Below, in pieces: positions 1 to 32,931 of a stretch of 32,931 nt of DNA (positions within the stretch are counted from its first letter, which is position 1; every line of letters begins with the position of its first letter). The notes beneath the pieces were generated by a model. That model did no database searches. It had not been told where the DNA came from and saw only the letters and a list, made by a program, of their open reading frames with translations. A program made the position numbers and the translations under genes. This DNA is from a virus: IMG/VR virus record IMGVR_UViG_3300043469_000145, positions 1 through 32,931 of that record; one strand, 5' to 3'.

Positions 1-127
1 TTAAAGAATAGTGATGCTTCTTTGTTTTTTATCCATCCGTGTTTTACATCCTTTTCGTCTAACCCTAAGGAGTTAGCTTCTTTCTTTATGGCTCGGTACT
101 GATTTAAAATCTCTGCTTCGTCAGCTT
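1..127. repeat. Terminal direct overlap, left copy (circular genome)
   Basis: Bases 1-127 are identical to 32805-32931. The metallophosphoesterase reading frame runs without a break across the joined ends, which shows that the molecule is circular or circularly permuted. A length of exactly 127 is the largest k-mer commonly used by short-read assemblers, so the duplication is probably an assembly overlap and not a biological terminal repeat. The unique genome length would be 32,804 bp. Confidence 0.95.
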
Positions 128-152
128 TCAATCGGAATCTAAATTGTGTCAT
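1..152 (-). CDS. Metallophosphoesterase, N-terminal part (joins 31925..32931)
   Basis: This is the 5' end of the gene whose body lies at 31925-32931. The start ATG is at 152-150 and overlaps the stop of the upstream lipoprotein gene in an ATGA. Reading through position 1 and continuing at 32804 keeps the frame open. The whole gene is 1,032 nt (343 residues). The N-terminal ~72 residues encoded around the junction begin MTQFRFRLKADEAEIL and look like a helical extension before the phosphoesterase domain. The function is described under the main part. Confidence 0.85.
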   Translation of the reverse strand, partial: MTQFRFRLKADEAEILNQYRAIKKEANSLGLDEKDVKHGWIKNKEASLFF

Positions 153-589
153 AAAGGATATTTAAAGTTTTTCAGTAGCCAGTTCGTTACCATACCTACT
201 GCAAACCCCAAAACTAATAACAATATGTTAGGTTTAGTATTTTTACGTTTTTCCGTTTTGTACTTGACAACCTCTACTTTTTCAATCATTCTTAAGGTAT
301 CTCGTTTTAACTTATATTCGATACGCGTCTCAAAGCGTGTTTTAGGCACTTCTAAGCGTTTGTAACGCACTATTGTATCTTTCTGAACAATTACCTTCTC
401 CCAATAAATTGAGTCTCTTAAAACGTACGGAATTGAGTCTATCGTAGAAATGCGAATTGTATCAGCGGACTCCCCTACGCTAAATCCTTTCTTTATTGCT
501 CTGCGTAAGTGATAGTTAGCCGAGCATCCTGTCGCAAATATTGCCAAAATTAGCGACAAAATCAGGCTATAAATTGAAAGTTTTTTCAT
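149..589 (-). CDS. Lipoprotein with C-terminal membrane anchor, probable unimolecular spanin
   Basis: This 146-residue protein probably bridges the inner and outer membranes in the last step of lysis. It starts with a basic N-terminus and a hydrophobic stretch (residues 5-20), followed by a lipobox ending in ATGC, so Cys22 would be lipidated. The middle (about 25-115) is charged with many alternating Thr, Lys, Glu and Arg residues and looks extended. A single hydrophobic segment (about 122-140, ILLLVLGFAVGMV) follows. N-terminal lipid plus C-terminal transmembrane helix is the layout of phage u-spanins such as T1 gp11. It follows endolysin and holin in the transcript and shares an ATGA with the next gene. 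Membership is inferred from topology and position, not from sequence similarity. Confidence 0.6.
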   Translation of the reverse strand: MKKLSIYSLILSLILAIFATGCSANYHLRRAIKKGFSVGESADTIRISTIDSIPYVLRDSIYWEKVIVQKDTIVRYKRLEVPKTRFETRIEYKLKRDTLRMIEKVEVVKYKTEKRKNTKPNILLLVLGFAVGMVTNWLLKNFKYPL

Positions 590-607
590 TTTTATCAGGT
601 TATAGGT

Positions 608-1183
608 TTAAAATTCGTTTACAAGGCAATAGGTTACCAGCTTCTCACGCTTCAGCAGTTGAATCATCAGCTTATAATTAGTGATGTTGTTTACAACTTG
701 ACATCCTGCACTCCACCATCCGATAGTAGTTCCTGATGGCTTACTCAAATCGTATGTATTAGGATGGAAGTTGATTCCGAAATATCCTTCTTGTAACACT
801 CCTTGCTCTTCTGATTTATCATCTTTGTCCGTGTCTCGGTAGACTTTGACTTTGTTGCCTAACTGCAAAAGTCCTTCAACCTTTCCGTTGTGCTTACCAA
901 ACTTCCATACGTTGTAATACCACTCGTCCGCTTTAAGGATGGCAGCTCCGTCTTTGTTTACTTTCTCAAACTGGCGAAGTGTTGGTGTTCCTGGATTTGT
1001 AGTTGCTGAAGTAACTAAGACAAACTCCTCTTCTTTAAAGAGGTAGATTTTATCATCAAAGCGATTAGGCACATCATCTTGTGAGCGAATCCCAAGTAGC
1101 CAATATCCTGCAGGAATTTTACCAAAAGACGCAAGGCTCTGAACCTTGTCAAGTAATTGTTTGTCGGTGTAAGGTTTTACCAT
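608..1183 (-). CDS. Endolysin-like protein with L,D-transpeptidase (YkuD-like) motif
   Basis: This 191-residue protein is probably the peptidoglycan-degrading enzyme of the lysis cassette. Residues 136-161 carry H140 (GINFH) and then S158-A-G-C161 (WWSAGCQVV). This matches the His...Ser-x-Gly-Cys active site of YkuD-type L,D-transpeptidase folds, which some phage lysins of Bacteroidetes appear to use. There is no signal peptide, so export would depend on the holin. The holin gene lies upstream and the spanin-like gene downstream. A hairpin and an inverted repeat precede it, so it may have its own control. No classical amidase or lysozyme motif is visible, and the exact bond cut cannot be told from sequence. 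Confidence 0.6.
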   Translation of the reverse strand: MVKPYTDKQLLDKVQSLASFGKIPAGYWLLGIRSQDDVPNRFDDKIYLFKEEEFVLVTSATTNPGTPTLRQFEKVNKDGAAILKADEWYYNVWKFGKHNGKVEGLLQLGNKVKVYRDTDKDDKSEEQGVLQEGYFGINFHPNTYDLSKPSGTTIGWWSAGCQVVNNITNYKLMIQLLKREKLVTYCLVNEF

Positions 1184-1202
1184 AACGTGTTTTTAAAGGT
1201 AC

Positions 1203-1238
1203 AAATGTCCAGTTTTTGCCACTATAAAGTAGACATTT
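1203..1238. promoter_or_regulatory. Inverted repeat upstream of endolysin gene
   Basis: The heptamer AAATGTC (1203-1209) is mirrored by GACATTT (1232-1238) with 22 bases between them, in the 148-bp non-coding gap before the endolysin start. It may be an operator or an RNA fold. A partial -7-like GACATTTG lies within it on the minus strand. No clear -33 box is seen. Confidence 0.3.
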
Positions 1239-1269
1239 TAAGTATTTTTCACCTCAATTAATTAAATTA

Positions 1270-1292
1270 CCCCGACAACATTATCATCGGGG
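1270..1292 (-). terminator. GC-rich hairpin between holin and endolysin genes
   Basis: CCCCGA (1270-1275) pairs with TCGGGG (1287-1292) around an 11-base loop, just downstream of the holin stop on the minus strand. The following transcript is AT-rich but lacks a clean U-run, so this could be a weak terminator or a processing/stability hairpin. Confidence 0.45.
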
Positions 1293-1331
1293 GGTTCTCG
1301 GTGTTCACCTATGGCAAGCAGTCGAGTGGAG

Positions 1332-1754
1332 TCATTTTAATTCTTCGACTTGCTCTTTGCCACGCTTAACAAAGGCAATAAACTTATCCCAAACATTCAC
1401 ACCAGTTACTGAGAAGTAAGATTCGTTAATTGATTTTACTTCCGTGAATACGCAGAACGCAGTAAATGCTTTTGTCATTAGCAAATCAACTGAAATAAAG
1501 TATCCTAATAAATCGGCTAAGACAAACTTTTCAAGCAAGAATATAAATACTATCGCACCACTATACAAAAGGCTCTTAGAAATCGTGTTAGATAGCCTAC
1601 GGGAGCGGATTGAAGTCCATCCGTGTTTACGTACGCTGCGCCAAATGCCAAAGCAAGTATCTAAAATGATAGCAAGAATAGCCAACAAGACCATTGGTTT
1701 AATCGGTGCTAACACGGACACCATAGAAATAAGGAGAAGAGATTTAGTTTTCAT
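1332..1754 (-). CDS. Holin (phage_holin_4-like)
   Basis: This 140-residue membrane protein probably permeabilises the inner membrane to start lysis. Hydrophobic segments lie at about residues 5-33, 62-82 and 85-105. The Leu-Asp-x-Cys-x-Gly-Ile pattern after the first segment (residues 31-37) resembles the LDxxxG motif of the holin family common in Firmicutes and Bacteroidetes phages. The tail is charged (KRGKEQVEELK). The gene overlaps the preceding 52-residue membrane protein by 11 bases and precedes the endolysin gene, the usual position for a holin. Confidence 0.7.
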   Translation of the reverse strand: MKTKSLLLISMVSVLAPIKPMVLLAILAIILDTCFGIWRSVRKHGWTSIRSRRLSNTISKSLLYSGAIVFIFLLEKFVLADLLGYFISVDLLMTKAFTAFCVFTEVKSINESYFSVTGVNVWDKFIAFVKRGKEQVEELK

Positions 1755-1902
1755 ATTGATTTAAAATGTGCCAAGTTAGATAAAAGGCATAGGTTGCAGC
1801 AAGTAGTTTTTGATAAATGTGTTCTCCTTCAATTATAAGAGCGATAGCGGTGAGGTAGCCACACACGAAGTACATTGAACCTATAGCGTCTTTATGCTTC
1901 AT
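1744..1902 (-). CDS. Small two-helix membrane protein in the lysis cassette
   Basis: The sequence encodes a 52-residue protein with two hydrophobic segments, about residues 10-24 and 32-48. Its ATG (1902-1900) overlaps the stop of the upstream gene as TAATG, and its end overlaps the holin start by 11 bases, so it is tightly embedded in the operon. Small membrane proteins next to holins are often antiholins or second holins. That role is inferred only from position and topology; the family was not recognised. Confidence 0.6.
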   Translation of the reverse strand: MKHKDAIGSMYFVCGYLTAIALIIEGEHIYQKLLAATYAFYLTWHILNQYEN

Positions 1903-2159
1903 TAGAACGGACTTGGTGTAGGTTTAGGAATGTAGATAGTCAAAGGCAAATCTTTCACCCACTCAGTTGCAGGATTTATAGTGTTTGCAATCTCCTCTAC
2001 TGAAATTATCCAATTGTCGTTAAGGTCTTGAATAGGATTGTAAAACGAGTCAGGTGCGTAAGCTACTCCGATTAATTCGTTTTTTTGTAACTCAGTCAAT
2101 AAACCTACTAAGGTTGTTACATCAATGTCAGTTAAATCTTTTGTGTTGTAAGTTATCAT
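1902..2159 (-). CDS. Unrecognised small acidic protein after receptor-binding protein
   Basis: This 85-residue protein has no membrane segment and an acidic middle (about residues 45-60). It ends in a Pro-rich tail (PKPTPSPF). I do not recognise the family. The start shares an ATGA with the stop of the putative receptor-binding protein, and its stop overlaps the next start in a TAATG, so it is probably co-translated with both. Position suggests a tail-fibre accessory or chaperone-type protein. Confidence 0.6.
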   Translation of the reverse strand: MITYNTKDLTDIDVTTLVGLLTELQKNELIGVAYAPDSFYNPIQDLNDNWIISVEEIANTINPATEWVKDLPLTIYIPKPTPSPF

Positions 2160-3043
2160 ACTTGGCGAGATAATGAGGTTTGGAATGCTTGAACTCGGGT
2201 GTATAGGTTAGCTGCTTCGGTGTTGGTTAGTCCGTCTCCGATAGAACTAAATGCACATTGATGGTCTGTATATTCAATTGCTACTGAATTAAAATTAGCA
2301 GCACCTAAAAAGATAGGTAAATTAACATTTGATATTAATCTTACTTTTGTTGCAATAGAAGTTCCGTTTTTATATAGTCTTTCATCACTTGCAATGTTAC
2401 TACCTTGAATTAAACCTGTAGCAGCAGCAGTAGCTGCAAGTGTATAACCACCAACACTTGTACCAAAAGACGTATAAGCACTTGAAGTACCTGTATATCT
2501 ACTTGCTAACATTGTGTCATTTACACTTAATTGACACCCCATATCATAACCCTTTGCAGTATTTGTTCGGTTATAATAAGACATATGTCGTGTTGTAGCA
2601 CTAAAGTTAGTTGATTGATTAAACTTCGTATCAGCATATCCATTAGTTCCATTAGGAGTAGCACCATTACTTGAATGCGTCCATCCTCCGTTGAATACTA
2701 ATCTAAAGGCAGCGTCTAAATCTCTCGGGTCTTTTAAGTTCCACTTGTGAGTTGTAGCAGTACCACCAACAAACGGATAAATAGCTTTCATTTTAGTCCA
2801 CGTTCCGTCTGCTTTCATACCTACTACAAGGTTGTTGATTGCAATTTGTTGAGTAGGGTCAGTTATAGCAGCAGCAGTAATAAACGCTTGTGCGTCTGCA
2901 TCAGTAGTAAGTCCTACTATATCAGTTAAGCCTGCTGCGGATAAAAAATGTGATTTACCCCAATTAATTGCGTTGTTTGCGCCTTGACCCCAACCTATTG
3001 AGTTGTTTGCAGCACCATCTCCCCATCCGTTGCTATTTGCCAT
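2156..3043 (-). CDS. Putative receptor-binding / tail appendage protein
   Basis: The 295-residue protein begins with three Gly-Trp-Gly type repeats (GWGDGAANNS, GWGQGANNA and NWGKS, residues 6-30), a feature I associate with structural proteins of Bacteroidetes phages. The central part (about 110-260) is rich in Ser, Thr, Gly and Asn, typical of beta-structured or lectin-like domains. The C-terminal segment (AAFSSIGDGLTN-like, about 270-295) looks like a shared attachment module. It lies between head connector and lysis genes. It is distinct from the larger fibre at 16063-17541, so the phage has two candidate adhesion proteins. Confidence 0.55.
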   Translation of the reverse strand: MANSNGWGDGAANNSIGWGQGANNAINWGKSHFLSAAGLTDIVGLTTDADAQAFITAAAITDPTQQIAINNLVVGMKADGTWTKMKAIYPFVGGTATTHKWNLKDPRDLDAAFRLVFNGGWTHSSNGATPNGTNGYADTKFNQSTNFSATTRHMSYYNRTNTAKGYDMGCQLSVNDTMLASRYTGTSSAYTSFGTSVGGYTLAATAAATGLIQGSNIASDERLYKNGTSIATKVRLISNVNLPIFLGAANFNSVAIEYTDHQCAFSSIGDGLTNTEAANLYTRVQAFQTSLSRQV

Positions 3044-3131
3044 CTTTTATAAGTTTAGTTAGAAAAACACGAAGTTTCTCAATGTTTTCTTCTTTTGGTT
3101 TGTATGTTCCTACCTTAGTTCGTGTTCTCAT
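3033..3131 (-). CDS. Possible 32-residue basic mini-protein
   Basis: This short frame has its ATG at 3131-3129, sharing an ATGA with the connector gene stop, and it ends 11 bases inside the next gene. The product is strongly basic (MRTRTKVGTYKPKEEN at the start, then a short amphipathic helix). It fills the only gap between two genes, and its overlaps mirror those used elsewhere in this genome. It contains the single reversed copy of the dispersed 9-mer. No family was recognised; it could still be chance. Confidence 0.45.
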   Translation of the reverse strand: MRTRTKVGTYKPKEENIEKLRVFLTKLIKDGK

Positions 3132-3628
3132 ATATACCAGCCTGTGTAATTATTTGCACTATCAGGGTACATATCCCCGTTGCTATTTGTAGTGTACTCT
3201 GGAAACAAGTTGTTTCTAAATAGAATGTAATCAATAAATCTCTCCGTGTAGTGTTGAGCAATTTGACGTTCCTTTTCGATTAAGAAGTCTACTTCGTTTT
3301 TATCTACGTTCTCAGAGTTCTCAGATGAGTGCTTATAGACTCCCTTATTAGCAATTGTGTAAGCCGCAAAAGGTAAGTATTCAACCATTGCCCAATGGAT
3401 CAACATTGGCTTTACATAAGTGTTTACCAAAGTAGCGTAGTTACCGGCTAAAGTACCTGCGGTGATATCCGTTTGTATCTTCTGAAGTAGCTTAGTACCT
3501 AAGTAATTTTGAATGTGAATGTCCTGAGCGATTTTAATGAACTGGATAAACTTGTCCGTGTCCACGTTGCCATTAACGGCAGTAAACCTAACTAAATCGT
3601 CTCTTGTTATGAGTAGTGCAGTTGCCAT
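3128..3628 (-). CDS. Putative head-tail connector / adaptor protein
   Basis: The 166-residue protein is largely helical. The pattern of a short N-terminal region (ALLITRDDLVRF), a segment near QNYLGTKLLQKI, and a final helical part (residues 105-140) resembles the ~160-residue adaptor-like proteins that follow portals in Bacteroidetes phages. Its start overlaps the portal stop in a TAATG. The likely role is a ring between portal and tail or neck, inferred from size and location. Confidence 0.5.
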   Translation of the reverse strand: MATALLITRDDLVRFTAVNGNVDTDKFIQFIKIAQDIHIQNYLGTKLLQKIQTDITAGTLAGNYATLVNTYVKPMLIHWAMVEYLPFAAYTIANKGVYKHSSENSENVDKNEVDFLIEKERQIAQHYTERFIDYILFRNNLFPEYTTNSNGDMYPDSANNYTGWYI

Positions 3629-5403
3629 TATTTGCCGTATGTTGGGTTAGTAGGTAAAAAGCCGTTGTAAGGCATATCAACAGGTCTTTGAGAAACCAAA
3701 GCCTCGTTCTTGATTGTGTAGCCAAACTTAGCTGCTTTCGCTTGTGCGATTTGTCGAGCGTTAGGGATATCTAAAGCCTTGCCTTCAAATGCTGCGTAAA
3801 CTTGTTTGTTCCATCTATGGTGACAATTGCCGCCACCTTTGTAAAGCCAAATAGAATAAGTATCAGCTCCTTTAGGACCCCATCCTTTGTTGACTGCTTG
3901 ACTGCCCATTTTTAAAATATCCTCTTTTCTATAAATCTTTTTAGCACGCATCATTGCATTGCAGAATGGTCTTGATTTATCACTTGGTTCTGAACCTGCA
4001 TAAACGTAGCGAGTTACGAACTTAACTCCGTCAATTACCTTGTCTTGCTTGTCTCTTAGGTTTGGACGTGCATCGCCTGTACTTACAAAGTTGTACACCT
4101 TGCTGAGTAGAGACGTTTTAGGCTCTTTAGAGAGCATTTCGTTCTCTGAGTCGTCCGAATCATAGTCAACAGCAAATTCGTCTATTAAAATCCAATTTTC
4201 TAAAGGGTCTTCTCCGAGTGCAATAAGTGACTCAGCAACCTCATTTTCTAATTGTTCGTGTTTGCTTAACTCCGTACCAGTTTCTTCAGATACCTGCTCT
4301 TGGTTTTGTGCGTTTTCTAAATCCGTAAATTCAAGCGGTTTAAGCGTCTTAAAGAATAAGTTGAGAGATATACCGTTAAATGATAAGATAGTGTCTAAGG
4401 CTTCAAGTATTTCGTCCTGAAGCGGTTTAATCACCATATTGTTAAATAAGATAAACGAGTTTTGAAGCTCATCAGCGTTTGAACTAAATCCGTTTGCGCC
4501 TGCAATACCGAAAAGTAGTGGCGACGTTACGTTGTGTCCGAGCATAATCTTACGCATACACTCCTCAGATAGGTAGGTGTAGTGTTCAGGAGCATCATTA
4601 AGCGGTAAATCGTCTACCGTTGTTTTCGTGTCCATATTGTCATTGAACGCAACGATTACTTTCTGACCTTTAGATCCTGTAAGTTTACCTAAAACCTTAT
4701 TTGTGATGATAGACTGCTGCTCTTCAGTAGGCACTCCGTTGTTGAAGTTGACTACTTTAGTTCCTGAGAATCCGTTTTTAACTTCGTTTATCAGGTAATC
4801 GGCTATTTCCTCTTCCAATAGTGCGTAAGGTACTGCGCCTTGATAGTCAGGATAAGCATAATACTTCATTCCTACTGCGTAAGGCTTTGAAAATAGAATC
4901 TCAATCTTGTCTTTAGAAGTTCCAAATGCTGGTATTCTTGTAGGTGGGTATTTCTTTACGTCAGTCCAATCATCCGAGTAGTAGTAGGCTTCAATTTCTC
5001 CGTCTTTGTTACACTTTTCAGCTCTAAGAAGATTCACCGGCATATGAAAAGCCTTTAGGATTCTATCGTGCTTATCGTTGTAGTGTACCTGAATAGCAAA
5101 CTGACCAAGCATCTTACGATCAATAGCAATCTTACGCAAACAATCCTTATTGAAAAGAGCCATAGCTTGAGCGTACTCATTAGGCTTACGAGAAGCGTCT
5201 ACAGCAGATATACCACGTCCGTAAACCAAACGTGAAATGTTATTGATAATTGCCGAATTCGTTGTGGAGTTCGTGTATCTATCCAATAGAAATTGGTAGT
5301 AGTTATTGTCCTCTCCGTAATCTACCCAAGCCTCACGCTTACTCTCCTGAATAACGGGAGTAGTGTAAGATGATAGATTTAGAACGTGTACATTGTTACT
5401 CAT
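3628..5403 (-). CDS. Portal protein with MuF-like C-terminal domain
   Basis: The 591-residue protein should form the dodecameric DNA entry ring of the capsid. Residues ~1-370 have the portal layout: an N-terminal clamp region, a long central part ending in FILFNNMVIKPLQDEILE, then a tail segment. Residues ~370-430 are acidic. Residues ~440-570 look like the C-terminal half of a minor head (MuF/gp7) protein: RPFCNAMM at about 480, a KEDI helix start, and NCHHRW at about 531-536, the Cys/His-Arg-Trp motif typical of MuF domains. A separate minor head gene is not seen, consistent with a fusion. The gene overlaps both neighbours. It lies unusually far downstream of the terminase. Confidence 0.75.
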   Translation of the reverse strand: MSNNVHVLNLSSYTTPVIQESKREAWVDYGEDNNYYQFLLDRYTNSTTNSAIINNISRLVYGRGISAVDASRKPNEYAQAMALFNKDCLRKIAIDRKMLGQFAIQVHYNDKHDRILKAFHMPVNLLRAEKCNKDGEIEAYYYSDDWTDVKKYPPTRIPAFGTSKDKIEILFSKPYAVGMKYYAYPDYQGAVPYALLEEEIADYLINEVKNGFSGTKVVNFNNGVPTEEQQSIITNKVLGKLTGSKGQKVIVAFNDNMDTKTTVDDLPLNDAPEHYTYLSEECMRKIMLGHNVTSPLLFGIAGANGFSSNADELQNSFILFNNMVIKPLQDEILEALDTILSFNGISLNLFFKTLKPLEFTDLENAQNQEQVSEETGTELSKHEQLENEVAESLIALGEDPLENWILIDEFAVDYDSDDSENEMLSKEPKTSLLSKVYNFVSTGDARPNLRDKQDKVIDGVKFVTRYVYAGSEPSDKSRPFCNAMMRAKKIYRKEDILKMGSQAVNKGWGPKGADTYSIWLYKGGGNCHHRWNKQVYAAFEGKALDIPNARQIAQAKAAKFGYTIKNEALVSQRPVDMPYNGFLPTNPTYGK

Positions 5404-5725
5404 ATACTATGTATGTATTTGCAGTTGTGTTAGATGTGTACTCTCCACTATTTACGGAGAATGAAACGATATTTTGGTCAGTACAAAAGATTCTATCCTT
5501 ATAAACGATGTCCGAGTTTTTGTACAAAACCAAGTCATAAAAGTGACCTTCTTTTAAAGCAAAAGCTGCCGTAATTGTGTTGACGTAGTCACCTGATGTT
5601 TGAGATACTATTGTTACAGTTACCGGAGAGTTTGTTTGGTCGTCAGTAATTACCATTGAGGTAGGTGTGTCTCTTGGAATAAATGAGAACGTCTGAGCTG
5701 ATGTTGATGTCGTTAGTACAATCAT
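5396..5725 (-). CDS. Small virion-associated protein
   Basis: The likely product is 109 residues, starting at the ATG at 5725 (MIVLTTSTSAQ). An upstream in-frame ATG at 5794 is rejected because its first codons would lie in a terminator hairpin (5764-5789). The protein is beta-rich, with a conserved-looking end (SVNSGEYTSNTTANTY). I associate similar sequences with structural genes of Bacteroidetes phages. It lies between the tail-tube candidate and the portal and overlaps the portal start by 8 bases. Exact role unknown. Confidence 0.6.
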   Translation of the reverse strand: MIVLTTSTSAQTFSFIPRDTPTSMVITDDQTNSPVTVTIVSQTSGDYVNTITAAFALKEGHFYDLVLYKNSDIVYKDRIFCTDQNIVSFSVNSGEYTSNTTANTYIVYE

Positions 5726-5763
5726 AATAAAGTAACTAATGTAATATCGATTTGTTTTAAATG

Positions 5764-5789
5764 CAAAAAGGGCAGCTAATGCCACCCTT
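5764..5789 (-). terminator. Rho-independent terminator after tail-tube candidate
   Basis: On the minus strand an 8-bp stem (5781-5788 with 5769-5776, including two G-U pairs) around a 4-base loop is followed by a run of five T. It sits about 25 bases downstream of the stop of the 187-residue gene. It should reduce expression of the portal unit relative to capsid and tail-tube genes. Confidence 0.75.
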
Positions 5790-5812
5790 CTCACACGCTA
5801 TGAAGAAAACGA

Positions 5813-6376
5813 TTATGCAGTTACGATAGTAGTCGTTGCACCAAACACATCACCTGCTGAACCTGTAAGAGCTGCCTCAGTAGAACAGTTAAGAAGATTG
5901 GCAAGCAAAGTCTCAGTCGCTACAAAAGTCAAAGTGTAGCCGTTAAGGTCACCCATTGCAGTACCATTTGACACGTTTGCAGTAGTCAACTCAGCACCGT
6001 GTTCAAGACCCATAAGGAAGAACTGGTTGTTGCGGTTGCGTACTACAATTTGTGGACGTCCGTAAGCAAGCAATTTAACCGACTTGTGTGTAGTAGGGTC
6101 TTGCTTCTTCAAAGTCATTGTTAATGTTTGCTCAACGAATGTAGTTCCGTTCTCACGTGAAGATGTTACAACTTGCTCGAAAGAGTTTGTTCCTTTGAGT
6201 TCGTATTTGTATAGAGAAGTTACGTTGGCAATAGTAGCGATAGTATCAGTGCCAACTGAATAGGTAACGTCAACTTCAGGATTGAAGTCTCCGTAGTTAA
6301 TGAAGTAAACTGTTTCGATACCACCAACGGCATCTTTACATACTTCCAAGCGTCCATTTGCTAAATCACAAGACAT
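5813..6376 (-). CDS. Major virion protein, tail-tube candidate
   Basis: This 187-residue protein begins MSCDLANGRLEVCKDAVGG and is rich in Thr, Val and Asn, as beta-barrel tail-tube subunits are. It is flanked by strong terminators on both sides, which fits an abundantly expressed structural gene like the adjacent major capsid gene. I recall the N-terminal pattern from Bacteroidetes phage structural proteins. Tail-tube identity is inferred from size, composition and expression context; a minor capsid role cannot be excluded. Confidence 0.5.
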   Translation of the reverse strand: MSCDLANGRLEVCKDAVGGIETVYFINYGDFNPEVDVTYSVGTDTIATIANVTSLYKYELKGTNSFEQVVTSSRENGTTFVEQTLTMTLKKQDPTTHKSVKLLAYGRPQIVVRNRNNQFFLMGLEHGAELTTANVSNGTAMGDLNGYTLTFVATETLLANLLNCSTEAALTGSAGDVFGATTTIVTA

Positions 6377-6398
6377 ATTTTTAGTTTTTAAATGTTAT

Positions 6399-6427
6399 AA
6401 AAAAGGGAGGAGCGTTAACCCCTCCCC
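6399..6427 (-). terminator. Strong terminator after major capsid gene
   Basis: The minus strand has a GC-rich stem (6419-6426 with 6405-6412, one mismatch) around a six-base loop, followed by six T (6404-6399). It lies about 25 bases beyond the major capsid stop. It is the strongest terminator in the structural region and should set capsid stoichiometry. Confidence 0.85.
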
Positions 6428-6449
6428 GATTAGTTAAATTCAGCTAAGA

Positions 6450-7415
6450 TTAGTTAGCAGAGTTTGTGATTCCGTAAGTAACTACGTCAGAAGCAAATCC
6501 GTATTTAGCATCTGCGGTGAAACGCATAACTACACGAACATTTTGTGAACCATCGTTTTCAGCCATATCAATAACACGAACTTCGTTCATATCATTCAAC
6601 AAACCAGTTGCGAAGTACAAGTTAGACTTCTGAGCAAGTAAAGCTTTGTTAGAAGCAAGACCATTAGCCATAAATACACGAACACCATCAAAGTAAACAT
6701 CACCTAAAGTTTGGTTTGTACCTTTGTTGTCGTAACCGTTAGCACCTACACCTGAAGCAGCAAAGCCACCCAATGCACGAACATAAGCACGGTAGATGTT
6801 GTTAGATACATACAATGTTAAGTCTTCTTTACCGTAGATAGCAGCAGGACAAGCGTCAACAATTTTACCTAATTCAGCAATTACGTTAGAAGCATCAACA
6901 GTAGTACCTGCAATTTCTTGTGCAGCTGGCAAAGCAGCGTCAGTAGTTAACTGAGTCATAATACCTGCGAACTCTCCTGCAGTTGCGTTAACACCTGACC
7001 AAATTGAAGTCTCCATACCGGCAGCAACTTTCTCAGCAGCGTGTGCGATAAGGAAGTCAGCGAAAGATTTAGGAAGAACGTCGAACGCAGAGTAACCCAT
7101 TTGGATAGCATCCCAATCTGAACGGAAGTCGGTCTTACACAATTGTAAGTTTACTTGGAAAGACTCAGGTTGAAGAATACGCTCAGTCAAAGTGATTGTA
7201 GACGTCGGATCAAAGTCACAAGTTGCGTTCTTGATGATACCATCGGTAGCAACACGTTTGATAACTTGCTTGTATTTGACGTTAGGCATAATTGTGATAC
7301 CGCCTTTGTCAAGAGTTGGTGCAGACAATAAAGCTGCAGCAATGTACTTACCTGCAAACTCACCTGCGTATGTTGTGCTGATGCTTTGGGTAGTAGATAA
7401 ATTTAATTTGCTCAT
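6450..7415 (-). CDS. Major capsid protein
   Basis: This 321-residue protein is the probable HK97-fold shell subunit. It follows protease, scaffold and decoration genes and is bounded by a strong terminator. The length, the Ala/Gly-rich composition, and a C-terminal half with LTLYVSNNIYRAYVRAL and a final beta-rich domain ending in DVVTYGITNSAN fit capsid proteins. It contains no dispersed 9-mer in the main orientation. It instead has three reversed ACACGAA cores, where it uses CGT-GT codons. Identification rests on context and composition; the fold was not tested. Confidence 0.75.
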   Translation of the reverse strand: MSKLNLSTTQSISTTYAGEFAGKYIAAALLSAPTLDKGGITIMPNVKYKQVIKRVATDGIIKNATCDFDPTSTITLTERILQPESFQVNLQLCKTDFRSDWDAIQMGYSAFDVLPKSFADFLIAHAAEKVAAGMETSIWSGVNATAGEFAGIMTQLTTDAALPAAQEIAGTTVDASNVIAELGKIVDACPAAIYGKEDLTLYVSNNIYRAYVRALGGFAASGVGANGYDNKGTNQTLGDVYFDGVRVFMANGLASNKALLAQKSNLYFATGLLNDMNEVRVIDMAENDGSQNVRVVMRFTADAKYGFASDVVTYGITNSAN

Positions 7416-7434
7416 TTTTTTAATTTTTATACGA

Positions 7435-7857
7435 TTAGACTGTTGTAAATGTAATTGCGGCTGCGGTTGTTCCTACTCCTGAAACATACCAGTTAACACC
7501 ATCACAATGCAATTGAACGAAATCGCCAATTGTGTCAGCAGCGTGTGCGAAAGTAATTGTGTTTCTATTAGCTGAAGCTACGTTAACGGAATTAACAATT
7601 GCTCCACCTTGAATAACAGCTGTTGCTGCTACAATTGTCCAAGCAGTTGTGGCAAATAAAGCCTGTACTGTAAATCGGAAATTGTAACCCGCTGAAGTTG
7701 CTACTGCAGGCAAAGTAATTTGTGCGCCTGCTGCTGCATTCAAAGAGAATAATTTACCTGAATCTGCTCCGCTTAAAGTAGTAGCTGAACTGATTACTTG
7801 CGTTTGCAATACTTGACGTAAATCGTCATTTGAAATTGATACTAAAGTTGTACTCAT
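7435..7857 (-). CDS. Capsid decoration-like protein
   Basis: The 140-residue protein is rich in Ala, Thr and Val and contains ITLPAVATSAGYNFRF and FVQLHCDGVNWYVSG, patterns I know from small structural proteins placed just upstream of capsid genes in marine and Bacteroidetes phages. Its gene is separated from the major capsid gene by only 19 bases, so both are probably expressed at high levels. The likely role is cementing or decorating the shell. Confidence 0.55.
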   Translation of the reverse strand: MSTTLVSISNDDLRQVLQTQVISSATTLSGADSGKLFSLNAAAGAQITLPAVATSAGYNFRFTVQALFATTAWTIVAATAVIQGGAIVNSVNVASANRNTITFAHAADTIGDFVQLHCDGVNWYVSGVGTTAAAITFTTV

Positions 7858-7865
7858 TTTTTTAG

Positions 7866-8459
7866 TTATTTAATGTTAGAAATTCGGTTTAATACGCTAT
7901 CCATAGTGGTTGCGTTTCTTTTAGTCGCAAACTTGAATATGTCGGTAGCAGTTGAGTTCTCAGGATTGAAAGAAATAGGCTTAGGCTCTTCGCTTAATTC
8001 TACAGGCGCAACTTCTTCTGCGGCTACAATAGATAAAGCAATTTGTGCTTTCAATTCTTCGTTCTCTTTTTTAAGTGCTTCGATTTCGCTAAAGAAAGAT
8101 TCTTTAACGATAGACTCGATTGTTTTTTTAGCTTGTGGCGCAGTCTCGGTAGATGCAACAACTTCCTCTTCTACTTCAGGAGCTTCTACTTCTACTTCAA
8201 CTTCAGGCTCTGCAGCTTCACGAACATCAGCAATGATGCCTTCTTCGATAACTACAAGGATACGCATATCCTCAAGCTCGTACTCTCCAATTGGAAGTGG
8301 GATACGTTGTTCGTCTTCCGTTAGGATAAATACAGGTTGACCAGCTTCAAAAGCATCGGCTTCGAGCATTGATACTCCGTCAGAAAGCATCATAGTTTCC
8401 AACTTCACTTCTAAACCTAAAAGTGTGCGGACTTTGTTTAAGATTGATTTTTCGTTCAT
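7866..8459 (-). CDS. Putative scaffolding protein
   Basis: The start chosen is the ATG at 8459 (MNEKSILNKVRTLLGLEV), giving 197 residues; a longer frame from 8492 would overlap the upstream gene by 23 bases. An N-terminal domain (1-70) is followed by a very acidic low-complexity stretch of Glu and Val (about 80-105), then a coiled coil (about 120-145) and a basic C-terminal end. Acidic, helical proteins between the prohead protease and the capsid gene are typical scaffolds that are removed during maturation. Confidence 0.55.
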   Translation of the reverse strand: MNEKSILNKVRTLLGLEVKLETMMLSDGVSMLEADAFEAGQPVFILTEDEQRIPLPIGEYELEDMRILVVIEEGIIADVREAAEPEVEVEVEAPEVEEEVVASTETAPQAKKTIESIVKESFFSEIEALKKENEELKAQIALSIVAAEEVAPVELSEEPKPISFNPENSTATDIFKFATKRNATTMDSVLNRISNIK

Positions 8460-8469
8460 TTGTTTTTGG

Positions 8470-8820
8470 TTATATGTTTGATAATTCAGCAATTATTTTT
8501 TGTCCTTTTTCGGCACGTTTGATATCATCAGTAAAACTTTTTATCCATCTTTTAAACGTATCAATGCCATCTTGAACACCTAAATCTTGAGCAGCTTTTA
8601 AACCTTTTTCTGCTTGTGCCAAACCTTTTTTGTTTAGTTCAAGTGATTTTTCAAGTTGAGTATATGCTCCCGATTGAAATTTTTGCAAAACTAACAATGA
8701 ACCTGCTTCTCTATTTAGATTTAACAAATCATCTAATAAAGCTAACTCTACTTCGTGTTTACTCAACTCGGTTTTGTCTTCCGAAAACAATTTGTTGTAT
8801 ACTGATTTTGTAGTATTCAT
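8470..8820 (-). CDS. Coiled-coil protein of the head-assembly region
   Basis: The 116-residue product is almost entirely helical with heptad-like spacing (residues 20-110). It contains TELSKHEVELALL near its N-terminus, closely matching a peptide in the prohead protease (ALAKHEVELKEV) and one in the portal (TELSKHEQLENEV). The position between protease and scaffold suggests an assembly role. I do not recognise a named family. Confidence 0.55.
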   Translation of the reverse strand: MNTTKSVYNKLFSEDKTELSKHEVELALLDDLLNLNREAGSLLVLQKFQSGAYTQLEKSLELNKKGLAQAEKGLKAAQDLGVQDGIDTFKRWIKSFTDDIKRAEKGQKIIAELSNI

Positions 8821-8857
8821 ACTTAATAAATTAACTGTGTTTATATTTGTTTTATTT

Positions 8858-9064
8858 TTATCCGTTTTGACGTATGATAGTCCTTACTCCGCTAACCTCA
8901 GTTTGAGTAGGAGCAGGCTCATTTACAGTAGCCGTTTTACCTATGCCCTGTGCTTGTAAACTGCCATCACAACACTTGGTTGAGTATGTTCCGTTTTCAC
9001 ATAGGCAGCCTCTTTTGCTACCAGCTCTTGGACTTGACTTGCTTGGTGTTTTAAATTTGCTCAT
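8858..9064 (-). CDS. Cys-rich small protein (CLC...CC motif)
   Basis: The start at 9064 (MSKFKTPSKSSPRAGSKRG) gives 68 residues and a 14-base overlap with the protease gene; an earlier ATG at 9097 is less likely. After a basic N-terminus comes GCLCENGTYSTKCCDG, four cysteines in a C-x-C...C-C pattern that could bind a metal or form disulfides, followed by LQAQGIG. I associate this short motif with Bacteroidetes phage structural regions, but its function is unknown. Confidence 0.55.
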   Translation of the reverse strand: MSKFKTPSKSSPRAGSKRGCLCENGTYSTKCCDGSLQAQGIGKTATVNEPAPTQTEVSGVRTIIRQNG

Positions 9065-9635
9065 CAAGTAGGTTTTTAAGTTGTTCAATAATTTCATTTC
9101 TCTTGTTTTGCTCTAAGGACATTTCTAACTTGTCAGCGAAGTAACCTTCAATTGAGAAGCCTTTGACCTTGCCAGCTTTGACATCATTCCAAACCTCATC
9201 GTTGTCGACTTTCATACTAATCATCCAAGTTCCTTTTGGTAAACTGAATCCGTATAATTGGGATTTATCCGATTTAGGGTCGTCAATCAACCAAGATTCT
9301 ACAACCGTCATTCCTTTGATTGCTTCCTTGTGTTCGTAGGTTGCGTTGGATTGGTTTCCGTTCTTGAAGAACAACTCCATAGCTTGACGTACTGTATCCT
9401 CCGAGAAGTAGATGTAGTATTCTTCTTTCTTTGCGTTTACACGATAGATTTTCTTGTTAGGTATCAAAGCAGCACCCATTAAGATACGCTTCTCTTTGTC
9501 TACCTCTTTGAGTTCTACTTCGTGTTTTGCTAAGGCGATAAAGTTCTCTTCAATGGCAGGAGACTCCACAACACTCACGGCATCAATACCGCTTGCTGGA
9601 TCTTTTTCGTCAATAATTAGTTCGATGATATTCAT
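9051..9635 (-). CDS. Prohead protease, XkdF-like
   Basis: The 194-residue protein resembles the XkdF family of phage serine proteases. It opens with a segment on value-of-origin and disposition (IDAVSVVESPAIEENF), then has NATYEHKEAIKGMTVVESW (about 95-113) and a C-terminal KGTWMISMKVDNDEVW...GFSIEGYF (about 135-165). XkdF proteins cleave scaffold and capsid during head maturation. It sits upstream of scaffold and capsid genes, but after the tape measure, which is unusual. Confidence 0.75.
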   Translation of the reverse strand: MNIIELIIDEKDPASGIDAVSVVESPAIEENFIALAKHEVELKEVDKEKRILMGAALIPNKKIYRVNAKKEEYYIYFSEDTVRQAMELFFKNGNQSNATYEHKEAIKGMTVVESWLIDDPKSDKSQLYGFSLPKGTWMISMKVDNDEVWNDVKAGKVKGFSIEGYFADKLEMSLEQNKRNEIIEQLKNLLDEQI

Positions 9636-9655
9636 ATCTATTCAACTTTTAATTG

Positions 9656-11665
9656 TTACAATGTTGCGTTTTTGATTCGGTTGCGATCAAGTGCCTGAGC
9701 AGATGTTACCTCGCCTGAAACGACATAAGCCTGAACTGGTGTTTGCTGAATTTGTGCAAGTTGATTCATTCCTGAGTTGCCTACTACGTTAAAGTTAGGA
9801 GTTATACCTCCTGCACCACCACCTTCTGATAAACTGCCTCCACCTGATGGAGATGCACCACCACCGCCACCTAAAGCCGAAACACCTTTTGCAGTAGCAG
9901 CTATTTGTGCAGCAATTGAGATACCTGCTCCAATGTTATTTCTTAATACTAATGCCTCTGCTGCTAAAGCAGATGCACCACCTGTTGCAATAGCTAACGC
10001 AGTTCCTTGCGCCCTTGCCGCTTGGTTTGCCGCTTTGGTAGATATAATTGTTTTTGCAATTCCTACTGCGTTTTCAGCAATCAATGCTGCAGCTTGTATT
10101 TTCTTATTGTTTTCAAATAGGTTTTTAACTAAATTAATACCTGCGCTAATGTTATTAAAATCAGATTCTCTAATTGCAGCAAGAGTTGCAACTAATGTTT
10201 TTTCCGCATCTTCTTTGTCTTTAGCTGCCTTGTCATCTGCCTCCTTTTGTTTTGCTTTAGCTGCTTTATCTTGCTCATAAGCTATATTTTGATACTTTAA
10301 GTTAATGTCGTTTTGCTCATTTAGTTTGGCTATCTCAATATCATTTAAAGCCTCAGCGTTGCCTTTAGCTAAAGTTTCTAATTCAAAGTATTTATCCTGT
10401 ACTGCTAAAAGTTCTTTTTCTTGGTCTGAAAGGGTTTTTAAATAGTTTTGTTCGGCTATCTCTTCTAATTTAGCATCAAGTTGTTGTTGTTGTTCTAATG
10501 CAAGTTTTTTAGCTTCTGCATTTGCTTTACCAATTAAATCATTATTAGATTCAGTTTTGTCTTTTGCCGTTTTAGATGACTTGTCTGATTGTTGTTGTAA
10601 AGCAATTTCAAATCCTGCAGCTTCGTTTTTTAAAGTAGCTAATTTCTTTTTAGTTTCATCTATTGTTTTGTCTGCTTCCGCTGCCGTTTCTTCAGGGTCA
10701 AACACAAGATTAGCCAAACCTTTAGTAAATCCTTTTTGAAGCCCAAAGTCCTTACCTAATGCAGAACCGACCATATCAACCGTCTTCAATAATAATTGCA
10801 AAGGAGCAGTAAGGAAAGTAATGATGCCTTGTAAGATTTCATTGTTTCTTTTGGCTGCTGCAACCTGTGCTTTCTTGGTAGATTCTTGCTGAACTAATTG
10901 AGCTTCCGTAGCAGTAATTACGGCATTAATTTGAGCTTTTTTAATTTTTAAAATATCCTGCTCTGACTTCCCTTGTAGTTTTAAGATATTATCTTGACCT
11001 GAAATGGTATCGTATTTAGCTTGTTGCGCTAGTACGTTAGCGTCCGTCTTTGCGTTGAGCTTTGATTGCTCTTCGCTTACACCACCAACAGCAGCCTTAA
11101 TGTCATCCCAATAAGCAGCAAGTGTACCTAACGCCACAACAAGTAAACCAATACCAGTTGAACCGATAGCAGCCTTCATTGCCGCACCAAAAGACTTGAT
11201 TGATGGAATAGCCTCACGGAATCCACGCACACCATCCGCAATAGCCATTGCTGACTGCACTTTAAGTAAAGCCTCCTCTACTTTTGCAGATTCACTACCG
11301 AAAGCACCCATTGCACCTTGCACAAGTTGGAATCCTGCGGTAGCACCACCTAACGCACCACCAAGTTTGGTAGACATCGTTCCGGCAGCGGCATCAACTG
11401 CCATATCCGTTTGGATTTGTACCTTTCGATAATTACCAACAGTTGTCAGTAAATCTTGATACTCCTGCGTTGCGGTTTTACCTGCGTTGGCTAACTCATA
11501 CAAGCGGTCTTCCGCTTCACCCATACGAGTTGTAAGCGGTTGCAAGTCTCCGTAAACTTCTTCAAAACTTTTAGAAACATCGTTGGTAGCTTTGGAGAGG
11601 TTCTCCATTGCATCAACTGCCTGCTTAGTGTCTACATTTATTTTTACATTTTTAACCTCTGCCAT
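9656..11665 (-). CDS. Tail tape-measure protein
   Basis: This 669-residue protein sets tail length and probably travels with DNA into the cell. It has long helical, coiled-coil-rich regions (about 1-110 and 330-500), a hydrophobic Ala/Gly-rich segment (about 155-190, IGSTGIGLLVVALGTLAAYW) and a Gly-rich segment near 600-620 (ALGGGGGASPSGGG). It is short for a tape measure and predicts a tail of about 100 nm using the usual ~1.5 angstrom per residue rule. It lies downstream of the tail proteins and directly upstream of the head protease. Confidence 0.8.
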   Translation of the reverse strand: MAEVKNVKINVDTKQAVDAMENLSKATNDVSKSFEEVYGDLQPLTTRMGEAEDRLYELANAGKTATQEYQDLLTTVGNYRKVQIQTDMAVDAAAGTMSTKLGGALGGATAGFQLVQGAMGAFGSESAKVEEALLKVQSAMAIADGVRGFREAIPSIKSFGAAMKAAIGSTGIGLLVVALGTLAAYWDDIKAAVGGVSEEQSKLNAKTDANVLAQQAKYDTISGQDNILKLQGKSEQDILKIKKAQINAVITATEAQLVQQESTKKAQVAAAKRNNEILQGIITFLTAPLQLLLKTVDMVGSALGKDFGLQKGFTKGLANLVFDPEETAAEADKTIDETKKKLATLKNEAAGFEIALQQQSDKSSKTAKDKTESNNDLIGKANAEAKKLALEQQQQLDAKLEEIAEQNYLKTLSDQEKELLAVQDKYFELETLAKGNAEALNDIEIAKLNEQNDINLKYQNIAYEQDKAAKAKQKEADDKAAKDKEDAEKTLVATLAAIRESDFNNISAGINLVKNLFENNKKIQAAALIAENAVGIAKTIISTKAANQAARAQGTALAIATGGASALAAEALVLRNNIGAGISIAAQIAATAKGVSALGGGGGASPSGGGSLSEGGGAGGITPNFNVVGNSGMNQLAQIQQTPVQAYVVSGEVTSAQALDRNRIKNATL

Positions 11666-11813
11666 TGCGCTTGTTTGTTAGTTCACGTTTTGATTGTTTT
11701 ATCGCTTTCTTCAGAGACGTTTGGAGCTTGTATTTTCCTTTGGCAATGTCAATGGCTTCCGAGTTTCCGTAGAAATCATCTAACTGCAGCATTGTGATTA
11801 TGTTTTGTATCAT
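11652..11813 (-). CDS. Small basic protein upstream of the tape measure gene
   Basis: A 53-residue frame starts with an ATG sharing an ATGA with the stop of the 756-residue tail gene and ends 14 bases inside the tape-measure gene. An N-terminal half (MLQLDDFYGNSEAID) leads to a Lys/Arg-rich C-terminus (KQSKRELTNKRNGRG). Tight overlaps on both sides make it a real gene. Function unknown. Confidence 0.6.
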   Translation of the reverse strand: MIQNIITMLQLDDFYGNSEAIDIAKGKYKLQTSLKKAIKQSKRELTNKRNGRG

Positions 11814-14080
11814 TGGAATATGTTAAAAAATTCAGTTGATGTAGTTCCATCTATATAACTATAGTCAATGCGAATTGTATAAACCGTGCCTGCTGAACCT
11901 GCCGGAATACCTATTTGAATTATCTGCGAGCTAAGTACAGGATTTACCGAGAATGTTACATCAGTATCCGTACACGTTAACGATGCTTGCAAAGCTCCAT
12001 TGGGTAAGTTTACCGGATAGTTTACGTTGCCGCCTGCAGTTGCCGTCTTTGGAATTGGAATAGTAGAATTTACTACGGGTCTAAAATCCAAAAGCAGCTC
12101 AAAGTTTACGTCTCCTGTGTTTAGGTTAGATTGCATTTCATTAATTATGTAACGCTTATCCCTGATTACTAATCTATCGTTTAACTGAAGACCTGTAATT
12201 AGACTTGTAGGTAGGTTCGTCTTTACCTTGACGATGCGTTGCTTTAGGTTGTAAAGATTGTAGAGGTAGCTGAAGTAGTATTGACTGAACTGCGTGTTTT
12301 GGATTGGGTAGTTTAAAAGCGTTGATGTTTCAGGTGCAAAGTTGAGCGTAATGTCTGAGCTATTAAATTCGAGGTCTTGCCCGAATGGTGTGTAAGTTGA
12401 AATCGTAGCGTGACCACCGCCATCGTTGTGTATCTTAAAACTTGTTGCTTGGTTATCGTACTGATAGAGAAGAACTGGCTTTGGTATGTACGGACTAAAC
12501 TCACCGTTAAGCGAGTAACCTAATTGAATGTCGTGCGTGCCTGTGTATTTGCTTTGTAGTAGATTCTCGAAAGGTACTTCGATAGTAAACTCACCTCCGT
12601 CATAGTTGTATTGATATGTCGTGTCTCCGTAGTTTCGGTTGTAGGTCTGCGAAAAGTTCTTATTAAGGAAGCACTCGGAATCCTGAAACTTAAACTGTAT
12701 CTTTTTGTATAGCGGCATCCTATCCATCTCAATGGAAGTTACGTCCGTGTATTGCGATATGTCAACAACTGCTCCTTTCGAATACCAATCGTCTAACGGT
12801 TCAAGCCAATACTCCGTGTCCTTGATTGAGTAGATTGTCATATTGAACATCAGCATAATTCCTTTTAGGAAGTCGCCTACTTTCATATTAGGTGCGTTTG
12901 CTGAAAGGTCTAAAACTAAAGCAGTAGCTAAAGACGAATAAGTTACCGTCAAATAGTCCGTGTTTACCGAGCCGGTTGTAATGTAGTCAACCTCATAAAC
13001 TAAATTAGATGCTATTGTGTTAGTGCCTGCAGTGCGTATCTGAATTGTATATAACGCATCCAATCCGACTACCTGAGAAATGTTATCTAAGGTATAAGCA
13101 CCTGTACCAAAACCTACAATCGTATTAAATAAGTTTCCGTTTTGATATACGTCAATGTAGTAATCAGCAGACGTTGTTGTTGAGGTCACGTTGTAAATCA
13201 AGCGGTGAGCAATTACACCTGACAACTCCTCAACGTGAATTGTGTTAGTTGCTGCCGTGTAAGTTTGTGTAAGGTCGTAATTTACAAACGTAGGAACAAC
13301 CGTAGTTGAAGTGAGGTTGTAGCCGTAGGAAGTTTTTACAAGCGTTTCCTTGCCCTTGAACCATAAGAACAATTTAGTAAATCGCTCATCAGTTAAAAAA
13401 GTTCCGTTGAATGTTATTCCGTATTTTGCTTCAATAGCATCAAGAATCTTAGTTACCCTGACCGCAGGGAATAATTCGTCTTTTGTTATTGCGCCTGAAT
13501 TAGTGTGAATATCATTTTGAGTCAAGACGTTTACAAGCCAATTCGGAAAAGGTACGTTTACAGGTGTATTCTGATACTCCCAAATGCGATTTGAAGTGAT
13601 TAGCGGGTACTTTACATCGTAAGCGTTGGTGTTGTCTTGTATTCTTAGTATAACTTGAGCAGATGTATAATTGTGAGATAGTGACGTATAGTCCAAATCC
13701 GACAGTAAGTCCTCACCGAATAAATCTTTAAGCGTTACACCCTCTCCAAAGAAAGTAATTTTGTATGCGCTTGGTTTGCCGTTAGAAACTACAGCTCCGT
13801 CAAGTTGTATCTTGCCCTTACGGAAGGTTACTAAGTCTATCTCAATGTATCCGTCTTTGCGTAGGTTTGGGTCAGTAGTTGCGTTGACATCTGATTGATA
13901 CCAATGCTCAAAGATAGCGTTGTTGTGTGCGCTTGCAGGCACGGTAAACCCCTGAGAGAAGTCCGTGTAAGTTAAGGATAAATCTTTGACGTTTTGAATT
14001 GACGAAGTGACGTTGATAGTCTCATCGTTGAAGAGTTCAATGCGCTGACCTTCGATGTATATTGTTACGCTTCTATTCAT
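11810..14080 (-). CDS. Large tail / baseplate protein
   Basis: The 756-residue protein is rich in Thr, Asn and Tyr and looks mostly beta-structured. Its N-terminal ~110 residues (ending FFGEGVTLKDLFGEDLL) resemble the first domain of distal tail or hub-like proteins of Bacteroidetes phages. A C-terminal segment (about 665-756) has an Ig-like feel (ITIRIDYSYIDGTTSTEFFNIF-type ending). It overlaps the 349-residue gene in a TAATG and lies directly upstream of the tape-measure unit, fitting a tail-tip component. Confidence 0.55.
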   Translation of the reverse strand: MNRSVTIYIEGQRIELFNDETINVTSSIQNVKDLSLTYTDFSQGFTVPASAHNNAIFEHWYQSDVNATTDPNLRKDGYIEIDLVTFRKGKIQLDGAVVSNGKPSAYKITFFGEGVTLKDLFGEDLLSDLDYTSLSHNYTSAQVILRIQDNTNAYDVKYPLITSNRIWEYQNTPVNVPFPNWLVNVLTQNDIHTNSGAITKDELFPAVRVTKILDAIEAKYGITFNGTFLTDERFTKLFLWFKGKETLVKTSYGYNLTSTTVVPTFVNYDLTQTYTAATNTIHVEELSGVIAHRLIYNVTSTTTSADYYIDVYQNGNLFNTIVGFGTGAYTLDNISQVVGLDALYTIQIRTAGTNTIASNLVYEVDYITTGSVNTDYLTVTYSSLATALVLDLSANAPNMKVGDFLKGIMLMFNMTIYSIKDTEYWLEPLDDWYSKGAVVDISQYTDVTSIEMDRMPLYKKIQFKFQDSECFLNKNFSQTYNRNYGDTTYQYNYDGGEFTIEVPFENLLQSKYTGTHDIQLGYSLNGEFSPYIPKPVLLYQYDNQATSFKIHNDGGGHATISTYTPFGQDLEFNSSDITLNFAPETSTLLNYPIQNTQFSQYYFSYLYNLYNLKQRIVKVKTNLPTSLITGLQLNDRLVIRDKRYIINEMQSNLNTGDVNFELLLDFRPVVNSTIPIPKTATAGGNVNYPVNLPNGALQASLTCTDTDVTFSVNPVLSSQIIQIGIPAGSAGTVYTIRIDYSYIDGTTSTEFFNIFQ

Positions 14081-15129
14081 TAGGATACTGAGTTGATGGT
14101 GTCAAATGCGTATTCAAATTCCATTTCGTAACTGATTAGAGAAGAGTTGATAGATTTCTTTAGGTCTACGGATTTCGTGTTTATCTTGGCGGCTTTCTTG
14201 TCTATCAAAATTCGCTCGCTCAACATAATTTGTTTAATGACCTCGTTAAAGCTCTCAGAAACCCAATCAGTATTTACTCGGATAGTTTCTTTGCCGTTAG
14301 CATTAAAGACCTTTCTCTGACCTTCTTTGATATCGTAAGACGGATATGTTAAAGGCATCAAATTATACTCCGTGTTTTCAACGCTCAATCCGTTGTAAGA
14401 TGCTTTGAAAAACCATTCACGTTGCCAAGCACCAAACTTGTTTACAAAGTCAATTTGAACTGGTGTGTATTTACATTCTTCTTTAGGCACAAAAGTAGCT
14501 GTGAAAAGAACAGTTGAACTGCTGTCTATGATTTCTAGTTTGTTGCCTACAGCAGCGTATGTAGTGTACACTCTTGGAATATCTCGCCACACGTTATTTG
14601 TCAATCCTGTCATGTTGGTTGCACCTGTTGATAGGTTCGTGTATTTGACTGAGTTACCTGATCCGGTGTAAAGCGTCAACCAACCATACTCTCCACCTAA
14701 GTCGTAATTGTAAGTGTACTTTGATTGGCTAAGTAGGTAGTTTCCAAGAGCAGGATTGCCACCATCTAAATAGAATCCGTAGCCATCTAAACCAAAATGT
14801 GTTTGCGTTGAACCTACCTGAATGAATGACGTGCTGATTTTCTTATACAACTTTAAGCCGATATTGCACCATTGCGCACTCGGTGTTGCGGTAATTACGG
14901 TTGTGATTGTCTGAAGTGCAGCGTGTGAAATATACTCTCTAATGTACGGAGAAACATCGTAGTAGGTTGCAGGACTATTTGAAGACGGAATGAGCTTAGA
15001 AAGCGTGTATTCAGGTGACGCAGGCATTGAGCCTGTACCATTCCAAAGGAAGATTTCTAATTTCGTTTCTATTTGTGAAGTCTCGTTTATTGTTACGATG
15101 TATGGACTCCTTGCATTTATGTTAGCCAT
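14080..15129 (-). CDS. Tail-associated structural protein
   Basis: This 349-residue protein has no membrane segment and is rich in aromatic and small polar residues. N-terminal residues 1-100 look like a beta domain (ARSPYIVTINETSQIETKLEIFL) and the final 80 residues (KETIRVNTDWVSESFNEVI...) are more helical. It overlaps its neighbours in TAATG pairs and is co-transcribed with other tail genes. It may be a tail-tip partner of the following 756-residue protein. Two dispersed 9-mers lie in it, at 14174 and 14369. Confidence 0.5.
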   Translation of the reverse strand: MANINARSPYIVTINETSQIETKLEIFLWNGTGSMPASPEYTLSKLIPSSNSPATYYDVSPYIREYISHAALQTITTVITATPSAQWCNIGLKLYKKISTSFIQVGSTQTHFGLDGYGFYLDGGNPALGNYLLSQSKYTYNYDLGGEYGWLTLYTGSGNSVKYTNLSTGATNMTGLTNNVWRDIPRVYTTYAAVGNKLEIIDSSSTVLFTATFVPKEECKYTPVQIDFVNKFGAWQREWFFKASYNGLSVENTEYNLMPLTYPSYDIKEGQRKVFNANGKETIRVNTDWVSESFNEVIKQIMLSERILIDKKAAKINTKSVDLKKSINSSLISYEMEFEYAFDTINSVS

Positions 15130-15650
15130 TATTTTTGAATTATTTTGTCTACTTGTTGATTAAATAACTTGAGCGCATCCAATCCGTACTTTTCAACCAG
15201 CTCTTCAGGTAATCTTTTGTAAGCAGCTTCGAATGGCTTAGTGAAAAACAAACTCTTTTTTAGTCCTTTGTTAAAGATGCTCCGTGCAAGTGCAAACTTC
15301 ATACTTGTTCGCTTAACAAACTTACCTGATTTGTCTCTTGGTGATAAGCCTTTGCGTCTTAGCCAAACATCTAAAGACTTTAACATCTTAGCATTTGGCA
15401 CTCCTTTTCTATAGCTATACTTTGAGCCTCTCTTTTGCTTTAGTCCGTTGACCCCTGCATCTTGATAAATGCCATAGTCCTCCATCATAAATTCAATGGA
15501 GATACTATTTGGCATCGTCTTTACGTTTCCTCTTAGTGACTTGTATAACTTGCCGTCTGATTTCTTTAACCTTACAAGGTTTTTCTTTGACGTTTCAATT
15601 ACATAGTCTCTAAAGCGTTCTAACTCCTTTTGTACTTCAGTCTTCTGCAT
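15129..15650 (-). CDS. Tail completion-like protein (HK97 gp10-like)
   Basis: The 173-residue protein is highly basic. A helical N-terminus is followed by a KLYKSLRGNVKTMPNS segment, then EDYGIYQDAGVNG, a pattern seen in HK97 gp10-like head-tail or tail completion proteins (where the ...YGxYxxxG... region is typical), and a Lys/Arg-rich C-terminal half. It occurs between the fibre genes and the large tail proteins. Identification is moderate. Confidence 0.5.
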   Translation of the reverse strand: MQKTEVQKELERFRDYVIETSKKNLVRLKKSDGKLYKSLRGNVKTMPNSISIEFMMEDYGIYQDAGVNGLKQKRGSKYSYRKGVPNAKMLKSLDVWLRRKGLSPRDKSGKFVKRTSMKFALARSIFNKGLKKSLFFTKPFEAAYKRLPEELVEKYGLDALKLFNQQVDKIIQK

Positions 15651-15771
15651 CCGTGTTTTCCGCTTTAGCAGCAGCGTTCAAAATGTTTAATACAGGCACT
15701 CCAAATTTCATAGGCATTTCTGCTAGGATTGCTTCTAACTGTTTTACTTGTTCTTCATTTAACGTTATCAT
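15637..15771 (-). CDS. 44-residue acidic mini-protein
   Basis: The ATG at 15771 opens a 44-residue frame (MITLNEEQVKQLEAILAEM at the start, then AENTDAED at the end) which overlaps the next gene by 14 bases. It predicts a helix-rich acidic peptide and is bracketed by two dispersed 9-mers (15650 and 15774). It fills the gap between two genes in the same way as other tiny genes in this phage. Function unknown. Confidence 0.55.
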   Translation of the reverse strand: MITLNEEQVKQLEAILAEMPMKFGVPVLNILNAAAKAENTDAED

Positions 15772-15782
15772 CTTTCGTGTTT

Positions 15783-16052
15783 TTACAAAATTGTAACGCC
15801 GATAGCCTCAGCTACGTACTCGTTTACTACGTTGTTATCCAATCCCCAAGCTGCAAATTGCTCAGGTGTTAGCGTGTAGTTGTCCGACTTTAAGCACTTA
15901 CCTTCCTCGGTTAAAAGTTCATAGTACGTTGTGCAAGTTGTTGCAGTTGTTTCGAAGTTTAAAACAAGTACGGTCATTCGTGTTGCCGTTCCTGCGTTAA
16001 GTGGGTATACAATCGGCTCGATTGCTACTCCTTGTGTTGGTTGTGTTGTCAT
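15783..16052 (-). CDS. Small protein following tail fibre
   Basis: The 89-residue product begins MTTQPTQGVAIEPIVYPLN and has a middle beta part and a short helical end (EQFAAWGLDNNVVNEYVAEAIG). It follows the fibre gene by 10 bases and is likely a fibre-associated or tail accessory protein. No family recognised. Confidence 0.5.
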   Translation of the reverse strand: MTTQPTQGVAIEPIVYPLNAGTATRMTVLVLNFETTATTCTTYYELLTEEGKCLKSDNYTLTPEQFAAWGLDNNVVNEYVAEAIGVTIL

Positions 16053-16062
16053 ATATTTATTA

Positions 16063-17541
16063 TTAGATATTTGTCCAAGTTGTTCCGTTGTAGTAACTCA
16101 TTTGGTTGAGCGTGGTGTCATATACTTGCAAACCCGCAGCAGGTGTTGCAATGGCGTTCTTTTGTGTTGTTGTCATTCGTGGGGGTAGGAAGCCTTTTGT
16201 GGTTGATGATACGTTTAAAACTGCCGAAGCTACTACCACGTTATCGCCTACAACAACCGTTTGACCGCTATTTAAAGTCGGATTAATAAAGGTATTTCCG
16301 TGATTACTTCCACCTACTTCTATATTGTTTCCTGAAGTTGATTTGATTAGGTTCATTGTACCCGTATTAGAACTATTCATTGCTCTAATATTGAAATTGT
16401 TACCTAATAAAACATTTCCACTACCCGCAAAACCACTTATTCCCGCTTGTAAAATTAAACTTGTAGTAGGCAACTCAACATTCCCGCTAAACCTCGCAGT
16501 ACCATTCACGTCAAGTCTAAAGCCTGCGTCTGTGGTGGTGTTGATGAGTAGGTTGCCGCCTGAACTTATTCGCATACGTTCTGCGCCTGACACATACATT
16601 GACAAAGAGTTGTACCCAACTGCCACGGAACCTATTCTTAAATCAGCTCCACTACCCGTACCTAAAAACTGAGTTCCATTATATTGAACAGTTGCCGTGC
16701 TTAGATTTAAAATAGCAGGTCTTAAATGTATTGTGCCTGTTCCATTAGTAGGACCATTGATGTAAAAATTAGTAGGTCCAAAAATCTCACCGCCAAAATA
16801 TACACTTAAATTATCTAAAATACTAAGGGCAGATGTATTAGCATTATTAATTACTGAAAATGAAGTGGTAGCAAATGTTGTTCCCGTACCTTTAACCCTC
16901 GCAGTACCATTGACGTCTAACTTGAAGCCAGCATCGGTTGTTGTGTTTATTAGGACGTTGCCCGTTGAGGCGATACGCATTCTTTCAGTTGCATTTGTCG
17001 CTAATACAATAGGAGCATTTAAGTAGTTCCAAAATCCTAAAGCTGAAGCATACGGAGCAGCGGTAGTGGATGAGCATAAAAATAAACTCGCTCCAGAACT
17101 ATATGAAGAACCCGAAACATTATTATGTAAATCTAAATGCACTTGAGCGCTACTTCCCGCATTTGAATTTTTTAAAATTAAATGTTGTTTTATATCGTTA
17201 CCCGAATTATCAATATACACCGAGCCACTTGGTGCAGTTGAAGTACCTATTCCCAAGCGGTTGTTTGTATTATCCCAAAACAAGTTAGCGCTTTCCTGCA
17301 CAACGTTACCCGTTCCCTCGAATAACACACGTCCAACAGTACCTGAAGCAATAGCAGTTGTGCCGATTGTTATGCCCGTTGCACCTGCTGCTGAAACCTC
17401 AACGTAAACGCTGCCTGTCCAACGATAAGTCTTGTTTGTGTCCTCTGCTATGTAGATTGTTTTTAACGCTCCTGTAGCAGGGAATGCGGCTAAATTAGCA
17501 AAGGTCTTTACTTGTGATGGTATGTTAATATCTATTGCCAT
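16063..17541 (-). CDS. Tail fibre protein with repeated domain
   Basis: This 492-residue protein is a probable host-recognition fibre. An N-terminal region (MAIDINIPSQVKTFANLAAF) suggests attachment to the virion and TNKTYRWTGSVYVE resembles fibre carbohydrate-module repeats. Two internal repeats share ERMRI-S-GN-LINTTTDAGF-LDVNGTAR, near residues 185-220 and 320-355. The C-terminal GFLPPRMTTTQKNAI...YYNGTTWTNI is a common end domain in Bacteroidetes phage fibres. The DNA of the repeats is similar too, which could allow recombination. The stop of the upstream gene overlaps its start by 10 bases. Confidence 0.75.
   Translation of the reverse strand: MAIDINIPSQVKTFANLAAFPATGALKTIYIAEDTNKTYRWTGSVYVEVSAAGATGITIGTTAIASGTVGRVLFEGTGNVVQESANLFWDNTNNRLGIGTSTAPSGSVYIDNSGNDIKQHLILKNSNAGSSAQVHLDLHNNVSGSSYSSGASLFLCSSTTAAPYASALGFWNYLNAPIVLATNATERMRIASTGNVLINTTTDAGFKLDVNGTARVKGTGTTFATTSFSVINNANTSALSILDNLSVYFGGEIFGPTNFYINGPTNGTGTIHLRPAILNLSTATVQYNGTQFLGTGSGADLRIGSVAVGYNSLSMYVSGAERMRISSGGNLLINTTTDAGFRLDVNGTARFSGNVELPTTSLILQAGISGFAGSGNVLLGNNFNIRAMNSSNTGTMNLIKSTSGNNIEVGGSNHGNTFINPTLNSGQTVVVGDNVVVASAVLNVSSTTKGFLPPRMTTTQKNAIATPAAGLQVYDTTLNQMSYYNGTTWTNI
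16492..16987. repeat. Two DNA repeats inside the tail fibre gene
   Basis: Two segments of about 90 bp, 16492-16584 and 16896-16987, encode the LINTTTDAGF-LDVNGTAR repeats and remain alike in bases (for example CTCGCAGTACCATT at the start of both). They are about 400 bp apart. They could recombine to shorten or vary the fibre. Confidence 0.6.
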
Positions 17542-18182
17542 ACTAAATTAATTGTTTGATTGCTTAAAGTTGCGAATGTATTTGTAGCTACTTGTGTTCC
17601 GTCTATTTGTACGTTGAAAGTAGTATCAGGTAAAACTAACAAGCCACCGCTTGCAACTGAAGCAGTATAAGTTAGGTTGGAGTTTTGAACGGTTGCGCTT
17701 ACACAAAACGGAGAGCTGCTGTCGTTCTCGCAGATTGTCATTTCGTTAGGAATCAAGACGTCAAAAGTCATAGTCCATCCGGCAAGGTAGTTCTCGAATC
17801 TCTCAGTAAAAGGCTCACACGTTGGATTGCCGTCTACAACAAACTCTAAATCCCACAAATTGCCGTGAAGCATTTGGTCATAGCAGCGGTTTAAGATTGC
17901 CAGTTGCGTGTTGAGTACGTCTTGCTCGTTTGAGTTACCGACATACACGTCAGTTGTAGCTTTCTTGCTGATGTCAACGATGTCCATAGCAATCAACGAG
18001 AGGTTGTAACGCACTACGTTGGTCTCGAAAGATACGTTGTTGGTCATTAAGTGTACAAGCGGAAAGATAGTCTGCTTGTTTAAATCCACTTCAAAGATAT
18101 CACCCTCAGTAGTCGTGTTGACTAACGGGTCATTATCAAAATGCCATTTAATTAATTCCAATACTTTATAGAATCCTGTCAT
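17532..18182 (-). CDS. Tail terminator-like / neck protein
   Basis: The 216-residue protein has an N-terminal part (MTGFYKVLELIKWHFDNDP) and then NNVSFETNVVRYNLSLIAMDIVD, a pattern like that of tail terminators and small neck proteins. A C-terminal part (about 150-216) is Thr/Ser/Val-rich and Ig-like. Its start shares an ATGA with the stop of the -1 frame of the tail chaperone gene, which supports expression of that frame. Identification moderate. Confidence 0.5.
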   Translation of the reverse strand: MTGFYKVLELIKWHFDNDPLVNTTTEGDIFEVDLNKQTIFPLVHLMTNNVSFETNVVRYNLSLIAMDIVDISKKATTDVYVGNSNEQDVLNTQLAILNRCYDQMLHGNLWDLEFVVDGNPTCEPFTERFENYLAGWTMTFDVLIPNEMTICENDSSSPFCVSATVQNSNLTYTASVASGGLLVLPDTTFNVQIDGTQVATNTFATLSNQTINLVWQ

Positions 18183-18454
18183 CGTCTTAGTTGTCTTTCA
18201 AATTGTCTTCTTTCAATTTCGTTTTTCTGCTTCTCGAAGGTGAGATAGGTGAGACACCGAGTAAGTCTTGATTTGGTGATTTCGTCGAACTTAGTGATGT
18301 CTCCTTTAGCGATTGCATAAAGTGATTGATACCATCCCCATCGTTTGCTAAATTGAGTTGTTTCGCTAAAGTCTGCGATAGGTTCTTCTGCTTCGTTATC
18401 TCCTTCTCCAAATAGTTCAGGGTAGCCTGCAGTAATTCGCTTTCTAAAGTCCAA
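18179..18454 (-). CDS. -1 frame C-terminus of tail assembly chaperone (gpGT-like)
   Basis: This frame has no credible ATG start and begins at the slippery run, so it is probably read only after a -1 shift in the upstream gene. The added 91 residues (LDFRKRITAGYPELF...RRQFERQLRR) include SKRWGWYQSLYAIAKGDITK and many charged residues, like the T part of lambda G-T chaperones. The fusion would be 163 + 91 = 254 residues. The stop overlaps the next gene start as ATGA. Both C-termini are encoded on the same DNA in two frames. Confidence 0.7.
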   Translation of the reverse strand: MDFRKRITAGYPELFGEGDNEAEEPIADFSETTQFSKRWGWYQSLYAIAKGDITKFDEITKSRLTRCLTYLTFEKQKNEIERRQFERQLRR

Positions 18455-18942
18455 AAAAAAACCGATGCCGCAATGCAGATGTCTAATGGTGCGAACTTCA
18501 TAAGCTCTTGGACGCCTAAGTTTGGATCGTAGTCTTTGATGTCGTACTTTTCTCCTTTTCGTGTTTTAATAGGACGGTAAAGCACCGCCATTGCCTTATG
18601 AAAGTTATCCCAGCTCTGCAAGTGAGAATCCAAATCCACATACTCACCGAATGTTATCTCTTCGAGTTCCGGAATGAAACCAAACTCAATATCTCCAATC
18701 TTAAAAGTCGGAGTGAATTTAGGTGTCTGATTAAATAGTTGAGTGAAGTGAACTATCAACTCATTCAAGGAAGTGAGCTTTATTTTAGCTACCTCATTCA
18801 ATCTGATTCCGCAGAATATCTCAATCATCTTTTGAGCTACAAACTCTTCGTCAGTAGAGTTCTGCTGCACCTTCAAGAAGTCCTGATAGTGCTTTAGTGG
18901 TATCTCGTTTAAGTTTGATGGTACGTTGATTTGTACTTCCAT
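18187..18942 (-). CDS. Tail assembly chaperone, zero-frame product (gpG-like)
   Basis: This 251-residue product should help to load the tape-measure protein during tail assembly. Residues 1-163 (MEVQINVPSNLNEIPLKHYQ...) are shared with the frameshifted form, and residues 164-251 form a separate C-terminus, predicted coiled coil then Ser/Lys-rich. A run of nine T (18461-18453) encodes Val-Phe-Phe at residues 161-163, followed by Trp. The location after the terminase and before the tape measure fits this role, but the zero frame continues for 88 codons past the slip site, which is unusual. Confidence 0.65.
   Translation of the reverse strand: MEVQINVPSNLNEIPLKHYQDFLKVQQNSTDEEFVAQKMIEIFCGIRLNEVAKIKLTSLNELIVHFTQLFNQTPKFTPTFKIGDIEFGFIPELEEITFGEYVDLDSHLQSWDNFHKAMAVLYRPIKTRKGEKYDIKDYDPNLGVQELMKFAPLDICIAASVFFWTLESELLQATLNYLEKEITKQKNLSQTLAKQLNLANDGDGINHFMQSLKETSLSSTKSPNQDLLGVSPISPSRSRKTKLKEDNLKDN
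18454..18460 (-). other. Programmed -1 ribosomal frameshift site T_TTT_TTT
   Basis: The coding strand reads GTT TTT TTT TGG in the zero frame, so the heptamer T_TTT_TTT (18460-18454) has the required phase X_XXY_YYZ. The nine-T run spans 18461-18453. A slip of one base back puts the ribosome into a 91-codon frame. Confidence 0.75.
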
Positions 18943-18944
18943 AT

Positions 18945-19130
18945 TTATTTAACTTTTGATTCGTCTTTTTGTAACACATAGGCATAAGCCTCTGCCAGCA
19001 TTTGAGTGTGCCTTCTCACGTTAAACACATCATTGAATACAATGTGAACCTTCTTACCAGTTGTATCTTGAATGTATTGCTCTACTACTCTAATCATCTT
19101 AGGCAGCTCATCGGATGTTGTATTGTCCAT
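18945..19130 (-). CDS. Small protein between terminase and tail chaperone
   Basis: A 61-residue protein (MDNTTSDELPKMIRVVEQYI at the start, then NDVFNVRRHTQMLAEAYAYVL) that overlaps the large terminase by 23 bases. It is predicted to be helical and has a basic Arg-Arg-His cluster in the centre. Family not recognised; similar short proteins follow terminases in related phages as I recall. Confidence 0.55.
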   Translation of the reverse strand: MDNTTSDELPKMIRVVEQYIQDTTGKKVHIVFNDVFNVRRHTQMLAEAYAYVLQKDESKVK

Positions 19131-20268
19131 AGTTTGATTTTAGTCCGAGTGCTTCCATTTCGTGGTATCTAAGTGCATCAATAGCGTGATTCAGGTGGTC
19201 TATCGGTTTTCTCATTCGTTGCCCTTGCTTGTCAGTATCCCAACAATATGAGCGGAGTTCTTTGATAAGGTTCGTGCTTGATTTGGTAACTAAATACTCC
19301 TGCCTTTGCATTACATCAATTCCGTAGTTGATTGAGTCTGCTCCCTTTGTTACTCCCTTAATCGTTTTGCCTTGACGTCTTATCTCTTCGATTGATTTAG
19401 GCTCTGAGCTATCAGCGTAAATTACTACGCTTGACGGAAGTATCTTAGCGATGTCGGAGTTTACCATACCGGTTCGGTAAGCAAGTTCGTTTATTATTCG
19501 TTTTCCGTTCCAATTATACACTTCAATTGCTGCAGTCGGGTCATTCGTGTATCCAAAGTCAAGTCCGATTCCGATGAGCTTCGCCTCAACTGGTATTGTA
19601 TCAATCTCTTTCCAATTATTGAACACCACTCCTTCAAGACTACCTACCTCACCAAGACCATAAACTCGCCACCAATTAGCCCAATAAGAACTTGTAACTG
19701 CTTTGTCACGATTCTTTTCTATTTGTGTGACAATACTCTCATCTAAAGCCTCGTTGTCTTTGTACGTTAAGATGATAAAGTCCGTGTCAGGTTCGTCTTT
19801 TAGTTCCTTGTGAACCCAAAACTCATTTGCAGGGTTAAAGTCCAAGTACACCTCTCTCTTGGTACGGATGGCAAGCTCATTGTAAGACTCAAAGGTTACG
19901 TTATTACACTCGTTAATGTACAAGATGTCACGTCTTGCACCCCTGAGCTTAGACGCATCGTCTGCAGAGAAGAACTCTACAACGCTTCCGTTTTTAAAAT
20001 GGTATGTAAGTAAAGACTTATTTAACTGTTGGTCATTAAATCGGTTTGTCCATTTTAGTATTTTAACGAAGTCTTTTAATGCTCCCCTTCTTAGATGAGG
20101 TATGCTTTCTGCTACTATGCTTATTTCGAGTCCGTCTTTGCGTAGTGCCTTGTCAATTAACACCGCAAGAATTGAGTACGTTTTCGAAGCCGAAGTTCCA
20201 CCTTGTACAATCTTGATACGGTTCTTTAAAGCAAGTACTTTATTCGTTGCTGTTGTCCTCTTGTACAT
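19108..20268 (-). CDS. terL: Large terminase subunit (Terminase_3-like)
   Basis: The 386-residue packaging motor couples ATP hydrolysis to DNA translocation and cuts concatemers. The ATPase domain has Walker A GGTSASKT (23-30) and Walker B DILYINE (114-120). The nuclease domain shows GLDFGY with D237, a second acidic residue near YADSS (286), and DHLNHAIDALRY with D364, the metal-binding set of an RNase H-like nuclease. It overlaps the small terminase by 29 bases. Length is typical for PBSX-type terminases. Confidence 0.93.
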   Translation of the reverse strand: MYKRTTATNKVLALKNRIKIVQGGTSASKTYSILAVLIDKALRKDGLEISIVAESIPHLRRGALKDFVKILKWTNRFNDQQLNKSLLTYHFKNGSVVEFFSADDASKLRGARRDILYINECNNVTFESYNELAIRTKREVYLDFNPANEFWVHKELKDEPDTDFIILTYKDNEALDESIVTQIEKNRDKAVTSSYWANWWRVYGLGEVGSLEGVVFNNWKEIDTIPVEAKLIGIGLDFGYTNDPTAAIEVYNWNGKRIINELAYRTGMVNSDIAKILPSSVVIYADSSEPKSIEEIRRQGKTIKGVTKGADSINYGIDVMQRQEYLVTKSSTNLIKELRSYCWDTDKQGQRMRKPIDHLNHAIDALRYHEMEALGLKSNYGQYNIR

Positions 20269-20578
20269 CAGGGAATAGTGGTAACTCGGTTATTGTTTGC
20301 TCTACTTGCTGAAGCGGTGCGCCATAGCCTGAGTCCATCAATGCTTTGTATGCAGCTACATCGCCTTCACGTGCCTTTTTAATCAACGCTAACGTCATCA
20401 AATCTTCTTGAGACATTGTTTCCTGCTCACCTGTTAATGGGTTCTTTAGGGATTGATTTACTTCTAACCATTGACGTGCTATTGTGCTTCTATTCTTTGC
20501 GCCTTTAGGTCTACCGTTAGGGTTTCCGCTTTCGCCTTTATTAAATTCGTGTTTTGTTATATTTTCGGGGTTTGGCAT
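20240..20578 (-). CDS. terS: Small terminase subunit
   Basis: The 112-residue protein has a GNPNGRPKGAKNRSTI motif (17-32) of the DUF5681-like N-terminus often found in small terminase-like proteins, then a helical middle (about 50-85, MSQEDLMTLALIKKA...GDVAAYKALMD) and an acidic tail. It should recognise packaging DNA. It precedes and overlaps the large subunit gene, which supports the assignment. Confidence 0.8.
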   Translation of the reverse strand: MPNPENITKHEFNKGESGNPNGRPKGAKNRSTIARQWLEVNQSLKNPLTGEQETMSQEDLMTLALIKKAREGDVAAYKALMDSGYGAPLQQVEQTITELPLFPDVQEDNSNE

Positions 20579-20596
20579 ATCGCTGTAATTTCGCTG

Positions 20597-21742
20597 TTAT
20601 TTTATTATTTCGCCGTTGCGTTTAATTACTAAACTTGGGTCTAGTTTTTTCATACGGTCAATTATTACTTGGCAGTAATGTGGTTCAAACTCCATCATTA
20701 AACAATTTCTCTTAGTTTGATGACAAGCAACCATAGTAGCACCACTTCCACCAAATAAATCTAAAATAGTATTTCCCATTGCATAACTATTAAAACAATA
20801 GGAAGCTAACTCAATAGGTTTTTGTGTTGGATGAACTCTTTTTTGTCCGTGTTCCGAGCCTTTAATCATACCTTTCCAAAGATGTCTAAAAATTCTAATA
20901 GACGAATGACCATCATTAATAAAAGCTAACTCACAATCTGACTGAGTATCTCTTTGATTTTCTTCAACTCTTTTATCCCATACCAACCAATTATTTGTTT
21001 GTGGTAAATGATGACAATAATAATTTGCTCCCCACCAAACTTCTTTTGACGGATTAAATTCTCTGGTTATATTGTAAGCATCAACTGCGTATTGAATAGT
21101 ATCGTCTTTAAAGTCTTTTAAATTATTACCTTGACAAGCACCACCTCTTTCGCTTCTATCACCTTTTTCATTTATTCCGTAAGGAGGGTCTGTATAAATT
21201 GAAAACTTTTTATTATTTCCAATTAATTTAAAAACATTATCTACATCTGTACTATCCCCACAAAGTAAACGGTGTTCGCCTATTTCAAATAAGTCACCTA
21301 AAACTATGTCAGTTTCTATTCCACCTTCAGGAACGCTAAAGTCGTCTTCTTCTGCTTCGAGTTCTGTTACGCTTAAATCAACAGGTAAATCTAATCCCCA
21401 GTCTTGTATCTTTTCTACGTCCCATTCATTAGCTAATATATCCCAATCCCATTCTCCAAAGCCTACGTTGTCCTTTACTATAAATTCGTCTTTTTGTAGC
21501 TCTGTTAGGTTCTCTGCCTTGACAATAAACACTTCCTTCATACCTGCTTCCTTACACGCCTTTAAACGCATATTGCCACCCAGCACGATATTGTTCTCAT
21601 CTACAACGATTGGACGCAGCTCCAGCATCTGAGGGAACTCCTGAATAGATTTGACGAGCTTTTTAAACTTATCATCTTTGATTAGACGTGGGTTCTTTGG
21701 GTTCGTCTTGACCTCACTGATTTTAACTTTATCTACTTGCAT
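20597..21742 (-). CDS. ParB-like domain fused to N6-adenine DNA methyltransferase
   Basis: This 381-residue protein has an N-terminal ParB/Srx-like domain (about 1-110), with NPKNPR and LGGNMR (54-59), a fold that binds nucleotides. After a Glu-rich linker comes a beta-class methyltransferase domain with TDPPYG (184-189, catalytic motif IV), HPTQKP (304-309) and LFGGSGAT (329-336, SAM-binding motif I). It should methylate adenine in an unknown sequence. No restriction endonuclease is nearby, so it probably protects phage DNA or regulates packaging, being next to the terminase. Confidence 0.88.
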   Translation of the reverse strand: MQVDKVKISEVKTNPKNPRLIKDDKFKKLVKSIQEFPQMLELRPIVVDENNIVLGGNMRLKACKEAGMKEVFIVKAENLTELQKDEFIVKDNVGFGEWDWDILANEWDVEKIQDWGLDLPVDLSVTELEAEEDDFSVPEGGIETDIVLGDLFEIGEHRLLCGDSTDVDNVFKLIGNNKKFSIYTDPPYGINEKGDRSERGGACQGNNLKDFKDDTIQYAVDAYNITREFNPSKEVWWGANYYCHHLPQTNNWLVWDKRVEENQRDTQSDCELAFINDGHSSIRIFRHLWKGMIKGSEHGQKRVHPTQKPIELASYCFNSYAMGNTILDLFGGSGATMVACHQTKRNCLMMEFEPHYCQVIIDRMKKLDPSLVIKRNGEIIK

Positions 21743-21743
21743 A

Positions 21744-22115
21744 TTATACTTCGTAAGCGTTGTAAATCTTTCTTAGGTTAAATACTATCTCTCTAAAGCA
21801 AGAAGCACAAGAGGATGGCTCTAGACGTATCTTCATTATTCTTGAGTAGATTTCTCTTACTACTGTTACTTCGCTTGGTCTGAAGGTTTCAGTTTCATTG
21901 ATCCGTATTTCCGTAAGATAGTTGTACTCCGCTTCGGTTAGACATTCAGGTTTGCGGTATGGAAACCACTCGTTGAGTTTTTCCTTTCTTGCATCGCATC
22001 CGCAGTCTTCTCCTGCTATGAAGTTTACCAGCTTGTTGATTCCGGTTGCGTGTGTTATTTGCTCTATTGTATCTCCTAATCCTTGAGCTTTTCTTGGTGT
22101 TCGTGTTTTTGCCAT
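21744..22115 (-). CDS. Cys-containing protein of the pre-terminase operon
   Basis: The 123-residue protein contains GLGDTIEQITHATGINKLV (12-30), a CGCDARKEKLNEWFP segment (38-52) with a Cys-Gly-Cys pair, and a further CASC pair near residue 104. The cysteines could bind zinc. I recall similar proteins in Bacteroidetes phages just upstream of DNA-modification or terminase genes, but its role is not known. It sits between a small coiled-coil gene and the methyltransferase gene. Confidence 0.6.
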   Translation of the reverse strand: MAKTRTPRKAQGLGDTIEQITHATGINKLVNFIAGEDCGCDARKEKLNEWFPYRKPECLTEAEYNYLTEIRINETETFRPSEVTVVREIYSRIMKIRLEPSSCASCFREIVFNLRKIYNAYEV

Positions 22116-22118
22116 TTG

Positions 22119-22298
22119 TTATTTTTTAAAGTGTTCTTTACTTAACTCCTGTAAATCATTACGGAGCATTTCATTTTCTTTTTTTAGTCGTTTACATTCT
22201 CTTTCCATACGAATGTACTCTCTAAAGTTTTCTTTTGAGCGTTCCTGACGTAACTCCAGTTCTCGCTCTACTAATTCAAGTATATTTCTAAACATCAT
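22119..22298 (-). CDS. Small coiled-coil protein
   Basis: A 59-residue frame (MMFRNILELVERELELRQER at the start, ending ELSKEHFKK) begins at the ATG at 22298-22296, giving an ATGATGA overlap with the sigma gene stop. Nearly the whole protein is a charged coiled coil with heptad spacing. A partner of the sigma factor or of DNA-modification proteins is possible. No family known. Confidence 0.6.
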   Translation of the reverse strand: MMFRNILELVERELELRQERSKENFREYIRMERECKRLKKENEMLRNDLQELSKEHFKK

Positions 22299-22822
22299 AT
22301 TAAATCAAAATCTTGGTTAGTAAAATCCGTGTAGTCTTCTCCGACTTCTTCCTTAAGTCTTTCTTTGCAGTTCTTTAGCGTGTTAAATATCGAAGTTAAG
22401 CTGATGCCTGAGTCTTTAGCAATGTCTCTCATTGATGCGTTGCCTTCCTTGTAGACTTTAAATAACATTGAGTCATACCAATGCCAGTTATCCATTTCTT
22501 CGTGTATCCTGATATGCAATCTTTCTAAGGCTTCGTGTTTTTCTAATTCACAATCAACATCTGCAACTCCTCTTACTTCGTCTAATGATAGAAACTGAAC
22601 GCTGCCCGTTTTGTTTATTTCAAATGCTCGGTTGCGAAGCATCATCCACATCAAAGCAATGTTTGGTTTACCATCTTTGATTATCTTCTCCTCGTAGTTG
22701 TACTTTACGATTCTCAGGTAAACATCCTGCACTACATCTTCGGCAAGGTCTTGCTCTCCAAATGAACGGACTATCTTTACCCATTCTTTGTGGTGGTCTG
22801 CTAAAATTTTAAGTGCATCCAT
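22295..22822 (-). CDS. ECF-like sigma factor
   Basis: The 175-residue protein resembles a minimal sigma-70 factor. Region 2 is seen in FGEQDLAEDVVQDVYLRI (about 21-38) and region 4 in MRDIAKDSGISLTSIFNTLK (about 130-149), a helix-turn-helix that would bind a -35-like box. It would redirect host RNA polymerase to late promoters. It has its own consensus promoter and is the first gene of the late-direction operon. A length of 175 is normal for an ECF factor. Two 12-bp direct repeats flank its promoter. Confidence 0.7.
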   Translation of the reverse strand: MDALKILADHHKEWVKIVRSFGEQDLAEDVVQDVYLRIVKYNYEEKIIKDGKPNIALMWMMLRNRAFEINKTGSVQFLSLDEVRGVADVDCELEKHEALERLHIRIHEEMDNWHWYDSMLFKVYKEGNASMRDIAKDSGISLTSIFNTLKNCKERLKEEVGEDYTDFTNQDFDLI

Positions 22823-22823
22823 T

Positions 22824-22858
22824 GACTAAATTCTAAACAAATATAAGACTAAATTCTA
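22824..22858. promoter_or_regulatory. Two 12-bp direct repeats around the sigma promoter
   Basis: GACTAAATTCTA occurs at 22824-22835 and at 22847-22858, with starts 23 bp apart, about two helical turns. The distal copy lies between the -33 and -7 boxes and the proximal copy covers the expected transcript start and the RBS region. This is the layout of an operator bound by a dimer or by two copies of one protein. The binder is unknown; autoregulation or the 73-residue HTH protein next door are possible. Confidence 0.6.
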
Positions 22859-22868
22859 ATCACACAAA
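22838..22868 (-). promoter_or_regulatory. Bacteroidetes-type promoter of the late operon
   Basis: On the minus strand TTTG (22868-22865) is followed after 19 bases by TATATTTG (22845-22838), exactly the TTTG-N19-TAnnTTTG consensus of Bacteroidetes housekeeping promoters. The transcript would start around 22831, only about 9 bases before the sigma gene ATG, so the message has a very short leader. Confidence 0.8.
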
Positions 22869-22874
22869 TAAATT

Positions 22875-22897
22875 AAAAAAGCCACTTTAAAGTGGCT
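22875..22897 (-). terminator. Terminator of the early operon
   Basis: A perfect 9-bp palindromic stem (22880-22897) is followed on the minus strand by a run of T (22880-22875). The stop codon of the 73-residue HTH gene lies inside the hairpin. It separates the early operon from the sigma promoter downstream. Confidence 0.9.
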
Positions 22898-23108
22898 CTA
22901 GGTTGTTGGAGTAAATTTCTCTTGTAACGTAGTTATCTATCTTGTGTAATGTTGATAAGGTTACGTCTTTTCGCTGAAGAAAGTTGTTTAACTGAAACTG
23001 GTGCATCTTTAGTCCTTTGGCTTTTATCTCTTGGACTATTTGGTTTCGTGTTTTTACAAGCAGTATCCTATTCAGTTGCTTTCGGAGTGTATCATCATCA
23101 ATGTACAT
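22887..23108 (-). CDS. Small helix-turn-helix protein
   Basis: The 73-residue protein has a probable helix-turn-helix around MHQFQLNNFLQRKDVTLSTL (35-54), like XRE-type regulators. It is the last gene of the early operon, just upstream of the sigma promoter with its direct-repeat operator, so it is a candidate regulator of that promoter. Its stop is inside the terminator hairpin. DNA binding is inferred from pattern only. Confidence 0.55.
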   Translation of the reverse strand: MYIDDDTLRKQLNRILLVKTRNQIVQEIKAKGLKMHQFQLNNFLQRKDVTLSTLHKIDNYVTREIYSNNLEPL

Positions 23109-23344
23109 CAGAAAGGTAGATCATCGTCAATACTATCTCCTACAGGTCTACGCTCTTCAGTTGGAGCAACATACGGCTCGCTGAATGATGCGCTAAAGAA
23201 TTTACCTGCTTTGCCTTCTTTCAGCCATAACGCAACCTCCATTTCTTTACCGTTGACGTTTACTTTTCCTTTGTAGTCAGGATGGTTGTCAGCTTTCTTG
23301 TTCGTGTTTTTGAAGATAGCTCCTGTGTTTACTTTGTTTTCCAT
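23108..23344 (-). CDS. SSB-like / DNA-metabolism protein with acidic tip
   Basis: This 78-residue protein begins MENKVNTGAIFKNTNKKADN and ends in DSIDDDLPF, like the acidic interaction tip of single-strand DNA-binding proteins. The centre (KGKVNVNGKEMEVALWLKEG) is beta-like, as in small OB-type or DUF736-like proteins. The context of recombination and replication genes supports a role in ssDNA handling. The fold assignment is uncertain. The stop and next start overlap in a TGATG. Confidence 0.5.
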   Translation of the reverse strand: MENKVNTGAIFKNTNKKADNHPDYKGKVNVNGKEMEVALWLKEGKAGKFFSASFSEPYVAPTEERRPVGDSIDDDLPF

Positions 23345-23347
23345 TTG

Positions 23348-23446
23348 TTATATATTAAAAATTAACTTTATTACTAAAATTATTACTATTGCAGTTACCA
23401 TTATCATCGTGGCAAGTGCTGCTAGGTATTCTTTGTCTGGTCTCAT
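23348..23446 (-). CDS. 32-residue single-pass membrane peptide
   Basis: The ATG at 23446 shares an ATGA with the stop of the upstream 53-residue gene. The product has a short charged start and one hydrophobic segment (LAALATMIMVTAIVIILVI). It ends a few bases before the SSB-like gene. Function unknown. Confidence 0.5.
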   Translation of the reverse strand: MRPDKEYLAALATMIMVTAIVIILVIKLIFNI

Positions 23447-23604
23447 TCTTCTTCAAATTTAGATATTTCTAATTCCCCATCAAATGTGTAGCCCGTTAGT
23501 TTGAGCAATTTATCGAGGTGATAAAGCAAGTCATCCAGTGTGACGTCTTCATTGGCGAACTCATAGCTGGCTTTGTGTCCGTAGTGTGTGATTTCTATTT
23601 TCAT
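23443..23604 (-). CDS. 53-residue early protein
   Basis: The frame (MKIEITHYGHKASYEFANED at the start, GELEISKFEEE at the end) encodes an acidic protein that resembles short conserved early proteins of Bacteroidetes phages. It overlaps the next start in an ATGA. No function can be assigned. Confidence 0.55.
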   Translation of the reverse strand: MKIEITHYGHKASYEFANEDVTLDDLLYHLDKLLKLTGYTFDGELEISKFEEE

Positions 23605-23623
23605 ACTTATTCTGATTTAAAAG

Positions 23624-23893
23624 TTAAATAAAAAACGGTCTTATTGTTAGTATCCCAACAACAAAACCAATGCTGAAAGCTGTTGCAACCAATAGCCTCT
23701 GTTTAAAGTTTTTCAATTCAATAGTAAAATGATTCAATGGTAAGCATAAAAACGGATTGATAAATGCCATCAACACCATACCAAACCAATTGTGATGCGT
23801 TAGAAATTTAAATCCAGCTATGCTGTTAGCCTCCAAAACAATAGCGGAAAAAAATACTATTAATAATTTCCACCACTCTACTTTTGCTATCAT
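23624..23893 (-). CDS. Membrane protein of unknown function
   Basis: An 89-residue protein with two to three hydrophobic segments (about 8-28, 37-56 and 66-85). It has no signal peptide motif of a lipoprotein. It is located in the early operon between a MazG-like gene and small conserved genes. A superinfection or host takeover role is possible but unsupported. Confidence 0.45.
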   Translation of the reverse strand: MIAKVEWWKLLIVFFSAIVLEANSIAGFKFLTHHNWFGMVLMAFINPFLCLPLNHFTIELKNFKQRLLVATAFSIGFVVGILTIRPFFI

Positions 23894-23952
23894 CTTATTC
23901 TGATTTAGTTATCGTTTAGTTAGCCGATATTTCATTTTATCGGTTTAAAAGC

Positions 23953-24294
23953 CTATTTACAATTACATTCGTGCATTGAGTTGCTGCCATAGCAAGCGCA
24001 TTTTAGTTCGTCTTCGCAATTTGTACCACTTTTTGGTATATTTTGCTCCGTGTTTCTCGCTTCTCGGTAACCTTCGCTGAAGCTCTTAACTTTTTCAAGG
24101 CTTATCTCTTTACGGATTCTTTCAAGATACAAAGTGAAATCCATTGCCTCCTCCTGAGCGTGATTTATCCAATCATAGATAGTCAGGTCTTCTCGGTCTA
24201 AGGTTACTCCGTATTTCTTTAGTCCAGTTGCAGAGCGTTCTGCATACTTCGCCATCACGGCTAATACGACTTGGTCTTTTACTTCTTGGTTCAT
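23953..24294 (-). CDS. MazG-like nucleotide pyrophosphohydrolase-type protein
   Basis: The 113-residue protein has the pattern ERSATGLKKYGVTLDR...DWINHAQEEAMDFTLYLER (18-58). This includes a helical EExxD-type arrangement that suggests the all-alpha NTP pyrophosphohydrolase fold used by phages to trim nucleotide pools. The end carries a Cys cluster (NCEDELKCACYG...ECNC, about 91-112) that could bind a metal. It overlaps the exonuclease gene by 4 bases. The catalytic site is not complete enough for a firm call. Confidence 0.55.
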   Translation of the reverse strand: MNQEVKDQVVLAVMAKYAERSATGLKKYGVTLDREDLTIYDWINHAQEEAMDFTLYLERIRKEISLEKVKSFSEGYREARNTEQNIPKSGTNCEDELKCACYGSNSMHECNCK

Positions 24295-24971
24295 AGCATT
24301 TCCATTAGTGCATTGTAATACAATCGGCAGTCTTCAATTCTAGCTTTTATCTGCTCTATAACTGCTTCGTCTTTTTGCACAAAGAAAACTTTGACTCTTC
24401 GGTTCTTAGGTATGTGTGAAAATTGGTGTTTGGTTTCTACCTCTTCACGCAAATCCAAATCCTCTTCAAGTTTATGCAATTTCCAATGCGCTCTACGAAT
24501 CTCATCCTCTACCATTTCAATCGGAGTATCAACAAGACAGTAACAAAGCATTGCTTCTTGCTTTCCGGTGAGCCACATATATCCCTGAAGCTGGTAAAAA
24601 TAGTCCTTTGTAGGAATTTCAGTCTCAAAGAAAGGAAAGGTTGTAGCATCCCAAGAGCTTTTAACGTCAAGCAATACATCTTCCGTGTTTACGTCAGGTG
24701 TGCCTGTAATAAAATCGTTCTCAAAATACTCCTCGTTCTTGTAAATAAACTTTACGTCTAAGACATCATTGACTAACGAGATAGAATCATCTTCAACTGC
24801 GTTGCCTTTGTCCGTGTAACGGCTTGAAAACTCCTTACGGATGCCGTATTTCTCTTGGATAACTAACTCGTGAATGTAACTCTTTGCCGTTTGGCTTAGA
24901 AATTCAGTTTTTGAGCGAGGTGTTGCCATTATTTTACCAATGGCAGAACACCGAATCTTAAGAGCTTTCAT
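24291..24971 (-). CDS. YqaJ-like PD-(D/E)XK exonuclease
   Basis: The 226-residue protein is probably a 5'-3' dsDNA exonuclease that prepares single-stranded tails for annealing. It shows an early Glu (E60), GTPD (90-93) and LDVK (101-104), then QLQGY (127-131): the D...D-x-K...Q-x-x-x-Y pattern of YqaJ or lambda exonuclease folds. It shares an ATGA with the ERF gene, so the two form a recombination pair. It may matter for the polar 9-mer because such exonucleases work from DNA ends. Confidence 0.7.
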   Translation of the reverse strand: MKALKIRCSAIGKIMATPRSKTEFLSQTAKSYIHELVIQEKYGIRKEFSSRYTDKGNAVEDDSISLVNDVLDVKFIYKNEEYFENDFITGTPDVNTEDVLLDVKSSWDATTFPFFETEIPTKDYFYQLQGYMWLTGKQEAMLCYCLVDTPIEMVEDEIRRAHWKLHKLEEDLDLREEVETKHQFSHIPKNRRVKVFFVQKDEAVIEQIKARIEDCRLYYNALMEML

Positions 24972-25492
24972 AATGCGTTCAGCATATCGGTTTGACCTTC
25001 AGTTAATGCAAAGGATGATTCGAGTTTCTCTCGTGTGAACTCACCTTTGGCAATGGCTTGTACTGCTGCGCTGAATCTCTTTTGGTCAATAGCAGGCAGT
25101 TTCTTTTCAGTCTTTGAGTTGTCTTTAGAATCAGGATCACTTTCCGTCTCATCAATTAAGAACAAACCATTGAGAGCATACTTACGAGCGTAGCTTGATG
25201 CAGTGCCAGTGCATTGCTCCGATGACATTCCTTTGTGTTCTCCAAGCTCTGCAAATCCGTTTACTTCAAATTCTCCCTTATCAAAAGAAAGTATAGCAGT
25301 AGCCTTTAAAAATAGCTTGTTTCCTACTTGAATAATGTCATCCGTCAAAGTTAAAATTCCTTCGTGTTTTTGTAACAAAGGCTTAACTGATTCAAGAATT
25401 TGCTCTGCACTTCGGTATTTGTATTTTCCGAATGCGTTAAAAGAGCCTTTTGGACATTTTAATTCTGCCTGAATTTTTCTTAATTTTTCCAT
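24968..25492 (-). CDS. erf: ERF-family single-strand annealing protein
   Basis: This 174-residue protein matches the ERF superfamily: the segment near residues 100-120 (GTASSYARKYALNGLFLIDE) is the hallmark, and it is preceded by the HKGMSSEQ part of the fold. It anneals homologous single strands during phage recombination. The C-terminal third is Lys/Asp-rich then helical, like protein-interaction tails. A promoter-like -7 box (25515-25522) lies just upstream and the exonuclease gene follows in overlap. Confidence 0.82.
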   Translation of the reverse strand: MEKLRKIQAELKCPKGSFNAFGKYKYRSAEQILESVKPLLQKHEGILTLTDDIIQVGNKLFLKATAILSFDKGEFEVNGFAELGEHKGMSSEQCTGTASSYARKYALNGLFLIDETESDPDSKDNSKTEKKLPAIDQKRFSAAVQAIAKGEFTREKLESSFALTEGQTDMLNAL

Positions 25493-25514
25493 AGCGTTTA
25501 ATTAATTATTTATA

Positions 25515-25522
25515 CAAATATA
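25515..25522 (-). promoter_or_regulatory. -7 promoter box upstream of the ERF gene
   Basis: TATATTTG on the minus strand matches the Bacteroidetes -7 consensus exactly. It would start a transcript near 25508, about 15 bases before the ERF ATG. No clear TTTG is found 19-21 bases upstream, so the promoter may need an activator or be weak. Confidence 0.45.
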
Positions 25523-25526
25523 TAAC

Positions 25527-26042
25527 TTATTTCAATTGGTTGTACATTTCTTTATATTTTTTTATCAATTCTTTTAGCTCATCTTTGGTAAACTTTCGTG
25601 TTACCCTAGCTCTTGATTCTAGTTGATTGAATCTTTCAGCTCCGATTTTAGTTAGTAGGTTAGCTCTATACTCAATTAGATTGCCTGATAAAAAGCTATT
25701 GCACCTTTCGCATTGTAGGTGTACGTTATCCTCGTCAAAACGTACGTTCCAATGGTTGTTAGCGTTGTAGAAATGTCCAGCGTTTTCTTTCTTTGGTTTC
25801 TGCTTACAGGAAATGCATAGTTCGTGTTTATCTCGCTCCCTGATGTATTTGTTGAATACCATTTGAGCTGCCTTGACAAGGTCTTGAACCGTCTCTAAAT
25901 CCTGCTGCATTGCTTTCTTTTTCTTTTGCCAGTTCTTTATGGTAGCTTCTTGCACCCAAGCATCAACGCACATCTTATTCAAGCAGTATTTTTGATTAAA
26001 GCGAATAGGCTCAAACTTCTCCTTGCAGTTCTTGCATCTCAT
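25527..26042 (-). CDS. ninG: NinG-like recombination protein
   Basis: The 171-residue protein resembles lambda NinG (Rap), a Holliday junction resolvase. It has an N-terminal zinc-finger-like CKNCKEKFEPIRF...KYC, a helical middle, CISCKQ (about 77-82), then AGHFYNANNHWNVRFDEDN and QCERCN, the HNH-like core. The C-terminal end is Lys-rich. It starts inside the C5-methyltransferase gene and is part of the recombination block with ERF and exonuclease. Confidence 0.78.
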   Translation of the reverse strand: MRCKNCKEKFEPIRFNQKYCLNKMCVDAWVQEATIKNWQKKKKAMQQDLETVQDLVKAAQMVFNKYIRERDKHELCISCKQKPKKENAGHFYNANNHWNVRFDEDNVHLQCERCNSFLSGNLIEYRANLLTKIGAERFNQLESRARVTRKFTKDELKELIKKYKEMYNQLK

Positions 26043-26700
26043 CGAATATAGATATTTGATTTGTATTTGATTTTTTGAATATATTTAAAGCGGTTTCAAG
26101 TATTGTTCTTCCTGCTTCATAGTCAACAAGATTTCGAGCCATTTTATCAATTCTTTGTTCGCCTTTATATTGTCTAAAATCATAATCGTGAAATTGACAT
26201 AGATTATTAACTTCGTTAGTTCCTCTACCTATTAATACTTTTCTTTCTCCGATATCATTTGGTAAAACAAAATTAGTCCAATACAAATGACGTCCTCTTT
26301 TTTGACCTTGTATTAATGGCTCGTAGTAAGGTATAACATTTTCAACAACATATTTTCCTGTAAAGAAATTGTCTAAAAATAATATCTCTTCGTAAAGTTT
26401 TAAATCAGGATAAAGAGGTACAAATGATTCTCTAGTTTTTTGAGTGAATCGCACTTTTGAATGGCTTGGGCAAGGAGGTGAACTCCATATAAAATCAAAT
26501 TCTTTGTAATGGTCTAACAAGTATTGGTGTGCATCTGCAACTATAACAATGTCATTAGGGAATCTTTCTTGATACAAACGTGCAGCTTCAGGGTCTAACT
26601 CTACGGCAGTCACTTCTATTTCTATGCCAGCTTCTTTAGCGACATCATCCCACTTGTATCGGTTACCACCTAAACAAGCATATAAGTTTAAAATTTTCAT
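26011..26700 (-). CDS. C5-cytosine DNA methyltransferase
   Basis: The 229-residue protein has the order of a Dcm-type enzyme: motif I NLYACLGGN (5-13), an acidic SAM-binding loop (VELDPEAA), motif IV SSPPCPSH (73-80) with catalytic C77, and motif VI VVENV (118-122). It is short compared with typical enzymes of 300 or more residues, and the target-recognition part is reduced. It probably modifies cytosine in phage DNA, so the phage carries methyltransferases of two chemistries. No paired endonuclease is seen. Confidence 0.82.
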   Translation of the reverse strand: MKILNLYACLGGNRYKWDDVAKEAGIEIEVTAVELDPEAARLYQERFPNDIVIVADAHQYLLDHYKEFDFIWSSPPCPSHSKVRFTQKTRESFVPLYPDLKLYEEILFLDNFFTGKYVVENVIPYYEPLIQGQKRGRHLYWTNFVLPNDIGERKVLIGRGTNEVNNLCQFHDYDFRQYKGEQRIDKMARNLVDYEAGRTILETALNIFKKSNTNQISIFDEMQELQGEV

Positions 26701-26993
26701 AGTTCTACGTTTTTAAATTTAATTTCGTCTTGTAATTCTTGAAAGGCTACTCGCAGTTGAGCGTTTCTTCTTGCAAGCTGGTTCAGCTCTCGGTTCAAAA
26801 CTGTTATTTCTTCTTCAAGTAGGTTTATCACCTGAATGGTCTCTAGCAAATATCCCTCGCTTTCTTTGCCTCCGTTGATGTAGTCTTTGGCATCAGGCTT
26901 CTCCTTTTCAAGTTTCTCTCTTACGTTCTTGATTCGTTCTTTGACAGTCCATACTGTTGTCTTTGCCCATAGTATTTTTAGTGATAAGTCCAT
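26697..26993 (-). CDS. Coiled-coil protein next to methyltransferase
   Basis: The ATG at 26993 (MDLSLKILWAKTTVWTVKER) is preferred; the longer frame from 27032 would overlap the upstream gene. The 98-residue product is dominated by a coiled coil (about 30-90). It has no recognisable domain. It shares an ATGA with the methyltransferase gene, suggesting co-translation. Confidence 0.55.
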   Translation of the reverse strand: MDLSLKILWAKTTVWTVKERIKNVREKLEKEKPDAKDYINGGKESEGYLLETIQVINLLEEEITVLNRELNQLARRNAQLRVAFQELQDEIKFKNVEL

Positions 26994-27004
26994 TTTTCGT
27001 TTAT

Positions 27005-27853
27005 TTATAGTCCACAATATCCTGAATCGCAATCTTTGAAATCATCGTCAAACAAGTCCAACTGCAATTTATGGTTTTTAATCTTTTCGTAAGTTACTCC
27101 GCTTTTAAAAGTGCATCCGTTTTTTTGTTCCATACGCACAAACCAATTAAACTGCTTCTCGTCTCTTTGGCTCATGTGCTTTAAGAATATCTCGGAGCGG
27201 TGAAAGCATCCAACACAATTGTTTTTGTAAGCAAAGCGCACAGGTTTATCTTGCCAGTAGTTCTCAACCGTGTCCTTAAATATGCCTGCTTCAATTAGCG
27301 GAAAACGTGCAGTTCTATACGGTAGTTCTTTCCATTTGTTACGTCCGTTCTTTTCTCCTACTTTAAATTTAAAGCTCTCGATTCCGTCAACTGCTCGCTC
27401 TATCATTGTTTTAGCTCGGCTCATTTCGTTGGCTCTAAATCCGATTCTCATCTCTACAGGTAGCTCCGTGTTTTCGTAGCACCATTGAGCAATAGGTTTA
27501 ACTTTCATGTCTACGGTGCAAAAGCGAGTCATTTGATTAGGCAGGTAATTTGTGCCATTAGCCATCTTGTAAGATGCTATCACCTCATCAAAGGTTTTGT
27601 CGCTTAACCAAATAATCTCCTGCCCGATGTACTGCTCAAGGTCAAGCATCGTGTAAATGATTGTATCTTCTTCAAGTGTACCGATAAACTCCTTCCCGAT
27701 CCTATCACTTACAATTTGACGTACTTTAGAATCAGGAAATAAAACCTTAACATCATCCGTTCTAACCAATGAAAACAAGTTGTAGTCAGCAGGGTATTTT
27801 GCAGCTATGTAGCTAGATGTCTTACCTCCGCTTAATGAGTTAACTGTATTCAT
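27005..27853 (-). CDS. PP-loop ATPase, PAPS reductase-like
   Basis: The 282-residue protein has the N-type ATP pyrophosphatase loop SGGKTSS (8-14) and the layout of phosphoadenosine phosphosulfate reductase-like enzymes, which are also related to DndC. Cysteines occur in RFCTVDMK (about 110-117), NNCVGCFHR (about 217-225) and a final DCDSGYCGL, possibly an iron-sulfur site. Such phage proteins are common but not well understood; adenylation-dependent modification of DNA or RNA is possible. It sits between helicase and methyltransferase genes. Confidence 0.75.
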   Translation of the reverse strand: MNTVNSLSGGKTSSYIAAKYPADYNLFSLVRTDDVKVLFPDSKVRQIVSDRIGKEFIGTLEEDTIIYTMLDLEQYIGQEIIWLSDKTFDEVIASYKMANGTNYLPNQMTRFCTVDMKVKPIAQWCYENTELPVEMRIGFRANEMSRAKTMIERAVDGIESFKFKVGEKNGRNKWKELPYRTARFPLIEAGIFKDTVENYWQDKPVRFAYKNNCVGCFHRSEIFLKHMSQRDEKQFNWFVRMEQKNGCTFKSGVTYEKIKNHKLQLDLFDDDFKDCDSGYCGL

Positions 27854-27854
27854 T

Positions 27855-28799
27855 TTAAAAAGGGTTTTGGTTTGCTAATTTACGGAGCTTTTCCGAAGTT
27901 GAAATTACATCTTTTGCAGATTCAAATGTTGTTTGAAATTCTTTTGGTCGGAATGGAGCTAAAGGATCTACTCCGTTTATTTGGAATCCAATACCTGAGT
28001 TAAACTCACATATCACAGGAAAGTCAATCTCCGTATGTTTTCCTCCAGTCTCCACATCTTTAACCTTTTCTACTTGCAACCAAGTTTTGTATTTATGTTC
28101 AGGATGTTTAATTAATCGGTGAATAACTAACATATCATCACAACGGTTTAAGAAAGCCTTACCACCTTCAATGTGGTCTTTTAATGGTGCTTTTAAATGA
28201 CCTTTTAATGCGCCTTCTGCATACAAGTTTCCTGTTCTGCCTGATTCGGAGTTAGGGTGCGTGTTTATGTAAATTGTCATTCCCGTTTGATTAACAAACT
28301 GCCTTGCTCGGTTCATAAATTCGTAGTTACCTGAGAAGCTCATCTCTCGGTCAAGTCCTGTGAATGGATCTATAAGTCCAACATCTGCTCCGCTATTCTT
28401 AAAAAGTTCGAGAATCTCATCAGGTTTGTAAAGTTTTGAGTTGTCAATAAACGTAAAGAACTGCTCCAAGTATGCAAGGTCTCCACTAATTTGCGAATGG
28501 CTCAATTTACTGAAGTGCTTGCCTCTATACATTTGAATCATATCTCGCAGGATTTGACCTTTCTGATTCTCACCTGACCAAATGCAAAAGGTTAGTCCGT
28601 GTTTAAGTGCAAGCGTAATAAAGTACCAGTTAATCCAATACGTCTTGCCGACATTGTCGTGTCCTAAAATGATGTTTAGTTGTTTAGGCTTAAATCTCAA
28701 ATGCTCGTCTAAAAAGCAGTCAAGACCGAGTCCTTGTTTGATTTTACCATCTCGCACATCGAGTAGGTATTGTAGTGAGTCTCCTTGTTTTAGTAGCAT
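27855..28799 (-). CDS. DnaB-like helicase / RecA-fold ATPase
   Basis: The 314-residue protein has Walker A GHDNVGKT (46-53) and a Walker B strand VGLIDPF (140-146), and the order of motifs fits the RecA-like C-terminal half of DnaB-type replicative helicases. The DnaB N-terminal domain is missing. Its gene overlaps the replisome-organizer gene in a TGATG-like junction and lies directly next to the iteron array, as expected for the helicase loaded at a phage origin. Confidence 0.72.
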   Translation of the reverse strand: MLLKQGDSLQYLLDVRDGKIKQGLGLDCFLDEHLRFKPKQLNIILGHDNVGKTYWINWYFITLALKHGLTFCIWSGENQKGQILRDMIQMYRGKHFSKLSHSQISGDLAYLEQFFTFIDNSKLYKPDEILELFKNSGADVGLIDPFTGLDREMSFSGNYEFMNRARQFVNQTGMTIYINTHPNSESGRTGNLYAEGALKGHLKAPLKDHIEGGKAFLNRCDDMLVIHRLIKHPEHKYKTWLQVEKVKDVETGGKHTEIDFPVICEFNSGIGFQINGVDPLAPFRPKEFQTTFESAKDVISTSEKLRKLANQNPF

Positions 28800-29458
28800 C
28801 AGTTGTTTTTTAGTGCGGTTAATAATCTATCGTTTTCCTTTTCAATCCAATTAGCGTTAAATCCTTTCCAAGAACGCTCTACGCATTTTCTTAAAATATG
28901 GTTTCGGTCTCCTCCGTGTTTTTCTACTTGACTCATAAATGAGTTGAATGCAGTTTCAGTATTTACGGCTTTCAATTGTTTACGAACTTCCATCCATTCA
29001 AGAGATAACTTTTCGTCAAATCCGTTTTCAAGTAGAGAAGCTAAAAAGCTATATTTATTATTCTTTTCATTCTTTTCATTCTTGTTTGTTGTTAGTTGTT
29101 TGTTAGTCACTTGTTGATTGTTTGTTAGTGGCTTGTTAGTCTCATCGTTTTCATCTTGGTAACATTCATATTTTGAGATAGTTACGATAGTAAATTGGCT
29201 TGTTGATTTTACTTCAATTTCGTTAGTCTTTTCTAACTTTTTTAAAATGGTTCTAATCGTTTGAATTGATATACCAGTAGCGTTAGAAATGTTACCTAAA
29301 GACGAAATGAACTGACCTCTTTTTACTTCAATGCCTTGCCACTTACCATCCTTATGGTTAGCTTTTAAAAGCATATACATAAACAAGTGAACTGCCTCCG
29401 ATTTATTAAACCATTCCCACTCCAAAAACTTGCGATGTATTTTAATCCATCCTGACAT
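28799..29458 (-). CDS. Replisome organizer / replication initiator
   Basis: The 219-residue protein resembles DnaD/RepO-type phage initiators. An N-terminal winged-helix part (MSGWIKIHRKFLEWEWF, then KANHKDGKWQGI and SNATGISIQTIRTILKKLEKTNEI, about 1-75) should bind DNA. The middle (about 105-130) is a low-complexity Asn/Thr/Lys/Gln stretch encoded by the iteron array and AT-rich repeats. A C-terminal helical domain (about 138-219) may bind the helicase encoded next. As in lambda O, the origin is probably within the initiator gene. Confidence 0.78.
   Translation of the reverse strand: MSGWIKIHRKFLEWEWFNKSEAVHLFMYMLLKANHKDGKWQGIEVKRGQFISSLGNISNATGISIQTIRTILKKLEKTNEIEVKSTSQFTIVTISKYECYQDENDETNKPLTNNQQVTNKQLTTNKNEKNEKNNKYSFLASLLENGFDEKLSLEWMEVRKQLKAVNTETAFNSFMSQVEKHGGDRNHILRKCVERSWKGFNANWIEKENDRLLTALKNN
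29060..29143. repeat. Five 11-bp iterons plus AT-rich repeats, probable origin
   Basis: The octamer TTGTTAGT starts at 29089, 29100, 29122 and 29133, and a degenerate copy (TTGTTGAT) starts at 29111, so five units repeat exactly every 11 bp from 29089 to 29143. The spacing keeps all sites on one DNA face and does not follow codons. Next to it, ATTCTTTTC is repeated in tandem (29060-29068, 29069-29077) within an AT-rich stretch that could be the unwinding element. This is a lambda-like origin layout. Confidence 0.75.
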
Positions 29459-29612
29459 AAAACTCTTTTAAAATTTGAATCAAATCAGCAACCTCTTGTT
29501 TTTCAAATGTTAAATTTGAATTTGGTTCTAAAATTAATTTACCTGTCATCTTTCCAATAGATAAAGTAAATTGCTCCTCGTTCAATGTTTCGTACAATTC
29601 TTTTTTAATCAT
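29442..29612 (-). CDS. 56-residue early protein upstream of the initiator
   Basis: The ATG at 29612 opens a 56-residue frame (MIKKELYETLNEEQFTLSIG, ending LKEFYVRMD) that overlaps the initiator gene by 17 bases. It is a mixed charged, soluble protein. It is directly downstream of a structured leader RNA, so it is a candidate target of any attenuation there. No family recognised. Confidence 0.6.
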   Translation of the reverse strand: MIKKELYETLNEEQFTLSIGKMTGKLILEPNSNLTFEKQEVADLIQILKEFYVRMD

Positions 29613-29630
29613 TTTGTAATTTTTAGTAAT

Positions 29631-29720
29631 AAAAAAACCCCTGCATATCCACGAGGCTCGACGTTCGTTTCAATACAAGGGTTAATAATTCCTTTTGAGT
29701 TTATGGTGTCGAGCCAACTC
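29631..29720 (-). ncRNA. Putative structured RNA with H-type pseudoknot
   Basis: On the minus strand four 8-base segments occur in the order a-b-a'-b'. GGCTCGAC (29715-29708) pairs with GTCGAGCC (29662-29655). AACCCTTG (29683-29676) pairs with CAGGGGTT (29643-29636), with one G-U pair. This interlaced order makes a pseudoknot. A T-run follows (29637-29631), and a perfect -7 box lies just upstream (29726-29733). Loops are 24, 13 and 11 bases. It may be a small RNA ending in a terminator or a leader that controls the 56-residue gene 19 bases later. No known RNA family was recognised. Confidence 0.55.
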
Positions 29721-29725
29721 TCCTA

Positions 29726-29733
29726 CAAATATA
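29726..29733 (-). promoter_or_regulatory. -7 promoter box of the putative RNA
   Basis: TATATTTG on the minus strand matches the Bacteroidetes -7 consensus. A TTTG exists upstream (29749-29746) but only 12 bases away instead of about 19-21, so the -33 element is poor. Transcription would begin close to 29720, at the first arm of the pseudoknot. Confidence 0.45.
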
Positions 29734-29762
29734 ACGTATAACTTTCAAAAAGGTTGCTTTAG

Positions 29763-30155
29763 CTATAAATTATTTTCGTATTTACCTAATTTTATGTGTC
29801 TCTGAATCTTCTTAAACTGCGTGTACGTTTTTGCCTTTAGAACGTCTTTTACCAAGTCAGGTGAATCATCGTAGTAAGGAAGAGTTGCACCGTATAAGAC
29901 CTCATCTATTCGCCTTGTAGCTATCTTGTAGTCTTCGTATCCAAACCGATGTAAGTCTTCGTGTTGACGTAGTCCGTGCAGGATAGTAGCGTGATGTTTA
30001 CCGCCAAACATATTTCCAATTTCAGTTAACGTGTAGTCAATTTTGCGCAGTTCGTTGTAAAGGTAGTACCTGCGATATATGTAATCTCTGCTGCGGTTCT
30101 TTGATTTCAAGCCGTATTCATTGATAAGGCTTTCTATAAGTTCTACTTTTGTCAT
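29763..30155 (-). CDS. DnaA domain-IV-like DNA-binding protein
   Basis: The 130-residue protein carries TLTEIGNMFGGKHHATILHG (42-61) followed by LRQHEDL, close to the DnaA signature in which Gly-Gly-Arg/Lys-Asp-His-(Thr/Ala)-Thr binds the DnaA box. There is no ATPase domain. It would bind DnaA-box-like sites and may recruit or block the host initiator; the nearby iteron array is a candidate target. It overlaps the preceding gene in an ATGA. The final 50 residues are of unknown fold. Confidence 0.72.
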   Translation of the reverse strand: MTKVELIESLINEYGLKSKNRSRDYIYRRYYLYNELRKIDYTLTEIGNMFGGKHHATILHGLRQHEDLHRFGYEDYKIATRRIDEVLYGATLPYYDDSPDLVKDVLKAKTYTQFKKIQRHIKLGKYENNL

Positions 30156-30307
30156 TTCGGTTCTATTGGTGTTACTATAAATTTTCCGTCATTGTATCTG
30201 CCTGTTACAAGTAAGTCGTGTTTCTTCCAATAGGCTAAAGACTGTGAGGTGAGTATCCATTCCTGAACTACTGCCAGTCCTATTTTGTATGTTAGTTTGT
30301 ATCTCAT
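30152..30307 (-). CDS. Small basic protein of early operon
   Basis: The ATG at 30307 shares an ATGA with the upstream stop and gives 51 residues (MRYKLTYKIGLAVVQEWILT at the start); a longer reading from 30340 would overlap more. It is basic, with a segment SLAYWKKHDLLVTG suggestive of a small DNA- or RNA-binding fold. Function unknown. Confidence 0.5.
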   Translation of the reverse strand: MRYKLTYKIGLAVVQEWILTSQSLAYWKKHDLLVTGRYNDGKFIVTPIEPK

Positions 30308-30528
30308 AGCTTTTCTAATTCGTGTTTTACTTCTTTCCAAAAATCCAAATGATGTACATATAAAAAAATTGTATCGTTTTTAAGTATCTCATCAACGGCA
30401 ATCAATGCGCAATATTTAGCAGCATCATTGCTAATACCACATTCATCGCAAAATAAATCAACGTTGTATGTTTCATCAACGCAAAGGTATTTTTCTACTA
30501 ATTGTAATGCTTTTTCTTTAGGTGTCAT
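30304..30528 (-). CDS. Small conserved phage protein
   Basis: A 74-residue protein (MTPKEKALQLVEKYLCVDET at the start; later KYCALIAVDEILKND and FWKEVKHELEKL). Short proteins with this start and an ALIAVDEI stretch are frequent in Bacteroidetes phages, in my memory. It is linked to both neighbours by ATGA overlaps. Role unknown. Confidence 0.6.
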   Translation of the reverse strand: MTPKEKALQLVEKYLCVDETYNVDLFCDECGISNDAAKYCALIAVDEILKNDTIFLYVHHLDFWKEVKHELEKL

Positions 30529-30635
30529 AGCTCTTGCATTTTAATTTCACAAATTCGATTGTATAGATCGTGGTTAAACGAGTTCCAAAAACGATTTACC
30601 TGATAGTTGTTAAATGAACCACCAAGTCCCCTCAT
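30525..30635 (-). CDS. 36-residue mini-protein
   Basis: The ATG at 30635 gives a 36-residue product (MRGLGGSFNNYQVNRFWNSF, ending ICEIKMQEL), rich in Asn and aromatic residues. It overlaps the end of the 102-residue gene by 26 bases and the next gene by 4. A longer in-frame start at 30737 lies deep in the other gene and is less likely. Function unknown. Confidence 0.45.
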   Translation of the reverse strand: MRGLGGSFNNYQVNRFWNSFNHDLYNRICEIKMQEL

Positions 30636-30918
30636 CGTTGTACTTGGCAACGTATGCGTCTTCAAAGTAGTTTTGATCGTAGAGCTTGGCGAGGTAGTTA
30701 TCGCAGTCTTGCGTTTGTTTGATTGTAAGAATTTCATTGTAGTTCTTTTTAGTTATTTTGTAATTATCGTAAGAATCGTAAATTTCTATTTCGTATTCAG
30801 CTAGGATTTCTCCGTTGGTTTCGGTATCACCCTCGTCGTGCAGCGTGACCATTAAGTAGACAAGATCGTGTCCGCTTTTCTTGTAGACTTCAAAGTCTTT
30901 AATTTCAGTTACTATCAT
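30610..30918 (-). CDS. Acidic early protein
   Basis: The 102-residue protein is very acidic and rich in Tyr, Asp, Glu and Lys (EYEIEIYDSYDNYK near residue 41), and ends in an aromatic GTWWFI. It lies in the early operon behind a membrane protein gene. Acidic early proteins often mimic DNA and inhibit host nucleases, but nothing shown here proves that. Family not recognised. Confidence 0.5.
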   Translation of the reverse strand: MIVTEIKDFEVYKKSGHDLVYLMVTLHDEGDTETNGEILAEYEIEIYDSYDNYKITKKNYNEILTIKQTQDCDNYLAKLYDQNYFEDAYVAKYNDEGTWWFI

Positions 30919-30919
30919 C

Positions 30920-31165
30920 TTATTTAAATTTGTCGTTATAAACGTGGTTCATGTAATTGTCAAAAGACGGCTTTAGTTCGTAGGTCTTTTGCTTGTAGGT
31001 TTGGTTATTTCGTGTTTTGGCATCTAGAACAGGATATGTGTTTGTACTGGCAAGCCAAATAAATAAACCGAATCCTAAAACTGCGATAATTCCACCGCCT
31101 AAAATCTGCTTCTCGTCCGTGTTCAAGTCCTTAAACAAAAACGAATACTTCTTAATTGTCTTCAT
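30920..31165 (-). CDS. Single-pass membrane protein of early operon
   Basis: The ATG at 31165 (MKTIKKYSFLFKD) is preferred; codons upstream begin with TTG. The 81-residue product has one clear transmembrane helix (about 23-42, GGGIIAVLGFGLFIWLA) followed by a charged C-terminal region. It overlaps the previous gene by 14 bases. Function unknown. Confidence 0.55.
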   Translation of the reverse strand: MKTIKKYSFLFKDLNTDEKQILGGGIIAVLGFGLFIWLASTNTYPVLDAKTRNNQTYKQKTYELKPSFDNYMNHVYNDKFK

Positions 31166-31328
31166 TCTCAAAAATTTTATCTTTTAAATTACACACTGCG
31201 CTCCACTCTGCGCCAAATCTTTTAGTGGTTTGGTCTTCGTATCCGTAAACTCGTTGAGCATACAGGTAGTCTTCATAAAGCTCTCGCTCTTCGTTGAAGA
31301 TTAGTTCTAAAATTTCGTCTTTTGTCAT
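31152..31328 (-). CDS. Small acidic early protein
   Basis: The 58-residue frame (MTKDEILELIFNEERELYED at the start, later KDKIFENEDN) begins with ATG after AACGCT. It is strongly acidic and helical. It overlaps the membrane protein start by 14 bases. Function unknown. Confidence 0.5.
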   Translation of the reverse strand: MTKDEILELIFNEERELYEDYLYAQRVYGYEDQTTKRFGAEWSAVCNLKDKIFENEDN

Positions 31329-31332
31329 AGCG

Positions 31333-31509
31333 TTATTTATTTAAGTAGTTATCAATTTTTACAATCATCTTGTCAATTGCAGTTAATGAATCTAAGTGAC
31401 TAAATGTTCCAAACATCATAGAACCATTTAAATAAGCTACTGCAGTAGTAGCGCCACCGTCTTGAGTTGTTTCAGTTACTTCGAAACCTTTGTAATTAAT
31501 TGTTTTCAT
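31333..31509 (-). CDS. First gene of the early operon, small protein
   Basis: The 58-residue frame (MKTINYKGFEVTETTQDGG at the start) follows the strong early promoter by about 25 bases, with ATG preceded by AACGCT. It has a small beta-like first half and a helical second half (SLTAIDKMIVKIDNYLNK). As the first gene after the promoter it would be among the earliest phage products made. Function unknown. Confidence 0.6.
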   Translation of the reverse strand: MKTINYKGFEVTETTQDGGATTAVAYLNGSMMFGTFSHLDSLTAIDKMIVKIDNYLNK

Positions 31510-31534
31510 AGCGTTTTTGTTAAAAGATTATATG

Positions 31535-31565
31535 CAAATATATACACTATTCTCAACGTACCAAA
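31535..31565 (-). promoter_or_regulatory. Main early promoter
   Basis: On the minus strand TTTG (31565-31562), 19 bases, TATATTTG (31542-31535) matches the Bacteroidetes consensus exactly. Upstream A-tracts (about 31570-31598, with two copies of TTTTTAACAT-like repeats) resemble an UP element. It should transcribe the early operon down to the terminator at 22875-22897. Confidence 0.85.
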
Positions 31566-31873
31566 CTTTTTAACATATTTTTTTAACATTTTTTTAGATT
31601 CCTTTATTCTATAAGGGTTTCAGGCGCAAACTTTTTTACAAATAATTTATTATCGGTTTGGATTTATTCAATTTTCGTAAGGTTTTCGGTCAAGTTTTGT
31701 GACATTCAAAACACTTAATGCTGGTGAAATACGCTTAATAAAGTGTCATATAAGGTACAAAACACCACTTTAAAGTTCGTTTTAATACCCGTTAAGGTGC
31801 AATATAGTGTGGGTTTAGTCGGTTTATACCCGATTAGGTACGCAAATAGTTGCAAATATCCTATTATAATACG
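31566..31873. promoter_or_regulatory. Non-coding control region, about 310 bases
   Basis: No plausible gene is seen on either strand. The region is AT-rich and holds A-tracts near the early promoter, a perfect 10-bp palindrome ACTTTAAAGT (31767-31776), an inverted pair ACACTT / AAGTGT (31711-31716 and 31741-31746), and a near-direct repeat ATACCCGTTAAGGT / ATACCCGATTAGGT (31785-31798 and 31826-31839, 12 of 14 bases equal, 41 bp apart). It may bind regulators of the early promoter or act in packaging. No DnaA box was found. Confidence 0.5.
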
Positions 31874-31898
31874 AAAAAAGCCTCCGATTAAGAAGGCT
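31874..31898 (-). terminator. Terminator of the late operon
   Basis: A 7-bp stem (31892-31898 with 31879-31885, one G-U pair) around a 6-base loop is followed on the minus strand by a run of six T (31879-31874). It ends the metallophosphoesterase message and isolates the late operon from the early control region. Confidence 0.85.
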
Positions 31899-31924
31899 CT
31901 TACGCTATGAAGTCACAAATATAT

Positions 31925-32931
31925 TTAAAATATATGGCTAATTCTACAAATTTGTCCGTGTTTTTTATGGTGCAGGAATCCTTCGATAGCTTTCGGAGCG
32001 TGCTGATAGCCGTTGCGGTGATGCCAGCTATCAGTTCCTGATGCCGAGCGTAGTGATTCTACGGTTACTCCCTGATAGTCTTTAGAGAGCTTGTGGTGAA
32101 CGTGATGCGTATAAACGTACCTGTGCTTAGTCAAGCTCCAATCCATTGGAAACTCGGTAGCCAACAAAAGCGGTAAGTCCTGCTGCTTCGCTCCATCTCC
32201 GTGAGTAGTTCCAATTAGGTTCTCTCCGTATCTAAAAGCCTTCCTATGTTGAAGAGAGCAGTCGAAAGTAATGTTTGTAGCCTGACGAAAATGTGTTTTG
32301 ATAACATCCGCAAGAAAGAATCCGTGAGTGTAATCATGGTTAGAAGGATTGAACACAAAATGCACATCAGCAACCACGATAAGTTTTTCAAGAATTTCAA
32401 CATAAAGTTTTTTTGCTATTAGAAAATTAGTGTACCACATTCCATCCGTGTCTTGTGGAGTTCCTGCGGTTGTAGTTCGTTTTGGAGTATCTATGTGTAA
32501 AATGTCGTTACCACCAATAAATAGAATCTTATCTATATGAAAGCCTGCGGACTTATCTAAGATGCCTTGTACGCCCTCTAAAACACGCTGAACGGCTATT
32601 TGAGTGTTGTACTCTTCTCCTGTTTCAAACGCATCGCATAGTTTTCCTATGTGTATGTCAGCAGGATCTATAACTAACAAGTGTGCTTCTTCGCTTTGGG
32701 TTCGTGTTATGGTAGGATAAGACGGGATATACTCAGCCAAATCTGCAATTAACTGGTCTTTAAATTCGTTGAAATGATCAACCTGACCGTTAAAGTTTGG
32801 ATTTTTAAAGAATAGTGATGCTTCTTTGTTTTTTATCCATCCGTGTTTTACATCCTTTTCGTCTAACCCTAAGGAGTTAGCTTCTTTCTTTATGGCTCGG
32901 TACTGATTTAAAATCTCTGCTTCGTCAGCTT
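31925..32931 (-). CDS. Metallophosphoesterase, main part (continues at 1..152)
   Basis: This is the body of a 343-residue calcineurin-like phosphoesterase. Its metal-binding motifs are VIDPADIHIGK (D-x-H), FIGGNDILH (an Asn-Asp variant of GD), FNPSNHDY (SNHD in place of GNHD), THGDG, and THHVHH (in place of GHxH). It is therefore probably active on nucleic acids or phosphoesters. The frame is open from the window edge and joins its start at 152 around the circle. It is the last late gene, just after the lysis cassette, and ends before a terminator. An in-frame internal Met at 32740 would not include the N-terminal helix. Confidence 0.82.
   Translation of the reverse strand, partial: ADEAEILNQYRAIKKEANSLGLDEKDVKHGWIKNKEASLFFKNPNFNGQVDHFNEFKDQLIADLAEYIPSYPTITRTQSEEAHLLVIDPADIHIGKLCDAFETGEEYNTQIAVQRVLEGVQGILDKSAGFHIDKILFIGGNDILHIDTPKRTTTAGTPQDTDGMWYTNFLIAKKLYVEILEKLIVVADVHFVFNPSNHDYTHGFFLADVIKTHFRQATNITFDCSLQHRKAFRYGENLIGTTHGDGAKQQDLPLLLATEFPMDWSLTKHRYVYTHHVHHKLSKDYQGVTVESLRSASGTDSWHHRNGYQHAPKAIEGFLHHKKHGQICRISHIF
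32805..32931. repeat. Terminal direct overlap, right copy
   Basis: This is the second copy of bases 1-127 (see the left copy). It contains a duplicated instance of the dispersed 9-mer at 32840-32848. Confidence 0.95.

Follow-up and report, generated by a model that had tools for sequence, protein, structure and literature searches.

A covarying pair of kissing hairpins ahead of phage replication genes: a candidate self-terminating leader or small RNA

The window, by which we mean the whole stretch of 32,931 nucleotides analysed here, comes from IMG/VR as a virus record, and its minus strand carries the main genes. On that strand, a gene whose product carries a DnaA C-terminal DNA-binding domain, which served as the search handle for relatives, is followed by the RNA element of about 95 nt that is the subject of this work, then by a gene for a protein of 56 residues without a match in Pfam, PHROG or NCBIfam, and finally by a gene for a replication initiator or DnaD-like helicase loader (Table 1). 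Elsewhere in the window, a protein encoded at 22295-22822 (minus strand) looks by eye like a small σ70-type factor (AEDVVQDVYLRI ... ISLTSIFNTLK), and Pfam gives it only a sub-threshold match to the Mga helix-turn-helix; a phage σ factor, if this were one, would matter for promoter use. A DNA methylase with a ParB N-terminal-like domain is encoded at 20597-21742 (minus strand).

Table 1. Genes and parts of the RNA element at the locus, in minus-strand order
Feature	Position in the window	Strand	Basis or remark
Upstream gene, DnaA C-terminal DNA-binding domain	29763..30155	-	Pfam Bac_DnaA_C, E 4e-9
Promoter -7 box TATATTTG (TAnnTTTG)	29726..29733	-	sequence; predicted RNA start about 3-6 nt downstream
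RNA element, about 95 nt	29631..29725	-	match to covariance model R1, 91 bits, the window being among the model's 28 sequences
Helix c, 5' strand GAGUU (hairpin 1)	29716..29720	-	5/5 pairs with compensatory changes, 100% paired, n=28
Loop a GGCUCGAC, strand of the kissing helix in hairpin 1	29708..29715	-	8 pairs 100% paired, 6 with compensatory changes, n=28
Helix c', 3' strand AACUC	29697..29701	-	28-sequence alignment
Single-stranded linker AAAAGGAAUUAUU	29684..29696	-	type-1 consensus AAGGwAUUAUU (alignment)
Helix b, 5' strand AACCCUUGUAU, stem of the terminator hairpin	29673..29683	-	compensatory changes in 8/11 pairs
Internal-loop strand UGAA	29669..29672	-	directly before the 5' strand of helix d
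Helix d, 5' strand ACGA	29665..29668	-	compensatory changes in 4/4 pairs
Loop a' GUCGAGCC at the tip of the terminator hairpin, partner of a	29655..29662	-	28-sequence alignment
Helix d', 3' strand UCGU	29651..29654	-	28-sequence alignment
Internal-loop strand GGAU	29647..29650	-	directly after d'
Helix b', 3' strand AUGCAGGGGUU	29636..29646	-	28-sequence alignment
U-run of the predicted intrinsic terminator	29631..29637	-	sequence
Downstream gene, 56 aa	29442..29612	-	start codon about 18 nt past the U-run; leader without a2
Replication initiator / DnaD-like helicase loader	28799..29458	-	PHROG 2514, E 4e-31

Read along the minus strand, with stems c and d in square and loops a and a' in round brackets, the element runs TATATTTG-TA-GGA-[GAGUU]-(GGCUCGAC)-ACCAUA-[AACUC]-AAAAGGAAUUAUU-b AACCCUUGUAU-UGAA-[ACGA]-AC-(GUCGAGCC)-[UCGU]-GGAU-b' AUGCAGGGGUU-UUUUU. 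Hairpin 1 consists of the 5-bp stem c carrying loop a, and hairpin 2, which doubles as the terminator, is built from the 11-bp helix b, an internal loop, the 4-bp helix d and loop a', the two loops joining in a kissing helix of 8 bp. A sequence-only reading of this DNA had reported two interlaced 8-bp helices in the order a-b-a'-b', and both lie where it placed them: one is the pairing of GGCUCGAC with GUCGAGCC, and the other (b containing AACCCUUG, b' containing CAGGGGUU) is the outer part of the longer b/b' helix. The T-run at the end and the perfect TAnnTTTG box upstream are present as well. When the 103 nt were shuffled 1000 times with dinucleotide content preserved, two such helices, with at most one G-U pair each, arose in only 2 of the shuffles. 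The nested fold of the single sequence comprises both hairpins at an ordinary energy (z -1.1 against shuffles); this nested part alone is not unusually stable, and the evidence for the fold is comparative. The plus-strand fold is stabler relative to shuffles (z -2.5), yet it was rejected, because gene orientation, promoter box, T-run, G-U bias and relatives all favour the minus strand.

Relatives were collected by protein and by pattern. With the DnaA-domain protein as query, 44 viral loci were found; in 42 of the 43 with a readable flank, the DnaA stop codon is directly followed by the promoter box and an RNA of this kind, the exception (L009) having an HNH gene in that slot and the RNA further on. 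Two DNA-pattern scans of IMG/VR, one for each of the two types described below, added at least 120 rows each. Parsing left at least 185 distinct records, and these reduced to at least 156 distinct complete loci (96 of type 1 and 60 of type 2 among the matches listed); a few of the 185 records, being chance pattern matches without the fold, were left out. Isolated phages that carry the element are Tenacibaculum phage Gundel_1, reached by blastn with the RNA of locus L001, and Cellulophaga phages phi19:3, phi13:2, phi46:3 and phi18:3, the Cellulophaga phages being reached by tblastn with the initiator. Blastn against isolated phages gave no match for the window region, for a type-2 RNA or for the RNA of L236. 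Among 395 Bacteroidota genomes there was no match by R1 (10 candidates scored per genome) or by strict exact patterns, a search that is insensitive to prophage copies, and a search of genome contigs for DnaA homologues returned one distant match.

From a structural point of view, the relatives fall into two types, which were aligned apart because a joint alignment of both misaligned the loops. Type 1, to which the window belongs, has a c helix of 5 bp, an a/a' helix of 8 bp, the linker AAGGwAUUAUU, the internal loop UGAA/GGAU and a d helix of 4 bp; the invariance of the linker is partly by construction, since the type-1 scan pattern required the motif AUUAUU. Type 2 has a c helix of 3-5 bp, an a/a' helix of 6-7 bp that fills nearly the whole of both loops, a d helix of 3 bp and an AGUA/GAA motif, whose consensus is that of the sarcin-ricin or loop-E motif. 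AGUA and GAAA are invariant in 17 aligned type-2 sequences, largely by construction, as these bases were part of the search pattern; the first type-2 loci came through the DnaA protein search, independently of that pattern. A third, looser version of the architecture is found in Cellulophaga phage phi19:3.

Conservation and covariation of the helices in related phages, on which the sequence-only reading had staked its proposal, both proved strong. In an alignment of 28 type-1 sequences, 98.9% of 783 pair cells are kept and 23 of 28 pairs show double changes, with the reservation that the aligned sequences are kin and such counts are not independent events. The covariation score of this alignment is 0.810, against 0.243 when shuffled and 0.06-0.111 when slid. 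All eight pairs of the kissing helix are kept in 28/28 sequences, and helices c, b and d also emerge from RNAalifold with no structure supplied. G-U pairs abound (62 cells) and A-C mismatches hardly occur (1), which identifies the functional molecule as RNA of the minus strand rather than DNA. The pseudoknot geometry proposed earlier thus holds as a topology, but not as a simple H-type pseudoknot: that fold alone was rejected because helices c (GAGUU/AACUC, around a) and d (ACGA/UCGU, around a') covary fully, and two hairpins with kissing loops are preferred. R1 finds exactly one match per locus in 43 type-1 loci (535 kb) and detects the phi18:3 copy, which is outside the model, at E 5e-6.

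Both ends of the predicted transcript are conserved. The TAnnTTTG box, the known -7 element of Bacteroidota, lies within an extended promoter logo, TTATATTTGTA, derived from 143 distinct upstream regions among the matches listed, and a -33 box shows no clear conservation in the upstream regions of the relatives. In nearly all of the 143, helix c begins 3-6 nt past the box, which places the expected start of the transcript at hairpin 1 or just upstream of it. At the other end, a U-run follows b' in every aligned relative, interrupted by A or C in a few. In the window, an 11-bp b stem followed by 7 T has the form of an intrinsic terminator, hairpin 2 alone having about -17.6 kcal/mol; a simple consensus terminator scan, which admits loops of 3-8 nt only, does not list it. 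Together with the isolated phages, the promoter box points to Bacteroidota as the host phylum.

A gene begins close downstream of the element in 155 of the 156 distinct loci, nearly always within about 30 nt. Among the matches listed, these genes form 17 clusters, with 82/155 initiator-like (DUF6291, DnaD-like), 16 HNH and the remainder small proteins, ParB-like proteins and more, and 112 of 150 upstream genes fall into one cluster that includes the DnaA-domain gene, a label that is approximate, as the longest member is an over-extended frame. The Gundel_1 copy precedes an antirepressor gene. Downstream of the RNA in L001, L004 and others, a replicative ATPase-like gene occurs in two interchangeable versions (MLLKQGDSLQYLLD... 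and MYKRLTHLNAEMFAVR...), neither of which is clearly linked to one type of RNA. Ten contigs among the matches listed bear one RNA of each type, with different loops. Two-RNA contigs include L245 (1720-1814 and 3450-3541, minus strand), L214, L203, L262, L090 and L103. Most of these RNAs are immediately followed by a gene each, and the copies inspected either have a gene right behind them or lie where a contig ends.

The element also moves between otherwise similar phages. Out of 40 locus pairs with similar flanks on both sides, 6 carry different loop classes, including swaps of type 1 for type 2 (L016/L019, L074/L259). L015 and L081 likewise combine near-identical flanks with different RNA loop classes or types. 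The RNA is thus exchanged like a cassette, and the fact that nearly identical phages differ in loop type hints at a role in specificity.

In most type-2 copies among the matches listed, a further copy of loop a, a2 for short, is found past the U-run and ahead of the start codon, in the form TTTTA-NNGCAG-TAARATG, where NN is GT, AT, AA or AG to match a', or as GTTGCAG directly before ATG. At least 6 nt complementary to the element's own a' occur in the start-codon region of 28/44 distinct type-2 leaders, against 5/220 for other loops (among the matches listed). All six a'-a2 pairs hold in 20 aligned cases, and both variable positions covary, the four invariant ones being uninformative. L173 and L174 have a GGGCAG, a' CUGCCU and a2 AGGCAG; since a2 is a perfect complement of a' and a is not, a2 follows a' rather than a in this one lineage. 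Among the matches listed, a2 is missing from the window, from nearly all type-1 copies, where it is confined to the CCUUCGAC class, and from about a third of the distinct type-2 leaders. Where a2 exists, the complementarities suggest that a' could pair with either a or a2; where the two helices were compared, a'-a2 roughly matched a-a' in stability or fell below it, so a switch between them would not be obviously biased either way.

Taken together, the element is somewhat probably a phage-encoded, self-terminating leader or small RNA that gates read-through into the downstream operon or its translation, a reading drawn from sequence comparison. The RNA would be made from its own host-type promoter, and most transcripts would end at the U-run as an RNA of about 95 nt. 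No promoter is visible between the U-run and the downstream gene, and read-through transcripts would keep the element as the leader of an early gene, for replication initiation or another function. The level of downstream expression would then depend on whether loop a' is closed on a, open or bound to another partner. Where a2 exists, in most of type 2 and one class of type 1, a' could pair with it instead, within the read-through mRNA itself (in cis) or as part of the short RNA (in trans), and a, a' and a2 would form a three-strand switch of the kind known from the P4 CI RNA (seqA, seqB, seqC) and from IsrK on its own read-through mRNA. The window has no a2, so that control there would lie at termination and read-through only, and the initiator operon (28799..29458) is the probable ultimate target. 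The conserved promoter, the U-run and the kinds of gene downstream agree with the earlier proposal of a small RNA, or of a leader or attenuator in front of the genes for the 56-residue protein and the initiator; its further ideas, ligand sensing and anti-host action, find neither support nor contradiction in these data. A bolder version, which we hold to be doubtful, is a new and widespread class of phage RNA switch, in which the loop of a terminator hairpin would pick either an upstream kissing hairpin or a decoy copy at the start codon, and exchangeable loops would define compatibility or superinfection-immunity groups among Bacteroidota phages.

The same observations can be read otherwise. 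A stand-alone small RNA acting in trans on host or phage functions, as a sponge, in anti-defence or by binding protein, with a position that merely reflects early expression, would account for the element's own promoter and terminator, its compact fold and its conserved unpaired bases (the linker AUUAUU and the purine internal loops), and the 17 kinds of downstream gene among the matches listed also fit a function unrelated to the next gene. However, the closeness to a start codon in nearly all copies and the covariation of a2 with a' at start codons make this rather unlikely, and no complement of a' with up to one mismatch lies at any gene start in the window, where loop complements with G-U allowed number 15 on both strands against 8 expected. 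A cis-acting attenuator or riboswitch, with the terminator inside the aptamer and the kissing fold stabilised by a metabolite, an ion or a phage or host protein, would suit the aptamer-like joining of two loops, the unpaired bases that are conserved, the loop-E-type AGUA/GAA motif of type 2 and the U-run right in front of a gene. This is improbable in our judgement, since both architectures occupy the same genomic position, no metabolic theme unites the downstream genes, Rfam gives no aptamer match and no conserved antiterminator helix or other alternative fold was found. A candidate antiterminator AAGG/CCUU in type 1 was rejected, being lost in the AGCCAUUUU class. A start-stop mini-ORF (AUGAAGUAG) in some type-1 members was also dropped, as it is not conserved.

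The location between a DnaA-domain gene and a helicase loader, in the window and in many relatives, invites the idea of a DNA-level replication signal or origin RNA primer, that is, a priming transcript or a primosome-loading hairpin. This is very unlikely, because the G-U bias and the one-sided T-run speak for an RNA with a 3' end and not for a DNA hairpin, the Gundel_1 copy stands before an antirepressor gene, some genomes have two copies and no repeat array surrounds the element. Finally, the strong terminator hairpin and the exchange among otherwise similar phages would be explained by a mere insulating terminator with an elaborate stem, swapped along with gene cassettes, but such an insulator would need neither a promoter at fixed spacing, nor hairpin 1, nor a kissing helix kept throughout the alignment, and we regard it as extremely improbable.

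Rfam 15 gives 0 matches at the gathering threshold in the whole window and, at E up to 10, nothing near threshold for the window RNA and one type-2 RNA, in keeping with the earlier remark that no known family was recognised; a published description of the element was not found in the open-licence literature. We therefore rate it as a new RNA family, absent from Rfam 15, of a kind, the phage regulatory leader or small RNA, that is already known. Its strong covariation and its presence in more than 100 phage contigs from the environment, as well as in phages cultured on Cellulophaga and Tenacibaculum, make it directly testable.

Several known systems share part of this design. Purine riboswitches are kissing-loop aptamers, two hairpins joined by loop-loop pairing; unlike them, the element has no enclosing P1 stem, its second hairpin is itself the terminator, and it has no Rfam match. 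In type III toxin-antitoxin RNAs (ToxI-like), a promoter, a pseudoknotted RNA, a terminator and a gene without its own promoter follow one another, and the element has the same order of promoter, RNA, terminator and gene. In contrast, it is a single unit without tandem repeats, none being found in the region, and no ToxN-like nuclease gene occurs among the downstream proteins scanned (among the matches listed), which are replication, HNH and other proteins instead.

The likeness to the P4 CI RNA and IsrK is one of logic only, with no homology found. The short form of IsrK, from the Gifsy-1 prophage, acts on its own read-through mRNA (PMC4825925). It resembles the element in its succession of promoter, short RNA, terminator and read-through into a phage gene, which for the element is predicted from sequence, and in preceding an anti-repressor gene, as the Gundel_1 copy does, whereas the fold and sequence differ, Rfam detects nothing, and the element's partner site a2 lies at the start codon and in some members only. 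The P4 CI RNA pairs with seqA and seqC up- and downstream of it and stops transcription of the replication genes by premature termination (PMC4825925). It differs from the element in that no sequence or Rfam match links the two, that a and a' are a covarying pair inside one terminated RNA, that the element has an intrinsic terminator of its own while the P4 CI RNA is processed from a longer transcript, and that the element has a Bacteroidota-type promoter, lacks a2 in most type-1 copies and comes with no evidence of lysogeny or immunity. Common to both are a short leader RNA of a phage replication operon and a loop whose complement occurs upstream (a/seqA) and, in type 2, again downstream (a2/seqC); the upstream complement of a' is present in 28/28 aligned type-1 sequences, and the downstream one, among the matches listed, in 28/44 type-2 leaders and the CCUUCGAC class only, being absent in the window. 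If the element does gate replication genes, it would reveal a means of early-gene control in Bacteroidota phages and an independent case of the P4-type a/a'/a2 logic.
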